This document shows, piece by piece, positions 1 to 64,000 of a stretch of 64,000 nucleotides of DNA; the stretch's first letter is position 1; the number at the start of each line of letters is the position of its first letter. The notes beneath the pieces were generated by a model. The model saw only the letters and a list, made by a program, of their open reading frames with translations, was not told the origin of the DNA and did no database searches. The position numbers were made by a program, and so were the translations under genes. Where the stretch lies: NCBI GenBank assembly GCA_020853095.1, contig JADYZN010000033.1, forward strand, positions 62,001 through 126,000, given 5' to 3'. Origin of the DNA: Phycisphaerales bacterium (GTDB taxonomy: Bacteria > Planctomycetota > Phycisphaerae > Tepidisphaerales > Tepidisphaeraceae).

Positions 1-191
1 ACACCAGCGAGGAGGTTTTGAAGATGTTTCAGCGATTGAACGCCGAGGAGGGGATCACGATCATCCTGGTGACGCACGATGCGGAAGTGGCCGAACATGC
101 GGGGCGGACAATCCGGATCCGGGATGGGCTGATCGAATCCGGCGCGTTCGCGCACGAAGGATCAATGGCCGGAGCCGGAGGGGCGATATGA
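1..191 (+). CDS. ABC transporter ATP-binding protein, MacB/LolD type (C-terminal fragment)
   Basis: The reading frame is open from the window edge (first full codon at position 3) to TGA at 189-191, so only about 62 C-terminal residues are visible. They contain the switch region ILVTHDAEVAEHAGRTIRI, where the His of VTHD is the H-loop of ABC ATPases and the following residues resemble the ends of MacB/LolD-type ATPases. Its stop overlaps the ATG of the permease gene at 188 (ATGA), so the two are translationally coupled. The protein would hydrolyse ATP on the cytoplasmic face of a MacB-type mechanotransmission transporter. The Walker A and B motifs and any membrane-fusion protein gene lie outside the window. 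Confidence 0.85.
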   Translation, partial: TSEEVLKMFQRLNAEEGITIILVTHDAEVAEHAGRTIRIRDGLIESGAFAHEGSMAGAGGAI

Positions 192-1564
192 GGTCGGTCC
201 GCACGTTTATGACCGCATTTCGCGCGATCCGCCGCAACATCATGCGGGCGGTGTTGACGACGCTGGGGATCGTCATCGGCGTCGGAGCGGTGATCGCGAT
301 GATGGAGATCGGCAAGGGGTCATCCACCGCGATCCAGCAGTCGGTCGCCAGCATGGGGGCGAACAACCTGCTGATATTTCCCGGAACCGCCTCCAGCGCG
401 GGGGTGAGTTTCGGTTCGGGGAGCATCATGACGCTGACGCCGCAGGATGCGGAGGCGATTTTGCGGGATTGCCCGGCGGTGGGCACGGCCGCGCCGATCG
501 TACGGGTCCGCACGCAGGTGATTTACGGCGGGCGGAATTGGGTTCCACAGACCATTTATGGAACCACGCCGATGTACCTCGATGTGAGGGATTGGAACAC
601 GCTGGCCGAGGGAGAGCCGTTTACCGACCGGGATGTGCGCAACGGCAGCAAGGTTTGTCTGATCGGCCAGACGCTGGTGCGGCAGTTGTTTGACGAACAG
701 TCGCCGCTGGATAAGGAAATTCGCATCAACAACGTCTCGTTTCGGGTGGTTGGCGTGTTGTCACGCAAGGGGGCGAACATGATGGGATCGGATCAGGATG
801 ACATCATTCTGGCGCCGTGGACGGCGATCAAATATCGCGTCTCCGGTTCGTCCGCCCAGTCGGTCAACCAGAGCGCCGCCGCCAAAACCGACACGTCGCA
901 GCAGGTGAACAGCCTGAACAACCTGTATCCCAGCAGCGGGGTGCAACTTTACCCCGCCCCATCGCCCACGCAGGCGGCCGACACCCCTCTGCCGGTGCGG
1001 TTCACCAACGTGGATCAGATTGTCGCGGCCGCCCGATCGACGGCACAGATTCCGATGGCGGTCGAACAGATCACCGACCTGCTGCGCGAACGCCATCGCA
1101 TCCGGGCGGGTCAACCGGATGATTTTATCATTCGAGACTTGACCGAATTGACCAGCGCCCTGTCGGGAACATCCGCGTTGATGACCAAGCTGCTGTTGTG
1201 CGTGGCGTTGATCTCGCTGGTGGTGGGCGGCGTGGGGATCATGAACATCATGCTGGTGTCGGTAACCGAACGCACGCGCGAAATCGGTTTGCGGATGGCG
1301 GTGGGAGCTCGCGGGAGCGACATTCTCCGGCAGTTTCTGACCGAGGCGGTGGTGCTGTGCCTGGCGGGCGGGGCGTTGGGCATTCTGCTGGGTTGGGGCA
1401 GCTCGCGGCTGGTGACGATGCTGCTGCGCTGGCCGACCGAATCATCGCCGGAGGCCATCCTGGCGGCGGTGGCGGTGTCGTTTTTTGTCGGGGTGGTGTT
1501 TGGGTTTTATCCCGCATGGAAAGCCTCGCGGCTGGACCCGATCGAGGCGTTGCGCTATGAATGA
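188..1564 (+). CDS. MacB-like ABC transporter permease
   Basis: A 458-residue inner-membrane permease of the MacB/FtsX type. One N-terminal membrane segment (around residues 18-40, LTTLGIVIGVGAVIAMMEIG) is followed by a large periplasmic domain of about 290 residues and a C-terminal FtsX domain with three further helices. The FtsX domain carries the conserved stretch NIMLVSVTERTREIGLRMAV. MacB-type pumps use ATP hydrolysis to drive substrate from the periplasm through a TolC-like duct. The ATG overlaps the stop of the ATPase gene, and the gene end overlaps the start of a NodT-type outer-membrane protein gene, so the three are one operon. The periplasmic insert contains a Ser/Gln/Ala-rich stretch. 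The substrate cannot be told from sequence. Confidence 0.92.
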   Translation: MRSVRTFMTAFRAIRRNIMRAVLTTLGIVIGVGAVIAMMEIGKGSSTAIQQSVASMGANNLLIFPGTASSAGVSFGSGSIMTLTPQDAEAILRDCPAVGTAAPIVRVRTQVIYGGRNWVPQTIYGTTPMYLDVRDWNTLAEGEPFTDRDVRNGSKVCLIGQTLVRQLFDEQSPLDKEIRINNVSFRVVGVLSRKGANMMGSDQDDIILAPWTAIKYRVSGSSAQSVNQSAAAKTDTSQQVNSLNNLYPSSGVQLYPAPSPTQAADTPLPVRFTNVDQIVAAARSTAQIPMAVEQITDLLRERHRIRAGQPDDFIIRDLTELTSALSGTSALMTKLLLCVALISLVVGGVGIMNIMLVSVTERTREIGLRMAVGARGSDILRQFLTEAVVLCLAGGALGILLGWGSSRLVTMLLRWPTESSPEAILAAVAVSFFVGVVFGFYPAWKASRLDPIEALRYE

Positions 1565-3002
1565 TCGTCGATTCAGGCATTTTGGAACCGCAACGGCGGC
1601 GTTGTCGTCGTTGCTGTTGTTTAGCGGATGCATGGTGGGGCCGGATTATCAACGGCCCAAGGTGGATTCTCCCGCGGCCTGGTCGGGGCCGACGACAACC
1701 ATGGCCGCCACGACGCAGGCCACCACCGCGGCCACCCGGCCGGTTGAACTGGCGCGCTGGTGGTTGTCGTTCAAAGACCCGGTGCTGGATTCGCTGGTTG
1801 ATCGCGCGGTCCGGTCAAACCTGGATTTGTTGCAGGCGTCGGCGCGGGTTCGACAGGCCCGCGCGGCACGGGGCGTGGTGGCTTCCTCGTTCTGGCCCGG
1901 GGTTGATGTCGGCGGCTCCTACACGCGCAGCGGAGGGGGCAATCGCTCGAATTTGCCCGGATCTTCGCAAGACCTGTATCGAGCTGGGCTGGATGCCACG
2001 TGGGAGCTGGATTTTTTTGGCGGGGTTCGACGGAACATCGAGGCTTCCGAAGCGGACATCCTGTCGGCCATCGAAGATCAGCGGGATGTGCTGGTGACGC
2101 TGGTGGCCGAGGTGGGGTTGGATTACACCGACCTGCGGGGTATTCAGCGTCAGATCGCCATCGCCAGGGACAATCTCAATGCCCAGCGGCACAGCGCGGA
2201 ATTGACCCGCCAGCGCAACGCCACGGGTTTTGTCAGCCGATTGGATGTGGTCAACGCCGAAGCGCTGGTCGCCCAGACCGCCTCACAGATCCCGGTGCTG
2301 GAATCATCCGAACGGCAGGCCATTTACGCCCTCAGCGTGCTGTTGGGGATGGAACCGGCGGCGCTGCTTGATGAATTGTCCTCGCAGTCGCCGATCCCGC
2401 TCGCCTCGCCGGTGGTGCCGGTGGGATTGCCATCGGACTTGTTGCGACGACGGCCGGACATTCGGCGGGCGGAGGCCCAGCTTCATGCCGCCACCGCGCG
2501 CCTCGGTGTGGCGACGGCGGATTTGTTTCCGAAATTCTCCCTGACCGGTTCGATCGGTCTGCAAGGGGACAAGCCGGCCTCGCTGTTCAACTGGGGAAAT
2601 CGGTTCTGGTCGATCGGGCCTTCGGTCAGTTGGCCGTTGTTTGACGCCGGAAAGATTCGGTCAAACATCGAGGTGCAAAATGCCCTCCAGGAACAGGCGC
2701 TGCTGGCCTATCGATCCACCATTCTGCGGGCATGGCAGGATGTGGAAAACGCCCTGATCGCGTATGACAAGGAGCAGCAGCATCGCACCGCGCTGGCGGC
2801 CGCGGTGGCGGCCAATCGGCAGGCGGTGGACCTGTCAACGCAACTCTATCGGCAGGGACAGACCGATTTTCTCAACGTGCTTTCGGCCCAGCGGTCGTTG
2901 TATGCCTCGGAAGATGCGCTGGTGCAGAGCAACCGGACGGTGACGACGAGCCTGATCGCATTGTACAAGGCGCTGGGGGGCGGATGGGAAACACAGGAAT
3001 AA
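1557..3002 (+). CDS. outer-membrane efflux lipoprotein, NodT/OprM family
   Basis: A 481-residue TolC-like outer-membrane factor. The ATG at 1557 overlaps the permease stop by 8 nt. It gives MNDRRFRHFG, then a hydrophobic stretch and the lipobox LFSGC, so the protein is a lipidated NodT-type channel. The signature MVGPDYQRP follows the cysteine. LPSDLLRRRPDIRRAEAQL and GKIRSNIEVQ in the second half are hallmark sequences of the RND/MacB outer-membrane factor family. A Thr/Ala-rich linker follows the lipidated N-terminus. It should form the trimeric exit duct for the MacB-like pump encoded just upstream; a periplasmic adaptor gene is not in view. The assignment is secure; the substrate is unknown. 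Confidence 0.93.
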   Translation: MNDRRFRHFGTATAALSSLLLFSGCMVGPDYQRPKVDSPAAWSGPTTTMAATTQATTAATRPVELARWWLSFKDPVLDSLVDRAVRSNLDLLQASARVRQARAARGVVASSFWPGVDVGGSYTRSGGGNRSNLPGSSQDLYRAGLDATWELDFFGGVRRNIEASEADILSAIEDQRDVLVTLVAEVGLDYTDLRGIQRQIAIARDNLNAQRHSAELTRQRNATGFVSRLDVVNAEALVAQTASQIPVLESSERQAIYALSVLLGMEPAALLDELSSQSPIPLASPVVPVGLPSDLLRRRPDIRRAEAQLHAATARLGVATADLFPKFSLTGSIGLQGDKPASLFNWGNRFWSIGPSVSWPLFDAGKIRSNIEVQNALQEQALLAYRSTILRAWQDVENALIAYDKEQQHRTALAAAVAANRQAVDLSTQLYRQGQTDFLNVLSAQRSLYASEDALVQSNRTVTTSLIALYKALGGGWETQE

Positions 3003-3031
3003 ACGCCGCGCGATGAATGCGGCAGTCGACG

Positions 3032-3982
3032 TTATTGCGGTTCTTCCAATGCCTGCATCGCATGGTCCAGCAGCCGCTGAACCCCCGAAGGCTGATCGGC
3101 GCGGATGTGCAGATCCCAGGCCATGTGCCACTGGGTGTTGACCGGCTTGAATCCCAACGCCTCCACCCGCCGTTGCAGATCGGGCATGTGGGCGGCGCCG
3201 TAAAATATGGCGAGATGGCGATGACCTTGTTTGAGCGTCGATTCGAGGACTGAGATCGCCGCCTTGTTCCGTTCGGTCAGGATGACCGATCCATCGGGGC
3301 CATCCAGCCCGCCCGCGATACGTTCGATGTCCCCCAGTTGGCGGGCCAGCACGAGCTTGATCTGCCGGTCGAGGTCCGGGCGGGTCAACAAGTCCAGCAA
3401 ATCCTCCGTCTGCGCATCCGATTGGGGCGGCGGATCCGCCAGCGCCCGCATCAGGCCCTGCAACATCAACGATGCGAACGACTCGCCACGCTGGCGTTGC
3501 AATTTTTCAAACGTCTGGGTGTCCAGGTCGGCGTGGATGAAATTGGCCGGGCGATAATCGATGACATCCAGTTGATAATCCAGCGCCAGAACATCCTTCA
3601 AAAATCGTTGAAGTTGCGCCACCGAGCTGTCCCCGCCAACCCCGGGGGCGTGTGGCTTCATCCCTTTGGGCATCACCATTTCGTACAGCACCGCGTCAAA
3701 ATCCTGAAAATGCCGGTTCAGTTCCTGATAGTAGGAGGTTTCGCCGATGTGAATGGCCGCGATAAGATCAATCGTGACGCCATCCGCGTTGACCAGCGTC
3801 ACTTCGCCACTCTGGAGGCTTCCTCCGGCCGCCCCTTCATCCACGAAACGCAGATAGGGTGATGCATCGGCCTGGGTTTGCGCCGGCGCGGTGGTGGGCG
3901 CCTGATCGGCCCGAACCATCGGCAGACAGGCCCAGCCCAGAGCGATGTTGACCCCCAGGGCGATGAGCCAGAGTTTTCGCAT
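3032..3982 (-). CDS. TraB/GumN-family secreted protein
   Basis: A 316-residue protein of the TraB/PrgY/GumN fold. Two signature blocks are visible. The first, near the N-terminus, is DLIAAIHIGETSYYQELN followed by FDAVLYEM. The second, near the C-terminus, is AIFYGAAHMPDLQRR. These hold the GxxH and Glu residues proposed as a metal-dependent catalytic site. MRKLWLIALGVNIALG is a signal sequence, so the protein acts outside the cytoplasm. I chose the ATG at 3982 because GGGAG lies about 5 nt upstream. An in-frame ATG at 4006, 8 nt after a TAGAAT box, is a possible leaderless alternative giving 324 residues. The gene faces the MacB operon tail-to-tail. The biological role of the family is not settled. 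Confidence 0.85.
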   Translation of the reverse strand: MRKLWLIALGVNIALGWACLPMVRADQAPTTAPAQTQADASPYLRFVDEGAAGGSLQSGEVTLVNADGVTIDLIAAIHIGETSYYQELNRHFQDFDAVLYEMVMPKGMKPHAPGVGGDSSVAQLQRFLKDVLALDYQLDVIDYRPANFIHADLDTQTFEKLQRQRGESFASLMLQGLMRALADPPPQSDAQTEDLLDLLTRPDLDRQIKLVLARQLGDIERIAGGLDGPDGSVILTERNKAAISVLESTLKQGHRHLAIFYGAAHMPDLQRRVEALGFKPVNTQWHMAWDLHIRADQPSGVQRLLDHAMQALEEPQ

Positions 3983-4020
3983 GGTCACTCCCGCGTTCAA
4001 GATCATTCGATATCATTCTA

Positions 4021-4692
4021 TCACGAGTCGGCCGGCTTCTGGTCAAGATTTTCCAACAATACCGACTCGCCCAGCGACCCGGCCAGTTGGACCACGGCCT
4101 GTCGCAACACCCGCACCTGTTCCTCCAGCCGGTTGATGCGCTCCTTGAAATCGCCCGTCGGCGACTCGGCCGTGACGGTCGTCGCTTCGATCGGATGCGA
4201 ATCAGCGCAAAGCAGTTGTACGAACCGCTGCGCCCGCGTGCCGGGAGATGGTGGGATCATCTTCGCCAGCGGTTCGGGCCGATTCATCAGCGCATCGAGC
4301 ATCCCCTGCGCCTGTTCGGTCGATTCCAGCGGGTGCATCCGCGAGGCCCTGGCGCGCAATTCTCCCAATGTCTGCGGTCCGCGCAGCATCAATTCCGCCA
4401 GGATCACCAGCTCGGCCGTGCGAACATGCAGCACTTCATTGGCATTGTGGCGATATTTTGAAACCCTGGCCCCCATCTGATCCACCCGCACCACCAGCCC
4501 CTTGGCGCGCAGCGATTCAACGGCGGAAAAGACCGCGTTCTCATCCAATTCGGTCACCGGGTCGCGGTTGTTCTTCTGGTTCGCGCCGTTCACCAGGGCA
4601 TTGAGAGACAACGGGTACTGTTCCGGCGTCGTTTGCGCCTTTTCCACCAGCACCCCCAGCACACGAGCTTCGTCGGCGGTCAGTTCAATCAT
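4021..4692 (-). CDS. YceH family protein (DUF480)
   Basis: A 223-residue YceH/UPF0502 protein, a family made of two winged-helix domains and a C-terminal coiled coil. The N-terminus MIELTADEARVLGVLVEKAQ and the downstream PLSLNALVNGANQKNNRDPV are diagnostic. The C-terminal FKERINRLEEQVRVLRQAVVQ is the coiled coil. The start at 4692 matches the family start, and a TACACT -10-like box ends 7 nt before it, suggesting a leaderless message; an ATG at 4716 would add eight residues. Its function is unknown beyond probable nucleic-acid or protein binding. It is divergent from mutL, with a 75 bp gap carrying back-to-back promoters. Confidence 0.93.
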   Translation of the reverse strand: MIELTADEARVLGVLVEKAQTTPEQYPLSLNALVNGANQKNNRDPVTELDENAVFSAVESLRAKGLVVRVDQMGARVSKYRHNANEVLHVRTAELVILAELMLRGPQTLGELRARASRMHPLESTEQAQGMLDALMNRPEPLAKMIPPSPGTRAQRFVQLLCADSHPIEATTVTAESPTGDFKERINRLEEQVRVLRQAVVQLAGSLGESVLLENLDQKPADS

Positions 4693-4699
4693 GCGGTTC

Positions 4700-4728
4700 A
4701 GTGTAGGGATCGGCATTCAATCTGGCCA
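4700..4728 (-). promoter_or_regulatory. promoter of yceH-like gene (leaderless type)
   Basis: Read on the minus strand, TACACT (4705-4700) lies 7 nt before the ATG at 4692. A weak -35-like TGGCCA (4728-4723) sits 17 nt upstream. The start codon falls where transcription should begin. Confidence 0.5.
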
Positions 4729-4731
4729 CTT

Positions 4732-4760
4732 TTGGCCGTCGCTGCTTCGTCCCCTATAAT
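4732..4760 (+). promoter_or_regulatory. promoter of mutL (leaderless type)
   Basis: TTGGCC (4732-4737), a 17 nt spacer and a perfect TATAAT (4755-4760). The GTG start of mutL is 7 nt after the -10 box, at the expected +1, and no Shine-Dalgarno sequence is possible on such a transcript. Confidence 0.7.
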
Positions 4761-4767
4761 CGGCCGC

Positions 4768-6570
4768 GTGAATCCCCGACCGATCCAACAGCTCAGCCCG
4801 TCGCTGGTCAACCGCATCGCCGCCGGCGAAGTGATCGAACGGCCCGCCTCGGTGGTCAAGGAGCTGGTCGAAAACGCCATCGACGCCGGCGCGGCCCACA
4901 TCCAGGTCGAAGTCGAAGAGGGAGGCCATGCCCTGATCCGCGTGGTGGATGATGGATCGGGCATCGCACCGGCCGATTTGCCTCTGGCATTCGCCTCGCA
5001 CGCCACCAGCAAATTGACCTGTGATGAAGATTTGACCCGAATCGCCACCATGGGATTTCGGGGCGAGGCGCTGGCGAGCATCGGGGCGGTCTCGCAGGCG
5101 AAAATCCTCAGCCGAATCCCCACCGAACAGGCGGCCTATGAGATCCACAATCGTGGCGGCGTCATCAGCGACCCCCAGGCGGCCGCCGGCAACGTCGGCA
5201 CCACCATCGAAATCCACCACCTGTTCTACAACACCCCCGCCCGACGCAAATTTTTGCGCGGCGCATCCACCGAATATGGCTACATCGCCGAAATGGTGAT
5301 CCGGCTCGCCCTGCCGCATCCGAAAATCGGGTTTACGCTGCTGCACAATGGCCGCAAAACCCTGCAATTGCCCCCCGCCGAGGCGGTTGATCGGTTGCTT
5401 GAAGCCTGGCCTTCGGATTTTCGCGAGCAACGCCTGCCGCTGGATGTGCGGGATGCGGAGGTTCGACTTCGCGGCGTCATCGGCCTGCCGGAACTGGCCC
5501 GCCCGACCGCCAAATATCAACAGTTGTATCTCAATGGCCGGGCGATTCGCGATAAATTCATGCAACACGCCCTGCGCGAGGCGTATCGCGGGTTGACTGA
5601 GCCGGGGCGGTACCCGGCCGCGATTTTGTTGCTGGACATTCCGCCGTCGGATGTCGATGTCAACGTCCATCCCACCAAGATGGAGGTCCGTTTTCGCGAC
5701 AGCGGGCGGATTCACGGGCTGGTCCTGGCGGCCGTTCGTGAAAAACTGCTCGGCAGCGATTTGACCCCCTCGGCCGTCGCCCAACCAACCGCCATAACGC
5801 CGGAACGGGTGGATTTACGCTCCCGGCTGGCATCGTTTCTACAACAATCCCTCCCCACCCACGCCGCCGAGTCCGATCAATCAACGGCACAACCGGCCAC
5901 CGCCGCATCAATCGACCTGCCTCCGTTGTTGGAACGGTCGATTGCCACGGAATCAACGGTGGAGGAGCCAAAACCTTTACCGGCCTCATCCACCACCGGC
6001 CCGGCCATTCAATTGCACAACAGTTATCTGGTCGCCGAAAGCCCCGAGGGGATGATCATCATCGACCAGCACGCGCTGCACGAACGGATCATGTATGAAG
6101 ACCTGCGTGCCCGCATGTTGCGCGGGCCGTTGGAATCGCAGCGGCTGCTGATTCCGCTTCCATTGACCGTCACCAGCCGGCAGATGGCGCTGGTGGATCA
6201 GATTCAACCGTTGCTTCAACGGCTTGGGATTGAATTGACCTCGTTCGGCCCGGACAGCATCGCCGTGCAGGCGTTTCCATCCTTTCTGCATCGGTTGGAA
6301 CCGGATCGCTTCATCCAGGAACTGCTGGAGCGCGGCGAACAGGAATTGCTCGACCTGCACGATGAGGAACTGTTGCACGAGGTGTTGGACATGATGGCCT
6401 GCAAGGCGGCCGTCAAAGCCGGAGATCCGTTGTCGCCGGCCGAGATCGAAGCATTGCTGGCCCGTCGCGAGCTTGTGGAACGTTCCAGCAATTGCCCCCA
6501 CGGCCGCCCCACCACGCTGCGGCTGTCCCTCAAAGACCTCGAAAAACAGTTCAAACGCACCGGGTTTTAA
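4768..6570 (+). CDS. mutL: DNA mismatch repair protein MutL
   Basis: A 600-residue MutL. The N-terminal GHKL ATPase domain carries IAAGEVIERPASVVKELVENA, VVDDGSGI and GFRGEALASIGA. After a Ser/Thr/Pro/Ala-rich linker comes the C-terminal dimerisation domain. It contains DQHALHERIMYE, which fits the DQHA(X)2E(X)4E metal motif of nicking MutL proteins, plus ACKAAVKAGD and CPHGRPT. This MutL is therefore expected to be a latent endonuclease, as in methyl-independent mismatch repair, rather than the E. coli type. I chose GTG at 4768 because conserved sequence begins there (VNPRPIQQL), the residues encoded upstream are not MutL-like, and the promoter ends 7 nt before it. No mutS is in the window. 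Confidence 0.97.
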   Translation: MNPRPIQQLSPSLVNRIAAGEVIERPASVVKELVENAIDAGAAHIQVEVEEGGHALIRVVDDGSGIAPADLPLAFASHATSKLTCDEDLTRIATMGFRGEALASIGAVSQAKILSRIPTEQAAYEIHNRGGVISDPQAAAGNVGTTIEIHHLFYNTPARRKFLRGASTEYGYIAEMVIRLALPHPKIGFTLLHNGRKTLQLPPAEAVDRLLEAWPSDFREQRLPLDVRDAEVRLRGVIGLPELARPTAKYQQLYLNGRAIRDKFMQHALREAYRGLTEPGRYPAAILLLDIPPSDVDVNVHPTKMEVRFRDSGRIHGLVLAAVREKLLGSDLTPSAVAQPTAITPERVDLRSRLASFLQQSLPTHAAESDQSTAQPATAASIDLPPLLERSIATESTVEEPKPLPASSTTGPAIQLHNSYLVAESPEGMIIIDQHALHERIMYEDLRARMLRGPLESQRLLIPLPLTVTSRQMALVDQIQPLLQRLGIELTSFGPDSIAVQAFPSFLHRLEPDRFIQELLERGEQELLDLHDEELLHEVLDMMACKAAVKAGDPLSPAEIEALLARRELVERSSNCPHGRPTTLRLSLKDLEKQFKRTGF

Positions 6571-6597
6571 GATTTCCGCCGTTTGAATCCATCTTGC

Positions 6598-6996
6598 TTA
6601 ATGGCCGCGCAACAGCGCCGCCTCGGCGGTCTCTTCATCCAGGGCATGCAATCGGTTGTGCTGCATCGACATCCCGCCATCGGACGGCGAGGCGGCCGGT
6701 TCCGTCGGCATGGGCGTCGAATTCACCGCCGTCAGGCGCGTGTTGTGTTCGATGTCGATGACCAGCTTCAGGATCTCGGCAACCGCCAGCATCGTGATGA
6801 ACAGGAAAAACGCCGCCGCCAATACGCCCACGGCCATCATGATCCGGTCGCCCCAGTTGGCCGGGGCGCTGGACAAGGTCCAGATGCACGCCGCGATCCC
6901 CACCAACACCGCGACGCCGGCGCCGATCAGGTACAAAATGCCCAACGTCCGCAGCACCGGATATCGTCCGCCGCTGATCAAATGTCTCTGACTCAT
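6598..6996 (-). CDS. small membrane protein of unknown function
   Basis: A 132-residue protein starting MSQRHLISGGRY. It has two clear hydrophobic helices, LRTLGILYLIGAGVAVLVGI and MAVGVLAAAFFLFITMLAVA, separated by a short loop with NWGDR. A C-terminal soluble tail contains MHDL-like low-complexity sequence rich in Met, Pro and Asp. AGGAGAATT lies just before the ATG on the minus strand. I recognise no family. The topology suggests a small inner-membrane protein with both helices near the N-terminus and the tail in the cytoplasm. It sits alone between mutL (convergent) and the phosphohexomutase gene (same strand, 115 bp away). Confidence 0.7.
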   Translation of the reverse strand: MSQRHLISGGRYPVLRTLGILYLIGAGVAVLVGIAACIWTLSSAPANWGDRIMMAVGVLAAAFFLFITMLAVAEILKLVIDIEHNTRLTAVNSTPMPTEPAASPSDGGMSMQHNRLHALDEETAEAALLRGH

Positions 6997-7111
6997 AAAA
7001 TTCTCCTGAACAAAACATCCCCCTTCACGATGACCTCATCATCGCGCGCCGATCCCACGGCGGGGAATGCCTTATTTTCTCAGGATTTGGCCGATCCCGG
7101 ATGAGTCTGCT

Positions 7112-8503
7112 TTAATGCCCAACCATCGGTTCGCCCAGGACACGCTTCAGTTCGCGGAGTTTTTCTTCCAGCATCTGCGGCGTCTTCGTCTCCAGGTTCA
7201 GCCGTAACAGCGGCTCGGTGTTGCTCTTGCGCACGTTGAACCACCAATCACCAAAGTCGAGGGTGATCCCGTCGAGGTAGTCGATCTGCGCCTTCTTATA
7301 CATCTCCGCCAGTTCGCGGATTTTGGCATCCTTGTCTTCGACCTGAAAATTCAATTCGCCGCTCTGGCTGTAGCGGTACAACGGCTTGACCAGCTCGCCC
7401 AGCGTCTTGGGCTGGTTCGACAACACCGACAACAATCGCGCGAACGCGATGGCGGCCGAATCGGCGTAAAAATTGTCGCGGAAATACAGATGCCCCGACA
7501 ATTCGCCCCCGAACACCGCCTTGGTCTCGGCCATCGTCTTCTTGATGAACGCATGGCCCACGCGGTCCCGTTTTGGCACGCCGCCGGCGGCCTTGATCTC
7601 ATCGGGGACCACGTGGCTGGATCGCAGATCATAAACAATCGTCGCCCCCTCGTTGCCCGGCTGGCCCAGAAAATCCCTGGCCAACAGTGCCGTGATGATG
7701 TCCGAGCCGATCACGTTCTGATTCTCATCCAGGAAAATGCACCGGTCGGCATCCCCGTCAAAACAGACTCCGATGTCCGGCTTCACCTGGGCCATCTTTT
7801 CCTTGAGCATGTCCAAGTTCTTTTCCACCAGCGGGTTGGGATCGTGGACGAACGATCCGGTGATTTCAAACAGCAGCGGAAGGATCTCCAGATTCGTCAC
7901 GCCGTCGAAGACGGCCGGAACCATCCTGCCCGCCATGCCGTTGCTGGCGTCCACCGCCACGCGCAGCTTTCGTCCCATGTTCAGGAATTTCAGGACGTGC
8001 CGGCGATACGCCTGCCACAAATCCCGTTCTTCGTATTTGCCCTGCAATCCGGTCTGTCCCACCCGCAGCGTCGTCGCGATGCGCTTGATGTCATCCAATC
8101 CGCTGGCCGCGCCGATCGGCTTGGCCTTGGGACCGGAAATCTTAAACCCGTTGTACTGAACCGGGTTGTGCGATGCGGTCGTCTGGATGCCTCCCACCGT
8201 GTCCAGCTCGTTGATCGCGAAATAGATCATGGAGGTGTCCACCATGCCGATGTCGATCACGTTCATGCCGGTGGATCGAATCCCGTCGGCCAGGTTCCGG
8301 CACAAATCCGGCGAACTCGGCCGCATGTCCCGGCTGACGACCATCGTGTCTTCCATCTTCACCCGGCTCGATTCGGGCAGGTTCTGGCGGCTGCGCTTCA
8401 GATATTGAGCCGTCGCATGACCCACCCGCCAGGCCGACTCCTCGTTCAGCGGGTTGGGATAGGTGGCGCGGATGTCATAAGCCTTGAAAATCTTCTCGAT
8501 CAT
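7112..8503 (-). CDS. phosphomannomutase/phosphoglucomutase
   Basis: A 463-residue alpha-D-phosphohexomutase, which interconverts hexose 6-phosphate and 1-phosphate to feed nucleotide-sugar synthesis. All four active-site loops are visible: TASHNPVQYNGFK (phosphoserine loop), VCFDGDADRCIF (Mg binding), FGGELSGHLYFRD (sugar specificity; GGELSGH is typical of PMM/PGM) and VRKSNTEPLLRLN (phosphate binding). The ATG at 8503 is preceded by GGGAA and opens the family N-terminus KIFKAYDIRATYP; a longer upstream frame has no homologous sequence. The enzyme likely supplies mannose-1-P or glucose-1-P for the glycan clusters at 9-17 kb and 43-54 kb. The gene is divergent from the TlyA-like gene. Confidence 0.94.
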   Translation of the reverse strand: MIEKIFKAYDIRATYPNPLNEESAWRVGHATAQYLKRSRQNLPESSRVKMEDTMVVSRDMRPSSPDLCRNLADGIRSTGMNVIDIGMVDTSMIYFAINELDTVGGIQTTASHNPVQYNGFKISGPKAKPIGAASGLDDIKRIATTLRVGQTGLQGKYEERDLWQAYRRHVLKFLNMGRKLRVAVDASNGMAGRMVPAVFDGVTNLEILPLLFEITGSFVHDPNPLVEKNLDMLKEKMAQVKPDIGVCFDGDADRCIFLDENQNVIGSDIITALLARDFLGQPGNEGATIVYDLRSSHVVPDEIKAAGGVPKRDRVGHAFIKKTMAETKAVFGGELSGHLYFRDNFYADSAAIAFARLLSVLSNQPKTLGELVKPLYRYSQSGELNFQVEDKDAKIRELAEMYKKAQIDYLDGITLDFGDWWFNVRKSNTEPLLRLNLETKTPQMLEEKLRELKRVLGEPMVGH

Positions 8504-8577
8504 GTTTCCCTTCTGATGAATAACGCCGACCAGTGTATCGGTGTCGGCCCAACCCTGCAATTTGCCCCAAATGGCCT

Positions 8578-8583
8578 TACAAT
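8578..8583 (+). promoter_or_regulatory. -10 box of the TlyA-like gene (leaderless type)
   Basis: TACAAT ends 7 nt before the ATG at 8591, the same spacing as at mutL and trpS. No good -35 hexamer was found at 17 nt. Confidence 0.45.
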
Positions 8584-8590
8584 GAATCGC

Positions 8591-9166
8591 ATGGCCGAGT
8601 TTGTTTCGCGCGCTGGATTGAAGTTGAAACACGCCCTGGAAGTGTTCGGCATCGATGTCGCCGGCCTGACCTGCGCGGACCTCGGCTCCAACACCGGCGG
8701 ATTTGTCGATTGTTTGTTGCAACGCGGCGCCGTCAAAGTTTACGCGATCGACACCGGCTATGGTGTTTTGGACTGGAAACTTCGCAAAGACCCCCGTGTC
8801 GTCGTCATGGAACGCACCAACGCGATGCACGTTCAGCTTCCCGAAGCCGTGTCGCTGGTGACCATCGACGTCGCCTGGACGCGCCAGCGAAACATCCTGC
8901 CGGCCGCCGCCAAATTGCTCTCCCCCAATGGAACCATTGTCTCCCTGATCAAACCCCATTACGAAGCCGATTCCAAAAAGCTGCACAAAGGGGTGTTGAT
9001 CGAGCCTGAGATGCCAGCGATCATCATGCAGGTTCGCTCCGACATCTCCACAGCCGGCATGACCATCCTGGCCATGGCCGACAGCCCCATCCGCGGCGGC
9101 AAGGGCAACCGCGAAATGCTCGCCCATCTCCAGCTTGCATCAACGGACAACAGTGGGCCGGCGTGA
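8591..9166 (+). CDS. TlyA-like FtsJ-fold RNA methyltransferase lacking the S4 domain
   Basis: A 191-residue SAM-dependent methyltransferase. FVSRAGLKLKHAL, CADLGSNTGGFVDCLL, AIDTGYGVLDWKLR and VVVMERTNAM match the methyltransferase half of TlyA (2'-O-methylation of rRNA). SLIKPHYEAD provides the C-terminal catalytic Lys region, and MADSPIRGGKGNREML is the conserved end. Normal TlyA proteins are about 250-270 residues with an N-terminal S4 RNA-binding domain. Here the protein starts directly at the methyltransferase domain, and a TACAAT box lies immediately upstream, so the absence is not an annotation artefact. Another ATG at 8582 overlaps the -10 box. The 3' end overlaps the convergent glycosyltransferase gene by 27 nt. 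Confidence 0.85.
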   Translation: MAEFVSRAGLKLKHALEVFGIDVAGLTCADLGSNTGGFVDCLLQRGAVKVYAIDTGYGVLDWKLRKDPRVVVMERTNAMHVQLPEAVSLVTIDVAWTRQRNILPAAAKLLSPNGTIVSLIKPHYEADSKKLHKGVLIEPEMPAIIMQVRSDISTAGMTILAMADSPIRGGKGNREMLAHLQLASTDNSGPA

Positions 9167-10693
9167 CTGAGTGGTGGGACTTAAAAAGACATGCCATTGC
9201 CCCGGCGATGGCGGCGGAACCAGTTTCATCAGCGAATCCGCATTTTCCGTCCGATCAATCGGCCGATTCAACATCGCCTCCACCTTCGGATCGGCGATCC
9301 ATCCGGCATCGAGCAGATCCTTGATATGGATCGAATGATCGCCGGTGGCGTTATAAACCCCATAAACCGGATCCCAGATCAATATCGTCCCGCCGGGGGC
9401 CTGGCGAACGGTCTGTAGATTCCACTGTCTGGCCCGGCCGGTGTCGTTTACGCTCAGGTCCAGAAAATAGAACAACCCCGGATGGGAGGCCATCAATTTG
9501 GGATACTCCATCGCCAGCGGGCTGCTTTGATACCAGTCGGCCACCCACCTGGCCCGCCTCCACTGCTCATCGGGCTGGATCGGCAACGCATGATAATAAA
9601 AATTCAATCCACCCGGCGCGATGACCGCCAATCCCGCCCAGGCCACCGGCCATCGCCATCCGAAACGCTCAAAAAACCATTCCCACCCGCGTGCCGAAAG
9701 AATGCCCCAGAATGGAGCCATGATCAGCAGATATCGCAACTCCCCATTGCTGGCCATCTTTCCCAGCCAATACAACACGCTGTGCCCCGCCAGCACCATC
9801 AGCGGCAACAACGCCGTCAACACGATGCAACGGCTCAGATGGGATGATTTCATAAACGCGCGGATCGTCGGCGTCAGCCGCACATTCCGCCAGATGCCCA
9901 GGCAGGTCATCGGAAAGACAAACGGCGAGACCAGCATCGGCATCAACGCCACGAATTTGAACAGGTTGCCCGCGGGATACAGGCTGTTGGCCGCGTAAGG
10001 CCAGTTGTCGATCAACCAACGCCACCACGGCCCGGCTCGCCCGCACAACACCCATCCCGCATGATTCCAAAGCAGCAGCGGAACCGGCAGCAACAGCAAC
10101 CACGCCCGCCGCCTTGCCGCCATCAACGCCACCGCCGCCAGGAGGATAAATCCGAACCCCTCCGGCCGGCCCAACGGCAGCATCGACGCCAACAGCGCCA
10201 TGACCAGCCATTGCCGCCGTTGATACGCCCAGAACGCCAATACCAGCAGCGCCGCGAACGGAACCTCGGTCAACTCGCTGAACGAATGTAAAAACAGCAG
10301 CGGCTGGCCAAGCGTCAAGATCAACGCCAAAACCGGACGGCGATGCCCCTGCTCCCTGGCCAATTGATACGCCACCAGGGCGCACAGCAACGCCAGCGCA
10401 AGGCTCATCAATCGAACCCCGATCAACCCCGCCACCGCCGCGGGAATAGCAAACAAACCCGTACACCACGGCCGTCCCCAAACGTTGGTGAAATAATGCG
10501 GCTCGACCAGCGCGAATCGCGCATATAGATAATGTGTACACCCATCCGCCTCCAGAAACCCCCCGCTGGCGGCGGCGAAATACGCCGACAAACCCGCGAA
10601 AACCAGCAATGCAACCCCCGCCGCGATCCAGTCCCACCGGCCGCTAGATGGGCGATCAATTCGATCCGGGATGGTGCAAACGGCGGTCTCCAT
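9140..10693 (-). CDS. GT-C-type membrane glycosyltransferase or related polytopic protein
   Basis: A 517-residue polytopic membrane protein with about ten hydrophobic helices, arranged like GT-C (ArnT/PMT-type) enzymes. After the first helix comes FLEADGCTHYLYARFAL, an acidic motif in the first extracytoplasmic loop where GT-C enzymes hold the catalytic Asp/Glu. HSFSELTEVPFAALLVLAFW and PLGRPEGFGFILLA follow. A C-terminal soluble region of about 130 residues contains GTILIWDPVYGVYNATGD. Such enzymes move sugars from polyprenyl-phosphate donors to acceptors outside the membrane. The gene starts 6 nt after the stop of a dolichol-phosphate-mannose-synthase-like gene that could make its donor, which supports the assignment. 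Donor and acceptor are unknown. Confidence 0.8.
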   Translation of the reverse strand: METAVCTIPDRIDRPSSGRWDWIAAGVALLVFAGLSAYFAAASGGFLEADGCTHYLYARFALVEPHYFTNVWGRPWCTGLFAIPAAVAGLIGVRLMSLALALLCALVAYQLAREQGHRRPVLALILTLGQPLLFLHSFSELTEVPFAALLVLAFWAYQRRQWLVMALLASMLPLGRPEGFGFILLAAVALMAARRRAWLLLLPVPLLLWNHAGWVLCGRAGPWWRWLIDNWPYAANSLYPAGNLFKFVALMPMLVSPFVFPMTCLGIWRNVRLTPTIRAFMKSSHLSRCIVLTALLPLMVLAGHSVLYWLGKMASNGELRYLLIMAPFWGILSARGWEWFFERFGWRWPVAWAGLAVIAPGGLNFYYHALPIQPDEQWRRARWVADWYQSSPLAMEYPKLMASHPGLFYFLDLSVNDTGRARQWNLQTVRQAPGGTILIWDPVYGVYNATGDHSIHIKDLLDAGWIADPKVEAMLNRPIDRTENADSLMKLVPPPSPGQWHVFLSPTTQSRRPTVVR

Positions 10694-10699
10694 CAATCT

Positions 10700-11896
10700 T
10701 TACTTCCGCACGTTCCCCGCGTGGTCATCCTTAAAACGGCCCGCATTCCGCATCGCATCCTCCGAGCCAACCTCGGCCAACTCTTCCAATCTCACATCCC
10801 GCCGCAGGCCGCGAACATCCTGTAAAAATTCCTTTCGCATGATGTACCGCATCACCGTCGCCAGGCCGAAACTGATGAGAAAAATCTCCACATCCCACGG
10901 ATTGTCCAATCGGGCGGCCGCATACACCGCCGTCAACGAACAAACCGCCCATTCCGCAAGGCTGGTAAACCAGAAATCCATCCACGGCCGGGGCCGCATG
11001 ATAAATTCCCGTTGTGTCCGCACGTATCGCAGATGAAACACCGCCGTCACCGCGATCGCCCCCAGGTACGCGATCGACGGCGCCGCCGCCGGCCCGATTT
11101 TCAGCCGCAGCATCGACAGATAGACCCCCCACCCCACAAACCACGAGGTCGCGGTGACGATCAGAAATTTCAAGATCGGCGACAATCTCGGAAAACAAAA
11201 GTCATACAACCGGCTCAGGTGTTCCAGATATTTGAACTGCTGTTTGACCGTCAGTTTCGACTCGCCCCGCTGACGGGTCGCAAAATGAATCGGCACTTCG
11301 CTGACACGCTTTACCCGGCATTTGCAGATCAATTCCAGCCCGATTTTGTAACCCAGCGGCGTCAATCGCAGCGCCCGTTCGTACGTTGCCCGCCGCAACG
11401 CGAAAAACCCCGACATCGGATCGGACACCGCCCCCGCGAACGGCCGCGCCAGCAGCGTCGCCACCCATGAATTGACCCGACGCGACAATCCCCATTCCTG
11501 CTGCATCGATCCGCCGGCGGTGTATCGCGAACCCACCACAAAATCCGCCTCGCTTCGTTCCAGTTTCTCAATCAATTCCGGGATTTTCTCCGGCGGATGC
11601 TGCAAATCCGCATCCATCACGACCAGAATCTCTCCCCGCGCCCCGGCCATGCCGTGCATCACCGCCCCGCTCAACCCGTTGGTCGGCCGCTGGCGCACCA
11701 TCAGCCGCAGCGGATATTGTTCCGCCAACCGGACGCAAATCTCCGGCGTCTGATCCCGGCTGTTATCATCGACGATTAAAATTTCATATTCCCGACCCGC
11801 CAGCGCGGCCGCGATGCGCTGGGCCAATGGCTCAAGGTTCTCCGCCTCGTTCAGCGTCGGAACAATCAGGCTGATCTGCGGGAGGGCTTGCGACAT
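10700..11896 (-). CDS. polyprenyl-phosphate glycosyltransferase (GT2, DPM1-like) fused to a GtrA-like membrane domain
   Basis: A 398-residue fusion. The N-terminal GT2 domain (about residues 1-235) has SLIVPTLNEAENLEPL, LIVDDNSRDQT, LVVMDADLQHPPEKIPEL (the DXD-type motif) and VSDPMSGFFALRRATYERA, all typical of dolichol/undecaprenyl-phosphate mannose or glucose synthases. The remainder is a GtrA-like four-helix membrane domain with FLIVTATSWFVGWGVYL, followed by a charged tail. It should load a sugar from a nucleotide donor onto a polyprenyl phosphate and help it flip. It is third in the run bactofilin, zinc-bactofilin, this gene, membrane glycosyltransferase, with gaps of 42, 15 and 6 nt, which indicates one operon. 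Confidence 0.92.
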   Translation of the reverse strand: MSQALPQISLIVPTLNEAENLEPLAQRIAAALAGREYEILIVDDNSRDQTPEICVRLAEQYPLRLMVRQRPTNGLSGAVMHGMAGARGEILVVMDADLQHPPEKIPELIEKLERSEADFVVGSRYTAGGSMQQEWGLSRRVNSWVATLLARPFAGAVSDPMSGFFALRRATYERALRLTPLGYKIGLELICKCRVKRVSEVPIHFATRQRGESKLTVKQQFKYLEHLSRLYDFCFPRLSPILKFLIVTATSWFVGWGVYLSMLRLKIGPAAAPSIAYLGAIAVTAVFHLRYVRTQREFIMRPRPWMDFWFTSLAEWAVCSLTAVYAAARLDNPWDVEIFLISFGLATVMRYIMRKEFLQDVRGLRRDVRLEELAEVGSEDAMRNAGRFKDDHAGNVRK

Positions 11897-11911
11897 GATG
11901 ATTGGATTGTG

Positions 11912-12331
11912 TTACGTCGCCGTCGGCGTCTTGGGTCCGATGGCATATTGCCCATCCAGGATCGCCCCCGCCCCCACCGCCAGGACCGGGGCGCTGACAT
12001 CCCCCTTGACCTCGGCCTCCGGACCGATCAACACCGGCCCGCGGCTGATGATGTTCCCCTTCAATTTCCCGCGAACAATCATGCCGCCGCAGTTGATCTT
12101 GTCCGAAACCACGTTCCCCTTTTTTTCCACTGTCACCATCCCGCAGGTGTCGATCACCCGCCGGGCCTGGTATTCCTTGAATCGCAAATCCTCCAACCGC
12201 AAAGGCTTGTGGCAGTATTTGCACGTCACGCTCATCGCCTTGCGCCCCACCTCCTGCGCGCGGTCGCAATACAGGCAGATGATCGTGGTTCGATCATCGG
12301 GCGAAGGGACGTTGTATTCGTTGGCGGCCAT
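11912..12331 (-). CDS. bactofilin-family protein with N-terminal zinc ribbon
   Basis: A 139-residue protein in two parts. The N-terminal 45 residues hold two CxxC pairs (CLYC and CKYC) 17 residues apart, a zinc-ribbon arrangement. The rest is a short beta-helix of bactofilin type, with repeating GGMIVRGKLKGNIISRGPV and AEVKGDVSAPVLAVGAGAIL. Bactofilins polymerise into membrane-associated filaments that scaffold envelope synthesis. It lies 42 nt downstream of a canonical bactofilin gene and 15 nt upstream of the GT2-GtrA gene, so it may help position glycan enzymes. The zinc ribbon could mediate partner binding; that is inference. Confidence 0.85.
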   Translation of the reverse strand: MAANEYNVPSPDDRTTIICLYCDRAQEVGRKAMSVTCKYCHKPLRLEDLRFKEYQARRVIDTCGMVTVEKKGNVVSDKINCGGMIVRGKLKGNIISRGPVLIGPEAEVKGDVSAPVLAVGAGAILDGQYAIGPKTPTAT

Positions 12332-12373
12332 GCCTCAATCCCTGGTTGTACAGATGGATCGGCCGGGGCCAAA

Positions 12374-12811
12374 TCACTTGATCGGTTGCGGCTGCGACGG
12401 TGAAGGTGAAAGCCCTCCGACCGCCGGACGGGCCGCGGATGGCGTGCCGGAACTCTGCGATGGGCGATTCTTGACGGCCTCCGGGCCAACCGTCACATGA
12501 CCGCTGAAAATCGCCCCTTCATCCACCACCAGCTTGCTGGCGCGCAAGTCGCCTTCATAGCGGGCGGTCTGCTTCATCTCGATGCGGTCGATGGCAGTCA
12601 GGTTGCCGTGGACTTCGCCTTCGATGATGATCGCGCCGGCCTCGACTTCCGCCTGCAATTTGGCCTCTTTGGCCACGTGCAACCGTCCGGGCGTGTTGAT
12701 CTTGCCCTCCAGGCGACCGTGCAGCCGAAGACCTTTTTCGTAAGTCAATTCCCCCTTGAACGTCGCATCGGGACCGAGAATCGTTGGAAAATCCTGATTG
12801 GCTTCCGCCAT
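12374..12811 (-). CDS. bactofilin
   Basis: A 145-residue cytoskeletal bactofilin. The core is a right-handed beta-helix seen as regular repeats: GRLEGKINTPGRLHVAKEAK, VEAGAIIIEGEVHGNLTAID and ARYEGDLRASKLVVDEGAIF. A Pro/Ser/Gln-rich disordered tail of about 35 residues follows. An N-terminal polar stretch precedes the core, as in BacM/CcmA proteins. The start has a good ribosome binding site (AGGAG, 7 nt before ATG). It is first in a four-gene minus-strand operon with the zinc-ribbon bactofilin and two glycosyltransferases. Confidence 0.93.
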   Translation of the reverse strand: MAEANQDFPTILGPDATFKGELTYEKGLRLHGRLEGKINTPGRLHVAKEAKLQAEVEAGAIIIEGEVHGNLTAIDRIEMKQTARYEGDLRASKLVVDEGAIFSGHVTVGPEAVKNRPSQSSGTPSAARPAVGGLSPSPSQPQPIK

Positions 12812-12922
12812 GGTGTCTCCTGGGCTAGAGGCTGGTGATTCATCAACAGGGGGTAGAGACTAGAAACAGGATGCCGATCTTGCAAGACCGCCGGCCCAAG
12901 TCTAGGCTTTTGTTTGGTTTTG

Positions 12923-13573
12923 ATGAATACAGTGATTATTGGTGCCGGAGGTCATGGGCGGGTGGTGCTGGACATTCTGCGCGCTGCCGGCCAATGCCAA
13001 CCGATCGGTTTCCTTGACTCCGACCCCAGTTTGGCCGGCACGCAAATCATGGGACTGGACGTTCTGGGCGATGTCAGCGTGTTGCCCACCCTGCGACGGC
13101 AAAATATATCGCACGCCATCGTCGCCGTCGGCGACAACCGCACCCGCCTGGCCATGGCGCAATTGCTTTCGGATCAAGGCTTTGAATTGATCAACGCCAT
13201 CCACCCGCTTTCGCACGTTTGCCCGGATGTGCGGGTCGGATGCAATGTTGTCGTCGCGGCCGGCGCGATCGTCTGCACGCAAGCAACCCTTGGCGATTCG
13301 GCAATCATCAACACCGGCGCCATCGTGGACCATGAATGCCAAATCGGTCAAGGCGCGCACATCGCCCCTGGTGCGATCCTTGCCGGCCGGGTCATGGTGC
13401 AACAGGGGGCATTTGTAGGCTTGGGGGCGCGGATCATTCAATGTCTGACCGTCGGCCCATTCGCCACCGTGGGCGCCGGGGCGGTGGTGCTGAAAGATGT
13501 CCCGAATGATTCCACCGTCGTCGGCGTTCCGGCCCGCCAAATATCACCTCCGGATCGAAATGTAACTGCTTAA
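12923..13573 (+). CDS. sugar O-acyltransferase, NeuD/PglD family
   Basis: A 216-residue acyltransferase. The N-terminal Rossmann-like domain begins MNTVIIGAGGHGRVVLDILR, typical of sialic acid O-acetyltransferase NeuD and PglD. The C-terminal half is a left-handed beta-helix of hexapeptide repeats (GCNVVVAAGAIVCTQATLGD, INTGAIVDHECQIGQGAHI) with the catalytic His in VDHE. It ends VVGVPARQISP. It should transfer an acetyl or other acyl group from CoA to a nucleotide-linked amino sugar. It lies upstream of the WecA-like transferase and is divergent from the bactofilin operon. A TTG at 12914 would add three residues; ATG at 12923 is preferred. Confidence 0.9.
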   Translation: MNTVIIGAGGHGRVVLDILRAAGQCQPIGFLDSDPSLAGTQIMGLDVLGDVSVLPTLRRQNISHAIVAVGDNRTRLAMAQLLSDQGFELINAIHPLSHVCPDVRVGCNVVVAAGAIVCTQATLGDSAIINTGAIVDHECQIGQGAHIAPGAILAGRVMVQQGAFVGLGARIIQCLTVGPFATVGAGAVVLKDVPNDSTVVGVPARQISPPDRNVTA

Positions 13574-13655
13574 CATAACTCCACTTCGGAAAATATTCTG
13601 GTTGCCTTTTGTCCTTCCGGATACTATCATTCACCAAACATCAGGGAGTGACGCC

Positions 13656-13838
13656 ATGAGCACGGTTTACAATCCTGAATCGGACATCATCGCTCAAATC
13701 GAACGCATGGAACTGGAAGCCCGCGAGGTTCGCAAGCGGATCGAACAAGCCACTCAGAAAGAGGACCGCCGGGTGTTGAATCAACAACTCAAGGAACTGG
13801 AAGAACAGGTGGATCTGCTGCGATCCCGCCTGCCATAA
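13656..13838 (+). CDS. small coiled-coil protein
   Basis: A 60-residue protein, MSTVYNPESDIIAQIERMEL at the start, almost entirely a heptad-patterned amphipathic helix (EAREVRKRIEQATQKEDRR, then LKELEEQVDLLRSRLP). GGGAG lies 7 nt before the ATG, a good ribosome binding site. I recognise no family. It stands 82 nt after the NeuD-like gene and 51 nt before the WecA-like gene on the same strand, so it may be co-transcribed with them. It probably forms a dimeric coiled coil. Confidence 0.72.
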   Translation: MSTVYNPESDIIAQIERMELEAREVRKRIEQATQKEDRRVLNQQLKELEEQVDLLRSRLP

Positions 13839-13889
13839 CAACCGCCGCCGCTTCTTTTTTACCATTCGGCGGGTATTCTCGACTGATCA

Positions 13890-15017
13890 ATGATTGCACC
13901 GATTCTCTGTCTTTGCGGAGTCAGCTTCATCCTGAGTTGGCTGTTCACGGCTGCCATGAAGCGCATCGCTCCTCGCGTCGGCTTCGTGGACAAGCCCGGC
14001 CATCGCAAAATTCACGTTCAACCCAAACCGCTGGGAGGGGGAGTGGCCATTTTCTGGGCCTATGCGTTGCCCGTGGCGGGCGTGCTGGTCGCATCCTGGT
14101 TCATCCACCCGCAACGATCCGATTGGGCCGCCTCCGTTGGCGGGATCAAACTCCGGTCGTCGCTGGCCTGGGCGATCCTGGGTTGCACCCTTTTCATGCA
14201 CGTTCTGGGCCTGATCGACGACAAAAAAGCCCTTGGCCCATATCTCAAGCTGGCCGCTCAACTTGCGATCACGGCCGTGCTGGTGGTGGGGTTTAAGTTG
14301 CGGATTTTGACCGCACTTGGGCCTGTTGCCTCGGTGGTGTTGTCGATTTTATGGATCACCGCCATCACCAATGCATTTAATTTTCTGGACAATATGGATG
14401 GCCTGTCGGCAGGTGTGGCGGCGGTCTGCACGGCGGCGTTTCTGGTCACGGCGCTGTCCATCGGCCAATGGTTCGTGGCGGCCAATTTATCCCTGTTGCT
14501 GGGGACGTTGTTGGGTTTTCTCTGCTTCAATTTTTCGCCGGCCACTATTTTCATGGGAGACAGCGGGAGCCTGATCATTGGATTTTTACTTGGTGTTCTG
14601 ACCGTGCGGACGACTTTTTTGCCAACCGGTACCCAACTGGCCGCCGGCTGGTATTCGCTGTTCGCGCCAATCATCGTGCTGGCGCTTCCGTTGTACGACC
14701 TGATCGTGGTCAGCATCATCCGCCTGAGCCGGGGCAAAAGCCCGTTCGTGGGTGACACCAACCATTTCAGCCATCGGCTGGTGGCACGCGGCATGAGCCG
14801 GCGGACGGCCGTGCTGTGCATCTACCTGGTCACCGCCGCGACCGCCATCTCGGCCATGCTGTTGCCCCACGTCCAATCCACCTTCGCGGTGATGCTGATT
14901 TTGATCCAGACCCTGCTGGTGCTGGGGGTGGTGGCATTGCTGGAGCAGCATTCGTTGCCCATGCCCGCCCAGACGACGACAAGCCCATCCCCCATCGCAC
15001 CTCAAGCCGACAGATGA
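13890..15017 (+). CDS. undecaprenyl-phosphate sugar-1-phosphate transferase (WecA/TagO family)
   Basis: A 375-residue polytopic membrane enzyme of about ten helices that starts glycan synthesis by moving a HexNAc-1-phosphate from UDP-sugar to undecaprenyl phosphate. The family motifs are in order: GFVDKPGHRKIHVQPKPLGG, LIDDKKALGPYLKL (Asp pair), TNAFNFLDNMDGLSAGVA, TIFMGDSGSLIIGF and HFSHRLVARGMSRR (the His motif of bacterial WecA/MraY enzymes). A Pro/Ser/Thr-rich tail ends the protein. The next gene, an O-antigen-ligase-like protein, starts 3 nt after its stop. ATG at 13890 follows a TATTCT box by 10 nt. Confidence 0.93.
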   Translation: MIAPILCLCGVSFILSWLFTAAMKRIAPRVGFVDKPGHRKIHVQPKPLGGGVAIFWAYALPVAGVLVASWFIHPQRSDWAASVGGIKLRSSLAWAILGCTLFMHVLGLIDDKKALGPYLKLAAQLAITAVLVVGFKLRILTALGPVASVVLSILWITAITNAFNFLDNMDGLSAGVAAVCTAAFLVTALSIGQWFVAANLSLLLGTLLGFLCFNFSPATIFMGDSGSLIIGFLLGVLTVRTTFLPTGTQLAAGWYSLFAPIIVLALPLYDLIVVSIIRLSRGKSPFVGDTNHFSHRLVARGMSRRTAVLCIYLVTAATAISAMLLPHVQSTFAVMLILIQTLLVLGVVALLEQHSLPMPAQTTTSPSPIAPQADR

Positions 15018-15020
15018 TGT

Positions 15021-17240
15021 ATGTCCAAAAGTCGCCCAAATCACAATATCCCCCGCTCCATCGACGATGGCGACACGGACCGCTGGCACATCTTGTCGCG
15101 CGTGGCATTGGCGCTGGTGCTGGCACTGGTGACGGCGCGGGCGACAATGATGGAATACCAGCGCGACCCCTTCGCGGTGGATCCCAATTCACAGGCCATC
15201 CCCCAGGGCGCGGGCATTACCACATCCATCGTGCTGGACCTGCTCTGTTGCGTGCCGGCGTTGTTGGTGTTGTTCCGCCGGGCCATTGATCCGACCTTCA
15301 CGTTGATTCGTTGTTACAGCGTGTTGCCGCTGGGGTTGCTCGCAGTCTGGGCGATGCTCAGCACGCGCTGGGCGGATGATCAATTTCTGGCATTGATCAC
15401 CTCGGCACATCTGGCGGCGGCCACCGCCATCCTCTGGGCCACCGCACAACTCGTGCGAAGCTGGAGGCACATCCGCCTGATCGCGGCCATCATGTTGGGA
15501 TTGCTGCTGGCGTATGCGGTCCATGGCGCGATTTACCGCTACGTTGAACTGCCCGATCTGCAACGCAGTTTTGAACAGAACCGCACGCAGATTTTCGCCG
15601 AACGCGGCTGGCAACCCGATTCGTTTTCGGCCCGGCAATTCGAGCGAAAAATTGTCAATGGCGAGATGGCGGGTTTCTCGGCCTCGCCCAACACCTATGC
15701 CGCCGCGACCGTGATGCTGGCGATCGTGGCGATGGGATGGCTGGCGGAGTTGTTGCGCGACCGCCCGATCGATGGCAGGCTGGGGCTGCCGATCATCGGG
15801 CTGCTGGCGGCCGGTTGGATCATCCATTTCACACAGAGCAAAGCCGCGATGGTCTCGCCGATCCTGGGCGCGGGATTGCTCACCATTGCCGGCCTGTTTG
15901 GACCGTTTCTGGGACGCCGGCGCAGGCTGGTCTATGTCCTGTCGGTGCTGATCATCCTGCTGGGCATGTTGGCCATCATCGGACACGGGTTGTATCACGG
16001 CACGTTGCCGAGCGTAAGCCTGGCGTTTCGATGGAAATATTGGATCGCGGCATGGGAAATATTCCGCAACGAACATCCCTGGATCGGCGTCGGCTGGGCC
16101 AATTTCGGCCAGCATTACCTGGCGTATCGGCTTCCCAACGCGCCCGAGGAGATCAAGGACCCGCATAATTTCATCATCCGCGCGCTGACCGAACTGGGGA
16201 TCGTCGGCGTGATTCTTCTTGCGGCGTGGCTGTTGCGCCTCTGGTGGGAATTGTCACGCCCGGCGATGCCGCCCGCCACGACGCCCCGATCACGATTGTC
16301 GGCCCTTCGCATGGTCGGGTCCATCGGCACGGCGGCGATCGTGATTAACATTTTCGCATCAATCGACTTTTCGCAGGGGTCGGCGTTCGCGATCATCGAA
16401 CTCTTCAAGCGGATGCTGTATCTGTGCGCCCTGCTGCTGGGGGCGATTATTCTGGCCAACAAGCCGCAATCCCAGGGCGACCTGGACGATCGGCCGGCGC
16501 CGTGGCTGGTTTATGCGATCCTGATCGCGGCGGGAATTTTCCTGATTCACAACCTGGTTGATTTCTCGATGTTCGACACCAGCGTCGGCCCGCTGTTGAT
16601 GCTCGCGCTGCTGATCGGGGCTGGCATGGGGGCGCGCGGCAGGTTCGATCCCAGGCCGCATCGACGGAGCCTGTGGATCGGACTGTTGTCGGCGATGACG
16701 GCGCTCTGGCTGACGGCATGGTTGCTGATCGGCGTGCCGGTCGCGATGGCCGAATCGTCGGCCCAGTCGGGCGATGCGCAGTTGCGAGCCAACCGCCCGA
16801 TGGACGCCGCCCGCCTCTATCAACAGGCTCTGGCGCTCTCACCTGTGGGCAATTTCGACTATGCCTTCCGCGCCGCGCGGGCGATGATCTTCGCACATGA
16901 CTCGCCCGAAGAGATCCGCCGGATGATCGACACGGCCCGAACCCTCAACCCCTCCTCTCCCGATCCGCTGCTGATGCAGGCCCAATTCGAGCTAAGACAA
17001 TCCAAGCCCGACCTCCAGCGGGTCATCAATAATCTGGCAGCGGCGCTGCGGCTGAACCCCAACGACATGGCCACGCGCGAACAATACGCCGACGTGCTGG
17101 CCTCCGCCGGACGCACCGTTGACGCCCGGCGCGAGTACGAACAAACCCTGTGGTACAACAACCAGCTCGCCGAGGATGAACCCCGGCGGCTCACCCCCGA
17201 CGCGATCGAACGGATCGAACGCAAGATTCATTCGTTGTAA
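15021..17240 (+). CDS. O-antigen ligase/polymerase-like membrane protein with C-terminal TPR repeats
   Basis: A 739-residue protein. About twelve hydrophobic helices occupy the first 580 residues, with the Wzy_C signature near residue 390 (WIGVGWANFGQHYLAYRLPN, then DPHNFIIRALTELGIVG). The last 150 residues are tetratricopeptide-like helical pairs (DAQLRANRPMDAARLYQQAL, DVLASAGRTVDARREYEQTL). Family members link or polymerise polyprenyl-linked glycans on the outer face of the inner membrane. The 3 nt spacing to the WecA-like gene implies an operon that builds and then transfers a glycan. Its 3' end overlaps the convergent recX gene by 13 nt. Confidence 0.9.
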   Translation: MSKSRPNHNIPRSIDDGDTDRWHILSRVALALVLALVTARATMMEYQRDPFAVDPNSQAIPQGAGITTSIVLDLLCCVPALLVLFRRAIDPTFTLIRCYSVLPLGLLAVWAMLSTRWADDQFLALITSAHLAAATAILWATAQLVRSWRHIRLIAAIMLGLLLAYAVHGAIYRYVELPDLQRSFEQNRTQIFAERGWQPDSFSARQFERKIVNGEMAGFSASPNTYAAATVMLAIVAMGWLAELLRDRPIDGRLGLPIIGLLAAGWIIHFTQSKAAMVSPILGAGLLTIAGLFGPFLGRRRRLVYVLSVLIILLGMLAIIGHGLYHGTLPSVSLAFRWKYWIAAWEIFRNEHPWIGVGWANFGQHYLAYRLPNAPEEIKDPHNFIIRALTELGIVGVILLAAWLLRLWWELSRPAMPPATTPRSRLSALRMVGSIGTAAIVINIFASIDFSQGSAFAIIELFKRMLYLCALLLGAIILANKPQSQGDLDDRPAPWLVYAILIAAGIFLIHNLVDFSMFDTSVGPLLMLALLIGAGMGARGRFDPRPHRRSLWIGLLSAMTALWLTAWLLIGVPVAMAESSAQSGDAQLRANRPMDAARLYQQALALSPVGNFDYAFRAARAMIFAHDSPEEIRRMIDTARTLNPSSPDPLLMQAQFELRQSKPDLQRVINNLAAALRLNPNDMATREQYADVLASAGRTVDARREYEQTLWYNNQLAEDEPRRLTPDAIERIERKIHSL

Positions 17241-17890
17241 CCGCCCGGATCGTCCACCGGTTCATCCCCCAGCACCTGGTCGATCACCGGCCGGACGGTG
17301 TCGTAATCAAACCCTCGGCGCAACAACATCCCGGCCAGTCTGCGGCGGGCGGTCAGTGGATCAAGCCGGCACAGGGAATCGGCCTTCTTCATGGCCAGTT
17401 GACGGGCCGTCGCCAGCGAATCATGCACATCGTAAACATTCTCCAATGCCCGATCCGCCACGGGCCGATCCACGCCCGCCTTGATCAGTTCCAGCATCGC
17501 ACGGCGTTTGCCATGATGTTTGTGCTGGGCCGCCGACAGCGCCTTGGTGCGGGCAAACCGCTCATCGTCCACGTATCCGAGGCGTTGCAGGTCGTTGAGC
17601 ACCTCCTCGATCACCTCCGGGCCATATTCGAGTCGGGTCAGCCGGACCCGCAGCTCGTGCCGGCTGTACAACCGCCGTTCGAGATACCGCAATGCCTTGT
17701 CCATGCACTCCTGTCGAACTTCACCCTGTTGGATGGCTTGCACCTGTTGATTGGTCAGTTCCAATCCCACCTTCAGATGAAACTGCGCCACCACGTTCAG
17801 GTTGACCCCGAAGGCGAACCGGCCGTCCAGGTAGACGTTGCGGCGGTTGGGCCGGCGTTTCTGTTCGGTCATCCGGGTGAGGATCGGCAT
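17228..17890 (-). CDS. recX: regulatory protein RecX
   Basis: A 220-residue RecX, a modulator that binds RecA filaments and inhibits recombinase and co-protease activity. Recognisable blocks are ALRYLERRLYSRHELRVRL, VLNDLQRLGYVDDERFART and TARRRLAGMLLRRGFDYDTV, giving three tandem three-helix repeats. The N-terminus RRNVYLDGRFAFGVNLNVV is an extra beta region also seen in other long RecX proteins. I chose ATG at 17890, because a TATAAT box ends 6 nt upstream. A much longer reading frame continues to 18922 but there it is antisense to aspS and has no homology. No recA is adjacent; the gene is divergent from aspS. Confidence 0.93.
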   Translation of the reverse strand: MPILTRMTEQKRRPNRRNVYLDGRFAFGVNLNVVAQFHLKVGLELTNQQVQAIQQGEVRQECMDKALRYLERRLYSRHELRVRLTRLEYGPEVIEEVLNDLQRLGYVDDERFARTKALSAAQHKHHGKRRAMLELIKAGVDRPVADRALENVYDVHDSLATARQLAMKKADSLCRLDPLTARRRLAGMLLRRGFDYDTVRPVIDQVLGDEPVDDPGGYNE

Positions 17891-17896
17891 GATTTG

Positions 17897-17902
17897 ATTA
17901 TA
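17897..17902 (-). promoter_or_regulatory. -10 box of recX (leaderless type)
   Basis: Perfect TATAAT on the minus strand, 6 nt before the recX ATG at 17890. The -35 region is not recognisable. The message should start at or within a base or two of the ATG. Confidence 0.6.
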
Positions 17903-17969
17903 TCCCCCGACGAAACGGATGCGCCCCCTCGACGGATGCGGCTGGATCGCGATACTTTGCGCCGGCCGG

Positions 17970-17975
17970 TATAAC
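17970..17975 (+). promoter_or_regulatory. -10 box of aspS
   Basis: TATAAC, 11 nt before the aspS ATG at 17987, which would leave only about 4-5 untranslated bases. No convincing -35 hexamer. Confidence 0.5.
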
Positions 17976-17986
17976 TGAAAGAATCT

Positions 17987-19783
17987 ATGGAAGCCATTGA
18001 AACGCGCTATCGTACGCAAACCTGTGGGCAGCTTCGGCTGTCGGATGTGGGAAAAACCGTCAAACTGGCGGGTTGGGTTCATTCTTATCGCGATCATGGA
18101 GGGCTGGTCTTCGTGGACCTGCGCGACCGCGATGGGATCACCCAGCTTGTCTTCGACCCCGACACCTGCGGGCAGCAGGCCCACGAAGAATCGCGCCGGC
18201 TGCGCAGCGAATTTGTCATCAGCATAACCGGCAAAGTCACCGCACGATCGGCCGAGGCGCTGAATAAAAAACTCCCCACCGGCGAAATCGAGGTTCACGT
18301 CCAGTCGCTTGAACTGCTCAGCGGCGCCGCCACGCCCCCTTTCACGCCCGACCAGCACGAATCGGTCAACGAGGAACGCCGGCTGGAATACCGATACATC
18401 GACCTGCGCCGGCCGGACATGAGCCAGACCCTGCGGACGCGATATCGCGTCAGCAAAATCATGCGCGACTACCTTGGCGAGCGCGGATTCTGGGAGATCG
18501 AAACGCCCTTTTTGACCAAATCCACCCCCGAAGGATCGCGCGATTTCATCGTCCCCTCGCGGCTGGTGCCGGGATCGTTTTACGCCCTGCCGCAATCGCC
18601 GCAGCTTTTCAAGCAGATTCTGATGGTCGGCGGCGTGGACAAATACATGCAGATCGTCCGCTGTTTCCGCGATGAAGACCCCCGTGCCGACCGTCAGGCC
18701 GAATTCACCCAACTGGACGTGGAGATGTCGTTCATCGACATGGAGAACATCATCTCCATCATCGAAGGCCTGCTGCGCACCATCTGGAAGCAGATTCTGG
18801 GCGTCGAGATCCCCGATCCGATCCCGCACATGGATTACGACGTGGCCGTCAACCGTTATGGAACCGACCGTCCTGATTTGCGATTCGGCATGGAATTGAA
18901 GGATGTCACCGACCTGGGCCACGCCACCGACTTTGGCGTATTCAAATCCGCGCCCATGGTCAAATGCATCCGCGTGCCCGGCGGCGCGAAGTTGACGCGC
19001 AAGGAAACCGACGCCCTGGCCGACTGGTCCAAGGGATTCGGCGCCAAGGGGCTTGCGGTCACCAAGGTCACCGCCGGCAGCCTGGACACCGGCATCGCCA
19101 AGTTCCTGGCATCAATCGCCCCGAAGCTGATCGAGCGCATGGAGGCCCATGAAGGGGACCTGCTCTGTTTCGCCGCCGACCAACCCGCGGTCGTTCACAA
19201 GGTTCTGGGCGAATTGCGTCTGAAAATGGCGCGGGATCTGAAACTGGAACCCTCAACCCCCTGGGCGTGGGTCTGGGTGGTCAATTTCCCGCTTTTGGAC
19301 TGGGATGGCGAGGAGAAAAAGTGGAACGCGGTGCATCATCCGTTCACCTCGCCGCGCGATGAGGACATGGCGAATCTTTCCAGCCGTGACCAGGCCGTGC
19401 TGTCGGCGATGAAATCCAAGGCCTATGACATCGTCCTCAACGGATACGAATTGGGCGGCGGTTCGATTCGTATCCACCGCATGGACGTGCAGCAGGAGAT
19501 ATTCTCCATCCTGGGCATCAGTTCCGAACAGCAGAAACTGCGGTTCGGATTTTTGCTCGATGCCCTCAAATTCGGCGCTCCACCCCATGGCGGCCTGGCG
19601 CTGGGCCTTGACCGGATCATCATGCTCCTGCGCGGCACGAGCAACATCCGCGACGTGATCGCATTTCCCAAGACCCAAAGCGGCGCCGACCTGATGTGTG
19701 GTTCTCCCAGCGAACTGGACGACAAACAGCTTCGCGAAACCCACATCCGCCTGTCGATGCCCGCCAAGCCGGCTGCAACGTGA
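17987..19783 (+). CDS. aspS: aspartyl-tRNA synthetase
   Basis: A 598-residue bacterial-type AspRS (usual length about 590), which charges tRNA-Asp and possibly tRNA-Asn. The N-terminal OB anticodon-binding domain has LAGWVHSYRDHGGLVFVDLR. Class II motif 2 is CFRDEDPRADRQAEFTQLD, and motif 3 is GGLALGLDRIIMLL. The bacterial GAD insertion lies between them (about residues 290-420). DVIAFPKTQSGADLM is the conserved C-terminal segment. The start at 17987 matches the usual N-terminus. pyk follows after 16 nt on the same strand. Whether it is discriminating or non-discriminating cannot be told here. Confidence 0.97.
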   Translation: MEAIETRYRTQTCGQLRLSDVGKTVKLAGWVHSYRDHGGLVFVDLRDRDGITQLVFDPDTCGQQAHEESRRLRSEFVISITGKVTARSAEALNKKLPTGEIEVHVQSLELLSGAATPPFTPDQHESVNEERRLEYRYIDLRRPDMSQTLRTRYRVSKIMRDYLGERGFWEIETPFLTKSTPEGSRDFIVPSRLVPGSFYALPQSPQLFKQILMVGGVDKYMQIVRCFRDEDPRADRQAEFTQLDVEMSFIDMENIISIIEGLLRTIWKQILGVEIPDPIPHMDYDVAVNRYGTDRPDLRFGMELKDVTDLGHATDFGVFKSAPMVKCIRVPGGAKLTRKETDALADWSKGFGAKGLAVTKVTAGSLDTGIAKFLASIAPKLIERMEAHEGDLLCFAADQPAVVHKVLGELRLKMARDLKLEPSTPWAWVWVVNFPLLDWDGEEKKWNAVHHPFTSPRDEDMANLSSRDQAVLSAMKSKAYDIVLNGYELGGGSIRIHRMDVQQEIFSILGISSEQQKLRFGFLLDALKFGAPPHGGLALGLDRIIMLLRGTSNIRDVIAFPKTQSGADLMCGSPSELDDKQLRETHIRLSMPAKPAAT

Positions 19784-19799
19784 GGAGACACCAAGCCTT

Positions 19800-21287
19800 A
19801 TGATCCGCACCAAAATTCTCGCCACCATGGGGCCGGCCTGTTCGGACGTGGAGACCCTGCTGAGCCTTTTCGAGGCCGGGGCGGATGTCTGCCGGCTGAA
19901 TTTCTCGCATGGCGCGCTCGACGGGCATTTGCAGATGCTGCGCACCATCCGCGAAGCCGCCTCCCGGTTTGAACACCCCATCGCCATCCTCGGCGACCTG
20001 TGCGGCCCCAAGATTCGCCTCGGCGAGGTGGCCGACATCGACCACACCGGCGGCATGCCGATCAACGTCGGCGACGAACTGATCATTCAACGCCAGCCGA
20101 TCGTCGGCCGCGATGGCCGGGTCAGTTGCACCTACAAAAACCTGGTGGACGACGTTGCGGTCGGCGACCGCATCCTGGTCGAAGATGGCATGTTGCGGTT
20201 CGTCTGCACGGACAAGAATTTCAACGAGATCGCCTGCCGCTGCACCATCGGCGGCATCCTCAAAAGCTCCAAGGGGATCAATCTTCCCAACACCGCCATC
20301 AACATCCCCTCCATCACCGAACGCGACTGGCAATGCACGGACTGGGCCATTGAGAACGATCTGGATTACCTCGCCCTCTCGTTCGTCCGAAAACCCGAAG
20401 ACCTTCACCTTCTGCGCGAACACCTGCGCAACAAGGATTCGGACATCCAACTGATCGCGAAAATCGAAAAAAGCGAGGCGATCAAGCAGATCGACGGCAT
20501 CCTCGACGCCAGCGACGGCCTGATGGTCGCCCGCGGCGATCTGGGCGTGGAGATGGACGTCGCCCAGGTTCCGATCATCCAGAAAGACCTGATTCGCCGC
20601 TGCCAGACCGCCGGCAAGCCGGTCATCGTCGCCACCCAGATGCTGCAAAGCATGATCGAGGAAGCCTCACCCACCCGCGCCGAGGTCTCGGACGTCGCCA
20701 ACGCCATTTTCGACGGCACGGACGCCGTCATGCTCAGCGGCGAAACCTCCGTCGGCAAATTCCCCGTCGGCGCGGTGCATACCATGGCCCACGTCGCCGA
20801 AGTCACCGAGGATTATCTGATCAACTCCACCGCGACAACGACATCGGCCGGCCCGACGCCCACCACGTTGCGCTATTCCGCCGCCATCGCGGCCGGCGTT
20901 TATCGCATCGTCCGCGACCTCAAAATCTCCCTGGTGGTCGTCTGGAGCCAGACCGGCGCCACCGCCCGGATTTTCTCCAAAAACCGTTTTCCCGTGCCGA
21001 TCATCGCGCTGTCCTCCGATCAGCGCGCCCTTCGCCGCATGGCTTTGCATTATGGCGTCGTCCCCCAGGAAATGGCCCCGCCGGCCAACATGGGCGAACT
21101 GGTCGCACAGGTCGATCTGCTCGTCCGCGACCGCGAATTCGCCACCCTCGGCCAGCGCATCGTCATCGTCGCCGGCGCGGCCCTCGGCACTCCCGGCACA
21201 CTCAACGGCATCCTCGTCCATACCCTGGGCGAAGAAACGTCCAATCTCCCGGCCGTCCCCACGATCCTCGAAATCGGCCGTCCATAA
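19800..21287 (+). CDS. pyk: pyruvate kinase
   Basis: A 495-residue pyruvate kinase, converting phosphoenolpyruvate and ADP to pyruvate and ATP in the last step of glycolysis. Diagnostic segments are TKILATMGPACSD, DVCRLNFSHGALDGH, LIAKIEKSEAIKQIDGI (catalytic Lys), GLMVARGDLGVEM and KPVIVATQMLQSM, then the C-terminal allosteric domain with VVVWSQTGATARIFSKNRFP. Length and domains are normal. The ATG at 19800 begins the conserved N-terminus, with GAGGAG some 13 nt upstream. It probably shares a transcript with aspS and with the lipoprotein gene that follows. Confidence 0.97.
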   Translation: MIRTKILATMGPACSDVETLLSLFEAGADVCRLNFSHGALDGHLQMLRTIREAASRFEHPIAILGDLCGPKIRLGEVADIDHTGGMPINVGDELIIQRQPIVGRDGRVSCTYKNLVDDVAVGDRILVEDGMLRFVCTDKNFNEIACRCTIGGILKSSKGINLPNTAINIPSITERDWQCTDWAIENDLDYLALSFVRKPEDLHLLREHLRNKDSDIQLIAKIEKSEAIKQIDGILDASDGLMVARGDLGVEMDVAQVPIIQKDLIRRCQTAGKPVIVATQMLQSMIEEASPTRAEVSDVANAIFDGTDAVMLSGETSVGKFPVGAVHTMAHVAEVTEDYLINSTATTTSAGPTPTTLRYSAAIAAGVYRIVRDLKISLVVVWSQTGATARIFSKNRFPVPIIALSSDQRALRRMALHYGVVPQEMAPPANMGELVAQVDLLVRDREFATLGQRIVIVAGAALGTPGTLNGILVHTLGEETSNLPAVPTILEIGRP

Positions 21288-21312
21288 ACCATCACCCGCA
21301 ACCGGATGCAAT

Positions 21313-21960
21313 ATGCCTGAATCAACCTCCATCCGCCTGAAATTCTTCTCCCTGACGCTGTCGCTCTGCGGTTCAATTCTCGTTTTATCCGGCTGCATCA
21401 CCGGGCCGTCCAACCCCGCCGCCACCCAACCCGCCACGGCCATCGACCCCGATCGCGCCACCCTCCAATACTGGATCGACCAACCCGCCATCGCCCACGT
21501 TCACAGCGATCAGTTTCAACCCCTCTGGAACGCCTGCCGCGATTCCGCCCGCGACCGTTTTTTCAACATCGACCGCAACGACTACCGCGAAGGCCTTCTG
21601 ACCACCTTTCCGGTCATCTCGCAACAATTCTTTGAACCCTGGCGACGCGACACCGGCGACGGCCGGGAACTGCTGCAAAGCTCACTGGCCACCGTCCGCC
21701 GCACTCTGCGATTTGAATTTGAACGCGATGGCGATTTCTGGACCGTCACCCCAAAGGTGATCGTCGAACGCTTTTCGCTGGCCGAACGGCGCATCACCTC
21801 CGTCACCCAGTACCGCACCATCGTCCAGGGGGCCACCGAACCCGACCGCCTTGGCCCCGATGGGCAGCGAATCGCCAATTCCTACTGGTACGCCATCGGC
21901 CGCGACACCGCTCTGGAACAAACCCTCGCCGATGAAATCCACGGCCGGATCGAACAATAA
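21313..21960 (+). CDS. lipoprotein of unknown function
   Basis: A 215-residue predicted lipoprotein. The signal sequence runs to the lipobox LVLSGC at about residues 22-27, followed by a Pro/Ala/Thr linker (PAATQPATAIDPDRAT). The mature part is soluble, with a conserved-looking core around RFFNIDRNDYREGLLTTFPV and PWRRDTGDGRELLQSSL. I do not recognise a named family. The composition suggests a periplasm-facing lipoprotein; the repeated Arg/Asp/Tyr motifs give no enzyme signature. It follows pyk by 25 nt on the same strand, without a clear ribosome binding site. Confidence 0.8.
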   Translation: MPESTSIRLKFFSLTLSLCGSILVLSGCITGPSNPAATQPATAIDPDRATLQYWIDQPAIAHVHSDQFQPLWNACRDSARDRFFNIDRNDYREGLLTTFPVISQQFFEPWRRDTGDGRELLQSSLATVRRTLRFEFERDGDFWTVTPKVIVERFSLAERRITSVTQYRTIVQGATEPDRLGPDGQRIANSYWYAIGRDTALEQTLADEIHGRIEQ

Positions 21961-21983
21961 ACCGCTCAAAAGAGACTTGATCT

Positions 21984-22769
21984 TCAATCCCCATCCACCC
22001 ACAGCGCCTTCGGGGGCGAATCGATCAATCCATACTCCGCCGCCCTGGCGTGAAACCGCCGGATCGCCTCCAGCTCACGCGGCCCGATCGCAAATTGCAG
22101 ATGTTCCGTCAGGTATTTCCGCGCCACATCCGCCGGCCAACGGTGCGGCCCGGCGTGCGCCTCGATGATCCGGTCCACGTTTAACATCCCCTGCTCGCGC
22201 GCATGACGCAAAATCGCGGACAATTCCCCCAGTTCCGCATCCCGCCGGCCCATCCACACCGCGAATACGAACGGCAGGCCGGTCATCCGTTTCCACGCCT
22301 CCCCCAGGTCCAGTTGATGATCAAAACCCACCGGCCGGTCGGCGATCACCTTGTCGCCGATCAACAACCTCGCCTGCGCATCGGGCGCTTGTTCCAACGG
22401 AACAAATTCCGGCCGCACACCATACAAATCCCCCAGCACCACCCGCGCCAGCGCCACGCTGGTGTGGCTGTCGGCATCGCAGGCCAGCACCTCGATCGTT
22501 TCGATCGGCCGGCGGCTGAAAATCCGCACCGTCAACGTCGGCCCATCGCTTCCAATTCCCCCCGCCGCGATGACCTTCAGCCCCTCCATCCGCTGATAAT
22601 CAATCACCGGCAGCAACGCCACGTCAAATTCACCCGCCCGCATCCCATCCAACAATCGCGATGGAATCCGCAGATGCACCGACACCCGCTTTTGCGTTTC
22701 CAACCCGTAAATCAACGGCTTGGCATTCAAATAACTGACGCTGCCGATCCTGTAGGTCCGTTCATTCAT
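21984..22769 (-). CDS. mqnA: chorismate dehydratase (futalosine pathway)
   Basis: A 261-residue MqnA, the first enzyme of the futalosine route to menaquinone, which dehydrates chorismate to 3-[(1-carboxyvinyl)oxy]benzoate. The fold is that of periplasmic-binding-protein-like enzymes. Diagnostic sequence includes RIGSVSYLNAKPLIYGLE, FDVALLPVIDYQRMEGL, DADSHTSVALARVVL, ADRPVGFDHQLDLGEAW and FVFAVWMGRRDA. The ATG at 22769 opens MNERTYRIG. It suggests menaquinone-based respiration made by the futalosine pathway. Partner genes mqnB, mqnC and mqnD are not in the window. It lies 51 nt downstream of the M42 peptidase gene on the same strand. Confidence 0.93.
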   Translation of the reverse strand: MNERTYRIGSVSYLNAKPLIYGLETQKRVSVHLRIPSRLLDGMRAGEFDVALLPVIDYQRMEGLKVIAAGGIGSDGPTLTVRIFSRRPIETIEVLACDADSHTSVALARVVLGDLYGVRPEFVPLEQAPDAQARLLIGDKVIADRPVGFDHQLDLGEAWKRMTGLPFVFAVWMGRRDAELGELSAILRHAREQGMLNVDRIIEAHAGPHRWPADVARKYLTEHLQFAIGPRELEAIRRFHARAAEYGLIDSPPKALWVDGD

Positions 22770-22820
22770 AACCATTTCCATCACTCGCCAAATCCATGTC
22801 AGACGTCAACGATGAACGGG

Positions 22821-23918
22821 TTATCCCAGCAACGGCGCCAGCCGATTAAACCGTTGTTCGATCCGTTCCTTCAACAACTTGTGTCCCGGTTCATACTCGT
22901 GGCCCATCCGCGCCAGATGGACAAACAATTTCACCATGTTCTTCCAGTCGTCGATGTCAATGTATTCCGCGCCAAGCTTCCTCTTTTCGCGATCCATGTT
23001 GTGATAATTCCCCAGCGCCACGCAGATCGAACCGGTCATAAATCCGTAAACATCGTACACCGTCGCCTCGCACGTCCCGCCGGGCATCAACGACCGATGA
23101 AATTTGAACGTCGAATCCTTCTTCGCCAATGCCTCCGCCTGGCGTGTCATGAAATAACAAAGGCTCGAATCAAAAATACTCGATTTATCCCCGATCCGAA
23201 TGATCGCCCCCGCGCCCAACGGCGCATGCGGCTGCCGTGCCGACGTTTCAATCGCAACCAGCCGATCCGACTTTCGCAGCAGCACGGGCTTTTTCGCCGC
23301 CGCCACCGCCCCGATCATCCCCTCCTCCTCGCCACGGGTCAGCAACACCGCCACGGGGCTTTGGGGCGGTCGTCGCAGCAAGGCATCCAGCATCGTCAAC
23401 GCCCCGGCCACCCCGGCCAGATCGTCACAACACCGGCAATAAAACCGCTTGCCGCGCACCCGCCCTTCACCCAGATCAAACATCCCCGGAGAACCGGCCG
23501 CCACCGGCCGGCTCACCCGCACTTTCACCTTTGATGGAACCAGCAACCGATCATCTTCTTCGGCCGCGGCCTCGATCACCCTCCCCGTCACCTCCTCCCA
23601 TCCCGCTCCCGTGTCATTAAAAAATCGCACCTTCGCCCCCCGCACGTAGTCAACATGCACCCAACCCCGAAAATCCGCCTCCAGCACGTCTTTGCCCGCC
23701 ATCCGCCCGGCCACCATCCCCGGATGATCCATGTGCGCGGTAAACACCCATCGAGGCAGCCGACTTGTCGATGGCAGCTCGATCAACAAATTCCCCGCCC
23801 CATCACGCCGCAGCCGCAACTTCGGCCTGGCCTTGACGAACGACCGAACATATCGCGCCACAAACCCCTCCGCGAACGGCGCGGTCGGGATCGAACACAC
23901 TTTTTCCAGAAATTTCAT
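22821..23918 (-). CDS. M42-like (M20/M42 superfamily) metallopeptidase
   Basis: A 365-residue co-catalytic zinc peptidase. Candidate metal ligands and catalytic residues are in family order: TAHMDHPGMVAG (His-x-Asp), FYCRCCDDLAGVAGAL (bridging Asp), LLTRGEEEGMIGAV (catalytic Glu then Glu ligand), VAIETSARQ and a late MPGGTCEATVYDVYGF. This order matches M42 aminopeptidases (FrvX, glutamyl or deblocking aminopeptidases), usually tetrahedral oligomers in the cytoplasm. Substrate is unknown. The ATG at 23918 is 9 nt after a TAGAAT box. It lies 45 nt after the sugar importer genes on the same strand and 51 nt before mqnA. Confidence 0.85.
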   Translation of the reverse strand: MKFLEKVCSIPTAPFAEGFVARYVRSFVKARPKLRLRRDGAGNLLIELPSTSRLPRWVFTAHMDHPGMVAGRMAGKDVLEADFRGWVHVDYVRGAKVRFFNDTGAGWEEVTGRVIEAAAEEDDRLLVPSKVKVRVSRPVAAGSPGMFDLGEGRVRGKRFYCRCCDDLAGVAGALTMLDALLRRPPQSPVAVLLTRGEEEGMIGAVAAAKKPVLLRKSDRLVAIETSARQPHAPLGAGAIIRIGDKSSIFDSSLCYFMTRQAEALAKKDSTFKFHRSLMPGGTCEATVYDVYGFMTGSICVALGNYHNMDREKRKLGAEYIDIDDWKNMVKLFVHLARMGHEYEPGHKLLKERIEQRFNRLAPLLG

Positions 23919-23927
23919 GATCGGCCA

Positions 23928-23933
23928 ATTCTA
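23928..23933 (-). promoter_or_regulatory. -10-like box of the M42 peptidase gene
   Basis: TAGAAT on the minus strand, 9 nt before the ATG at 23918, so the transcript would be leaderless or have a leader of 2-3 nt. No clear -35. Confidence 0.4.
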
Positions 23934-23963
23934 ACCATCCCCTCATCCGCCGCCATCAGCGAA

Positions 23964-24767
23964 TCAACCCTTCACCGCCCCGCTGCTTAACCCTGCCACG
24001 AAATCCCTCTGCAAAATCAAAAATAGCGCCGCCGCCGGCAACACGCTCAACAGCGTCGCCGCCATCAACAATCCCTGGTTCGCCTGATATCCCGGCAGCC
24101 CGCTCAGATTCGCCAATCCGATCGGCAGCGTGAATTTCCCATGATCCTGCAAAATAATCTGCGGCCACAAATACGCATTCCACGCCGAGATAAAGCTCAT
24201 CAACGTAAACGCCCCCACCATCGGCCCAACCATCGGCATCGCCACCCCCCACCACAACCGAAATTCACCGCATCCATCCATCCGGCCAGCCGACAACAAA
24301 TCATCCGGCACCGCAATCATCGCCTGTCGAAACAGCAACATCCCAAACACGCTCACCCCGCCCGGCACGATCAAGGCCGCGTAACTGTCGATCCAGCGAA
24401 TCCGATCCATCAACTCATAACTGCCCGGCAACAACACCTGCGGCGGCAACAACAGCGCGCCAACCAATACTACCTGCGCCAATCCCTTCCCGAAAAACTG
24501 ATATTTCGCCAGCGCATAACCGCCCATCGCGCTCAACATCACCACCAGAAACGCATAGGAACACGACACAAACAGCGAATTGACCAGCCACCGCCCCATC
24601 GGCTCATCTTTCAGAAGTATCTTGAAATTCTCCAGCGACCACGCCCCATCAGGCCCCCCTCCAAACGCCATCCCCACCATCCACGCCAGCGGCAGCACCG
24701 CAACCCCCGCCAGCCCCCACACCAGCAGGTTCAACCCCAGCGCCGAACAAACACCTCGCCGGTTCAT
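23964..24767 (-). CDS. sugar ABC transporter permease, MalG type
   Basis: A 267-residue inner-membrane permease with six hydrophobic helices. The EAA loop that docks on the ATPase is MIAVPDDLLSAGRMDGCGEF, followed by WWGVAMPMVGPMVGAFTLMS and FISAWNAYLWPQIIL, typical of the carbohydrate uptake CUT1 family. The ATG overlaps the stop of the partner permease gene (ATGA at 24764-24767). A longer frame upstream lies inside that gene. It is third in an operon of binding protein, permease and permease with no ATPase gene, so it probably uses a shared MsmX/UgpC-type ATPase encoded elsewhere. Confidence 0.93.
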   Translation of the reverse strand: MNRRGVCSALGLNLLVWGLAGVAVLPLAWMVGMAFGGGPDGAWSLENFKILLKDEPMGRWLVNSLFVSCSYAFLVVMLSAMGGYALAKYQFFGKGLAQVVLVGALLLPPQVLLPGSYELMDRIRWIDSYAALIVPGGVSVFGMLLFRQAMIAVPDDLLSAGRMDGCGEFRLWWGVAMPMVGPMVGAFTLMSFISAWNAYLWPQIILQDHGKFTLPIGLANLSGLPGYQANQGLLMAATLLSVLPAAALFLILQRDFVAGLSSGAVKG

Positions 24768-25666
24768 CGCCGCTCCTCCCGCAGCAATCCCGTCGATCGC
24801 AGATACAGCGCCGCCAACACCCCGATCATCGCCACCAGCGCCCAACCGATCGCCGATGCGTAACCGAGGTCTCCGACCTCAAATCCGGTGATGAACAGGT
24901 ACATCACGACCGTCAGCCCGGCCGAGTTGGGTCCGCTGCCGCCAAAAAGAACGTAGGGCAGTTCAAACAACTGCAACCCCCCGATCGCCCCCACCAGCAC
25001 CAGAAACCACAAAACGTGCCGAATCCCCGGCAACGTCACGTGAACCAGCCTCCCCCATCCGCTCGCTCCATCCACCGCCGCCGCCTCGTACAACCGCTGA
25101 TCCACCCCCTGCAACGCCGCCAGCAGATAGATCATCCCATACCCGCTCATCAACCACAGCGCCGCGATCCACATCGACACCATCGACCAGCGCGGATCGG
25201 TCAGAAACCCGACCGGTTCACCGATGACTCCGCCATCCATCAGCAGGCGATTGACCAACCCCTGTCTTCCTCCCAGCAACAACGCGAAGATCACCGCCAC
25301 GAACACCTGCCCCACCAGGTAGGTTGAGAAAAACGCCAGCCGGAAAAATTTCTTCAATCCCACCCGCCGATGATTCAACAGCAGCGCCAACCCCAGCGCC
25401 AGCGGCAATTCCAGCGCCACAAATCCCACCGTGAACAACAGCGTGTTGGCCACCGCCCACCAGAAATAACGGTCCCGCAACAAGAACGCATAATTGGCCA
25501 TCCCCACAAACACTTCATGGTCAGGTCCGGCCGACTTGTAAAAACTCAACACCGCGCTGCGCACCAGCGGATAGGCCAGAAATGTCGCGAACAACGCCGC
25601 CGACGGAGCCAGAAACAGATACGGCGCCGCTCGATGCCGCCATGTCCATCCGCCCGATCCGCTCAT
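24764..25666 (-). CDS. sugar ABC transporter permease, MalF type
   Basis: A 300-residue inner-membrane permease with six helices. The first hydrophobic block YLFLAPSAALFATFLAYPLV is classic for MalF-like proteins, and the EAA loop is LYEAAAVDGASGWGRLVHVT. The ATG at 25666 overlaps the stop of the binding-protein gene (ATGA), so translation is coupled. The protein pairs with the MalG-type permease downstream to form the channel of a CUT1 importer. Substrate is not deducible from the sequence. Confidence 0.93.
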   Translation of the reverse strand: MSGSGGWTWRHRAAPYLFLAPSAALFATFLAYPLVRSAVLSFYKSAGPDHEVFVGMANYAFLLRDRYFWWAVANTLLFTVGFVALELPLALGLALLLNHRRVGLKKFFRLAFFSTYLVGQVFVAVIFALLLGGRQGLVNRLLMDGGVIGEPVGFLTDPRWSMVSMWIAALWLMSGYGMIYLLAALQGVDQRLYEAAAVDGASGWGRLVHVTLPGIRHVLWFLVLVGAIGGLQLFELPYVLFGGSGPNSAGLTVVMYLFITGFEVGDLGYASAIGWALVAMIGVLAALYLRSTGLLREERR

Positions 25667-27033
25667 GATGGAAATTCCCCAAATCGGATCTGCCCGCGCA
25701 ACCGGCCGGCCGCCTCGGCCAGCCAATCCTTCACCTTCTCCTCCAATCCTTCGATCCGCCCCGCCTCCACCTCGCGTACCGCTTTATTCAGGATGGCCGA
25801 CAGATGCGCGGAGGCCAGCACCGCGAATGGACTGCTGTACGAGGGTGGAATCTGGCCGGCCAGCTCGACGTACAACTCCTCGATTTTCTGCCCTCCGAAA
25901 AACGCATCCGGCCGATGGTAGGCCGAATTGTCCCACGCCATCTTCAGCGGCGGCAAAATGTCGCTGGTTTGTCTTCTCGCCTTCAATGCCTGCGGTGAAA
26001 ATTGCAAAAATCGCAACAAATCCCACGCCCTATTCGGATCGGAACCGTTTTTTACAATCCCCATCATCGTCCCCCCCCACGTCGCGGTGGGCGCATCCTC
26101 CGCCTCAAACCGCGGCAACGGCATCATCGCCAGCTTCCCCTTCAGTTCAGGAGCGTATTCCCTCAAATATCCCACGCGCCAATCCGGCATCAACAGCGAA
26201 CACAATTCCCCCCGCGCCAAATCCTTCGCAAACCCCACCTCCCCCGCCGAGGCATCCTCCCCGATCTTCCCCTCGCCGGCCACCAGCCGGGCATAAAACA
26301 CTACCGTCTTTGCCACGCCTGCCTCATCCAGATGCACCGAATTGTCCGGCCCCAGCAGATGAATCCGGCGTTGTTGCAGCATCATTCTCAACGCATCCAC
26401 CGATGCGCCCGGCAGCTCCATCGCCCACCGCCGCTCGATGCCCCGTTCCCGCCAGAACCGCTGAAATCGCACCCCCATCGCCTGAAATTCTTCCCAGGTC
26501 TTCGCCCGGGCCGGATCAATCCCGGCCTCATCAAACAAATCCTTGCGATACGCCAAACCGACCGGGTGAACGTCATGCGGCACGCCGAAAATCACCCCAT
26601 CCTTCGTCCACGGGGCCAGCCGCCACGGCACGATCTGTCCATCCAATCCCCCCTCGCGCAGAAGATCATTCAGCGGCAGCAATCCCACCCCACGCAGGGG
26701 CGCGCGGAAATATTTCCCGATCGAGCCGATTTCAATCTCCACCAGGTCCGGCACATCATGGCTCTGAGAATGGATCAACGACAGCAGCCGAACATCCAGC
26801 GCGTTGGCCGACATCAACTGCACCTTCACCCGCCGGCCCGTCGCCGCCTCGTACTGCTCCACCAGGGAGGGCAAGCCGTCAATCCGATCGCGATACATCC
26901 GCGCATGTTCCACTGCAAACGTCCAGACCGTCAGATCAGGCGTGCGGGGTGAAGGCCGAACCATCACCAGTGCGCCGGCCGCGATAGCCACTGCCGCCAT
27001 CAAAATCATTGGTTTGGGCAAGCTAAAGCTCAT
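25663..27033 (-). CDS. extracellular sugar-binding protein of an ABC importer
   Basis: A 456-residue solute-binding protein of family 1 (MalE/UgpB-like). The N-terminal membrane segment (MILMAAVAIAAGALVMV) has no lipobox, so it is a signal sequence or an anchor. PDLTVWTFAVEHARMYRDRI, GVIFGVPHDVHPVGLAYRKD and TATWGGTMMGIVKNGSDPNR are the characteristic ligand-side and hinge blocks. It is the first gene of an operon with two permeases (both overlaps ATGA). It is divergent from the Fur-family gene with an 80 bp intergenic region, so the two may be co-regulated. Confidence 0.88.
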   Translation of the reverse strand: MSFSLPKPMILMAAVAIAAGALVMVRPSPRTPDLTVWTFAVEHARMYRDRIDGLPSLVEQYEAATGRRVKVQLMSANALDVRLLSLIHSQSHDVPDLVEIEIGSIGKYFRAPLRGVGLLPLNDLLREGGLDGQIVPWRLAPWTKDGVIFGVPHDVHPVGLAYRKDLFDEAGIDPARAKTWEEFQAMGVRFQRFWRERGIERRWAMELPGASVDALRMMLQQRRIHLLGPDNSVHLDEAGVAKTVVFYARLVAGEGKIGEDASAGEVGFAKDLARGELCSLLMPDWRVGYLREYAPELKGKLAMMPLPRFEAEDAPTATWGGTMMGIVKNGSDPNRAWDLLRFLQFSPQALKARRQTSDILPPLKMAWDNSAYHRPDAFFGGQKIEELYVELAGQIPPSYSSPFAVLASAHLSAILNKAVREVEAGRIEGLEEKVKDWLAEAAGRLRGQIRFGEFPS

Positions 27034-27075
27034 GTGTTGGCCGGATTGTGGTGCTGTAATTTACTCAATGCAAAC

Positions 27076-27103
27076 TTGACCCCGCGCATTGTGGGGTTAG
27101 ACT
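27076..27103 (+). promoter_or_regulatory. promoter of the Fur-family gene
   Basis: TTGACC (27076-27081), a 16 nt spacer and TAGACT (27098-27103). The ATG at 27114 is 10 nt downstream. The spacer contains a CCCC..GGGG inverted repeat (27080-27096) that could be an operator. Confidence 0.55.
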
Positions 27104-27113
27104 CAACTGGTCG

Positions 27114-27635
27114 ATGAGCCAAGGCACGCATATACTGCCAAGCCTTCCCAAGATCAGCGCCCGCGCCCGCAAGCAGGCTCTGCCTTACGAACCCGTGTGC
27201 GCCATTTTTCGGCGATATCTGCATCTCGAAAAGCTCAAATTCACACCCGAACGGGCGATGATTCTGGATGCGGTTTTACGCAAAACCGGCTTGTTTGAAG
27301 CCGAACAATTGGTCGATGATCTCAAACAGCTCGGCCATCGCGCCAGCCGTGCGACCGTCTACCGCACCCTCAGCCACCTTCAGGATGCGGGAATCTTAAA
27401 ACAGGTGTTTTTCGACAATAAGCAGTCCTATTACGAAGTCATCGCCGGCCGACAGACCTATGATTACCTGATCTGCGTCTGTTCTGGAAAGGTGATTGAG
27501 TTTAATAGCGAAAAGTTGCGGAAATTGCGTGATGAGATCTGTCGCGAACATGGATTTGAATCCGTGTCGCACCAGTTCCATATTTTTGGATTGTGCCCGG
27601 AAGCCAGGGAGAAGGCCAAGGAGTCCAAGGCCTAG
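27114..27635 (+). CDS. Fur-family transcriptional regulator with altered metal sites
   Basis: A 173-residue member of the Fur/Zur/PerR family. The winged-helix DNA-binding domain is clear (KFTPERAMILDAVLRKTGLF, RASRATVYRTLSHLQDAGIL). In the dimerisation domain, the usual His-rich segment before LICxxCGKVIEF is replaced by RQTYDY. The CxxC pair reads CVC shifted against SGKVIEF, and the C-terminal CxxC is reduced to one Cys (FGLCPEAREKA). REHGF and SHQFHIF keep one His each. The protein may sense something other than a classical divalent metal, or use a reduced site. It is divergent from the sugar importer operon and has a 30-residue N-terminal extension. Confidence 0.85.
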   Translation: MSQGTHILPSLPKISARARKQALPYEPVCAIFRRYLHLEKLKFTPERAMILDAVLRKTGLFEAEQLVDDLKQLGHRASRATVYRTLSHLQDAGILKQVFFDNKQSYYEVIAGRQTYDYLICVCSGKVIEFNSEKLRKLRDEICREHGFESVSHQFHIFGLCPEAREKAKESKA

Positions 27636-27721
27636 CACAAGGCCATGTAGGTCGCCAGCGCCAGCAGCGCGATTCGGATTTTTTTGTCCCAGAACACCGG
27701 ATTGCTCAGCAGTGCGATCAT
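27632..27721 (-). CDS. small hydrophobic peptide gene (29 residues)
   Basis: A short ORF running ATG (27721) to TAG (27632), overlapping the end of the Fur-family gene by 4 nt on the opposite strand. It encodes a peptide starting MIALLSNPVFWDKKIRIALL and ending ALATYMALC: a short polar segment and one membrane helix. A strong Shine-Dalgarno GGAG lies 7 nt before the ATG, and codon choice (CTG, GCG, ATC) resembles neighbouring genes. No homologue is recognised. It could be a small membrane protein or a chance ORF. Confidence 0.4.
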   Translation of the reverse strand: MIALLSNPVFWDKKIRIALLALATYMALC

Positions 27722-27903
27722 GACCAACTCCAAGGCTCTTGTCCTTCGGGGATGGAAACAAGGGCCATGCCAAAAATTTCTAAAGAGCGGAGACTACTCA
27801 TGCCGAGCCAGAGAACCAAGAAAATTCCAAAACTGTTGAATTCACCCCGGTGCGATTATACGGAATGTTGCTCATTTGCATCACTTTGACCGAAATTCGC
27901 GCC

Positions 27904-27909
27904 TATAAT
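27904..27909 (+). promoter_or_regulatory. -10 box upstream of the AraC-type regulator
   Basis: A perfect TATAAT about 90 nt before the regulator ATG, giving a leader of some 85 nt that contains a 16-codon ORF. A TTGACC lies only 12 nt upstream, too close for a standard -35. Confidence 0.5.
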
Positions 27910-27954
27910 GTTGACGTGACGCCACAAAAGAGAATAACGCAGGAATTGGTAACC

Positions 27955-28005
27955 ATGGCGGTTTTTTACCAACCCGAGCGATTACACACCGTAGTAGCAA
28001 TATGA
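27955..28005 (+). CDS. 16-residue upstream ORF coupled to the AraC-type gene
   Basis: ATG at 27955, preceded by AGGA about 9 nt upstream, reads MAVFYQPERLHTVVAI and stops at TGA 28003-28005, overlapping the regulator ATG (28002) as ATGA. The regulator itself has no convincing Shine-Dalgarno sequence. The arrangement suggests translational coupling through a leader peptide. It could be chance, given its length. Confidence 0.5.
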   Translation: MAVFYQPERLHTVVAI

Positions 28006-29210
28006 CTCAAATTAGTACCCAACGAGAACCACATCCTTCCGCCTCCATACCGGCCGGCGCGACGAGTGGTTTTTCTTATCCACAGCATTTTGAACGGCTT
28101 GGAAGAATTCTTCCCTATTCCGAAGCCCTGATCATCAGCAGCGTCCCACGAGGCGGTTTACAGGTTACACAGGCCGCCCATGGCAACGATGCCTTGCTCC
28201 GGTCGTATATCAAGGGAATGCACGCCTTAGACCGTGTTTCCTGGCAGACCATCATTGGCGGCCAGGCCTTGTCCGGGCAGGATGCCTGTGGGAAACATGG
28301 TTTTGACAACTGCAGCTTCCGTCAGCAAATCATGTCCGTGTCAGGGTTTGCACACATTGCCGCGGCGCGCATCCGCAATGTGATTTTGCCCGGTTACGAT
28401 GGAGTTTTGCAGGTTTATCGCAAGTTGGATCAGGAGCCGTTCTCGGCGGCGGATTTGCAGAAATTGGCATCGGCGGCCAAGGAAATTGAAACCGGCCTCG
28501 GCCGTGATCGCGAATCGCGATCCGACCGCAAACATCAACCCACACCCTTCTGGGCACATCGACCCGCGGCCCGGCAATTTATATTTGACCATGATTTGAA
28601 TGAGCTGCTCGGCGAGGATCGGCTCAGCCAGCTTGATGATCGCCTGAGGCATCAGATCGTCCAGCACGCCCGCCAACAGCTTCAACTGTTGAACGGACAA
28701 CCCTCCTTTGCCGACCGGTTGCAATTACCTGATTCCCGATCGGATTTGTGGACGTTTCGAGTTTCGGTCTTCAAGAGCTATCCCGCGCTGTCGGATGGGC
28801 CGGTGATTTTCTTTTGCCTTCAGCCAACCTGCGGCGAATGGTCATTGATCCGTCAGGAGGATTTTCAGGCGGATGCGGACCTGTCCCGGTTGATTCCATC
28901 CATGAAGTTCATGCGGGATGAATTTCAAAATGTTCCGACGTTGGATGAAATCGCCAAGCTGTCGCACCTCAGCCCGTACCATTTTCATCGGCAGTTTTCC
29001 GATCTGATGGGGCTGACGCCCAAGCATTTCATGCTGGAATGTCAGATTCAGAAAGCCAAGAGCCAACTGGCCGGCGGTGAAGCGGGGCTGCCGGAGATAT
29101 CCAAGTCGTGCGGTTTTTCGCACCAGAGCCATTTCACCAGCCGGTTCAAACAGGCGACCGGTCTGACTCCAACCCGCTGGCGGCGAATGATCGTCCAAAG
29201 CCGGGGTTGA
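28002..29210 (+). CDS. AraC-family transcriptional regulator
   Basis: A 402-residue regulator. The last 100 residues are a double helix-turn-helix AraC domain: VPTLDEIAKLSHLSPYHFHR, FSDLMGLTPKHFMLECQIQ and ISKSCGFSHQSHFTSRFKQ, with TGLTPTRWRRM as the closing signature. The long N-terminal region (about 280 residues) is of no family I can name. It has a GAF-like look (ILPYSEALIISSVPRGGLQV) and two Cys in CGKHGFDNCSF, which could bind a ligand or metal. An 85 nt leader with a 16-codon upstream ORF overlaps its start. The targets are unknown; it stands between the Fur-family gene and yidD. Confidence 0.88.
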   Translation: MTQISTQREPHPSASIPAGATSGFSYPQHFERLGRILPYSEALIISSVPRGGLQVTQAAHGNDALLRSYIKGMHALDRVSWQTIIGGQALSGQDACGKHGFDNCSFRQQIMSVSGFAHIAAARIRNVILPGYDGVLQVYRKLDQEPFSAADLQKLASAAKEIETGLGRDRESRSDRKHQPTPFWAHRPAARQFIFDHDLNELLGEDRLSQLDDRLRHQIVQHARQQLQLLNGQPSFADRLQLPDSRSDLWTFRVSVFKSYPALSDGPVIFFCLQPTCGEWSLIRQEDFQADADLSRLIPSMKFMRDEFQNVPTLDEIAKLSHLSPYHFHRQFSDLMGLTPKHFMLECQIQKAKSQLAGGEAGLPEISKSCGFSHQSHFTSRFKQATGLTPTRWRRMIVQSRG

Positions 29211-29223
29211 TCAAGGGTGAATT

Positions 29224-29463
29224 TCAGGCCGGATCGTATCCTTTGCCACCCCAGGGATGGCATCGGCCGATGCGTTTAAGGGCCTTCCACCCGCCGCGCC
29301 ATGGGCCGTACTTGGCGATGGCATCAAGGGCATACTGGCTGCAGGTGGGGTAATAGCGGCACTGCCCGCCCAAAATCCGGCTGAGGGTGACCCGGTAGAG
29401 CAGGACCAGGTGGATCATCAGCCAACTGGCAAGGCGGCCGGGAACCGCTACCATTCCGTTCAT
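29224..29463 (-). CDS. yidD: membrane protein insertion efficiency factor YidD
   Basis: A 79-residue YidD, a small membrane-associated protein that helps YidC insert proteins. The signature is clear: LASWLMIHLVLLYRVTLSRI, GGQCRYYPTCSQYALDAI and GWKALKRIGRCHPWGGKGYD, including the three conserved Cys. In most bacteria it is encoded between rnpA and yidC; here it stands alone, divergent from a UbiA-like gene. An ATG at 29487 would add eight residues; I chose the one at 29463, which gives a more typical length. The frame remains open further upstream without homology. Confidence 0.92.
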   Translation of the reverse strand: MNGMVAVPGRLASWLMIHLVLLYRVTLSRILGGQCRYYPTCSQYALDAIAKYGPWRGGWKALKRIGRCHPWGGKGYDPA

Positions 29464-29532
29464 CTTTTTATTGAAACCCAGGGGCATAACCGTCCCGATC
29501 AATCCGTTACGGTCCATCACGCACCAGCAATC

Positions 29533-30408
29533 ATGCGACTGTTGTCCAGCATACTCAATTGGATTCTCTACTCCAGCGTTTTCGCGGGATTCTGCGCGTT
29601 GGGATTGAGCATGGCGACCGAAAGCCTGCTGCTGGCGACCAACCCGGATGGCAACCCCGGCAGGCTGGTCTGGTTGACGCCGCTCCATCTGTTCGTCTTC
29701 GCCAACACCCTTTTGATTTACAACGTTCACTACGGAATCAAGCGATTGCCCGCCGGCGCCAGCGACCGCGCGGACTGGTCGGCCCGCCACCGATCGGTCC
29801 ATCCATGGCTGATCGGCCTCAGCGCGATCGCTTCCGGCGTCTGCCTGTTATTTTTGAACAGGGAAGTTTTGCTGGCCAGTTTGCTTCTGGGTGTTTTGTC
29901 GCTGGCCTATTCGCTTCCCATCCTGCCGTTCATCGAAAAAAAACGACTCAAGGATTTTGGCCTGCTCAAGCTGTTGCTGCTGTGCTTTGTCTGGGCGAGC
30001 GTGACCACCTGGCTGCCAACGCTTCAGTGGGGGAAAAAGTTCAATCATTACGAGGTGGAATTTCTGCTTCGGTTCACGCTGATGATGCCTTTGTGCATCG
30101 CCTTCGACATCCGGGACATGCGGATTGATCGGCAAAACCGCATCTTCACCCTGCCCAACGTCATCGGTCTGCCCAATGCCTACCGCCTGATCAACCTGTC
30201 ACTGCTCGCTCTGATCGCCCTGGCGATCTGGCAATATGCCCGCTATCCAATCCTTCACCGTTTGATCGGAGCCTTCGCCATCGCACTGCTCATCAAGGTC
30301 ATCATCCATTATTCCAGGAAATACAACAGCGATCGCTATCATCTGCTGGCCATTGACGGGGTGATGATTCTTTATGCGCTGTTGATCATTGTCCCACAGG
30401 TCAAATGA
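29533..30408 (+). CDS. UbiA-like prenyltransferase-family membrane protein
   Basis: A 291-residue polytopic protein with about eight helices. The second acidic motif of UbiA-type prenyltransferases is visible (DIRDMRIDRQNRIFTLPNVI), followed by GLPNAYRLINLSLLALIALA. The first acidic motif, usually NDxxDxxxD, is replaced by NTLLIYNVHYGIKR, which lacks both Asp. Such divergent UbiA-like proteins may not transfer prenyl groups onto aromatic rings in the usual way. ATG at 29533 begins MRLLSSILNWILYSS; the longer frame upstream overlaps yidD. It is convergent with the PEP-CTERM gene. Confidence 0.72.
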   Translation: MRLLSSILNWILYSSVFAGFCALGLSMATESLLLATNPDGNPGRLVWLTPLHLFVFANTLLIYNVHYGIKRLPAGASDRADWSARHRSVHPWLIGLSAIASGVCLLFLNREVLLASLLLGVLSLAYSLPILPFIEKKRLKDFGLLKLLLLCFVWASVTTWLPTLQWGKKFNHYEVEFLLRFTLMMPLCIAFDIRDMRIDRQNRIFTLPNVIGLPNAYRLINLSLLALIALAIWQYARYPILHRLIGAFAIALLIKVIIHYSRKYNSDRYHLLAIDGVMILYALLIIVPQVK

Positions 30409-30427
30409 TGTCGATGCTTGCCGGACA

Positions 30428-30459
30428 TAAAAAGCGAGAGCCGGCAAAAATGCCGGCTC
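30428..30459 (-). terminator. Rho-independent terminator of the PEP-CTERM gene
   Basis: A perfect 9 bp GC-rich stem (30438-30446 with 30451-30459), 4 nt loop. On the minus strand it is followed by GC and a run of five T. It lies 27 nt after the stop of the PEP-CTERM gene and is the clearest intrinsic terminator in the window. Confidence 0.85.
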
Positions 30460-30485
30460 CCATTCATAATCTATTCGATTCGGTG

Positions 30486-31028
30486 TCAGTGGCGGCGACG
30501 GGGCAGGAACAACCCGCCAAGCAAGGCAAGCATGCCGAAGCTGGTCGGTTCCGGGACGCCGGTGATGGTGATGTCGGCCTTGGCACGGGCACCGTCGAGC
30601 AAGCCAGAGATTGAAAAATTAGTGAGGTCGAGGTGACCATATCCATTGCTGTCAACACTCATGGAGATATTGCCGGTGATCGTGGTTCCATTGGAATTTT
30701 CGTTGATATCCATGTTGCTGAGTGTGGCGGGCAAAACTCCAATCGTACCGTTGCCTGTAAGGTCACTGGGGTCAAACTGACCCATGATATCCAACCATCC
30801 TAATGATGTATGGCCATCCGCCTGGATAATTGAATAGGAATATTGATATTCCGGATATCCCAAATCAATTGGCGTGGATGATGTCCACGAAGCATTGGGT
30901 GTTGAGCTGGAGACTTCCAAAAGGTCGGTTGTCCAGTTGGTGGGATTGACCGCCCAAGCCGACAGGGTGGAAATGGCCAAAGTGCCGACAAAAACGCTGG
31001 CCATCCGCCGAATGTTACGATGTTGCAC
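30486..31028 (-). CDS. PEP-CTERM sorting-domain protein
   Basis: A 180-residue exported protein. A signal peptide (MASVFVGTLAISTLSAWA) is followed by a Thr/Ser/Asn-rich mature domain (TGNGTIGVLPATLSNMDINE and similar), which is typical of surface beta-rich proteins. The C-terminus VPEPTSFGMLALLGGLFLPR RRH has the PEP motif, a hydrophobic helix and an Arg-rich end, the signal for exosortase/archaeosortase. I chose GTG at 31028 because AAGGAGG lies 8 nt upstream; an earlier ATG at 31130 lacks this. It has its own promoter and terminator. No exosortase gene is in the window. Confidence 0.9.
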   Translation of the reverse strand: MQHRNIRRMASVFVGTLAISTLSAWAVNPTNWTTDLLEVSSSTPNASWTSSTPIDLGYPEYQYSYSIIQADGHTSLGWLDIMGQFDPSDLTGNGTIGVLPATLSNMDINENSNGTTITGNISMSVDSNGYGHLDLTNFSISGLLDGARAKADITITGVPEPTSFGMLALLGGLFLPRRRH

Positions 31029-31059
31029 GATAGGTTCCTCCTTACCTCGTAGTGAATGT

Positions 31060-31088
31060 ATTATGATTGACAATACCGGATAAGTCAA
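31060..31088 (-). promoter_or_regulatory. promoter of the PEP-CTERM gene
   Basis: On the minus strand TTGACT (31088-31083), a 17 nt spacer and CATAAT (31065-31060). A leader of about 25 nt follows with AAGGAGG before GTG at 31028, so this promoter is of the normal leadered type. Confidence 0.7.
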
Positions 31089-31123
31089 GATTTTTTTTGT
31101 AATTTCAAATTGAGGGTAATTGA

Positions 31124-32254
31124 ATGCCATCCGCGGAGATTTCGGCCAAATTACAGATACTTGGGGCGTTTCTGGACCGGCATCGGCTGGAGGGGGTGAT
31201 TTTGCAGAATCGCAATCATTTCGCGTGGATCACGGGGGGACGGAACAACATGATCCCGAACAATTCGCCGGGCGGGGTGGCGGCGATCTTCGCGACGGCG
31301 GATTCTCGGGTTTGTCTGGCGAATAACATCGAGTCGGCCCGATTTGCCGGGGAGGAACTGGCGGGGACGGGAATCGAGGTGGTGGAGTATCCCTGGTACG
31401 ACCTGAAGGAGGCGGGAAAGCGGATCGACCAAATCATCGGCGGCCGGCGGGTGGCGGCGGATGTGGGGCCTGTGGGAGAGCTGTCGCATCTGAAGACACC
31501 ATTGCAAGCCATGCCGGACGATTTTCGCGAATTGCGCTGGTCGTTGACGCCCCAGGAGATCGAACGGTATCGCGAGGGGGGCGCGCGGGCATCGCAGGCG
31601 ATGGAGTCGGCGTGCCGGCAGGTGATACCTGGGATGAGCGAGCATGAGATCGCGGGGCTGATGGATCAGGAGGTCCGGCGTACCGGCTGCACTCCGGTGG
31701 TGACGTTGGTGGCGGCCGACGATCGGATTGAGCGGTTTCGCCATCCGATCCCGACCGATCAGCGCGTGGATGGATACATCATGCTGGTGTCGTGCGCGGA
31801 ATTTGGCGGACTGATCTCGAATTTAACACGGTTTGTCAGCTTCAGGCCGGTCAGTGCGGAACTTCGCGCAAAACAGCAGGCGGTGGTGAACGTCGATCTG
31901 GCGGTTAATTCATTGACCCGGCCCGGGCGGACGCTGGGGGAGATCTTCGCGGACCTGCAAAAAGCATATGCCGACAATGGGCATCCGGACCAATGGAGGC
32001 ATCATCATCAGGGTGGATCGACCGGTTACGCGGGACGGGAGGAATTTGCCCGGCCGGCCAGCACGGTGAATGTGAGGGAGAATCAGGCCTTCGCATGGAA
32101 CCCGTCGATCACGGGGGTCAAGTCGGAAGACACGATGGTGTGTACGGCCGCGGGATTTGAATTTTTAACCGGCGCTTCGGCGGATTGGCCGATGCTGACG
32201 GCGCGGTTTGGGGATCGACAGATGGACCGGCCGGATATTTTGGTGAAATCTTGA
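31124..32254 (+). CDS. M24-fold protein (Xaa-Pro aminopeptidase-like), probably without the dinuclear metal site
   Basis: A 376-residue protein with the creatinase N-terminal domain (GVILQNRNHFAWITGGRNNM) and the pita-bread domain (SQAMESACRQVIPGMSEHEI). In M24 peptidases the metal site has five ligands. Here the first Asp pair aligns with Ser and Asn (MLVSCAEFGGLISNLTRF), the first Glu with Asn (AFAWNPSITGVKSEDT) and the His region reads HHHQGGSTGYAG; only the last Glu (SEDT) remains. Catalysis by the usual two-metal mechanism is therefore doubtful. ATG at 31124 has GAGGG 9 nt upstream. It lies 78 nt upstream of the Liv operon on the same strand. Confidence 0.82.
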   Translation: MPSAEISAKLQILGAFLDRHRLEGVILQNRNHFAWITGGRNNMIPNNSPGGVAAIFATADSRVCLANNIESARFAGEELAGTGIEVVEYPWYDLKEAGKRIDQIIGGRRVAADVGPVGELSHLKTPLQAMPDDFRELRWSLTPQEIERYREGGARASQAMESACRQVIPGMSEHEIAGLMDQEVRRTGCTPVVTLVAADDRIERFRHPIPTDQRVDGYIMLVSCAEFGGLISNLTRFVSFRPVSAELRAKQQAVVNVDLAVNSLTRPGRTLGEIFADLQKAYADNGHPDQWRHHHQGGSTGYAGREEFARPASTVNVRENQAFAWNPSITGVKSEDTMVCTAAGFEFLTGASADWPMLTARFGDRQMDRPDILVKS

Positions 32255-32332
32255 TCGGTCAAAATGTTGCGGGGGGAGCGGGCAGCGGCTACATTTCGCG
32301 CATCAATCAGAACCCTTCCGGGAGTGCGAACA

Positions 32333-33475
32333 ATGAGATGCGCGGGAATCATCATTTTGCTGGCGTTGGGACTGGGATTGGCGCCGATGGGGTGCAAGGA
32401 CAAGGGTGGACAACGGGACCATTCCACCGGCGACATCCTGATCGGCGAATATGGCTCGATGACCGGCCCGACGGCGACGTTCGGGCAAAGCTCGCATGAA
32501 GGGGTGATGCTGGCGATCGAGCAGATCAACGCCGAGGGGGGCGTGCTGGGGCGGAAGATCCGGGTCATTTCCGAAGATGATCAATCCAAGGCGGATGAGG
32601 CGGTCAACGCGGTGCAGAAGCTGATCAACCGGGATGGCGTGGTGGCGATCATCGGCGAGGTGGCGTCCAAGCGGAGCCTGGCGGCCGGTTCGGTCTGTCA
32701 GAAGTACAAGATTCCGATGCTGTCGCCGGCCAGCACCAACCCGGAGGTGACACGGACGGGCGATTACATTTTCCGCACCTGTTTCACGGACGATTTTCAG
32801 GGAAAGGTGGGCGGGCAGTTCGCCCTTCGCCGCGGATGGAAAAACGTGGCGATCTTGACGGATGTGAACAACGATTACAGCAAGGGGCTGGCGCATTTTT
32901 TCCGCGCGGTGTACGGCAAATCGGGCAACATCGTGGCCGATGAGAGCTATCGTGAGGGGGACAAGGATTTCAAGGCGCAACTGACGACGATCAAGGGGAA
33001 GAACCCCGATGCGGTCTTTTTGCCGGGGTATTACACGGATGTGGGGTTGATTTTGCGGCAGGCGCGGGAGCTGGGGTTGAACGTGCCGTTTTTCGGCGGC
33101 GATGGATGGGACAGCCCCGAAACGCTGACACTGGGGAAGGTTGTCGATGGGTGTTTTTATTCCAACCACTATTCGCCCGAAGACCCCCGGCCTGAAGTGC
33201 AGGCGTTTTTGAAGGCGTACGAGGCCAAATACAACAAAATCCCCGATGCGATGGCGACGCTGGGGTATGATGCGGCGAGGGTGATGGCCGATGCGATCAA
33301 ACGGGCCGGCAAGGCCGATCCACAGGCCATTCGCGACGCCCTGGCCCAGACGAAGGATTTTTCCGGGGCCAGCGGCATCATCACCATCGACGCCGAACGC
33401 AACGCCAAAAAGCCCGCGGTGATCCTCGAAATCCGCGATGGCAAAACGCACCTTGTCGATACGATTCAGCCCTGA
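32333..33475 (+). CDS. branched-chain amino-acid ABC transporter substrate-binding protein (LivJ-like)
   Basis: A 380-residue periplasmic binding protein. The signal sequence ends at LGLGLAPMGCKDKGG, where the Cys suggests a lipoprotein. The mature protein follows the type I Leu/Ile/Val-binding fold: ILIGEYGSMTGPTATFGQSS, AIEQINAEGGVLGRKIRVIS, VVAIIGEVASKRSLAAGSVC and KIPMLSPASTNPEVTRTGDY. It should bind branched-chain amino acids or a related small molecule such as urea or amides. GGGAG lies 9 nt before the ATG. Its TGA overlaps the livH ATG, beginning a five-gene operon of binding protein, two permeases and two ATPases. Confidence 0.93.
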   Translation: MRCAGIIILLALGLGLAPMGCKDKGGQRDHSTGDILIGEYGSMTGPTATFGQSSHEGVMLAIEQINAEGGVLGRKIRVISEDDQSKADEAVNAVQKLINRDGVVAIIGEVASKRSLAAGSVCQKYKIPMLSPASTNPEVTRTGDYIFRTCFTDDFQGKVGGQFALRRGWKNVAILTDVNNDYSKGLAHFFRAVYGKSGNIVADESYREGDKDFKAQLTTIKGKNPDAVFLPGYYTDVGLILRQARELGLNVPFFGGDGWDSPETLTLGKVVDGCFYSNHYSPEDPRPEVQAFLKAYEAKYNKIPDAMATLGYDAARVMADAIKRAGKADPQAIRDALAQTKDFSGASGIITIDAERNAKKPAVILEIRDGKTHLVDTIQP

Positions 33476-34395
33476 TGGACCAACTGATCCAGCAATTGAT
33501 CAATGGACTTTCGGTGGGCGCGACCTATGCCCTGATCGCGCTGGGTTACACCATGGTCTATGGCATTTTGCGGTTGATCAATTTCGCGCATGGTGAAGTA
33601 TATATGGTCGGGGCGGTCAGCTCGTATTACCTGGCCGAGTGGACGATGGGGTGGACGGGGTCGTTGTGGGTGGCGCTGCCGATCGTGGTGGTCGGTTCGA
33701 TGCTGGTTTGTTCGATCCTGGGGTTTTTGATCGAGTTCCTGGCGTATCGCCCGTTGCGCGACCGGCCGCGTCTGGTGGTGCTGATCTCGGCGATCGGGGT
33801 GTCGCTGCTGTTGCAGAACCTGGCGCAATTTCCTGAATTGTTCGGCCCGACGCCCCGGCGGTTTCCGGCGTTGATCCAGAGCACGCCGGTTTTTTACAAC
33901 GCCGCCCACACCATTGTGCTGACCAACCTGGACGTGTTGAGTCTGGGTTTGACGCTGGGGTTGATGGTCATCATGACGTGGGTGGTGCTGGGGACCAAAA
34001 CCGGCCTGGCGCTGCGGGCGGTGTCGTTCCGATTTGACACCTCCATGCTGATGGGGATCAACACCGGGCGGATCATCTCCTTCACGTTCATGTTCGGCTC
34101 GGCATTGGCGGCGGTGGCGGGGACGATCGATGCGATTCGATACGATGTGCGGCCCTTGATGGGTTTGTTGCCGGGATTGAAGGCGTTTGTGGCGGCGGTG
34201 CTGGGCGGGATCGGGTCGATCCCCGGCGCGGTGGTGGGCGGATTGTTCATGGGATTGTCGGAGACGCTGGTCAAGGGATATCTGCCCAGCGCCTACACGG
34301 GATACGCGGACGCGGTGGCGTTCGTGTTGTTGATCGTGATCCTGCTGGTGCGGCCGACGGGATTGTTTGGGCGGGTGGCGCCGGAAAAGGTTTAA
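33475..34395 (+). CDS. livH: branched-chain amino-acid ABC transporter permease LivH
   Basis: A 306-residue inner-membrane permease with about eight helices. It begins QLIQQLINGLSVGATYALIA LGYTMVYGI, the conserved LivH start. The ATPase-contact segment is LVLGTKTGLALRA in the middle, and FVAAVLGGIGSIPGAVVGGL is the typical C-terminal helix block. The ATG overlaps the binding-protein stop by one base (TGATG). It pairs with LivM to form the transport channel. Confidence 0.95.
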   Translation: MDQLIQQLINGLSVGATYALIALGYTMVYGILRLINFAHGEVYMVGAVSSYYLAEWTMGWTGSLWVALPIVVVGSMLVCSILGFLIEFLAYRPLRDRPRLVVLISAIGVSLLLQNLAQFPELFGPTPRRFPALIQSTPVFYNAAHTIVLTNLDVLSLGLTLGLMVIMTWVVLGTKTGLALRAVSFRFDTSMLMGINTGRIISFTFMFGSALAAVAGTIDAIRYDVRPLMGLLPGLKAFVAAVLGGIGSIPGAVVGGLFMGLSETLVKGYLPSAYTGYADAVAFVLLIVILLVRPTGLFGRVAPEKV

Positions 34396-34429
34396 TCGAG
34401 GTCCGGAGCATGGATCGAGGCTGGTTGGG

Positions 34430-35473
34430 ATGAGCGTCAACGCCCTGACATTTCGCCGTCTGCCCCAGTTGCCGGTGTGGGTGATCAACCTGGCGTTGAC
34501 GGCCATCCTCGCGGGGCTTTGGCCGTTGGGAAGGGTGCTGGAACATCAGCTCAATCCGTATTTTCTGCAAATCCTGATCCTGGTCGGCATCAACATCATG
34601 CTGGCCGTGAGTTTGAACCTGGTGAACGGGATCACCGGGCAGTTTTCGCTGGGCCACGCGGGGTTCATGGCGGTGGGCGCGTATGCGGCCGGTGTGCTGC
34701 TTCGTCATTACCAGCCGCAGGGTTGGGAAATTCCACTGGTCATGCTGGGGGTGTTGTGCCTGGGAGGGGTGTTGGCGGCGCTGGCGGGGCTGGTCGTGGG
34801 GATCCCGACGCTGCGATTGCAGGGGGATTATCTGGCCATCGCGACGCTGGGGTTTGGCGAGATCATCAACGTCGTCATCATCAACACCGAGTCGGTGGGT
34901 TCGTTTTACGTCGGCGGGTCGGCAGGGTTGCACGGGATTCCGATCCACGCGAATTTTTTCTGGACGTTCGGTGCGGCGTTGATCTGCATCGTCTGCGTCT
35001 GGAGGCTGGCTTATTCCAACAAGGGCAAGGCGTTCGCGGCCATTCGCGAAGATGAAATCGCGGCCGGTGCGATGGGGGTCAACACGACCTATTACAAGGT
35101 GGCGGCGTTCGCGATCGGGGCTTTTTTCGCCGGCGTGGCCGGTGGCGTTTCGGCGACGTGGTTCGGCAATCTCGATCCCGAATCGTTCCGTTTCATGCGA
35201 TCCATCGAGATCGTGGCGATGGTGGTCCTGGGCGGCAGCGGGTCGATCACCGGGGCGATCCTGGCGGCGGTGGTGCTGACGTGGCTTCCCGAACAGTTGC
35301 GGGCGGTGCAGGAATGGCGATTGGTCATCTACGCGCTGGTGTTGATTTTGATGATGATTTTCCGGCCGGCGGGGCTGTTGGGCAATCGCGAGTTGTGGCC
35401 GATCCCCGGCCGGCGCAGGCCCGGCCCATCCCCCACCGCCGATCCGGATTCACGACAACGGATGATGGCCTGA
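34430..35473 (+). CDS. livM: branched-chain amino-acid ABC transporter permease LivM
   Basis: A 347-residue permease. Family signatures are LAVSLNLVNGITGQFSLGHA GFM, TLRLQGDYLAIATLGFGEII and AFAAIREDEIAAGAMGVNTT, where the last is the cytoplasmic loop docking on the ATPase. VVLGGSGSITGAILAAVVLT is the last helix block. I chose ATG at 34430, since an earlier in-frame start at 34367 lies in livH and lacks homology. A short Pro-rich tail ends the protein. It follows livH by 34 nt. Confidence 0.95.
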   Translation: MSVNALTFRRLPQLPVWVINLALTAILAGLWPLGRVLEHQLNPYFLQILILVGINIMLAVSLNLVNGITGQFSLGHAGFMAVGAYAAGVLLRHYQPQGWEIPLVMLGVLCLGGVLAALAGLVVGIPTLRLQGDYLAIATLGFGEIINVVIINTESVGSFYVGGSAGLHGIPIHANFFWTFGAALICIVCVWRLAYSNKGKAFAAIREDEIAAGAMGVNTTYYKVAAFAIGAFFAGVAGGVSATWFGNLDPESFRFMRSIEIVAMVVLGGSGSITGAILAAVVLTWLPEQLRAVQEWRLVIYALVLILMMIFRPAGLLGNRELWPIPGRRRPGPSPTADPDSRQRMMA

Positions 35474-35495
35474 AGGATGAAAATAAGCGTAAACG

Positions 35496-36260
35496 ATGTC
35501 GCTGCTTGAGATTTCCAACCTGTCGGTGGTGTTTGGCGGCCTGAAGGCGCTGTGCGATTTTGATTTAACGCTGGAACAGGGTGAACTGGTCGGATTGATC
35601 GGCCCCAACGGCGCGGGCAAGACGACCACGTTCAACATCGTCACGGGGGTTTACCGCCCCACCGCCGGCGATGTCCGGCTGGACGGGCGGTCGATCGTGG
35701 GGTTCAAACCGCACCAGATCAATCATCGCGGGATTGCGCGGACGTTTCAGAACATCCGCCTGTTCGCCGGCATGAGCGTGCTGGACAACGTGCTGGTGGG
35801 GTTCAACCAATCGCTGCGGCACGGCTTTGCCGGCACGGTATTCCGCACGCCCCGCCACCAGCACGAAGACCAGCGAAATCAGGATCGGGCGGTGGAACTA
35901 TTGTCCACGTTGGGGCTGGATGACCGGGCGATGGAGATTGCCCACAATCTTCCGTATGGGGACCAGCGCCGCCTGGAGATCGCGCGGGCGCTGGCGACGA
36001 ACCCCAAGGTCCTGCTGCTGGATGAGCCGGCGGCCGGCATGAACCCGCAGGAAAAAATCGAGTTGAGCGGTTTGATCGAGATGATTCGCCAGCGCTTCGG
36101 GGTCGGCATCTGGTTGATCGAACACGACATGAAGCTGGTGATGTCGATCTGTCAGCGCCTCACGGTACTGGACCATGGCCAGGTCATCGCGGTGGGAACT
36201 CCGGAACAGGTGCGGGCCGACCCGCGCGTCTGCGAGGCGTACCTGGGAGAGCCGACATGA
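35496..36260 (+). CDS. livG: branched-chain amino-acid ABC transporter ATP-binding protein LivG
   Basis: A 254-residue ATPase. Walker A is GLIGPNGAGKTTTFN, the signature is the LivG-type LPYGDQRRLEIARAL (in place of LSGGQ), Walker B is VLLLDEPAAGMNP and the switch His is in LIEHDMKLVMSI. It couples ATP hydrolysis to transport with LivF, LivH and LivM. It starts 22 nt after livM, and its TGA overlaps the livF ATG (ATGA at 36257-36260). Confidence 0.96.
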   Translation: MSLLEISNLSVVFGGLKALCDFDLTLEQGELVGLIGPNGAGKTTTFNIVTGVYRPTAGDVRLDGRSIVGFKPHQINHRGIARTFQNIRLFAGMSVLDNVLVGFNQSLRHGFAGTVFRTPRHQHEDQRNQDRAVELLSTLGLDDRAMEIAHNLPYGDQRRLEIARALATNPKVLLLDEPAAGMNPQEKIELSGLIEMIRQRFGVGIWLIEHDMKLVMSICQRLTVLDHGQVIAVGTPEQVRADPRVCEAYLGEPT

Positions 36261-36994
36261 CCGAACCGGCCGGGGCCGACCATGCTTTGTTGTCGGTGGA
36301 TCATCTTTCGGTGGCCTATGGCGCCATTCGCGCCCTGCGCGACGTCTCGTTGCACATTCAGGCCGGCCAGATCGTGGCGTTGATCGGATCCAACGGCGCG
36401 GGAAAGACGACGTTGCTGCGGACGATTTCCGGCCTGTTAAGGCCGGCCGATGGGACCATCCGATGGAACGGCGATGATCTTCATACGCTGGCCCCCCACC
36501 GGATCGTGCGAAAAGGGATTTGTCACGTGCCCGAAGGAAGGCAGATTTTCGCCAATCTGAGCGTTCGCGAAAACCTCATCCTTGGTGCTTATTCATTGCC
36601 GCACGACAAGGCTTCGGTGCAATCGGCGATGCGAAACGTGTTCGATTTGTTTCCGATCCTGGACGAACGAAAACATCAAAACGCCGGCACGCTCTCCGGC
36701 GGCGAACAGCAGATGCTCGCCATCGGGCGGGCGTTGATGGGACAACCCAAACTGCTGCTGCTGGATGAGCCGTCGCTGGGTTTGGCCCCGCTGATCGTCC
36801 GCAAGATTTTCCAAATCATCCGCGACATCAACGCGCGGGGCACGACCATTTTCCTGGTCGAACAAAACGCCCACATGGCCCTGACCATCGCCCATCGTGG
36901 GTACGTCCTGCAATCGGGCCAGGTCCAGTTGCACGGCCCGGCCGACCGGCTGCTGCAAGACCCGCAGGTCAAGGAAGCCTATCTGGGCGGATGA
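36257..36994 (+). CDS. livF: branched-chain amino-acid ABC transporter ATP-binding protein LivF
   Basis: A 245-residue ATPase. Walker A is ALIGSNGAGKTTLLRTISG, signature LSGGEQQMLAIGRAL, Walker B LLLDEPSLGLAP, and the switch region FLVEQNAHMALTIAHRGYVL is typical of LivF. It is the last gene of the operon. The 3' end overlaps the convergent uncharacterised gene by 16 nt, so no terminator can lie between them. Confidence 0.96.
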   Translation: MTEPAGADHALLSVDHLSVAYGAIRALRDVSLHIQAGQIVALIGSNGAGKTTLLRTISGLLRPADGTIRWNGDDLHTLAPHRIVRKGICHVPEGRQIFANLSVRENLILGAYSLPHDKASVQSAMRNVFDLFPILDERKHQNAGTLSGGEQQMLAIGRALMGQPKLLLLDEPSLGLAPLIVRKIFQIIRDINARGTTIFLVEQNAHMALTIAHRGYVLQSGQVQLHGPADRLLQDPQVKEAYLGG

Positions 36995-37446
36995 CGGCCG
37001 GACAGATCGTCGCGAAGGTACGATTTGAACGTCGGCAATCCGGCGGCCTCCCACGCTTGTTCGATTCGGCTTGCGATTTGCTGGTTTTGCCGCATCAATT
37101 CGCGGAAGATTTCATATTCCGCCGATTGCGGATCGGGACAGCAATGCAGGTCATGTGTGTCGGCCCGAAACAAATACCCCTCGCCAACCGGCCTGGGATC
37201 GAGAATCAGCTTCATGTGCGGGTAATGACGATTTCCCAGCCGCAGTCGAACCGTCGGCCGGCCGGGGCCGACATCGTGTTCCAGAATGGACGATTGATAA
37301 AAACAATTCTCCGGCTGCCGGCGCAATTCATCCAGCCTCCGCCGGACCGGCAATGGGAGCGGCTGGCCTTCATAGGCCACTTTCAAGTACAACTCGATCG
37401 CCCGCCAGACTTGTGCGGGCTGAGGCAAAGAAATTGAATCCGGCAT
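36979..37446 (-). CDS. conserved-looking protein of unknown function
   Basis: A 155-residue soluble protein with no recognised family. It has a helical start (AQVWRAIELYLKVAYEGQPL) and a central beta-rich region (TVRLRLGNRHYPHMKLILDP), followed by YLFRADTHDLHCCPD, an acidic-His-Cys cluster, and a helical end. The CC and nearby His could bind metal, but this is weak. I chose ATG at 37446 because GGAG lies 8 nt upstream. It overlaps livF tail-to-tail and is divergent from the response-regulator gene. Confidence 0.72.
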   Translation of the reverse strand: MPDSISLPQPAQVWRAIELYLKVAYEGQPLPLPVRRRLDELRRQPENCFYQSSILEHDVGPGRPTVRLRLGNRHYPHMKLILDPRPVGEGYLFRADTHDLHCCPDPQSAEYEIFRELMRQNQQIASRIEQAWEAAGLPTFKSYLRDDLSGRHPPR

Positions 37447-37486
37447 CGGCAGTCTCCGGCGGTTCACGAATCGGGCGACGAACCTT

Positions 37487-37492
37487 TATAAT
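37487..37492 (+). promoter_or_regulatory. -10 box upstream of the response-regulator gene
   Basis: Perfect TATAAT, about 94 nt before the ATG at 37586. The leader of some 87 nt would hold two perfect hairpins. The -35 region is weak. Confidence 0.5.
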
Positions 37493-37510
37493 CGTCGTGG
37501 TCCAGTGGCG

Positions 37511-37568
37511 GGCGGCGGTCCTCCGCCGCCGCATTCGGCCAGAACGTCGGCGTCGCGGGAGCGACGCC
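37511..37568 (+). repeat. two tandem perfect hairpins in the 5' leader of the response-regulator gene
   Basis: Stem one is 8 bp (37511-37518 with 37523-37530) with loop TCCT. Stem two is 8 bp (37549-37556 with 37561-37568) with loop GGGA. Neither is followed by a T run, so they are not intrinsic terminators. They lie between the -10 box and the AAGGA ribosome binding site at 37573-37577. Confidence 0.7.
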
Positions 37569-37585
37569 CTCCAAGGATTGTAGCA

Positions 37586-37975
37586 ATGGTCAAGTCATCG
37601 CCCAGCGTATTGGTGGTGGAAGACGATCCGGAAATCAATCAGTTGGTGGGGGCATACGTCGAGATCGCGGGCTTTGGATACCATTGTGCGCTGGATGGCC
37701 AGTCGGCCCTGCGGATGGCCCGGGCCGATCCGCCGGCGCTGGTGGTGCTGGACATCATGCTGCCGGACCTGGATGGATTTGAGGTTTGCCGCAGACTCAG
37801 GGCAATGCCTTCAACGGCACGGGTTCCGGTCATTTTGCTGTCGGCGGTGGACCGCCCGGAACACCGTCAAAAAGGGCAAATCTGCGGTGCCGTGGCCTAT
37901 CTGACCAAGCCATTCGATCCCGACCGACTGATTGAAACCATCAAACAGGCGGCGTCCGGGAATGGGCATCCATGA
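37586..37975 (+). CDS. single-domain response regulator (receiver)
   Basis: A 129-residue CheY-like receiver with no output domain. Conserved residues are visible: VLVVEDDPEIN (acidic pocket Asp-Asp), LVVLDIMLPDLDGFEVC (phosphoacceptor Asp in VLDIM), ILLSAVDRPEHRQ (Thr/Ser switch) and AYLTKPFDPDRLI (Lys). It would be phosphorylated by an unseen histidine kinase. ATG at 37586 has AAGGA 8 nt upstream. Its end is 19 nt from the end of the convergent ubiquitin-like operon, so it is not part of that operon. Confidence 0.93.
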   Translation: MVKSSPSVLVVEDDPEINQLVGAYVEIAGFGYHCALDGQSALRMARADPPALVVLDIMLPDLDGFEVCRRLRAMPSTARVPVILLSAVDRPEHRQKGQICGAVAYLTKPFDPDRLIETIKQAASGNGHP

Positions 37976-37994
37976 GCCTCAGGTCGATGGAGGA

Positions 37995-38621
37995 TTATGG
38001 GGGAGATTGCAGGGGGGGTTGCAGGTTGGCCGAGTCGATGGGCAACTCGGACGAATGCAGATCGGCCCACATGGCGGCCTCGCCATCCAGCGGGCTGCGA
38101 ATGTTGTAAGCCTGATACGCGATCATTTCACCGATGCGGATGATCAAGTCCACCAGTCGTTCGCCGGCCGTCCAATGATCCCCCACGCAGATGGTGGCCG
38201 GGTCGATATTGGGGTGGAAGATCGGGGTGAGCATCCGGCATTTGGGGGCCAGGCGAGGATAATCGGCGGTCAATTGAATTTCCACCTCGTGGCGGTTGCG
38301 GCGGATGGGCTTGCCATCCGGGCCGCGATCCAGACCCAAAACCTGATAGGCGATGCGGTAAAGATCGGGCGGATTCCCTTGGGAATGAATGATTTGGATC
38401 GGGGGAAAATTCGCAAAGGCATGTGTGATTTGCTGTGCGTCGGCCGTCAATCGGCGAAAACGCACGCCGGGCTTGTGGGCGGCGGCCGGTTGATTCACCG
38501 GCGCGGCGATGTGGGGAACGCTCAACGTCGCCCCGCACCCTTTGCAGCGGGCGGATCGGCCGGCATAGGCATCGGGAACACTGAATGATCGGCCGCAGCC
38601 CTGACAGGTAAAATCAATCAT
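37995..38621 (-). CDS. E2-like ubiquitin-conjugating enzyme with N-terminal zinc ribbon
   Basis: A 208-residue protein. Residues 6-29 hold two CxxC pairs (CQGC, CKGC), a zinc ribbon. From about residue 55 the UBC fold can be followed to RHEVEIQLTADYPRLAPK, then the E2 motif FHPNIDPATICVGDHW. This gives HPN at 136-138 and Cys145 nine residues after the His, almost the eukaryotic spacing. The Trp150 region and a C-terminal helix pair (RLVDLIIRIGEMIAYQA) also match E2 enzymes. The Asn of HPN is the oxyanion-hole residue. It should accept an activated Ubl on Cys145. It is the last gene of a minus-strand operon with Ubl, E1, JAMM and two FHA proteins. ATG at 38621 follows the FHA-RING stop by 21 nt. 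Confidence 0.88.
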   Translation of the reverse strand: MIDFTCQGCGRSFSVPDAYAGRSARCKGCGATLSVPHIAAPVNQPAAAHKPGVRFRRLTADAQQITHAFANFPPIQIIHSQGNPPDLYRIAYQVLGLDRGPDGKPIRRNRHEVEIQLTADYPRLAPKCRMLTPIFHPNIDPATICVGDHWTAGERLVDLIIRIGEMIAYQAYNIRSPLDGEAAMWADLHSSELPIDSANLQPPLQSPP

Positions 38622-38642
38622 AAGCAATGATTACAACACTAT

Positions 38643-39575
38643 TTATCGCATCGACCACAACGATCGACGCAGCCAGAAGGAATACGAAAAGACCAGCCCA
38701 GCGGCCAGTCCAACCAGAGAAATCAGCAATGCGCCGGCCGCCAGCTTGCGATGTTGGCGCGTGCGGACGAGATAAATCCCGTCGATCAAACCCGTCACCA
38801 GTGCGGTCAGGCCAAAGGTGAACATGCCCAGCACCGCGGCGAACAAACTCGATGCCAGCAACAACAAAGGCCAGTGATGCGAATCGACCGGGACGGGATC
38901 GTGATCCATCGTCGTCGGCGCAGTGGCTTGCGGGCCGGCCAGGATATTCACCTGGTCACAACCATAGGCCGCACATCCCTGGTTTTCGACCCAGCATTCC
39001 GCATGATAAACATGCTGGCAGGATGGACAGCAAGTCACCTGTTCGGCCGGCAAAATGACGCACTGACAGATGCCGCAGGCGGTCTGTCCGGCCGATGCGA
39101 CCATCACGGGCCTGGCCTGGGGGATGGATTGCGGTATCCGCACCGACCGGCCGCAATGCGCGCATCGGCCCTTTGATTTGGCATGGTTGGGACTGACCCA
39201 CAACGGCGCGCCGCACTCGCAATTAAAGAGCGTTCCATCAACCTCGGCCGGCCCGCCGCGATCGAGTGTCAACAATCCTTCGGGCAGTTGGTCGCTTGTG
39301 TGAAAAGTGATGCGCGACGGGCCGATTTCGACCTGATCCCCATCGGCCAGTTGAATCCGGCCGGTGGCGGGCTTGCCGTTGAGTTTCAAGCCGGTGCGGG
39401 AGGAGTTGTCGGCGACGTAATAGCGATCCTTGTCCCCATCGAACCATGCGTGGATGCGGGAGACCGCGACATCATTGATGATGATGTCGTTGGTCAGCCG
39501 CCGTCCCACCAGCAACCGGCCGTCAAACCGGCAGCCAACCTGTCCATCGGGTTGTTGGATGATGAGCGTCGGCAT
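38643..39575 (-). CDS. FHA, zinc-ribbon, RING-like and TM protein (candidate E3)
   Basis: A 310-residue protein with four parts. Residues 1-95 are an FHA domain (GRRLTNDIIINDVAVSRIHA, then NSSRTGLKLNGK), which binds phosphothreonine. Cys119, Cys121, Cys138 and Cys141 form a zinc ribbon. Residues 167-206 are a RING-like treble clef: CGIC, then CPSC, HAEC, and Cys201/Cys206. The pattern C-x2-C-x12-C-x2-C-x4-H-x2-C-x6-C-x4-C resembles the prokaryotic RING families associated with ubiquitin-like gene clusters. The C-terminus has at least two membrane helices. In an operon with E1, E2 and Ubl genes, it is the likely E3, held at the membrane. It starts 2 nt after the upstream gene. Confidence 0.82.
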   Translation of the reverse strand: MPTLIIQQPDGQVGCRFDGRLLVGRRLTNDIIINDVAVSRIHAWFDGDKDRYYVADNSSRTGLKLNGKPATGRIQLADGDQVEIGPSRITFHTSDQLPEGLLTLDRGGPAEVDGTLFNCECGAPLWVSPNHAKSKGRCAHCGRSVRIPQSIPQARPVMVASAGQTACGICQCVILPAEQVTCCPSCQHVYHAECWVENQGCAAYGCDQVNILAGPQATAPTTMDHDPVPVDSHHWPLLLLASSLFAAVLGMFTFGLTALVTGLIDGIYLVRTRQHRKLAAGALLISLVGLAAGLVFSYSFWLRRSLWSMR

Positions 39576-39577
39576 GG

Positions 39578-40852
39578 TTATCCGCCCGCGGCGGCGGCCC
39601 GTGGTTTTTCCTGGAACGTAAAGGTGGTGGCGCCGATCTGGATGCGGTCATTGTTGCGCAACCGCGCCCGCTGGATCGGCCGGCCATTGACCAGGGTCTG
39701 CCCGCCCAATGGCAAATCCTCGATTTCATATCCGCCGGGGACGATGTGGACGGCGGCGTGTCGTCGTCCCACCTGCGGGTCTTTGAACAGATAGATCGCG
39801 CATTGAAGCGATGAGCCGATGTACGTTGGATTGCGATACAGGACAAACTGTTTTCCGGCGATCAGGCCGGCGGTGACTTTCAACCATCCGGATTTGACGA
39901 CGTTTTCGATCAACCCCGTGCCAAATCCCGCGATCGCGCCGATCATCGCGACCCCCACCAGCCGCGACAAGTGGGCATTGCCGGTGTTGACGGCGATGAA
40001 TTCGTACAACACCCCCCCCACCAATCCACCGACCAGCCCGCCGACCATCCCGACGAAAAACTTTCGGGCGTTTCGCATCACCACCCCCGAACCGATGCTC
40101 AGAAACAAACCCAACACCGCCCACGATCCCGCGCGGGCCACGATCTGGCGCGCTTCGGTGGCGATGGATGGGTCTCCTTCAATGAAGCGAAACACCCGGT
40201 CCACGCAAAACGCCGCCACGATGCCGCCGGCCAATCCCAGGATCGCCCCCACCGAACCGTTGATGATCGCGGCCTGCGCGTTGCGTTGAACCAGCGCTTC
40301 GGCCATCGCCAGGCACATGGCGATCATCATGCCGGCGATGGAATAAAACAGGGCGTTGGCCACAAATTCATCCCATTCCTCTCCCGCGGCCACCTGCGTT
40401 CGCCGTTGTTCTTTCTCAACTTCCGTCAGCGAACGGTCGGCTTCGATCGCATAATAAGGATTGTTGCGTGCCACGCGGTCGATCTGCACGATCGCCGCAT
40501 CCGCCTGGGATTCGGTCAACCGGCGGGCGTTTTTTTCCTGTAAAATTTGCCGGCGGGCGTCGATCCATTCGCGCGCCTCGACACGGGCATTGGGCCGAAA
40601 GTGCAACACCTCGCCGCACACCCATCCCAGCATCCCTCCCAGCAGGCCAAACAACGTCATGTAGACCAGCGTGTTGTACCACAGGCCGGCCGATGCGCGG
40701 GCCGGTTCGGGATGGTCGACCGCCGGCAACATCTGCAATTCCTGTCCGGCGGAAGCCAGCGCCTCCTGCTGTCGCAATTTTTCATCAATGCGCGGATCGC
40801 TGATCTCATCCCACGAGATGGTCATGGGCTGGTCGTTCGGGCCTGCCATCAT
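39578..40852 (-). CDS. polytopic membrane protein with C-terminal FHA domain
   Basis: A 424-residue protein. After a soluble N-terminal region come about six hydrophobic helices rich in Gly and Ala (LVYMTLFGLLGGMLGWVCG, GSVGAILGLAGGIVAAFCV, FVGMVGGLVGGLVGGVLYEF). Between the first and second helices is a charged stretch of about 75 residues. The last 90 residues are an FHA domain (LYRNPTYIGSSLQCAIYLF, GRRHAAVHIVPGGYEIED). FHA domains read phosphothreonine, so an unseen Ser/Thr kinase may act upstream. The ATG at 40852 overlaps the JAMM stop (ATGA); ATG at 40849 is equally possible. It is the fourth gene of the ubiquitin-like operon. Confidence 0.82.
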   Translation of the reverse strand: MMAGPNDQPMTISWDEISDPRIDEKLRQQEALASAGQELQMLPAVDHPEPARASAGLWYNTLVYMTLFGLLGGMLGWVCGEVLHFRPNARVEAREWIDARRQILQEKNARRLTESQADAAIVQIDRVARNNPYYAIEADRSLTEVEKEQRRTQVAAGEEWDEFVANALFYSIAGMMIAMCLAMAEALVQRNAQAAIINGSVGAILGLAGGIVAAFCVDRVFRFIEGDPSIATEARQIVARAGSWAVLGLFLSIGSGVVMRNARKFFVGMVGGLVGGLVGGVLYEFIAVNTGNAHLSRLVGVAMIGAIAGFGTGLIENVVKSGWLKVTAGLIAGKQFVLYRNPTYIGSSLQCAIYLFKDPQVGRRHAAVHIVPGGYEIEDLPLGGQTLVNGRPIQRARLRNNDRIQIGATTFTFQEKPRAAAAGG

Positions 40853-41598
40853 CGCACCCACCGATTCATGATGGCCGCCTCCGGGATGGCCGACGGCACG
40901 GCCCCGCCTCCGCCCATCCAATACAACATCCAGATCGACCAGGCGATCGCCGCCAGCGCCAACAGCACGATCAGGATGAAGATGTACATCCCCATTTTCC
41001 CTTCCGATGGCTTTGGTTCAGGAATTGGCTGCATCCGCTCAGGTGTCTCATCCGCCGGTTTGTCGGACTGGACCAGAAATTCCCTGCGGACGGGTTTCCC
41101 TTCATCCCAGACAAACGCCCCTTCATCCTTGCCCAGCGGGTCATATACAAACGCCACCTGCCAGGAGAGATCAAAAAAACTCTGGTGAATGAACAGGTCC
41201 ATCCCCGACAGGAAAATCCCAAACCCCGGATGGGTGTGATACCATCCAACGATTTTGCGATCCGGATGCAGACGGTCCATCTCCGCTTGAATATGCGACC
41301 ACGTTTCGGCCGTGAAGGTGACGTTGGCGCTGGCGCTGGTTGCGTTTTCGCCGCGGATGCACGCCTCCACGTGCAGATAAGGCCCGGCATCATCCCTGCA
41401 TGGCAGCCCCACCAGCACGCCGCAGACTTCCGCATCAAGACGGGTATGGCCATGGTTGTGAATCTCATCAAGCACCGACTGCGCGATGACCACCTGGAAT
41501 TCGTTTCGCCTCCCTTTCAATCCCGCCAGCGTGCGATCAACCCACATCGCGGATTCCATCGCCGCGCCGCCGGATTCGGATGGAGTCTTCACGTCCAT
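40849..41598 (-). CDS. membrane-anchored JAB/JAMM metalloprotease (candidate Ubl processing enzyme)
   Basis: A 249-residue protein. The JAMM motif is intact: upstream Glu57 in AEVCGVLVG, then HTHPGFGIFLSGMD, giving His121, His123, Ser131 and Asp134 in the exact H-x-H-x7-S-x2-D spacing of zinc deubiquitinases (Rpn11, AMSH-type). A Pro/Glu-rich linker leads to one C-terminal membrane helix (MYIFILIVLLALAAIAWSIW). In ubiquitin-like systems JAB proteins trim Ubl precursors or remove Ubl from targets. It starts within the end of the E1 gene (10 nt overlap) and its stop overlaps the next gene. Confidence 0.88.
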   Translation of the reverse strand: MDVKTPSESGGAAMESAMWVDRTLAGLKGRRNEFQVVIAQSVLDEIHNHGHTRLDAEVCGVLVGLPCRDDAGPYLHVEACIRGENATSASANVTFTAETWSHIQAEMDRLHPDRKIVGWYHTHPGFGIFLSGMDLFIHQSFFDLSWQVAFVYDPLGKDEGAFVWDEGKPVRREFLVQSDKPADETPERMQPIPEPKPSEGKMGMYIFILIVLLALAAIAWSIWMLYWMGGGGAVPSAIPEAAIMNRWVR

Positions 41599-42821
41599 TC
41601 CAAATCCTCCTGACCGCCGTATAAATCCCCCAGGATGGCCGGCGCATCGCCGGACAATTCCAAACCAATCGCCCGGTCGGCCGTTCGGGCGATGAGAATG
41701 TCAAACGCCGGAACCCCGATCTGAGCTGCCGTGCAGTCCAAAAACGATTCCCGCCCGGTGATCTGATAAAACGTCCGCACCTCCCGGCGAGTATTCGGGC
41801 ATTGCGGACAGTCGGCCATGGCCGCACCGACTTTGCCCAGTGATGCGAAGACCCGTTCCTCCTGGCCGCATCGGGGACAAACCAGTTTTTCCAGCACGTC
41901 GCGGCCCAATTCCAGGTTTGCCCGGTGTCCCAGACGTTGCCGTGCGATCTCCAGCAATTCGCCCAGCGTGATCGAGTCGGCCCGCGCTTCCAACCGATCC
42001 ACCCTCTCCAACGGATCGTGGCTCAGACAATCGGGATTGCGCTGATATTCCACCTGAAAAGAATCGGCCGACAGTCCCGCGAACATCCACCCCCGGCCGG
42101 CGATCGTATCCATCTGATGAATGATCTTCAGCGCCTCCTGGCACTGCACGCCGGCGATGATCGACGCGATAGTCGGCGTGGTGGGCGTCTTGCCCTCCTG
42201 CATATCCTGCCGCGACAAAAGGTTGCACGAACGGCGGCTTTGAAGCAGCTTCCAGTCTGTCGGCGACATCGTGCATTCGTAGCAAGGCCCATCCGGTTGA
42301 AAGACGCGCGCCACCCCTTGAATCTGTTCAATCGCCCCGTCGATCCAGGGTTTGTTCAATTTGTAACAAGCCCGGTTGATCGCCAGCCGGGCCTCGCGGT
42401 TGTCCAGGCCTCCGATGACAAGGTCCGCCCAGCGAAACACCCCCAGCCCCAGGTCATGGACCACGTTGCCGTCAAAATGGTTGACACGCATGGCGGGGTA
42501 CAAGTCGCGTGCCGCCGCCGCCGCCACCTTTGCCTTGGGGTGGCCTTTGTCGGCCGCCCGGTACAGCACCGAGCGGGACAGGTTGGAATTTTCGATCCGA
42601 TCCATGTCCGCGATCAGCAGGTTGCCGATCCCCAGCAACGCCAGGTTCTTGATGATCTCATTGCCCAGCGCCCCGGCCCCGACGACCAGAATTCTGGCAC
42701 GCGAGAGTTTGGCCTGATCCCACCATGAGATCAACCTGAACCGTCCAAAACGGCCCTCCTCCTCCGGCCGAACCGTGAAGACCGGTTCATCGCCCTGGGA
42801 TTGTGTGGGGTTTGTGTCCAT
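41589..42821 (-). CDS. E1-like Ubl-activating enzyme (ThiF/MoeB superfamily) with C-terminal zinc ribbon
   Basis: A 410-residue activating enzyme. The adenylation domain has VVGAGALGNEIIKNLALLGI (residues 46-65), IADMDRIENSNLSRSVL with the ATP-contacting Arg, GGLDNREARLAINRACY and PTTPTIASIIAGVQCQEALK. A CxxC at 180/183 (PCYECTM) is followed by RRSCNLLSRQ. Cys199 lies where eukaryotic E1s have the catalytic Cys, so a thioester step is plausible. The C-terminal 130 residues hold a zinc ribbon (Cys315, 318, 338, 341) and QIGVPAFDILIARTADRAIG, perhaps an E2- or Ubl-presenting domain. ATG at 42821 is inside the end of the Ubl gene (35 nt overlap); no other good start codon lies before the ATP-binding domain. 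Confidence 0.88.
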   Translation of the reverse strand: MDTNPTQSQGDEPVFTVRPEEEGRFGRFRLISWWDQAKLSRARILVVGAGALGNEIIKNLALLGIGNLLIADMDRIENSNLSRSVLYRAADKGHPKAKVAAAAARDLYPAMRVNHFDGNVVHDLGLGVFRWADLVIGGLDNREARLAINRACYKLNKPWIDGAIEQIQGVARVFQPDGPCYECTMSPTDWKLLQSRRSCNLLSRQDMQEGKTPTTPTIASIIAGVQCQEALKIIHQMDTIAGRGWMFAGLSADSFQVEYQRNPDCLSHDPLERVDRLEARADSITLGELLEIARQRLGHRANLELGRDVLEKLVCPRCGQEERVFASLGKVGAAMADCPQCPNTRREVRTFYQITGRESFLDCTAAQIGVPAFDILIARTADRAIGLELSGDAPAILGDLYGGQEDLEWT

Positions 42822-43113
42822 GAATCCATCGTGCGAACAGCCCGGCCCCGGCGGTGATTTCCGGTTGCAATCGAAGCACATCCCCATCCTTGACGCCGAC
42901 CTGCGAAAGCGACTGGTGATCCAGCAATTGCTTTCCGGTGGCGCGATGCTGAAATTTATAACTCAACACCTGCCCGTCCGGGCCGAATTGCGGAAAGTTC
43001 ATCTTCTCCAGCAATACCGCCAGAATGCGGCCAACCGGCGCATCATCCGGCATCTGCACCGGTTGCCGCTTGTTGCCGGTGGAATCCCAAACCTGAACGG
43101 TCAACATGGCCAT
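42787..43113 (-). CDS. YukD-like ubiquitin-fold protein (Ubl)
   Basis: A 108-residue beta-grasp protein. The first strand TVQVWDSTGNKRQPVQMPDD, helix GRILAVLLEKMNFPQFG and closing HQSLSQVGVKDGDVLRLQPE match YukD/EsaB-type ubiquitin folds, as the DHQSL and GVKDGDVL blocks do in ubiquitin. The tail (residues 85-108) ends HKPHTIPGR, with a Gly at the penultimate position and no Gly-Gly. It is the first gene of a six-gene minus-strand operon with E1, JAMM, FHA, FHA-RING and E2. GGAG lies 8 nt before the ATG. No type VII secretion genes are nearby, so a role as a conjugated modifier is likelier than a secretion role. Confidence 0.82.
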   Translation of the reverse strand: MAMLTVQVWDSTGNKRQPVQMPDDAPVGRILAVLLEKMNFPQFGPDGQVLSYKFQHRATGKQLLDHQSLSQVGVKDGDVLRLQPEITAGAGLFARWIHGHKPHTIPGR

Positions 43114-43528
43114 GTTGAATTCTCCTGCGAGTCAAGGCTTTATCATGTGCGATCAGAGCCGTCGTTCGGCCGGCCGATCCTCCAACAGTATATACACCAC
43201 CGCCCACGCTCTTGACCACCGCGAACAAACCTTTGATCGCTGGATCGGTCTTATGACTGTCATCGGCTGGCCGCACAGGCGTCACAACCGGCGTGAATGG
43301 AAAATCTTTCGATTCCTTTTTCTTCCAAGTCCAATAATTACAATGACTTACAAACGACCGATAAATGCCACGTCCAATTTCTCTATTGCAAACAAACCGA
43401 ATAAACAGGATATTGGGTGCGTCGTGGGTGCGATGTTCGGGGAGATTTTTTTGCAATCCCCCGCATTTCAACGAACGTGTATTATATTCTGATCACTCAA
43501 GGGACTTTTCGCTGTTGAGTGGGAGAGA
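43114..43528. other. divergent intergenic region between the Ubl operon and the Wzc gene
   Basis: 415 bp with no supported gene. On the minus strand a TATACT (43192-43187) could serve the Ubl operon with a leader of about 65 nt. The plus strand near 43480 is AT-rich (TATTATATT) and is a candidate -10 region for the wzc-like gene. Two runs of AT-rich sequence (43310-43400 and 43440-43490) stand out against the GC-rich flanks. Confidence 0.5.
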
Positions 43529-45712
43529 ATGCAAAAGAACAAGCCATCATTGACGTTGTATGAGCCAAGGGCATTGGCCATCCCCCCCGCACCCGAACCG
43601 GTGTCGCATGATGCCATGGTGCAAATCATCTGGCGACAACGCCGGGTGGTACTGATCGTGCTGGCGGCCAGCCTGTTGATCGGCATCATTTATCTTGTGA
43701 CGGCCAAACGGCTGTACACCGGGGAATCCCGGCTTTACGTCGAGCAGTCCGGGCCAAAGCTGATCAAGGAGGGCGAAACCCGCCTTTCTGAAAATTATCT
43801 CAACACCCAGTGCGAGCTGATCAATTCGACGCCGATCCTGGCGTTGGCCCTCTCTTCGCCGCAAGTCAAGGCGATTGCTTCGCTGGAAAAGATCAACACG
43901 GTCTGGTTGAAAAAAGAACTGCTGGTCGAGCCGGGCAAGCACGATGACATCATCACCGTGTCGCTTGAATTGCCCGATGCGGCCGGCGCATCGACGCTGG
44001 TCAACGCCATCGTCAATTCGTACGTCACGTATCAGACCAACCACCGGCGCGACACGGCCAACGAGGCCCTTGCGATCCTGTCGGCCGAAAAACAGAAACG
44101 CGACGAGGAACTGCAATCCAAGGTCCACCAGTTGATCGAACTCAAGGAGTCGGCCGGCACGCTCTCTTTTGACAACGACCGGGGCAACCCGATTTTGCAG
44201 CGGCTGACCAGCTTGTCCGATGCCCTGACGGCCGCCCGCATGGAGACAGTCAACGCCCGCTCGGACTATGAGGAAGCCCGCCGAATCCTGGGCAACGATC
44301 CGGAAAAGCTCAAGCAGGTGGAACACCAGCAGAATCTGAGCGGCGTGGCGGTGGCGTCGGTGGCCGAGGCCAACCTGATCCGCAGCCAGCTCTTTACGCT
44401 GCAACAGCAATTGGAAGACCTCAAGCGTCAATACATGCCGGAACATCCGCTGGTCCGCACGCAGCAGCAGCGGGTGGATCAACTGACCGTGGCGTACGTC
44501 GCGGCGGCCTATCAGCGGTGGAACACGTCGAAACTGCGTGAAGAAAGCCTGCAACAGGCATTTGACGCCCAGCAGAAGCTCGCGTTGGAACAATCCGCCA
44601 AGGCCGCACAATACGCCCGGCTGGACGCGGAAATCAAACGTCTGCAAACGGTCTCCGACGGCCTGGAGACGCGCATGCGGGAACTGAGCCTGCAAGGCGC
44701 TTCGGTGCTCGACATCAACGTCCTGGAGACCGCGCATCCCGACCCGCGTGCCACCAGCCCGCGACTGGCGCAGGTGCTGGTGTTGGCGCTGGTGGCCGGC
44801 CTGGTGCTGGGAATCATCAGCGCGTTCATCCGCGACTGGATGGACCAACGCATGCGGTCGCTGGATGAAGTCAAGGCGACGCTGGGCATGCCGGTGCTGG
44901 GAACCGTGCCTCAGATGCCGGCGATTTTGTCGCCCCAGATGCGCGGCACGCGCGTCCAACTGGAACCGACATCGGATGTGGCCGAGGCGTATCGCAACAT
45001 CCGCACGGCCGTCTATTTCGGCCTGACCGAAGGACGGGCCAAGACGGTGTTGATCACCTCTCCTTCGGCCGGCGATGGCAAATCGACGCTGGCCAGCAAC
45101 CTCGCCATCGCGATGGCGCAGGCGGGCCAGCGCGTATTGCTGATCGACGCCGATTTTCGCGGGCCGACGCAGCACCGGATGTTCGGCGTGGACGATGCCG
45201 TGGGCCTCTCCAGCGTTCTGACCGCCGGTTTCAGCATTGAAAAGGCCACGCAACAGACCGCCATCAGCGGGCTTGATCTGCTGCCGTGCGGCCCGATCCC
45301 GCGCAATCCTTCGGAAATACTGAACAGTCAGGCGTTCAGCGACATCCTGGGCGATCTGGCCGCCAAATACGACCAGATCATTCTGGACAGCCCGCCGGTC
45401 CTGGCGGTGACGGATGCCCGCATCGCCAGTGCAGCATGCGAAGTGACATTGCTGGTGCTCAACGCCGAACGGTCCAGCCGCAAAATGGCCGAGCTGGCCC
45501 GCGACAGTCTCCTGGCGGTGGGCGCCAACATCCTGGGCGTCGTCGTCAACGACGTTCCCCAGCGCGGCGCGGGAGAAGGTTTTCACGGAAAATATGGTTA
45601 TTACGGGCAGACCGCCGCCAGGGAATCCGAACGGACATCCGGCGCGGTTCGTCAGATTCAGAAAAGTTTGAGTGGTATGAAACTGGTGAGCCAGACCGGC
45701 GGGCGCACCTGA
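43529..45712 (+). CDS. exopolysaccharide co-polymerase/tyrosine kinase, Wzc family
   Basis: A 727-residue inner-membrane protein. After a short cytoplasmic N-terminus comes a first membrane helix (VVLIVLAASLLIGIIYLV), a long periplasmic coiled-coil region (residues about 60-400) and a second helix (LAQVLVLALVAGLVLGIISA). The C-terminal BY-kinase domain has Walker A SPSAGDGKSTLASNLAI, Walker A' LLIDADFRGPTQ and Walker B ILDSPPVLAVTDARI. The C-terminus has only a small Tyr cluster (KYGYYG). Wzc proteins control chain length and export of capsule or EPS. GGGAG before ATG 43529 is a good ribosome binding site. It begins the EPS gene cluster. Confidence 0.93.
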   Translation: MQKNKPSLTLYEPRALAIPPAPEPVSHDAMVQIIWRQRRVVLIVLAASLLIGIIYLVTAKRLYTGESRLYVEQSGPKLIKEGETRLSENYLNTQCELINSTPILALALSSPQVKAIASLEKINTVWLKKELLVEPGKHDDIITVSLELPDAAGASTLVNAIVNSYVTYQTNHRRDTANEALAILSAEKQKRDEELQSKVHQLIELKESAGTLSFDNDRGNPILQRLTSLSDALTAARMETVNARSDYEEARRILGNDPEKLKQVEHQQNLSGVAVASVAEANLIRSQLFTLQQQLEDLKRQYMPEHPLVRTQQQRVDQLTVAYVAAAYQRWNTSKLREESLQQAFDAQQKLALEQSAKAAQYARLDAEIKRLQTVSDGLETRMRELSLQGASVLDINVLETAHPDPRATSPRLAQVLVLALVAGLVLGIISAFIRDWMDQRMRSLDEVKATLGMPVLGTVPQMPAILSPQMRGTRVQLEPTSDVAEAYRNIRTAVYFGLTEGRAKTVLITSPSAGDGKSTLASNLAIAMAQAGQRVLLIDADFRGPTQHRMFGVDDAVGLSSVLTAGFSIEKATQQTAISGLDLLPCGPIPRNPSEILNSQAFSDILGDLAAKYDQIILDSPPVLAVTDARIASAACEVTLLVLNAERSSRKMAELARDSLLAVGANILGVVVNDVPQRGAGEGFHGKYGYYGQTAARESERTSGAVRQIQKSLSGMKLVSQTGGRT

Positions 45713-46106
45713 TCAAAATCCGGGTCGGTCGCGGCGATGGAAGGCGCCGCGATAACCGGCCCATGCCGGAATGCACGTCGCGGCCGGTTGGCCGCGGAGG
45801 GTGTATGAGAAGCTCTCGGAAGTAAGTGGATTCAGGTCCATCACGACGGCGAACGTCAATGACCTGATGTCGGGCCACATCGGAAGATTCTCAACAAGTG
45901 AATCTCGCCTCCGGCAACGGAGGCAAGTTGGAGACGGGAGAAAATGCGATCCCGGAAAAGCCTGTCTCCATGGCATTGTCGGATGAACCCATGCGGCCTT
46001 GTTGGTCCATGAGTCGCCGGCAACAGGAACGGACTCCTCAATCGCCGCACGGCCGGCCGGGTGAACGACCGTCGGTTGATTGAGTCATGCAAAGGTTTGG
46101 TGTGGG
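45713..46106. other. intergenic region after wzc-like gene with a possible structured RNA
   Basis: 394 bp with no supported protein gene in any frame. It holds a possible structured segment at 45907-45969 described separately. No recognisable terminator or strong promoter was found. Confidence 0.4.
45907..45969 (+). ncRNA. candidate structured leader RNA
   Basis: A perfect 7 bp stem with GCAA tetraloop (45907-45913 with 45918-45924), then a second stem of 9 bp with one G-T pair (45930-45938 with 45961-45969) enclosing a 22 nt loop. They lie 138-200 nt upstream of the GGDEF-like gene. No known riboswitch consensus was recognised. Confidence 0.3.
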
Positions 46107-46616
46107 ATGAAAGTTCAATTTCTTTTGCGCAGGCCGCCAAGACGTGACTGGCCCATGATTGCCGCCAGTCTTTCGATGCGGGAGCAGCATCAGCTCATGC
46201 AGCGCGTGCTGCAACGGGAACACGCGCGGGCCGACCGCAGCGGCAAGGGATTCTCGCTGGTGGTGCTGCACATCGACCGGCTGGCGGCCCATCGTGCGGT
46301 GCGGCGGCTGTTTGACGCGATCCATCAACGCGCCCGCCTGACCGATGAAATCGGATGGCTCGACAATGACCGCCTGGCGATCCTGTTGCCGGAAACCAAC
46401 GATGTCGGCGCCCAGCAGTTCATGGCGCACCTGAGGGAGCTGCGGCAATATAGTGCCGTCATGCCCCGCTTGAGCGTGTACGTCTATCCGACCACGCCCG
46501 CCGCCGTTTCCGCGTCGCCCGCTGCCGTTGCGGAGATTGACGCCACGACGGAACTTCCAATCCGGCTTGAAATCCCCGCGCCCTCTTCCAGCATGGAGGC
46601 GGCGTGGCAGCAGTAA
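46107..46616 (+). CDS. degenerate GGDEF-like protein
   Basis: A 169-residue protein. The central region aligns with a diguanylate cyclase domain: REHARADRSGKGFSLVVLHI with an HIDRL where the first metal Asp should be, and EIGWLDNDRLAILLPETND where active enzymes have the GGDEF turn. GGDEF is replaced by LDNDR, so cyclase activity is unlikely. It may act as a c-di-GMP or nucleotide receptor, or simply as a structural protein, in EPS control. The start is uncertain; ATG at 46107 and an internal ATG at 46155 both fit. Its end overlaps the WecG gene start by 13 nt. Confidence 0.65.
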   Translation: MKVQFLLRRPPRRDWPMIAASLSMREQHQLMQRVLQREHARADRSGKGFSLVVLHIDRLAAHRAVRRLFDAIHQRARLTDEIGWLDNDRLAILLPETNDVGAQQFMAHLRELRQYSAVMPRLSVYVYPTTPAAVSASPAAVAEIDATTELPIRLEIPAPSSSMEAAWQQ

Positions 46617-47404
46617 GCGTCCAATGGCCCGCCCGACACGATGTTTTCGGCGTGCAGGTCAGTGCCACCACCTACGACCAGGCCGAGGCGGTCATCATCG
46701 AAGCGGCCCGCCAGCGCCAGGGCGCCGTGGTGACGCACATGCCCGTCCATGGGTTGATCACCGCCGCGACCGATGCCAAATACCGCGAATGCGTCAACCG
46801 CTTTGATATCGTCGCCCCCGACGGCCAGCCGGTGCGCTGGGCGCTCAATAAATTCCACGATGCCGGCCTGAACGACCGATGTTATGGTCCGGAGCTGATG
46901 GTGCGCCTGTGCCGCCGGGCGGCCGGGCAGAACATCGGCGTCTATCTTTATGGCAGCACGCCGGATGTGATTGAAAAATTAAGCCGCCGGCTGCTGGAAC
47001 TGTGCCCCGACCTGAAGATCGCCGGCAGCGAATCGCCGCCGTTTCGGCCGCTGTCCGATGTTGAACGCCAGGAAGTGATTGGTCGAATCAACGACAGCGG
47101 CGCGGGTCTTGTCTTTATCGGCCTGGGTTGCCCCCGGCAGGATTATTTCGCCGGTCAGACCAAACACCAGATCCGCGCGGTGCAGTTGTGCGTCGGCGCC
47201 GCCTTCGATTTTCACGCCGGCAACAAAAAAATGGCCCCCGCCTGGATGCAGCGTTTGAGCCTTGAATGGCTCTTTCGGCTGACCCAGGAGCCTAAACGAC
47301 TGTGGAAACGATATCTGGTCACCAACAGCATCTTCCTGATGCTCTGCGCCAGGGAACTGCTCACCGGTGGCCGAAAACGCAACGCGGTGGTCGGGGCGAA
47401 ATAG
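46604..47404 (+). CDS. WecG/TagA/CpsF-family glycosyltransferase
   Basis: A 266-residue GT26 enzyme. It begins at GTG within the preceding gene and reads RHDVFGVQVSATTYDQAEAV, then VVTHMPVHGLITAATDAKYR, VAPDGQPVRWALNKFHDAG, YGPELMVRLC, GLVFIGLGCPRQDYFAGQT and FDFHAGNKKMAPAWMQRLSL. Family members add the second sugar (ManNAc/ManNAcA or similar) to a polyprenyl-linked GlcNAc. This fits a start by a WecA/TagO-type transferase such as the one at 13890. The CPRQ and AGNKKMAP motifs are clear. Confidence 0.93.
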   Translation: MAAVSVQWPARHDVFGVQVSATTYDQAEAVIIEAARQRQGAVVTHMPVHGLITAATDAKYRECVNRFDIVAPDGQPVRWALNKFHDAGLNDRCYGPELMVRLCRRAAGQNIGVYLYGSTPDVIEKLSRRLLELCPDLKIAGSESPPFRPLSDVERQEVIGRINDSGAGLVFIGLGCPRQDYFAGQTKHQIRAVQLCVGAAFDFHAGNKKMAPAWMQRLSLEWLFRLTQEPKRLWKRYLVTNSIFLMLCARELLTGGRKRNAVVGAK

Positions 47405-47424
47405 GGCTTTTGTAAGTCCATGTT

Positions 47425-48774
47425 ATGTCAGTCGTCACCCCCAAACCCGTCGATCTGCCGCAAACGTCGACGCCGACGGTTGCATGGCTCAGCCGCGGCA
47501 TCTGGGCGGTCATGGATCAGGGGCTGTTCGCCGGCTCCAATTTTGTTCTCAACGTCCTGCTGGCCAAATTCCTAAGCGAACGCGACTACGGCGCATTCGT
47601 AACCGCCTTTTCCATCTTCCTTCTGTTGGGAACCATCCACAGCGCCCTGCTGATCGAACCCATGCTGGTCTACGGACCCGACCGCTATCGCGGGCGACTG
47701 CCCGCTTATTTTAACGCCCTCACGCTGGGTCATGGGGCGGTCTCCATCCTGGCCTCGTTGCTGCTTCTGATCGGTGCGGCCCTGTGCCATTGGTTTGCCG
47801 GCCCCAGCCTGGCCATGGCGTTGGTGGGATTGGCCGCCGCTTCTCCCTTTATCCTGTACCAGTGGCTGATGCGCCGGGCCTCGTACGTGCGCAACGCGCC
47901 GCAACAGGCCGCGACCGCCGGGGCGGGATATTGCGTGTTGATGGTGGGCGGATTGCTGGCGCTGGAACATTGGAAGGGATTGACCATCCCCTCCGCCCTG
48001 GCGGTCATGGGGACGGCCAGTTTTTTGGTCGGAATCTGGCTGGCCTACAAGGAAGGCGTGACCTGCCCATGGCGGGAGGGCAAAGCACTCTTGAAAGAGG
48101 CCGCCTCCGAACATGGCCGGTATGGCCGGTGGGCCATGGCCAGCGGCCTGGTGGGGTTCGTGCCGGCCTACATCTACTACCTGATCCTGCCGATGGTGGC
48201 CAATTTGCAGCAAAGCGGCGCTTTGCGGGCCATCACCAACCTGGTCATGCCGTTGTTGCAGGCCAACGTGGCCCTTTGCATTTTATTGCTGCCCCGGCTG
48301 GTGCGTTGTCGCGGCACGCCACACTTTGCGCGGACCGTGCGCCACGCCATGATCATCCTGGTGGGCGCTTCAACCGCCTATTACCTGTTCATCGCGATCT
48401 TCCATGAACCGATCCGGCATCTGGTCTACGGGGACAAGTTCGCGGAGTATTCTTTTCTGCTCTGGCTGATCGGCCTGCAACCGATCCTGACCGCCGCCAC
48501 CGGCGTGCTGGACGTGATGGTGGCGGCCCACGAACGCCCCGATTACGTCTTTTATTCCTGTCTGGCATCGGCGGTCGCTGCCGTGACGGTGGGCGCCGCC
48601 CTGACCTGGAAATGGGGCGTGGCCGGCGTGACCGTGGCGGTCTTGATCAATTTTCTGATCCATCTGATTGTAATCGCGTTTCTGGCCCGCAAGCTGATAC
48701 GGGAAAAATCCGACAAACCATTGGTCGGGGCGGTTGGGCCGCTGAGCGAACTGAACGCGATGATTCAGGAATAG
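47425..48774 (+). CDS. polysaccharide flippase, Wzx/MATE-like
   Basis: A 449-residue polytopic membrane protein with about 12 to 14 helices of the MOP (multidrug/oligosaccharidyl-lipid/polysaccharide) superfamily. NFVLNVLLAKFLSERDYGAF is the conserved first repeat, and AGLVLA-like alternation with IRHLVYGDKFAEYSFLLWLI is typical of the second half. It would flip polyprenyl-linked repeat units to the outer face of the inner membrane. It follows the WecG gene by 20 nt and belongs to the same cluster. Confidence 0.88.
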   Translation: MSVVTPKPVDLPQTSTPTVAWLSRGIWAVMDQGLFAGSNFVLNVLLAKFLSERDYGAFVTAFSIFLLLGTIHSALLIEPMLVYGPDRYRGRLPAYFNALTLGHGAVSILASLLLLIGAALCHWFAGPSLAMALVGLAAASPFILYQWLMRRASYVRNAPQQAATAGAGYCVLMVGGLLALEHWKGLTIPSALAVMGTASFLVGIWLAYKEGVTCPWREGKALLKEAASEHGRYGRWAMASGLVGFVPAYIYYLILPMVANLQQSGALRAITNLVMPLLQANVALCILLLPRLVRCRGTPHFARTVRHAMIILVGASTAYYLFIAIFHEPIRHLVYGDKFAEYSFLLWLIGLQPILTAATGVLDVMVAAHERPDYVFYSCLASAVAAVTVGAALTWKWGVAGVTVAVLINFLIHLIVIAFLARKLIREKSDKPLVGAVGPLSELNAMIQE

Positions 48775-48788
48775 GGAGCAAACAGCCA

Positions 48789-50069
48789 ATGACAAAGGTG
48801 CTGTACATCGCCTTTGCCTGCGAGCCGGGCAAAGGGTCCGAGCCGGAGGTGGGATGGAATTTTTCCCGCCTGATGGCAAACCATTGCCAGACCTGGATCA
48901 TCACCGACCCGGCCCACCGGGACGGCATCGAAGCGTATTTGCGTCAAAATCCCCATTGCAAAGCCCAAGTGGTCTATCACACGCTGCCCCGCCGGCACAA
49001 ATGGATGACAAAACTGGGCGGCTACAACCTGCACTATTACCTGTGGCAACGACACGTCCGCAAAACCGCCCTTTCCCTGCACCATCGCGTGCAATTTGAC
49101 CTGGTTCACCACGTCACCTATGCCCGCTACTGGATGCCCTCGGCGGCCCGGAAACTGAACGTTCCATTTGTCTGGGGTCCGGTGGGTGGAGCCGAAGGGG
49201 TTTGCAGTCAAATGCTGCGGCGGATGGATTGGCGAACGCGGCTCAAGGAGGCTTTTCGTTCGCTGGTCCGGCGAATTTTTGAATGGCAACCGGCCACCCG
49301 GCGTTCGATCCATCAGGCGAACCTGATCCTGGCCGGCACTGAACAGACCGCCCGCCGGCTTCGTGAATTGGGCGCCCGGCGCGTCGAGGTCGTTCCGATG
49401 ATCGGCTGTACGCCGACCACCATCATCCCCCGCCGCGTTGAAAGATCACAGGATGAGCAAATCCGATTCGCCAGCGCCGGCCGGTTGCTGTATTGGAAAG
49501 GCTTTGACCTGGGACTGCGGGCGTTTGCCGAGGCGAAGCTGAAATACGCCCGATACACGATCATTGGCGATGGGCCGGAACGAAGACGCCTGATGCGACT
49601 GGCCGCCCGGCTTGGCATTGATCGGCAGGTTGAATTCACCGGCGCGCTGACGCGGGACGATTGTCTTGGCCGCATGGAACAGGCCGATGTGCTGGTGCAT
49701 CCGAGCCTGCACGATTCGGGCGGATATGTCTGCCTTGAAGCGATGTGCCAGGGCAAGCCGATCATCTGTCTTGACGTGGGCGGGCCGGCGATACAGGTGG
49801 GCGATGACAGCGGCTTTAAGATCGTGCCGGGCGAGGTCAAACAGGTGATCGCGGACATCGCAACCGCGATGAGAAAATTGGCGGTCGATGATGACCTGTG
49901 CCGCTCCATGGGACAGTCGGCCCGTCAACGAATGTTGGAAAAGTTCACCTGGGAACACAAGAGGGATACAATCGAGGGTTTGTATCAGCAGGTGTTGTCG
50001 GCGAACGGAAACGTGCAATCTTCATCGCGTCCGATGACCGGGAATTTGAACGCTCAATGGGCGACCTGA
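48789..50069 (+). CDS. glycosyltransferase, GT4 family
   Basis: A 426-residue GT-B enzyme. The N-terminal domain begins MTKVLYIAFACEPGKGSEPE VGW with the Gly-rich donor turn, and the C-terminal domain has IRFASAGRLLYWKGFDLGLR, YTIIGDGPERRRLMRLA and HPSLHDSGGYVCLEAMCQGK, where the last holds the E-x7-E-like site (GYVCLEAMCQG). It would add one sugar of the EPS repeat unit. GGGAG precedes ATG 48789. A longer frame upstream overlaps the flippase gene without homology. Confidence 0.92.
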   Translation: MTKVLYIAFACEPGKGSEPEVGWNFSRLMANHCQTWIITDPAHRDGIEAYLRQNPHCKAQVVYHTLPRRHKWMTKLGGYNLHYYLWQRHVRKTALSLHHRVQFDLVHHVTYARYWMPSAARKLNVPFVWGPVGGAEGVCSQMLRRMDWRTRLKEAFRSLVRRIFEWQPATRRSIHQANLILAGTEQTARRLRELGARRVEVVPMIGCTPTTIIPRRVERSQDEQIRFASAGRLLYWKGFDLGLRAFAEAKLKYARYTIIGDGPERRRLMRLAARLGIDRQVEFTGALTRDDCLGRMEQADVLVHPSLHDSGGYVCLEAMCQGKPIICLDVGGPAIQVGDDSGFKIVPGEVKQVIADIATAMRKLAVDDDLCRSMGQSARQRMLEKFTWEHKRDTIEGLYQQVLSANGNVQSSSRPMTGNLNAQWAT

Positions 50070-50072
50070 CCG

Positions 50073-50897
50073 ATGGCCTGGACCTTGTTCAAACAATTTC
50101 GCCAGTCGATGGGTGCGAAGATCCGCCGTCTTCACGCCGATTCGCTGTGCCGTTGGGTGGCGGATGTGTGCAGCACGCCGCACGCGCTGTCGCACCGCCC
50201 CGTGCTGGTCATCGCGCCCCACCAGGATGATGAGACCCTGGGGTGCGGCGGCCTGATCGCGATGAAACGCGACCTGGGCGTGCCGGTCTCGGTTGTCTTT
50301 GTCACCAACGGGGCCAATTCACATTCCGATCGACCCGATCTGGGAACGATCACCTCCGCCGAGTTGATCGACACCCGCCAGCGCGAGGCGGTGAATGCAT
50401 TGGAAATCCTGGGATTGCCAAGGTCCGATATTCATTTCCTCAATGCCCCCGATGGGATGCTCGATGAATTGAACGGCCCGGACAAACAGGCCCTGATCGA
50501 CCGCCTGGCCTCCATCATGGGGCATGGGCGGCCGCTGGACGTTTATGTTCCCCACCGAAAGGACCGACACAAGGATCATGAGGCCGTGTGGGACCTGGTG
50601 CATGATGCGCTGGCACGGGCCGACGTGGAATATGAACTGTACCAGTATCTGATCTGGATGCCGTGGCGGTCGCCGATTTTCTGGAAATGCGCGCCGGCCG
50701 ACCTGCGCGGGGCGCAGTGCCTCGAGATCAACGGCGTTCTGGATCGGAAAATCCGGGCGATTGATGCGTATCGCTCGCAGCACAGCGTGTTGCCGCCCGG
50801 TTTTCTGGGACGATTTTACGAGCCGTACGAGGTCTTTTTCCGGCCTCACAACGGAGCGGCCAACGGCCATGGACGCCTCAGCGTGCAGCGATGTTGA
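50073..50897 (+). CDS. PIG-L family deacetylase
   Basis: A 274-residue zinc deacetylase (LmbE/PIG-L fold). The metal site is PHQDDETLGCGGLIAMKRDL (His, Asp and Asp) and HRKDRHKDHEAVWDL (the downstream His pair). Members remove N-acetyl groups from GlcNAc-containing lipids or sugar intermediates. Here it is inside an EPS cluster, so it may de-N-acetylate a lipid-linked or nucleotide sugar. It starts 3 nt after the GT4 stop and its end overlaps the next gene by 7 nt. Confidence 0.9.
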   Translation: MAWTLFKQFRQSMGAKIRRLHADSLCRWVADVCSTPHALSHRPVLVIAPHQDDETLGCGGLIAMKRDLGVPVSVVFVTNGANSHSDRPDLGTITSAELIDTRQREAVNALEILGLPRSDIHFLNAPDGMLDELNGPDKQALIDRLASIMGHGRPLDVYVPHRKDRHKDHEAVWDLVHDALARADVEYELYQYLIWMPWRSPIFWKCAPADLRGAQCLEINGVLDRKIRAIDAYRSQHSVLPPGFLGRFYEPYEVFFRPHNGAANGHGRLSVQRC

Positions 50898-52009
50898 AGA
50901 CGCTTTTCATTCACCGTGACCTCCCATTTCATGGGGGCGTGCCGCGTACCATCCTCAATCTTGCAAAATCCTGCGACTTAGGCCGCATCCATATGCACGT
51001 GGCGAGCTTCGTGGCCCCATCGTCCGAAATGCAGTCGGCCTTTGGCGAGCTGGGCATCGCACCGCGTCAACTGGGAGACAAAGGTTACATCCGTCCGGCC
51101 CGCCGGCTGCGTCAATGGGTGCGGCAGGAGCGGATCGACGTGATCGTCGCCAATTCGTTCAAGTCGTACCTGGTCGCCAAAATGGCCTGTGCCGCAAGCC
51201 GCTGCCGCGTGATCCCGTGGGTCCATTCCATTCCATTGGTTCTGGATGGCGCGCTGCGGCGGCGGTTGTTTCACTGGCTGTCGAAAAACGACACGATGGT
51301 CTTCTCATCCAACGCCATCCGAAACGTGCATCGATCACCCGACCACGATGGAAAATCGGCGGTGGTCTACTATGGCGTCGATGACCCATGCGCCAGCGAA
51401 TCCTCCCGGCCATACGAACGATCAATGCGGCGCAAACTGGGCGTGCCGGATGAGGCGCTGGTCCTCTGTTACATCGCTGAATTCATCGGATGGAAGGACC
51501 ATGCAACGCTCCTGCGGGCGATGGATCGCCTGGATGAGCGGCTCAACGCCCATCTGCTGCTGATCGGCACCGGACAATTGTTGGAACAGACCCGCCAACA
51601 GGCCAAATCACTTCAATGCGCCCCGCGCATCCATTTTCTGGGTCCGCGAATGGACGCCCGGAAAATCCTCGGCGTGAGCGACCTGTACGTTCATCCAAGC
51701 CGCGGCGAAGGCTTTGGCCTGGCGGTGGTGGAGGCGATGCTGGCCGGTCGCCCGGTGATCGCATCGCGGGATGGGGCGTTCATCGAATACGTTGACGATG
51801 GAAACAACGGGGTTTTGTTCACGGCCGGCGACGATCAGGACCTGGCGGCGCGGATCACCGAACTGGCCGACGATCGGTTGCTTGGCAAACAGCTCGGACA
51901 ACAGGCGAGAATGTTCGCCTTGCAGACCTTTTCACCGCGTCAATTCGCCGAATCGACCTGCCGGGTAATCGAAAGCGCCGTGATGACCGATCAGGGGAAG
52001 GTGGCATGA
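50891..52009 (+). CDS. glycosyltransferase, GT4 family
   Basis: A 372-residue GT-B enzyme. It starts MLKTLFIHRDLPFHGGVPRT with the Gly-rich turn and contains LCYIAEFIGWKDHATLLRAM, LIGTGQLLEQTRQQA and HPSRGEGFGLAVVEAMLAGR, the donor-binding E-x7-E motif. YNLEC-like features are absent, so the specific donor is unknown. It overlaps the PIG-L gene by 7 nt and its stop overlaps the next start (ATGA at 52006-52009). Confidence 0.92.
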   Translation: MLKTLFIHRDLPFHGGVPRTILNLAKSCDLGRIHMHVASFVAPSSEMQSAFGELGIAPRQLGDKGYIRPARRLRQWVRQERIDVIVANSFKSYLVAKMACAASRCRVIPWVHSIPLVLDGALRRRLFHWLSKNDTMVFSSNAIRNVHRSPDHDGKSAVVYYGVDDPCASESSRPYERSMRRKLGVPDEALVLCYIAEFIGWKDHATLLRAMDRLDERLNAHLLLIGTGQLLEQTRQQAKSLQCAPRIHFLGPRMDARKILGVSDLYVHPSRGEGFGLAVVEAMLAGRPVIASRDGAFIEYVDDGNNGVLFTAGDDQDLAARITELADDRLLGKQLGQQARMFALQTFSPRQFAESTCRVIESAVMTDQGKVA

Positions 52010-53403
52010 GCCGGACGATCAACCCCGAACTTCCCGCCGTGTCGCCCGTCCGGCCGCCGATCGCCGTGAAACCCGCGTCGTCGCGCCTGCCCTGGGCGGA
52101 CAAATACCTGCTGTGGCTGTCGATTGTACTCTGCGGCTACGCCATGGCCGGCCGGGGGTTCGCGTACATCGGCGTGCCGCCGTTGTTCATCGGCGAATTC
52201 ACGCTGATGTTGGGGCTGGTGGCCCTGGTGGTGTCGGCAAACGTCGGGCGGATCATGGGTTCGGGATTGATCTGGCTGATCGTCGTCTTCATGGGTTGGG
52301 GGGCGATGCGAACCATCCCCTACATCCACGAATACGGCATCGACGCGCTGCGCGATGGGATGACCTGGGGTTATGCCTCCTACGCGATCATCGTGGCCGC
52401 GTTGATCGCCGCCCATCCGGAACGACTGCTGGTACTGATGGCGCGATACCGGAAATTCGTCTGGATCGTGCTGTTGCTAGGCCCGATTTTCTGGCTGATC
52501 GCCCGTTTCGCCAAGCCGGTGATGCCGCTGTGGCCATGGGCCAACGTTGAATTGATCGAAGTCAAAGGAGGCGACTACGCGGTCCACCTGGGTGGGGTTT
52601 ACGCCTATCTGGTCAGCGTGGGAAGGTTGAGCAACCCCTGGGTTCCGTTGATTTTTCTGCCGATCGGCCTGGCGATGAACGTAACCGGTCGTGCGGCCAT
52701 GCTGTCGTTCATCCTCTGCGCCGCCGTCGCCACGGCATTGAGGCCTTTGACGCGGTTCATGGTGAAACTGCCGATTGTGATCCTGCTGCTGGTCGCGTTT
52801 GGATGGGGTTTGGATGCCCACCTGAAGGCCGGGCCGGAAGTGACACGCGAGATTTCGGTGACGCAGTTGTTCAAGACGCTGGACAGCATCCTTCCGGGCA
52901 ACCGCCACCACGACCTCGATTCGACCAAGGAATGGCGGCTGGACTGGTGGGACAAGATCGTCAAATACACGATCCACGGCCCCTATTTCTGGACCGGCAA
53001 GGGGTTTGGCGTCAACCTGGCCAACGACGATGGATTTCAGGTGTTTGCCGATGAATCGCTGCGCAGCCCTCACAGCGCCCACCTGAGCATTCTCGCCCGC
53101 ACCGGCGTGCCGGGATTGTCGATCTGGATCGCCCTGCACGCGGCGTGGATCCTGACGATGTTCAACGCCTATTTTTCCGCCCGCAAGCTGGGCCACAAGC
53201 GATGGTGCGGAATTTTCGCATTCATCATGGCCTACTGGATCGCGTTTATCATCAATGCGTCGTTTGACGTATACTTGGAAGGGCCAATGGGTGCGATCTG
53301 GTTCTGGTCCCTGGTCGGATTTGGCATCGGCGCGGTCTGGGTGCATAAAAACCGGCCATGGATATTAGAGTCAGGCAACGATGCGGTTGTTGATCGCGCA
53401 TAA
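52006..53403 (+). CDS. O-antigen ligase/polymerase-like membrane protein (Wzy/WaaL)
   Basis: A 465-residue polytopic membrane protein with about eleven helices. A large extracytoplasmic loop and RSPHSAHLSILARTGVPGLS, the Wzy_C signature, are visible near residue 345. Such proteins polymerise repeat units or transfer finished chains. The cluster has no other polymerase, so it probably is the EPS polymerase. It starts with an ATGA overlap and its 3' end overlaps the next glycosyltransferase gene by 23 nt. Confidence 0.87.
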   Translation: MSRTINPELPAVSPVRPPIAVKPASSRLPWADKYLLWLSIVLCGYAMAGRGFAYIGVPPLFIGEFTLMLGLVALVVSANVGRIMGSGLIWLIVVFMGWGAMRTIPYIHEYGIDALRDGMTWGYASYAIIVAALIAAHPERLLVLMARYRKFVWIVLLLGPIFWLIARFAKPVMPLWPWANVELIEVKGGDYAVHLGGVYAYLVSVGRLSNPWVPLIFLPIGLAMNVTGRAAMLSFILCAAVATALRPLTRFMVKLPIVILLLVAFGWGLDAHLKAGPEVTREISVTQLFKTLDSILPGNRHHDLDSTKEWRLDWWDKIVKYTIHGPYFWTGKGFGVNLANDDGFQVFADESLRSPHSAHLSILARTGVPGLSIWIALHAAWILTMFNAYFSARKLGHKRWCGIFAFIMAYWIAFIINASFDVYLEGPMGAIWFWSLVGFGIGAVWVHKNRPWILESGNDAVVDRA

Positions 53404-54589
53404 TTTCTACCAGCAGCCCGGCGGAGAGGATCAGGTATTCGCCGCCGAGTGCGAACTGCTCCGGTCACACGGCCACCACGTCCACGAATACGTGGTCCAC
53501 AACGACGATCTGCACCACCAGAGCCATCTGGGAATCGCCGCCTGCACGTTCTGGAACCACCGGGTGTATCGTGAACTGGGTCGAATCGTCCGCGACCAGT
53601 CGATCGAGGTGGCGCATTTTCACAACACCTTTCCGCTGATGTCCCCATCGGTCTATTTCGCGGCCCGCAAAAACGGGGCGGCGGTGGTGCAAACGTTGCA
53701 CAATTTTCGCCTGATCTGCCCGGCGGCGACCCTCTTTCGTAATGGAAAATTGTGTGAAGAATGCGTCGGCCGAACCCCCTGGCCGGCCGTGGTGCATGGA
53801 TGTTACCGCAACAGCCGGTCGATCACCGCCGTCATCGCCGCCATGACCAGCGTGCATCACGCGGCCGGGACGTATGCCGACGCGGTGGACCGGTTCATCG
53901 TGCTGACCGAATTCGCGAAGAATAAATTTATGGCCGGAGGTCTGCCGGCCGGACAAGTCGTCCTCAAACCCAATTTCGTCCCCAACAACCCCTCCCCCGG
54001 CACGGGAACCGGCGGATATGCGGTCTACGTCGGCCGGCTGGCCATGGAAAAAGGGATCGAGACGATGCTCCAGGCGTGGAAAGGGCTGGCCGGCCGCATC
54101 CCGCTGAAAATCATCGGCGATGGACTATTGCGCCCGCTGGTCGAGCGGGCCTCAAAAGAAATCCCCGGCATCCAGTGGCTGGGCCGCTTGCCCATGGAAC
54201 AGGTGATGCACCATCTGGGCGAGGCCGCGATGCTGATTTTTCCGTCGATCTGGTACGAAGGACAGCCGCGCACGATGGTTGAAGCGTTCGCCAAGGGCAC
54301 GCCAATCGTCGCCTCCAATCTCGGGTCGATGGTCGAGATGATCGCCGATGGTCGAACCGGCCGGCTTTTTACCCCCGGCGATCCCGCGGCCCTCGCGCAA
54401 ACGGTCGAGCAACTGTGGCAAAACCCCTCGCAACTGGCCTCCATGCGTCCGCTGGCGAGATTGGAATACCAGAAGCATTATTCGGCCGATCAGAACCACC
54501 AGATGCTGATGGGAATTTATGCCGACGCCATTCGACGAAGACAGGAAAGTTCACACCCTGTCCGATCGGGGTTGGCGACGACCTTTTAG
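53381..54589 (+). CDS. glycosyltransferase, GT4 family
   Basis: A 402-residue GT-B enzyme. The start MRLLIAHNFYQQPGGEDQVF holds the PGG turn of the acceptor domain, followed by VAHFHNTFPLMSPSVYFAAR and QTLHNFRLICPAATLFRNGK. The C-terminal half has YAVYVGRLAMEKGIETMLQA and FPSIWYEGQPRTMVEAFAKG. A CEECVGRTPWPAVVHGCYRN segment in the middle is common in this subgroup. It is the last gene of the EPS cluster and overlaps the preceding polymerase gene by 23 nt. Confidence 0.92.
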   Translation: MRLLIAHNFYQQPGGEDQVFAAECELLRSHGHHVHEYVVHNDDLHHQSHLGIAACTFWNHRVYRELGRIVRDQSIEVAHFHNTFPLMSPSVYFAARKNGAAVVQTLHNFRLICPAATLFRNGKLCEECVGRTPWPAVVHGCYRNSRSITAVIAAMTSVHHAAGTYADAVDRFIVLTEFAKNKFMAGGLPAGQVVLKPNFVPNNPSPGTGTGGYAVYVGRLAMEKGIETMLQAWKGLAGRIPLKIIGDGLLRPLVERASKEIPGIQWLGRLPMEQVMHHLGEAAMLIFPSIWYEGQPRTMVEAFAKGTPIVASNLGSMVEMIADGRTGRLFTPGDPAALAQTVEQLWQNPSQLASMRPLARLEYQKHYSADQNHQMLMGIYADAIRRRQESSHPVRSGLATTF

Positions 54590-54603
54590 GGACTTCCCTC
54601 CGC

Positions 54604-54632
54604 CTGACAAGACCCCCGCCCGCCGGTATAAC
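54604..54632 (+). promoter_or_regulatory. promoter of trpS (leaderless type)
   Basis: CTGACA (54604-54609), a 17 nt spacer and TATAAC (54627-54632). The ATG of trpS at 54640 is 7 nt downstream, at the expected +1. The best -35/-10 pair among the leaderless candidates. Confidence 0.7.
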
Positions 54633-54639
54633 TGCCGCC

Positions 54640-55740
54640 ATGACGACCCCCGCCAAACAGCGCATCCTCACCGGCGACACCCCCACCGGCAAACTCCACC
54701 TGGGCCACTATGTCGGCTCGGTGGAAAACCGCCTGGCCCTGCAGGATCAATTTGACTGTTATTTCATCATCGCCAACAAACACGCCTTCACCACCCGCGC
54801 TGACCGGCCGGCCGAGATTCGACAGAGCGTCCTCGAAATCGCCACCGATTATCTGGCCTGCGGCATCGACCCCAACCGTTCGACCATGTTCATCCAAAGC
54901 GAAGTGCCGGCGATTGATGAATTGACCTTTTTCTTCGCGATGCTGATCCCGTTCAACCGGGTGATGCGCAATCCAACCCTCAAGGATGAGATTCGCGACA
55001 AGGAACTGGGAGACAATTATCCGTTCGGGTTTCCGATGTACGCGGTGGGACAGTGTGCGGACATCCTGGCGTTTCGCCCCGAACTGGTTCCCGTGGGAGA
55101 GGATCAACTGCCGCATCTGGAGATGACCCGCGAAGTCGCCCGTCGGTTCGACCAGGTTTACTGCGGCGTCGATCCGCAGACGCAGGACAAGGATTACGTT
55201 TCGGCCGGCGGGCTGTTTCCGGTCATCCAGCCGAAGCTGGGGCGGGTCAAACGCCTGGTGGGATTGGGCGCGCCCGGGCCGGATGGCAACTTGTTGAAAA
55301 TGTCCAAGTCGCTCAACAACGCCATCTTCCTCTCGGACGATGCGGATGCGGTTCAGAAAAAAGTGATGGGAATGTACACCGACCCCAAACGACTGCGGGC
55401 CACCGATCCGGGCGAAACCGACCCGGCCAAAAACCCACTGTGGGCGTTCCACGAGACGTTCAATCCGGATCAGGCCTGGGTCGATGAACACCGGGAGCTG
55501 TACCAAAACGGAAAAGTCGGCGATGTGGCCATCAAGAAAAAACTGATTGAAGTGCTCAACACGTTGCTGGAACCGATTCGCACCCGCCGGCGCCATTATG
55601 AACAACGCCCCGATGAGGTGCTGGACGTCCTGCGAATGGGCACCAAGCGCGCCAACATCATCGCCGAACAGACGGTCCAACTGGCCAAACAGGCCATGAA
55701 ACAGGATTATTTCCTCCGCCAACTGGCTATTGGTGGTTGA
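54640..55740 (+). CDS. trpS: tryptophanyl-tRNA synthetase
   Basis: A 366-residue class I synthetase that charges tRNA-Trp. HIGH-like motif is GKLHLGHYVGSVEN, and KMSKS-like motif is LLKMSKSLNNAIFL. DNYPFGFPMYAVGQCADILA and LVPVGEDQLPHLEMTREVAR bracket the active-site region. The length is slightly above the usual 330, from a C-terminal tail. The start at 54640 is the family start and coincides with the expected transcription start. Its 3' end overlaps the convergent membrane protein gene by 14 nt. Confidence 0.96.
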   Translation: MTTPAKQRILTGDTPTGKLHLGHYVGSVENRLALQDQFDCYFIIANKHAFTTRADRPAEIRQSVLEIATDYLACGIDPNRSTMFIQSEVPAIDELTFFFAMLIPFNRVMRNPTLKDEIRDKELGDNYPFGFPMYAVGQCADILAFRPELVPVGEDQLPHLEMTREVARRFDQVYCGVDPQTQDKDYVSAGGLFPVIQPKLGRVKRLVGLGAPGPDGNLLKMSKSLNNAIFLSDDADAVQKKVMGMYTDPKRLRATDPGETDPAKNPLWAFHETFNPDQAWVDEHRELYQNGKVGDVAIKKKLIEVLNTLLEPIRTRRRHYEQRPDEVLDVLRMGTKRANIIAEQTVQLAKQAMKQDYFLRQLAIGG

Positions 55741-56137
55741 TCGGTTGACCCTTGACCGCCATCCGGGCGCGAACGATCAGCCAGTGCCACAGGCCCGCGA
55801 AAATGATGAGCAGGATCGTCATCAGCACCTGAGGCCCCGGCCCGGCGCTGTCGCCCCATTGGAAAGCCAGCACGATCGCCAGCATCAGGATGATCAGCCA
55901 GGCCATCAGCCGAGCGCCCCGGATCGCCCCGGACCGGCCGTAATACGTTCCCACCCCAAGCATCACGCAGACCAGCCCCCAGACCAGCAGGATGCTGCCG
56001 AATATCCCCGCGTTGGGGGCCTTCGCACCAATGGCATGAACCAACACCTGCATCGATCCGGCGATCATCAACGCGCCGACCAGCAGTGTCGCCGATGAAG
56101 CCAGAGCCAGCCGCCACGATCGGATGGGCGCTTTCAT
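55727..56137 (-). CDS. small membrane protein of unknown function
   Basis: A 136-residue protein with four hydrophobic helices: LASSATLLVGALMIAGSMQV, GSILLVWGLVCVMLGVGTYY, LMAWLIILMLAIVLAFQW and VLMTILLIIFAGLWHWLIV. No family is recognised. It begins 13 nt after the stop of the von Willebrand protein gene and is likely co-transcribed with it, so the two may work together in the membrane. It is convergent with trpS. Confidence 0.75.
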   Translation of the reverse strand: MKAPIRSWRLALASSATLLVGALMIAGSMQVLVHAIGAKAPNAGIFGSILLVWGLVCVMLGVGTYYGRSGAIRGARLMAWLIILMLAIVLAFQWGDSAGPGPQVLMTILLIIFAGLWHWLIVRARMAVKGQPINHQ

Positions 56138-56150
56138 CAAATCTCATCCC

Positions 56151-58151
56151 TTACAAATGAACCCGCCGGGTGTAGACCCACCACTCGATCACCAGCAGCG
56201 GCAACACCCCCACCGCGATGATCCACCACCACCATTCCATGCGCGACTTGCCTTCATCGCCCGCGATGATCGTGCCGATGTCGCCGGGAGGATGATCCAG
56301 CGGCATCAGGTTGCTTTCGTTGGCATCCAGCAGATTGACCGCCAGTTGTTCAAAATGCCCAATCGGCGGCCGGGTCGCGTACACCCCAACCCGATCCATC
56401 GACGGCAGGACAAAATCGCCCGACGGTGGCACATCCACCCCCACCGTCCCCATCGGCCCATCGAGTTGCACCCGCTTCAGTTGTGAATCAACCTTTTGCA
56501 GATCGCTCCGCGGCACACGCGGCGTGGAGCCGGGCGGATACGATTGCCGGACATCCATCTCCGAACCAATCGCCAGATATTGCATCGCATTGGACATGAA
56601 CAACGGAAAACTCACCCTCAACGGCCAGTTGCTTTGCAGCAGGTCAAACGCCACCACAAGGTGCGTCCGGCGACCTTCGCGATACAGCGCCATCAACGGC
56701 CCTTTGTCGCCTTCCATCAAAACCTCGGCCTCGGGAGGAACCTGCAACCGGACCGCCTCGCCAACGTAAACCCGCCCCAGCGACAGATTCCGCAGCATCG
56801 GATGGTCGCGTTTCCAATCCAGCACGCTCACATCTCCAAGCAGCGCCGGCTTGTCATGTTCCATCACCATCGACAGCTTCAAATCCGGCGGAACGACGCC
56901 AAAATAGATGAAACTGCCGGCCGGCGGCAGTTGCCTGGGCCGATACCGATCAAACAAAATCACGTCAAACCGACCCGGATTGTTGTTCTCCTGTTTGAAC
57001 GCCGATTCATAAACCCCAGGCGCAACGATGGCGGGGTCTTTCAAATTCAGGCTCTGGATGGCTTTTTCAAGAAAATAATTTCCACCCGTCACCAGCATCA
57101 CGCGCAACGGCTTGGGAGGCGGAACCACCACGAACGCCGCATCGTCGGCCGTCAGCGCATTGCGGTCTTTTTGCATCTGTTCAACCTTCACCAGCGCCGA
57201 ACGATCCAATTCAACCGAAAATTCGACGCTGTCCCGGGCCGGCTCGCTCTCCTGTTCGCCCGCCTTGCGCCGCTCATCCGTCCAAGATTCAGGAAACAGC
57301 ACCGCCGAAGCGACCCGGATGGATTGCCCGTCGATGCTCAACTGCACCATCGGCTTGACGATCTGTGAACCATAATTCGCCAGCCGGGCGAAAATCTGCA
57401 CCTCGGTGGGCCGCTCATAATTCCGCTTGGCGCTCATCGAGACGATGGCGATGTTGTCGGCCTGATCCGAACCGATGCGAACGAAATGTAAATCTCCATC
57501 AAGTTTCAACTCTTTGGCATCCGCCACCCGCCCATCGGAAAAGACAAATACCTCCGGCCGACTCTGGCCCGATTGGGAGGGTTCGTTTGATGCTCCGGAT
57601 GCCTCGACCATCTGATACGCCAGCTTCAACCGCGATCTTCGGTCGGTTTGTTCAATCCCATCAATCGCAGACCGCAATGTGGCCGGATCCGTGGTGAACG
57701 GTTGAACCATCATGGCCGAATCCGAAAATTCGATCACGGCCGCGGCCGTCCCCCGCTCCATCGTGCCGACCAGCGCCTTGGCACGTTGTTTGGCCTCATC
57801 AAGACGGGAATGCCCGTCAATGTCCCTGGCCGCCATCGAGGCCGAACGATCGATCAGGATCAGAGTCCTTTTGCCCGCCTTCAAAAGGTTGTTGCTCACC
57901 GGCCGGGCCAGCGCCAGACACAACAGCAACATCAGCAATAACTGAAGCAACAGCAACAGGTTGCGTCGCAGGCGTTGAAACGGAGCGTTCACCTGCAAAT
58001 CCAAGATGGCTTTTCGCCACAACACCGTCGATGAAACCAGCCGTTCGGGACGGCGCAATTTCAGAAAATACAGAACCAGCAGCAATGGAACCGCGATCGC
58101 CGCAGCCCACAACGCCGGCCCAGGATTGAGAAATTGCGGAAATCCGCTCAC
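56151..58151 (-). CDS. BatA-like von Willebrand factor A membrane protein
   Basis: A 666-residue protein. The N-terminal BatA domain (FLNPGPALWAAAIAVPLLLV, then WRKAILDLQVNAPFQRLRRN) has membrane helices and RLVSSTVLW. The vWA domain contains LILIDRSASMAARD, the DxSxS MIDAS motif, and FVFSDGRVADAKE. A long extracytoplasmic region precedes one C-terminal helix (WWWIIAVGVLPLLVIEWWV). Related proteins act in aerotolerance or gliding/secretion complexes, but the role is not certain. I chose GTG at 58151 because conserved sequence begins just after it and TATACT lies 7 nt upstream. A small membrane protein gene follows. Confidence 0.87.
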   Translation of the reverse strand: MSGFPQFLNPGPALWAAAIAVPLLLVLYFLKLRRPERLVSSTVLWRKAILDLQVNAPFQRLRRNLLLLLQLLLMLLLCLALARPVSNNLLKAGKRTLILIDRSASMAARDIDGHSRLDEAKQRAKALVGTMERGTAAAVIEFSDSAMMVQPFTTDPATLRSAIDGIEQTDRRSRLKLAYQMVEASGASNEPSQSGQSRPEVFVFSDGRVADAKELKLDGDLHFVRIGSDQADNIAIVSMSAKRNYERPTEVQIFARLANYGSQIVKPMVQLSIDGQSIRVASAVLFPESWTDERRKAGEQESEPARDSVEFSVELDRSALVKVEQMQKDRNALTADDAAFVVVPPPKPLRVMLVTGGNYFLEKAIQSLNLKDPAIVAPGVYESAFKQENNNPGRFDVILFDRYRPRQLPPAGSFIYFGVVPPDLKLSMVMEHDKPALLGDVSVLDWKRDHPMLRNLSLGRVYVGEAVRLQVPPEAEVLMEGDKGPLMALYREGRRTHLVVAFDLLQSNWPLRVSFPLFMSNAMQYLAIGSEMDVRQSYPPGSTPRVPRSDLQKVDSQLKRVQLDGPMGTVGVDVPPSGDFVLPSMDRVGVYATRPPIGHFEQLAVNLLDANESNLMPLDHPPGDIGTIIAGDEGKSRMEWWWWIIAVGVLPLLVIEWWVYTRRVHL

Positions 58152-58158
58152 GGCCGAA

Positions 58159-58164
58159 AGTATA
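58159..58164 (-). promoter_or_regulatory. -10 box of the von Willebrand protein gene (leaderless type)
   Basis: TATACT on the minus strand, 7 nt before the GTG start at 58151. No clear -35. Confidence 0.5.
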
Positions 58165-58200
58165 TCGCCGGTTCCCCCAGCCGTCGCGATCAGGCAGGTA

Positions 58201-58392
58201 TTATACGCGGGTGATGGTGTACCCCGGCGGATCGCTGGCGGGAAACGACTCCATCGACGCCTCCTCCACGTTGTCAATCGCCTGCTGCGTGGGGCGTTTG
58301 GGCTTTTCCGGCCGATCCTCCTGATGTTTCAAGGGCCGGCGACGATCTTCCGCTTGATCCGGAGATTGGTTGGATGAGGGTTTGGCGTTCAT
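58201..58392 (-). CDS. small conserved protein with ESFPASDPPG motif
   Basis: A 63-residue hydrophilic protein. The C-terminus NVEEASMESFPASDPPGYTI matches a family of short bacterial proteins of unknown function that share the EEASMESFPASDPP core. The N-terminal part is charged and low in complexity (Lys, Glu, Pro, Arg). AGGAG lies 7 nt before the ATG at 58392, after a TATAAT (58419-58414). It is probably a folded or intrinsically disordered stress-related peptide; no function is established. Confidence 0.75.
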   Translation of the reverse strand: MNAKPSSNQSPDQAEDRRRPLKHQEDRPEKPKRPTQQAIDNVEEASMESFPASDPPGYTITRV

Positions 58393-58413
58393 CGACAACT
58401 CCTTTCACCATCC

Positions 58414-58419
58414 ATTATA
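58414..58419 (-). promoter_or_regulatory. -10 box of the small ESFPASDPPG gene
   Basis: TATAAT on the minus strand, about 21 nt before the ATG, leaving room for a leader with AGGAG. This contrasts with the leaderless promoters in the window. Confidence 0.55.
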
Positions 58420-58456
58420 GGCATGGCAAAAGGCACACCGCCGAAAAACGTCCACT

Positions 58457-59521
58457 TCAGGAAGCGCCCGCCCCGTTTAATTTCTGACGGATGAAATCGG
58501 CCCGGGCCGCCCGGCGAACATCCCCTTCGAGCTTGCGACCCTGCAATTTCTGCAGATGGGCCGGCTGGGTCAGCAAAAACAGCTCATTGACCATGCGAAT
58601 GTCCATTTCCTTGACCCGCCCCAGATTGATTCCCATCCGCAGGTGACTGAGCAGAAACAAAACCTCCTCGCTGGTCATCAGCCGCGCGGTGCGAAGGATC
58701 CCCAACGACCGGCACACTTTGTCATCCAGCGCGACCGTCCGGTCGTTGAGCAACGTCCGGCGGGCATGGTGTTCGTAATCAATGATCTTGGGGATCACCA
58801 GGTGCTTGAAATCGCTGATGATCTCATCCTCGGTCTTGCCCAGCGTCGTCTGGTTTGAAATCTGATAAAAATCGCCGGTCGCCTCGGTCCCCTCACCATA
58901 CAACCCGCGCACCGCCAATCGCATCTCCTTGGCGGCGCGGAACACCTTTTCAATCTCGCCGGTCAGTTTCAACGCCGGCAGGTGCAGCATGACGCTGACG
59001 CGGATGCCCGTGCCGACGTTGGTCGGGCAGGCCGTCAAATAGCCAAACCGTGGATGAAACGCGAAATCGAGCTTTGATTCGAGCTTGTCGTCGATCTCGT
59101 TGATCTGTTCCCACGCCTCCTCCAGTTGCAAACCCGAACGCAAAACCTGCAACCGCAAATGGTCCTCCTCGTTGACCATGATGGAGACCGACTCATCCTC
59201 ACCGATCGCCACGCCGCGTGCCCCCTCGGCGGTGGCGTGCGGCTTGCTGATCAGATGCCGCTCAACCAGCAGCGATCGGTCGATCTCCGGCGCTGACTCC
59301 AGGTCCACGTACAACGTCTGCGGCGAAATCTGCGCATCAAGAATCACCTCACGCACGCGCTTTTCCAGCGCCTGCCGTTCGTGCCGCGAGATGCGGGTCA
59401 AAAAAGAATATCCGCTGACGTTGCGGGCCAGGCGAATGCGTGAGGAAATGACGATCTCGCTCATCGGCCCGCTGCCGCGAAGCCATTCGCCCGCCCGGTT
59501 CGTTAAATCGCTGAGTTTCAT
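58457..59521 (-). CDS. mcsB: protein arginine kinase McsB
   Basis: A 354-residue phosphagen-kinase-fold enzyme that phosphorylates arginine side chains, marking proteins for ClpCP degradation in Gram-positives. SEIVISSRIRLARNVSGYSF, GVAIGEDESVSIMVNEEDHL, HPRFGYLTACPTNVGTGIRV (with the catalytic Cys of this fold) and LGILRTARLMTSEEVLFLLS are visible. The start at 59521 follows the mcsA stop by 25 nt. No ctsR or clpC is adjacent, but other proteins could complete the pathway. Confidence 0.94.
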   Translation of the reverse strand: MKLSDLTNRAGEWLRGSGPMSEIVISSRIRLARNVSGYSFLTRISRHERQALEKRVREVILDAQISPQTLYVDLESAPEIDRSLLVERHLISKPHATAEGARGVAIGEDESVSIMVNEEDHLRLQVLRSGLQLEEAWEQINEIDDKLESKLDFAFHPRFGYLTACPTNVGTGIRVSVMLHLPALKLTGEIEKVFRAAKEMRLAVRGLYGEGTEATGDFYQISNQTTLGKTEDEIISDFKHLVIPKIIDYEHHARRTLLNDRTVALDDKVCRSLGILRTARLMTSEEVLFLLSHLRMGINLGRVKEMDIRMVNELFLLTQPAHLQKLQGRKLEGDVRRAARADFIRQKLNGAGAS

Positions 59522-59546
59522 GATGGTTCTGGGTCGCCGGTGGCGA

Positions 59547-60041
59547 TCAGCTCTCCTCCGCCTGTCGAATCTGGTCGCGCAACTTGGCGGCCCGTTCATA
59601 ATCCTCGGCCTCGACCGCACGGGCCAGTTCTTTTCGCAATTTATTGACATCCGCCCGCTTGCGCAACGGCACCCCGCTGCTTCCCCGCCGGGCCGGCACC
59701 TTGCCCAGATGGTGCGTGCCCCCCTCGTGCGCCCGCTGAAGCAGAGGCGTCAGGTCCTTTTCAAACAGTTGATAATCGTTCTCGCACCCCAGCAGCCCGT
59801 TTTGGCGAAATTCCGCCCAGGTGATGCCGCATTGTTCGCACGAAGTGCCCGTCTCCTTCTGCAAGCCGGAATGGGCCATGACAAAGTTGGTCAATAGCTC
59901 GTTGATGGGCGTATGCCCCTGCACGGGCAGCCCTTCGCTGGTGTTGGCACACTGTTCACACAGGTGTCTTTCCACCTTTTTGCCGTGCTTGATTTCGGTC
60001 AGGTGAACCGTGGCGGGTTTGTTACAATTGTCACATTTCAT
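59547..60041 (-). CDS. mcsA: McsA-like zinc-finger protein with UVR motif
   Basis: A 164-residue activator of McsB. Two CxxC zinc sites (CDNCNKPATVHL and CEQCANTSEG; later CEQCGITWAEFRQNGLLGC) fill the N-terminal half. The C-terminal segment NKLRKELARAVEAEDYERAA KLRDQI is a UVR helix pair. Spacing and order match Bacillus McsA. It is 25 nt upstream of mcsB, as usual. A 7 bp stem-loop (60052-60058 with 60069-60075) lies just before its start. Confidence 0.92.
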   Translation of the reverse strand: MKCDNCNKPATVHLTEIKHGKKVERHLCEQCANTSEGLPVQGHTPINELLTNFVMAHSGLQKETGTSCEQCGITWAEFRQNGLLGCENDYQLFEKDLTPLLQRAHEGGTHHLGKVPARRGSSGVPLRKRADVNKLRKELARAVEAEDYERAAKLRDQIRQAEES

Positions 60042-60152
60042 GTCAAATGACGGCGGCCGCCATTGCCCGGCCGCCCGCTCCTGTCAAATCGTATTTCTCG
60101 CCATGGCCAGCGTCAAACGCCAATCTCTCCATCCATATCGGCATTCCGGCAT

Positions 60153-60158
60153 ATTATA
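60153..60158 (-). promoter_or_regulatory. -10 box of the mcsA-mcsB operon
   Basis: TATAAT on the minus strand between queD and mcsA, about 112 nt before the mcsA ATG, so the leader would be about 105 nt. The -35 is not recognisable. Confidence 0.45.
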
Positions 60159-60161
60159 GGC

Positions 60162-60536
60162 TCACCGGGGCCGAAAAATCGCGGAACAATCCGGCGTTTC
60201 CCAGACCTGAACGCTCAACAGGCTCATTCCCGCCGGCAGTTTCAGGCTTTGGGCAATGACCACCGCCACGTTTTCCGCGGATGGATTTCGAGTCTTAAAC
60301 GCCTCCAGCTCGTTGAGATGGCGGTTGTGCATCGGCCCCGTCACCGCATCCAGCCGCCTCTGCAATTCGTGAAAATCCATCACCACGCCGATCGAATCCA
60401 ATTGTTCCGCCCCCACCGTCACCGTCACCTGCCAGTTGTGACCGTGCAACGATTCCATCGAACCATCATAAAGCCGCAACTGGTGGGATGCCGAAAAGGA
60501 TCGGGTGGCGGCTATTTCATAAGGCATGAATTTCAT
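60162..60536 (-). CDS. queD: 6-pyruvoyltetrahydropterin synthase family (QueD-like)
   Basis: A 124-residue PTPS-fold enzyme, likely 6-carboxytetrahydropterin synthase in queuosine and 7-deazaguanine synthesis. Zinc ligands are SASHQLRLY and SLHGHNWQVTVTV (three His), and DSIGVVMDFHELQRRLDAV and NPSAENVAVVIAQ complete the family pattern. The start at 60536 is 8 nt after TATAAT, so the message may be leaderless; ATG at 60527 is an alternative. No other que genes are in the window. Confidence 0.9.
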   Translation of the reverse strand: MKFMPYEIAATRSFSASHQLRLYDGSMESLHGHNWQVTVTVGAEQLDSIGVVMDFHELQRRLDAVTGPMHNRHLNELEAFKTRNPSAENVAVVIAQSLKLPAGMSLLSVQVWETPDCSAIFRPR

Positions 60537-60544
60537 AGGCGAAC

Positions 60545-60550
60545 ATTATA
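60545..60550 (-). promoter_or_regulatory. -10 box of queD (leaderless type)
   Basis: TATAAT on the minus strand, 8 nt before the ATG at 60536. No good -35. Confidence 0.5.
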
Positions 60551-60635
60551 CCCAAGCCATCCCTCCATGCCCGTTTGCCCAATCCCCCGTCCATTGGCTA
60601 AGATCGGCCCGGAAAATACCAGCCGTGGCCGCACG

Positions 60636-63491
60636 ATGAACTTTCGCACCCTTTTTCTTATCCTCCCCCTGATCATCCCGATCCTGTTCGGCTGTGTCCC
60701 CCAACGGGTCGGTCCCCCTCCTCAACTGGGCGCGATCACCCTGGCCAACCCCCTCGAATCCTCATCGCCCGCCGACAACGCCAATCTCTTCGCCGCCAAA
60801 AATGAATGGTCCAGCCTGGTCCTTCAACTGGACCATCTCCCCGCGATGTCCGGCCATCGCGCCTATTCCCTGCGCCTGCACCCTCTGCAATTGACCACCG
60901 ACAACGCCACCATCGAGACGAACGTCTACTCGGCCTACCAGATACTCCCCATGCCGGTGGACCTGAACCGCGCCGGGTTCGTCCGCCACACCGGCCAAAC
61001 CGCCGGCCGTCGATCGCTCCCCCGCGCCCTGCTTCCCTTGCCCATCGACAAAGGCATCATCCCGCTGTCCAATCTTCACCCCCTGCCGGACGACGCCCCG
61101 CAACAGCTCTGGATCGACCTGCACATCCCCGCCGAGGCCCGCCCCGGCCTCTACGAAGCCCCCTGCGACCTGTTGCAGGCCGGCATGGATCGCCCCCTGG
61201 CACGCATCACCCTGCAAGTACAGGTCTACGATTTTGTGCTCAGCGACGAACGACACCTGCACATGGTCAGCCCGCTGAACTGGGACACCCTGATGCGGCT
61301 CTATCCCGACCGTTTTGAAGCCCTCACCCCCCGGCTGATGAATCGCACGGATGAGCGATACGCCAAAGCCGTTCAAACCCTCGACCAACTGGTTGAGCTG
61401 GCCGAAACCCACCGGCTGGAACTGATCGCCCCCCGGCTGCAACCGACCGTCAAATGGCCCGAAGGCAAACCACCGCAGTTTGACTGGGCCGATTTTGATT
61501 CGCTGATCGAGCCTTGGCTCAAGGGGGAAATGTTCGCCGACCGCACGCCGCTTGGATTCTGGCCACTGCCTGAAATCGATTACCTGCACAATTACAACCG
61601 CGCATCACAACTCGACTACTGGTCCGCCGCCGCCACCCATTTCGACCAGATGGGCTGGCTGAATCAGACCGGCATCTTCATGCCGCAATTACAATCGGCA
61701 AACGCCGATCCGCATGACCTGTCCCTGGCCGCCGCCGAATTGTTGCAATCCCATCCGCGCGTGCGGGTGACGATCCCATTGCGGGAAGACCAGGTCGATT
61801 TTTCCGTGACCAACGATGATCGGCTGATCCCCTCCCGCGCCGGCGGCCGGTTGATGGTGGCCGCGCCGGGGCTGGTCTTCGCCACGCCGATGCGCCAATG
61901 GCCCAGGGATGTCCCCCGGCCGATGCGCTGGTTGCGCACCGATGTGCCCGGATTGGTCCCCTACGTCGGCGCGGGGGCCAGCGAACTGGATGTGCGCCTG
62001 TGGGCGTGGCTGGCCTCATTGCGCGGCGCCAGCGTCATCCTCTGGCCCGACCCGTTGCCGCGCACCAGCGGCCCGAACGATCTGGCCGACCCATCGGATG
62101 TGGTCTGGTTTTATCCGGGAAGCTGGTTTGGCGTCGACAAACCCCTCCCCTCCATCCAACTGAAATGGCTCCGCCAATCGCAGCAGGATTTTGAATACCT
62201 GTGGCTGGCCCGCCAGCGCAAAGCCATCGTGCAGGCCATCTTGATGGCACGCCTGATCGCCAAACCGGTTGAAATCCAGCCGGGCCAGCCCGCCGATCCC
62301 ATGTACGCCCTGATGTGCGGCGCCACCGACCCGAACGCCTGGCACGAAGCACGATCGCTGCTGGCCCGCACCATCCTGCTTCACGAACCGGGACAGGCCG
62401 AGGATGAGCATCAGGAACAGGCGCTCAATCTCGCCATGTTGCGCTGGATCGAACCCCAGGAACGCCCCATTCTGTGCGGCCGGACGATCCAATGGGGGTT
62501 TGCCCCCTTAGACCCGGCCAACCCATCAAACCAGCCCGGCCAACTGTTGGATGTGCGGCTCGGAATCGACATCTACAACGCTTCGGAAACCCGTCCGGAC
62601 AACAACCAGTTGCAATGGACCGCCCTGCCTCCCGCATGGAAAATTCAACCCCAACCCACCGCCATCCCCGCCCTGGCCACCTACCAGGTGCGCCGATTCG
62701 ACATGGCCGCCCGGCTTGATCCGGATCAAATCAAACCCGGCCAACCCCAGCCGGTGGAATTGACCTTCACCAACGGTTACACCAACGACAAAACCCCGGT
62801 CAAAATGGTTTTTCCCGTGGCCGCCAGCGATCGCCGTGAAGGGGATCTGAAACTCGATGGGTCGCTGGGCGAATGGTTCGCGGCCGATGCCCTGCAATCG
62901 GGACCGATGGTGCGGCTGCTGAACCGCCCCGCCCTGCAACGCCAGCAATTGCAATACAGCTCCACCGATTCTTCGCTCTACAGCGCCTGGTCGCAGGATT
63001 CGTTTTACCTTGGGTTCAAACTCGATGGCCTGATCGACCCCGGCATGCGATCAACGCGCAATTTCGTCGATTACCAGTTCCGCCGCGCGTGGGGGGAAGA
63101 CCTTTGTGAAATCCTGCTCCAGCCGGTCTACGCCGACAATTCAACCGGCTCGGCGATTCATCTGGTCGCCAAACCGGCCGCCAGTTTCTGGGCCGAAACC
63201 AAGTCCGCCAACGACGCCTGGCAACCTCTTGCCGGTGGCGGCATCCGCTACGCCTGCACCATCGAAGGATCGATCTGGCGCGGCGAAATGGCGATCCCCT
63301 GGTCTCTCATCGCCGATCCGGCCAAAGGCATGCCGAAACTGCTGCGGTTCAATTTCACCCAGCATTGCCAATCCACCGGCCAAAGCGCCAGTTGGGCCGG
63401 CCCGGTCGATTTCGGCCGCGATGATGCCCTGATGGGATTGCTGCTTTTACGCTCCCCCGTCGCCCCCGGGATGAGCGGAAACCCGCGATGA
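60636..63491 (+). CDS. DUF4091-like lipoprotein with C-terminal carbohydrate-binding-like domain
   Basis: A 951-residue secreted lipoprotein. The signal sequence ends at LILPLIIPILFGCVPQR. The middle resembles DUF4091 proteins, which are related to glycoside hydrolase family 123: YDFVLSDERHLHMVSPLNW, PQFDWADFDSLIEPWLKGEM, VWFYPGSWFGVDKPLPSIQL, LKWLRQSQQDFEYLWLAR. The C-terminal 200 residues (LKLDGSLGEWFAADALQSG and YLGFKLDGLIDPG) look like a CBM9-type domain. A polysaccharide-related function is likely. ATG at 60636 is the start; the frame extends upstream without homology. A GH42 gene follows 9 nt later. Confidence 0.82.
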   Translation: MNFRTLFLILPLIIPILFGCVPQRVGPPPQLGAITLANPLESSSPADNANLFAAKNEWSSLVLQLDHLPAMSGHRAYSLRLHPLQLTTDNATIETNVYSAYQILPMPVDLNRAGFVRHTGQTAGRRSLPRALLPLPIDKGIIPLSNLHPLPDDAPQQLWIDLHIPAEARPGLYEAPCDLLQAGMDRPLARITLQVQVYDFVLSDERHLHMVSPLNWDTLMRLYPDRFEALTPRLMNRTDERYAKAVQTLDQLVELAETHRLELIAPRLQPTVKWPEGKPPQFDWADFDSLIEPWLKGEMFADRTPLGFWPLPEIDYLHNYNRASQLDYWSAAATHFDQMGWLNQTGIFMPQLQSANADPHDLSLAAAELLQSHPRVRVTIPLREDQVDFSVTNDDRLIPSRAGGRLMVAAPGLVFATPMRQWPRDVPRPMRWLRTDVPGLVPYVGAGASELDVRLWAWLASLRGASVILWPDPLPRTSGPNDLADPSDVVWFYPGSWFGVDKPLPSIQLKWLRQSQQDFEYLWLARQRKAIVQAILMARLIAKPVEIQPGQPADPMYALMCGATDPNAWHEARSLLARTILLHEPGQAEDEHQEQALNLAMLRWIEPQERPILCGRTIQWGFAPLDPANPSNQPGQLLDVRLGIDIYNASETRPDNNQLQWTALPPAWKIQPQPTAIPALATYQVRRFDMAARLDPDQIKPGQPQPVELTFTNGYTNDKTPVKMVFPVAASDRREGDLKLDGSLGEWFAADALQSGPMVRLLNRPALQRQQLQYSSTDSSLYSAWSQDSFYLGFKLDGLIDPGMRSTRNFVDYQFRRAWGEDLCEILLQPVYADNSTGSAIHLVAKPAASFWAETKSANDAWQPLAGGGIRYACTIEGSIWRGEMAIPWSLIADPAKGMPKLLRFNFTQHCQSTGQSASWAGPVDFGRDDALMGLLLLRSPVAPGMSGNPR

Positions 63492-63500
63492 GAACCAACC

Positions 63501-64000
63501 ATGTGGAAAAATTTTCTCTACGGCGTCTGTTATTACCCCGAACACTGGCCGGCCCGCCGCCATGCCCGTGACATCGAACGCATCGCGGCCGCCGGATTCA
63601 ATCTCATCCGACTCGGCGAAGGGGCATGGTCTTATTGGGAGCCGCGCGAAGGCGTTTTCAAATTCGACCTCTTCGACCGCGTGATCGACCTGTGCCGACG
63701 GCATGGCATCCAGGTCATCATGGGCACGCCAACCTATTGCGCCCCGGCCTGGGCCTCGACACAATACCCCGAAATTCTCCGCTGGGATTTCAACCGAACC
63801 CCCATGGCCCACGGCAGCCGCCGCAATCTCAATTACACCTCGCCCAAATATCTCGAATTGTCCGACCGGATCTGCGCTGCGCTGGCCGAACATTATCGCG
63901 ATGAAAAACAGATCATCGCCTGGCAACTGGACAACGAATTCAACTGCCACATGGAGGTCAGCTATGCGCCCAGCGACACGATCGAATTTCGCCGCTGGTT
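63501..64000 (+). CDS. beta-galactosidase, GH42 (N-terminal part)
   Basis: The frame runs off the window after about 166 residues. The N-terminus MWKNFLYGVCYYPEHWPARR is the GH42 start; RLGEGAWSYWEPREGVFKF and VIMGTPTYCAPAWASTQYPE follow, and WQLDNEF holds the catalytic acid/base Glu146. It begins 9 nt after the DUF4091-like lipoprotein gene, so the two are probably one operon for degrading a galactose-containing polysaccharide. The nucleophile Glu lies outside the window. Confidence 0.92.
   Translation, partial: MWKNFLYGVCYYPEHWPARRHARDIERIAAAGFNLIRLGEGAWSYWEPREGVFKFDLFDRVIDLCRRHGIQVIMGTPTYCAPAWASTQYPEILRWDFNRTPMAHGSRRNLNYTSPKYLELSDRICAALAEHYRDEKQIIAWQLDNEFNCHMEVSYAPSDTIEFRRW

Follow-up and report, generated by a model that had tools for sequence, protein, structure and literature searches.

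The minus strand of the window, by which we mean the whole 64,000 nt stretch of Phycisphaerales bacterium DNA that was analysed, carries between positions 37995 and 43113 one tight six-gene operon, as read from its open reading frames, and the encoded proteins very probably make up a system for conjugating a ubiquitin-like protein (Ubl). Tethering to the membrane is probable, and a membrane-tethered Ubl conjugation system is, on balance, a likely reading of the locus. In its fuller form this is most likely a membrane-tethered ligase/de-ligase for envelope proteins, with conjugation predicted from the sequences of the components. The operon encodes a YukD-type Ubl, an E1, a JAMM peptidase, a six-TM protein with an FHA domain, an FHA-RING-TM protein and a Zn-ribbon E2; these are the six ORFs that the original prediction had placed here, all are present and their Pfam domains agree. 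The features, with the divergent neighbour last, are:

42787..43113, minus strand: YukD-type Ubl modifier, 108 aa (Pfam YukD, 3.8e-10; 30 of 30 orthologues match YukD)
41589..42821, minus strand: E1-like activating enzyme, 410 aa from ATG (Pfam ThiF, 6.4e-54)
40849..41598, minus strand: JAMM (Rpn11-like) metallopeptidase, 249 aa (Pfam JAB, 2.2e-13)
39578..40852, minus strand: TM-FHA membrane protein, 424 aa (Pfam FHA, 1e-11)
38643..39575, minus strand: FHA-RING-TM protein, candidate E3, 310 aa (Pfam FHA, 7.5e-13; Prok-RING_1, 2.3e-3)
37995..38621, minus strand: E2 (UBC) conjugating enzyme, 208 aa from ATG (Pfam UQ_con, 2.8e-10)
43529..45712, plus strand: Wzz chain-length determinant/BY-type kinase (AAA_31), 727 aa (Pfam)

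The Ubl and E1 genes overlap by 35 nt, the E1 and JAB genes by 10 nt and the JAB and TM-FHA genes by 4 nt (ATGA), and gaps of 2 nt and 21 nt separate TM-FHA from FHA-RING and FHA-RING from E2, respectively. The range of 2–21 nt given earlier for the junctions does not cover the Ubl/E1 overlap. An alternative TTG start at 38627 would lengthen the E2 to 210 aa. A downstream ORF (36979-37467) was considered as part of the operon and rejected, since it matches no Pfam family and lacks homologues in the compared loci, and a scan of the divergent region for sigma-70 promoters and terminators found none.

The complete set of six genes was found at 56 non-redundant loci from Planctomycetota, Acidobacteriota, Verrucomicrobiota and others, in identical order at 55 of them, and complete genomes are represented; co-occurrence in orthologues, a check proposed with the original prediction, is thereby borne out. 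Because six families of one pathway are adjacent and keep their order at all but one of these loci, across several phyla, the arrangement is not a product of chance.

The Ubl ends in Ala-Gly in 71 of 73 orthologues, rather than in the Gly-Gly of the archaeal/Asgard type. Translation stops exactly at the Ala-Gly in 26 orthologues, and the others continue for 1–51 aa (mostly <10) that are not conserved, which implies that the Ubl is matured. The window Ubl carries a 19 aa tail, AGLFARWIHGHKPHTIPGR, after Gly89, and its sister in L037 reads ITAG and then stops; the predicted mature end is therefore Gly89.

The E1 includes a GAGALG motif, a candidate catalytic Cys199 that is invariant (39 of 39 orthologues), a MoeB-type Zn site (CYEC.../CLSH) and a C-terminal UFD-like domain with CxxC/CxxC. 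Structure prediction, also among the checks proposed earlier, gave an AF2 model (pLDDT 90.3, pTM 0.89) that fits the fold of E1 enzymes, with MoeB (VIA Z 30.5) and ThiF nearest to its core. SAE2, UBA3 and UBA7 align to residue 388–391 of the model, the UFD of SAE2, UBA7 and UBA1 is reached, and in whole-model alignments residues 20–390 lie on UFD-bearing E1s. The JAMM motif (E57, H121, H123, S131 and D134) is kept in 40 of 40 orthologues, and the nearest solved relative is Rpn11 (4.5e-13). A C-terminal TM segment (206–224) follows; JAB proteins have one in 60 of 65 operons with the membrane FHA gene versus 5 of 18 without it (Fisher 1e-7), a comparison that is confounded by descent.

The E2 has an N-terminal Zn ribbon, HPN136 and candidate catalytic Cys145, and its relatives in the PDB are UBE2N and UBE2C. 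Though HPN is found in 59 of 59 E2s, the Cys is found in 52, namely in all 52 encoded in operons and in none of the seven orphan or extra copies (L045, L046, L047, L101, L106, L109 and the second copy in L088). Three of the genomes with Cys-less E2s lack an operon-type E1 (best match 105–122 bits versus 539–620). The Cys-less E2s are a natural control for those of the operons. A search of the source genome with the Prok-E2_B profile (PF14461) gave no match and the control was likewise silent; the right Pfam family for this E2 is UQ_con. The residues named in the original prediction (E1 Cys199, E2 HPN and Cys145, JAMM H121) were all correct.

The candidate E3 consists of an FHA domain, a Zn ribbon, a C4HC3 RING-like treble clef (Cys167..Cys206) with all eight ligands invariant, and two TM segments. 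Prok-RING_1 matches 46 of 46 members of this protein family, the window protein itself scoring 23.7 bits, below the cut-off of 29.1. A Foldseek search with the FHA-RING model returned only FHA domains among the matches listed (2.5e-8), and the RING assignment hence relies on the ligand pattern and the profiles. A different view of this finger is that it is a PHD-like adaptor and not an E3, the E2 acting directly on its substrates or doing so on the six-TM scaffold. The C4HC3 pattern, the weak RING scores and the PHD-finger profile, which also matches 29 of the 46 proteins, speak for it, but Prok-RING_1, a described prokaryotic RING family, matches every member and no full operon lacks the gene, so that we regard the adaptor as unlikely.

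The two FHA domains differ. The TM-FHA protein has about six TM segments followed by a C-terminal FHA domain in which neither canonical phosphothreonine contact (Arg of GR, Ser of SxxH) is found, the Arg being replaced by Ser in 60 of 69 orthologues and the Ser position being variable. Because these contacts are missing, the FHA domain common to all of these operons probably does not read phosphothreonine in the usual way. The second, RING-fused FHA domain is seen in Phycisphaerae and keeps the canonical residues (R 18/19, S 19/19, H 19/19). The link to phosphothreonine that had been proposed for the operon consequently survives for the lineage-specific RING-fused domain and probably fails for the universal membrane FHA.

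Hydropathy places TM segments in three of the proteins (JAB, TM-FHA and the RING protein), in keeping with the membrane association suggested at the outset, and the proposal of a complete modification system also stands, as every core component of a Ubl cascade is encoded, the gene order is widely kept and the E1 model fits. In eukaryotic membrane RING E3 systems, the RING together with TM segments places the charged E2 at the membrane. All catalytic reactions, the site of cleavage, the part played by the E3 and the nature of the substrates are inferences from the features above. The JAMM peptidase would cut off the Ubl tail behind Gly89, which the E1 would then adenylate; the E1 would accept the Ubl on Cys199 and, via its UFD-like domain, pass it to the E2, at Cys145. 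As the putative E3, the FHA-RING-TM protein would bring the charged E2 close to substrates in the membrane or envelope, which in this lineage its intact FHA domain would recognise by their phosphothreonine, and the tail-anchored JAMM may also remove the tag. The six-TM protein would be a membrane scaffold whose degenerate FHA domain binds proteins and not phosphothreonine, and the entire conjugation/deconjugation system would sit at the cytoplasmic membrane.

In the type VII secretion systems of Firmicutes, YukD/EsaB is a structural part and FHA domains are also used. The Ubl of the window belongs to the same Pfam family, its operon also encodes FHA domains and membrane proteins, and Bacillus YukD was reported not to be conjugated (PMC1779556); the Ubl could accordingly be an unconjugated structural part of a similar machine. 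However, no WXG100 protein was found in the source genome, which is 96 % complete, though the positive control was detected in B. subtilis, and the Ubl is the only YukD in that genome. The near-constant Ala-Gly end and the constant E1, E2, JAMM and RING partners also argue against a secretion role, which we consider very improbable. Even less credence is due to a sulphur-carrier or biosynthetic pathway with a MoaD/ThiS-like Ubl and a MoeB-like E1. The core fold of the E1 is indeed nearest to MoeB/ThiF, and JAMM peptidases can mature such carriers, but operons of this class always encode a RING and an E2 with its catalytic Cys, the E1 has the UFD-like domain, and the checked genomes have separate, shorter-matching MoeB/ThiF-type proteins of the ThiF superfamily.

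An anti-phage operon, Bil-like or similar to CBASS Cap2/Cap3, with phage or alarm proteins as the targets of tagging, would fit with the role of related E1-E2-JAB sets in defence against phage (PMC10097602, PMC11354881), with the patchy distribution (35 of 392 genomes of the phylum) and with weak PADLOC matches to the E1 and JAB. Yet the PADLOC match to the E2 is no better than 0.02 and the Ubl has none, and the operon lies among genes for branched-chain transport and exopolysaccharide and not in a defence island. Bil (BilABCD) consists of four genes without a RING and includes a tandem Ubl and a CEHH-type E2 (PMC11354881), whereas the window operon has a single Ubl, an HPN E2, a RING and membrane parts. 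Though both kinds share a bacterial Ubl, E1, E2 and JAB, a defence role appears improbable.

For the preferred membrane-tethered conjugation system, the closest precedent is the RING-containing Ubl operons of Planctomycetes, Acidobacteria and Actinobacteria credited to Burroughs et al. 2011 in PMC4197634, which have the same component set, with a YukD-like Ubl encoded beside E1, E2 and JAB, and the same RING family. The HPN E2 with its catalytic Cys and the UFD-like end of the E1 agree with that kind as well. The two-FHA membrane arrangement had been thought undescribed; the kind of operon is described there, and a description of the FHA-RING protein was not found. RING-trypsin or FHA-RING Ubl operons were likewise not described in the literature searched, the full text of Burroughs et al. 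2011 lying outside it. Caldiarchaeum subterraneum and Asgard archaea likewise have a Ubl, E1, E2, small RING and Rpn11-type JAMM, and in C. subterraneum the JAMM trims the short tail of pro-ubiquitin (PMC5654768). There, the ubiquitin is di-Gly, the Rpn11 gene is adjacent on the opposite strand and TM-FHA is absent (PMC5654768), unlike the window operon with its YukD-type Ubl ending in AG, TM anchors and FHA domains. As far as searched, three features are new: a membrane FHA without phosphothreonine residues set against a canonical RING-fused one, a trypsin-like membrane protease in related operons, often RING-fused, and the divergent Wzz/BY-kinase gene in the source organism's family. An apparent single transcription unit that encodes the full set of E1, E2, RING, JAMM and Ubl, and whose gene order holds across several phyla, would, if the reading is right, offer a tractable bacterial comparison for the origin and first role of ubiquitin systems. 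Its defined Ubl end, the Cys-less E2s as natural controls and the fusions to a protease would serve as handles for asking whether bacteria control membrane proteins through ubiquitin-type tags.

The trypsin-like membrane protease, with an intact triad, lies inside 29 of the 56 operons, and 17 loci have RING-TM-trypsin fusions. It is found in 0 of 15 FHA-RING operons versus 29 of 41 others (Fisher 1e-6); functional replacement of one by the other was rejected, as descent confounds the comparison and both labels are strongly clustered on the E1 tree. The window operon itself includes no protease gene, and the link to envelope proteolysis is hence carried over from relatives. Control of the envelope is suggested by this protease of the relatives together with the Wzz/BY-kinase neighbour, and we propose it tentatively, by analogy. 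More speculative, and doubtful, is a phosphorylation-gated, membrane-spanning Ubl system in which cytoplasmic ligation by the RING protein would be wired to proteolysis on the far side of the membrane (RING-TM-trypsin proteins, in relatives) or to phosphothreonine reading (FHA-RING-TM proteins, here) and would control envelope or exopolysaccharide enzymes, as a bacterial counterpart of ubiquitin quality control at membranes.

The Wzz/BY-kinase gene, the first of an exopolysaccharide-type stretch, divergently adjoins the operon in 9 of the 10 loci of the source organism's family that include the upstream side; the link is limited to this family, and common ancestry may account for part of it. 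Of the neighbouring branched-chain transport and exopolysaccharide genes, the latter are kept beside the operon between genera.

The six closely packed genes on the minus strand form a single operon in the window, and Pfam matches for their products were to a YukD-type ubiquitin-like protein (Ubl), ThiF/E1, JAB, FHA, a second FHA plus a weak Prok-RING_1 match, and UQ_con/E2. The residues named in the original prediction (E1 Cys199, E2 HPN136 and Cys145, JAMM His121) were correct when the positions were rechecked; the junction sizes of 2-21 nt were not, as the Ubl and E1 genes overlap by 35 nt. The features discussed, including those in numbered comparison loci from other genomes (L), are:

37995-43113, minus strand: six-gene operon
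42787-42846, minus strand: Ubl frame extending 19 aa beyond the conserved AG, into the region where E1 starts
43529-45712, plus strand: Wzz/BY-kinase gene, divergent from the operon
36979-37467, minus strand: gene for a 162-aa product with no Pfam match and no homologue among the compared loci
L147:3782-4915, L104:7863-9242, L079:9907-11220 and some 40 further loci: genes for a membrane trypsin-like protease within related operons, often with an N-terminal Prok-RING_1 fusion (RING-TM-trypsin)

UQ_con was found in 19/26 searched genomes of the Tepidisphaeraceae (including the window's genome), 20/101 genomes of relatives and 35/392 of the phylum. Scanning GTDB contigs yielded 161 E2 relatives, and the best 79 loci span Planctomycetota, Acidobacteriota, Verrucomicrobiota, Riflebacteria, Sumerlaeota, Bacteroidales and further groups, among them a proteobacterial bin. 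When gene content was called with profiles built in this analysis and the loci were made non-redundant, all six genes were present in 56, and the order Ubl-E1-JAB-TM/FHA-RING-E2 was exact in 55 of them, bearing out the expected co-occurrence in orthologues. A second class in Planctomycetota, a compact E1-Ubl-E2-JAB arrangement mostly lacking FHA and RING, branches apart on the E1 tree. The compact planctomycete operons L080-L084, L086, L087, L090, L091 and L093-L095 are without RING or membrane parts, and their JAB has no TM. L111/L157, a single operon, is locally expanded, with several zinc-ribbon/RING-like genes in a row between FHA and E2.

In the alignment, the E2 HPN is kept in 59/59 and the candidate catalytic Cys in 52/59. 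Of the seven that lack it, three are large fusion proteins, three are stand-alone E2s and one is a second copy within an operon; an operon-type E1 was not found in any of the three genomes with a stand-alone Cys-less E2. Hence, the Cys is retained with a complete pathway and lost without one, the pattern predicted were the operon E2 active. Six E2-fold proteins (L045, L046, L047, L101, L106 and L109) are Cys-less and UEV-like, three lying in open frames of 848-984 aa.

E1 Cys199 (39/39) and the JAMM motif residues (40/40) are conserved, and Rpn11 is the nearest solved structure to the JAMM. For the E1, a confident model was obtained (pLDDT 90.3, pTM 0.89), and its core matches MoeB (Z 30.5, 2.1 A across 230 residues). 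As several alignments with SAE2, UBA3, UBA7 and UBA1 reach residues 388-391, the model covers the UFD of those E1s and its C-terminal part, which includes a conserved CxxC/CxxC pair, is predicted to be UFD-like.

Of the 73 unique Ubl sequences, 71 have PEITAG or a near variant as their closing motif; 26 end exactly at the conserved Gly and the others carry tails of 1-51 aa, mostly <10, with no common sequence. In L037, from the sister genome and nearest relative, the Ubl terminates ITAG-stop, unlike the window copy. The conserved AG, the exact stops and the unshared tails point to Gly89 as the probable reactive end of the window Ubl once trimmed. JAMM cleavage of a 9-aa tail has been demonstrated for C. 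subterraneum (PMC5654768) and, by analogy, the JAMM may trim the window Ubl.

By hydropathy, the JAMM has a single C-terminal TM, the TM-FHA protein has about six and the FHA-RING protein has two at its end; a third call in the latter, inside the zinc-finger region (157-175), was set aside. The JAMM TM is present in 60/65 operons with a TM-FHA gene versus 5/18 without. The original prediction linked the system to phosphothreonine signals at the membrane. The pThr Arg and Ser are missing from the TM-FHA domain (69 orthologues) and retained in the RING-fused FHA (19 orthologues), a fusion found only in Planctomycetota, almost all in Phycisphaerae-type loci clustered on the E1 tree, so on these residues the link would apply, if at all, to the RING protein of this lineage. 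All eight ligands of the RING finger are invariant and follow a C4HC3 pattern, and Prok-RING_1 matches 46/46 tested family members, PHD matching 29 of the same 46. From family and context, we infer an E3 role.

The membrane trypsin-like protease (Trypsin_2, motif GNSGG; His 43/44, Asp 44/45, Ser 44/46) is encoded in 29/56 six-gene operons, either among their genes or immediately upstream of Ubl; the window operon has no protease gene. The RING-TM-trypsin fusion, seen in 17 loci overall, suggests ligation at the cytoplasmic face and proteolysis at the opposite face, given the predicted topology.

This operon class is not known to have been tested biochemically. The kind of operon is already known: a review (PMC4197634) attributes to Burroughs et al. 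2011 the related Ubl operons of Actinobacteria, Planctomycetes and Acidobacteria, and other Ubl systems with prokaryotic RINGs were reported in eLife 2020 (PMC7159879). The FHA-RING variant, degenerate membrane FHA, AG end and trypsin fusions are provisionally new, no description having been found in the literature searched, which had Burroughs et al. 2011 outside its scope.

The Wzz/BY-kinase gene divergently adjoins the operon in 9/10 Tepidisphaeraceae loci with the upstream side present, and the genes 3' of E2 were found again only in the closest relative. The window's genome holds six Ser/Thr kinase matches, one HslV-size proteasome-fold protein and one YukD, and WXG100 was not found in it, which together argue against a type VII secretion role. 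Elsewhere, a GYF_2-domain gene recurs inside acidobacterial operons (L147:8921-9580 and 14 or more mostly acidobacterial loci), and a planctomycete/Riflebacteria group has a recurrent DUF2752 gene at E2 or immediately downstream of it (L079:8671-9267 and others).

Follow-up and report, generated by a model that had tools for sequence, protein, structure and literature searches.

In a planctomycete bacterium, the fifth gene of a six-gene ubiquitin-like (Ubl) cluster, a set with likeness to the ubiquitin pathway of eukaryotes, encodes a protein that combines an FHA domain, a zinc ribbon, a RING-like domain and membrane helices and that, judged from its sequence, probably chooses what gets tagged. 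It is most likely a membrane-anchored E3 or E2-docking subunit, the FHA domain of which would bring phosphothreonine-bearing clients to Ubl conjugation. With slightly better than even confidence, the protein is assigned as the subunit that selects substrates in a bacterial pathway for ubiquitin-like conjugation, in which the E2 would be docked by the RING-like domain and the clients by the FHA domain.

The window (the whole 64 kb stretch of DNA that was analysed) carries the cluster on its minus strand, from 43113 to 37995. The six co-directional genes overlap or lie at most 15 nt apart and follow the order YukD-type Ubl, E1, JAMM peptidase, membrane-FHA protein, FHA-RING protein and E2 (Table 1). 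The true start of the membrane-FHA protein is probably further in, at an ATG. The frame of the FHA-RING protein starts with ATG, and the plus strand across the same interval is interrupted by an in-frame stop. As read from their ORFs, the flanking genes belong to branched-chain amino acid transport on one side and to exopolysaccharide synthesis on the other, and they look unrelated to the cluster. Promoter and terminator scans gave no excess over shuffles. For the RING protein, no match was obtained with the PADLOC defence models or with PHROGs; the defence-model matches of the E1, the E2 and the JAB protein were generic.

Table 1. Coordinates of the cluster genes, of the domains of the FHA-RING protein and of RING-like/HtrA-like fusions in other loci.
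Feature	Positions	Strand	Evidence
Ubl, YukD-like beta-grasp, 108 aa	42787..43113	-	Pfam PF08817 YukD E=3.8e-10; ubiquitin PF00240 weak
E1-like ThiF adenylating enzyme, 432 aa, C-terminal zinc ribbon	41589..42887	-	PF00899 E=6.4e-54
JAB/JAMM peptidase, 249 aa, one C-terminal membrane helix	40849..41598	-	PF01398 E=2.2e-13; hydropathy 198-229
Multi-helix membrane protein, C-terminal FHA, at most 447 aa from TTG	39578..40921	-	PF00498 E=1e-11
FHA - zinc ribbon - RING-like - membrane helices protein, 310 aa	38643..39575	-	ORF, Pfam, alignments, AlphaFold2 model
FHA domain, residues 1-95	39291..39575	-	PF00498, 17-sequence alignment, structural match
Zinc ribbon, residues 117-148	39132..39227	-	Full-length alignment
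RING-like C4HC3 domain, residues 165-208	38952..39083	-	PF14446, model, fold match
Membrane helices, residues 234-302	38670..38876	-	Full-length model, hydropathy
E2 (UBC fold), N-terminal zinc ribbon, 210 aa from TTG / 208 from ATG at 38621	37995..38627	-	PF00179 (UQ_con) E=2.8e-10
HtrA fusion, L076	1123-2400
HtrA fusion, L077	6413-7825
HtrA fusion, L078	5863-7242
HtrA fusion, L079	8089-9459
HtrA fusion, L080	6359-7888
HtrA fusion, L081	7927-9237
HtrA fusion, L125	2097-3455

The motifs of the pathway enzymes were compared across loci. A conserved RRSCxLL Cys precedes TPTTPT in the E1, and the JAMM peptidase has a complete E...HTHP...SxxD metal/active-site motif. In an alignment of 31 E2 sequences, HPN is invariant and at least 90% keep the catalytic Cys (Cys147 in TTG numbering). 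The E2 of the window has HPN, Cys and Trp and aligns to eukaryotic E2s (matches to 1.6e-13). The conserved end of the Ubl, ...QPEITAG, is reached at residue 89 and is followed here by 19 further residues. In several loci of relatives the stop codon follows ...TAG immediately, and in others a variable tail comes between them, a pattern that would fit a glycine acting as the active end and a tail trimmed by the JAMM peptidase. The tail in the window corresponds to 42787-42846; variable residues past the invariant TAG were seen in many loci. It is very improbable that the pathway conjugates nothing and that the YukD-like protein serves, as YukD does, as the structural Ubl of a secretion-type membrane complex. 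The Ubl does belong to the YukD family, and Bacillus subtilis YukD was found unconjugated (PMC1779556), but a full E1, an E2 with its catalytic Cys and a JAMM peptidase with its full active-site motif accompany it in the cluster, and its C-terminal Gly is conserved at or before the stop. Degradation by a 20S proteasome was considered as a fate of tagged proteins and rejected: the genome has one PF00227 match, a 182-aa frame that is probably HslV.

Two kinds of unusual E2 were encountered in other loci. E2-like proteins that lack the catalytic Cys are encoded in L084 (7868-8665; HPNIDDKSIYLEEHW) and in L023 (genus g40), and no E1, JAB or Ubl gene was found within the 16 kb stretch of L084. The E2s of L076-L080 carry a long C-terminal Cys-rich array with treble-clef-like repeats.

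The FHA-RING protein has the parts that the original prediction had given it, and the E2 gene does lie next to it, starting 15 nt downstream on the same strand. The N-terminal FHA domain is matched by PF00498 with E=7.5e-13 (49.1 bits; the cut-off is 20.7). Residues 1-96 of the model superpose on FHA structures with Z up to 16.8 (rmsd 1.2 over 93 residues, Mycobacterium tuberculosis EmbR), and on the FHA domain of RNF8 with Z 12.9. By sequence and predicted fold together, the FHA assignment is considered secure. Ligands C119, C121, C138 and C141 of the zinc ribbon are invariant in the 17-sequence full-length alignment. A similar ribbon is found at the N-terminus of the E2, which is also matched by the RING-family profile, apparently through this ribbon region. 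The full-length AlphaFold2 model (pLDDT 81) places about three helices at residues 235-252, 256-271 and 276-301, in agreement with hydropathy peaks at 234-270 and 277-302.

That the FHA domain could recognise phosphothreonine, as had been suggested, is consistent with its residues. In the 17 sequences R25, S39, R40 and H42 are conserved (R25 in at least 90%, S39 invariant), and the NGT motif varies in its Asn. R25 and S39 are the Arg and Ser through which known FHA domains contact phosphothreonine. In the membrane-FHA partner, the phosphothreonine-binding Arg and Ser are replaced family-wide (IGSS, VGRRH), so this partner may be a non-phospho FHA. If either FHA domain of the cluster reads phosphothreonine, it would therefore be that of the RING protein, in which R25, S39 and H42 are kept. 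Six protein kinase genes are present in the genome; none was found in the 64 kb window, and hence none in the operon. In locus L086, an FHA-Ser/Thr kinase gene (3198-5039) adjoins JAB-E2-Ubl-E1 genes and by its position reads as a link between phosphorylation and such pathways.

The RING-like domain was compared in 37 homologous domains. The eight Cys/His ligands named in the original prediction (C167, C170, C183, C186, H191, C194, C201 and C206) proved to be exactly the invariant set: they are conserved in 37/37 domains and form the sole invariant columns of the 57-column alignment. At domain identities of 23-75%, this invariance, together with the conserved neighbourhood, excludes chance. 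An alternative RING-H2 reading with C172, C182 and H188 as ligands (C186-x-H188) was rejected, these residues being variable. The ligand order is C4HC3 and the last pair is C-x4-C, in agreement with prokaryotic RINGs, which a 2024 review (PMC11354881) describes as C4HC3 with a longer last pair. The Prok-RING_1 profile (PF14446) scores the window protein below its cut-off of 29.1 (18.3 bits for the whole protein, 24.1 for the isolated domain); operon-type relatives score above it, and the best match reaches 8e-13. The predicted resemblance to prokaryotic RING families of Ubl clusters was upheld by the match of all 37 homologues to the profile, by the complete Ubl-E1-JAB-E2 cluster and by co-occurrence with the E2.

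The fold was assessed with an AlphaFold2 domain model built with the 37 alignment rows (pLDDT 90.1, pTM 0.73). The model superposes best on eukaryotic RINGs, with PHD fingers close behind, and the unrelated zinc knuckle that had been named as the refuting outcome of structure prediction was not seen. On re-alignment to PDB chains, the RING of RNF165 (bound to UbcH5b~Ub) came first with Z 5.3 (rmsd 1.6 Å over 43 residues), followed by a SEAC subunit, EL5 and other RINGs; PHD fingers reached Z 4.3 at best. Foldseek, run with the 57-aa domain, gave a PHD finger as the top row and a mixture of PHD and RING rows with non-significant E-values, so the weight of the fold assignment lies on the re-alignment and on sequence. 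Zinc domains of about 45 residues give low Z values at best, so the RING fold is more likely than PHD, by about 1 Z, which is a near tie and not a proof. The domain might instead be a Ubl-independent treble-clef adaptor, that is, a PHD/C1/LIM-like finger that binds peptides or peptidases and whose place beside the E2 is historical. This is improbable, even though the C4HC3 spacing is PHD-like, 27 of the 37 domains are weakly matched by PHD families and 24 by C1 families, and Foldseek ranks a PHD finger first; Prok-RING_1 is the sole family that matches all 37, with the best score, and the re-alignment favours RINGs by the small difference given above. Sequence and structure scores do not separate RING from PHD and C1 cleanly.

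The distribution of the domain bears on the same question. Among 26 genomes of the same family (Phycisphaerae-like), the E2 profile was found in 20 and the RING profile in 20, both in 19, neither in five and one alone in two (Fisher one-sided p=5e-4, a value that ignores relatedness). Both genomes with one gene alone are incomplete assemblies: in G318 (65% complete) the contig that carries the E2, at 3611-4012, is 4,800 bases long; G307 (79% complete) has its RING gene near a contig end, and no E2 was found in the assembly. The order Ubl-E1-JAB-membraneFHA-RING-E2 is kept across the family, with exceptions; in G302, the RING and E2 genes are on separate contigs. Such tight synteny and the co-loss with the E2 argue against an adaptor that only happens to be a neighbour. 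Across the wider phylum, among 294 genomes, Prok-RING_1 was matched in 25/28 with an E2 against 26/266 without a detected E2, which speaks for the E2-linked role. The adaptor reading draws on the latter 26 genomes and on sister clusters (Table 1), where membrane helices connect a paralogous RING-like domain to an HtrA/trypsin-like protease (GNSGGGLY) in a gene that adjoins the E2. Family f25 has 74 (G178), 62 (G149) and 49 (G191) Prok-RING_1 matches per genome, numbers that also fit an adaptor. The fusions and the genomes without a detected E2 indicate that the RING-like domain is, as far as sequence tells, a general module, so the E3 role assigned to it here rests on context.

Within the lineage, the domain order FHA-ribbon-RING-helices, originally thought unusual, is instead the normal form, with the RING as its constant part; the FHA domain is missing in L072, the membrane helices in L061, L066 and L067, and the ribbon in L124. 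Two distant Ubl clusters (L093 and L126) also have, next to the E1, a divergent FHA-like region linked to a divergent RING. In a scan of genome contigs, a Phycisphaerales MAG was the sole close relative, and one further hit matched the FHA only. The E2 loci of family f25 are L027 (G178), L018/L085 (G149) and L020/L086 (G191), with E1, Ubl and JAB alongside where the neighbourhood was examined. The eukaryotic-like WSPA motif, which contacts RINGs, is present in the E2s of L018/L085, L086, L087, L027 and L022 (G214). If f25 represents a large bacterial expansion of E3-like proteins, this would be notable.

The surfaces through which a RING would meet its E2 are altered on both sides. Residue D207 follows the last ligand of the RING-like domain, and Arg is never found there in the family, which means that the canonical linchpin arginine is absent; a Trp directly follows C194, away from the usual RING helix position. 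On the E2 side, the aligned sequences point to replacement of the canonical RING-contact residues: in loop 4, Arg takes the place of the M or Y of the aligned eukaryotic E2s, and the loop-7 sequence is WTAG or WAAG versus WSPA (Ubc13) or WTAS. The contact residue in loop 4 of UbcH5 is F. Retained is the hydrophobic residue between the first and second ligands, I169, which is I or V in 17/18 of the first alignment rows (the family's own copies) and stands where known RINGs touch their E2. The missing linchpin, the replaced E2 residues and the presence of the domain in protease fusions or in genomes that have no detected E2 speak, at the level of sequence, against a textbook RING E3.

These changes would also suit a docking scaffold, in which the RING-like domain and the ribbon gather the E2, the Ubl and the membrane-FHA protein at the membrane and the E2 modifies clients without being activated. 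We regard this as unlikely, although it has a better claim than the adaptor. Two FHA membrane proteins and a membrane-anchored JAMM peptidase in one cluster agree with it, as do the lost contact residues and the ribbon, which has a counterpart on the E2 and may serve in docking or dimerisation. The ribbon is absent from L124, however, and is therefore not essential, and the hydrophobic position and all ligands are kept as in RINGs that engage E2s. Moreover, prokaryotic RINGs of such operons are predicted E3s according to PMC7159879, and for one archaeal RING from an operon E3 activity has been proven (PMC5654768).

Under the preferred assignment as a substrate-selecting subunit, the pathway would run as follows. 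The YukD-type Ubl, with its mature C-terminus ...TAG, would be adenylated by the E1 and handed to Cys147 of the E2; any residues beyond the glycine, as present here, would be trimmed by the JAMM peptidase. The C-terminal helices would hold the FHA-RING protein at the cytoplasmic face of the membrane, a topology suggested by the positively charged VRTRQHRK loop. There, the C4HC3 RING would dock the charged E2 and could stimulate transfer, and the FHA domain would hold phosphothreonine-bearing clients, so that a Ser/Thr kinase would set which protein is modified. The membrane-anchored JAMM peptidase may also reverse the modification. A more far-reaching version is put forward only tentatively: that the protein is a membrane-anchored RING E3 that reads phosphothreonine, so that kinase signalling picks the targets of a single-glycine YukD-type Ubl, and that, independently of RNF8/CHFR, it arose with an E2-RING interface that had been re-engineered. 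Were this so, a single bacterial protein would link Ser/Thr phosphorylation to ubiquitin-like tagging, much as RNF8 does at eukaryotic DNA breaks. The altered contact residues of the E2 and the RING offer a test case for the evolution of this interface. The compact set of six genes would lend itself to reconstitution in E. coli, so that the question of whether this Prok-RING is an E3 is directly answerable. We found no published test of this FHA-RING protein.

The gene set is of a kind already predicted in bacteria, and prokaryotic RINGs in Ubl operons have been described before; the FHA-RING-membrane form looks like a variant of them. Conjugation of YukD-like Ubls by systems of this type is reportedly proposed in the abstract of the 2011 paper on prokaryotic RINGs. 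PMC7159879 attributes the candidate RING E3s of Ubl operons to Burroughs, Iyer and Aravind (2011). The present protein shares with the operons of Prok-RING family 1 (PF14446) the C4HC3 order, the longer gap in the last pair and the adjoining E1, E2, JAB and Ubl genes; relative to what the citing paper describes, it adds the N-terminal FHA domain and the zinc ribbon. Bil (BilABCD) likewise unites Ubl, E1, E2 and JAB within one operon; PMC11354881 gives BilA two Ubl domains and lists no RING among the four genes. The present cluster differs in that only its E1 clearly resembles the PADLOC E1-E2 and BilD models.

To our knowledge, the small RING of Caldiarchaeum subterraneum has no FHA or membrane part. 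Its operon also comprises Ubl, E1, E2 and a JAMM enzyme (Rpn11, which trims pro-ubiquitin), and the RING, with demonstrated E3 activity, has a hydrophobic residue (I30) between the first and second ligands, as found here (PMC5654768). It differs in being a C3H2C3 domain (RING-H2) with a functional Arg (R69) and in the conserved loop-4 and loop-7 contacts of its E2 (PMC5654768). The architecture held in common with eukaryotic FHA-RING ligases is probably convergent. In these ligases, namely RNF8, CHFR and yeast Dma1/Dma2, the FHA domain precedes the RING, as it does in the present protein. They differ from it by their canonical RINGs, by working with ubiquitin and by having no membrane helices. 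RNF8, the FHA domain of which reads phosphorylated MDC1 (PMC3705210), and CHFR are the nearest functional parallels.
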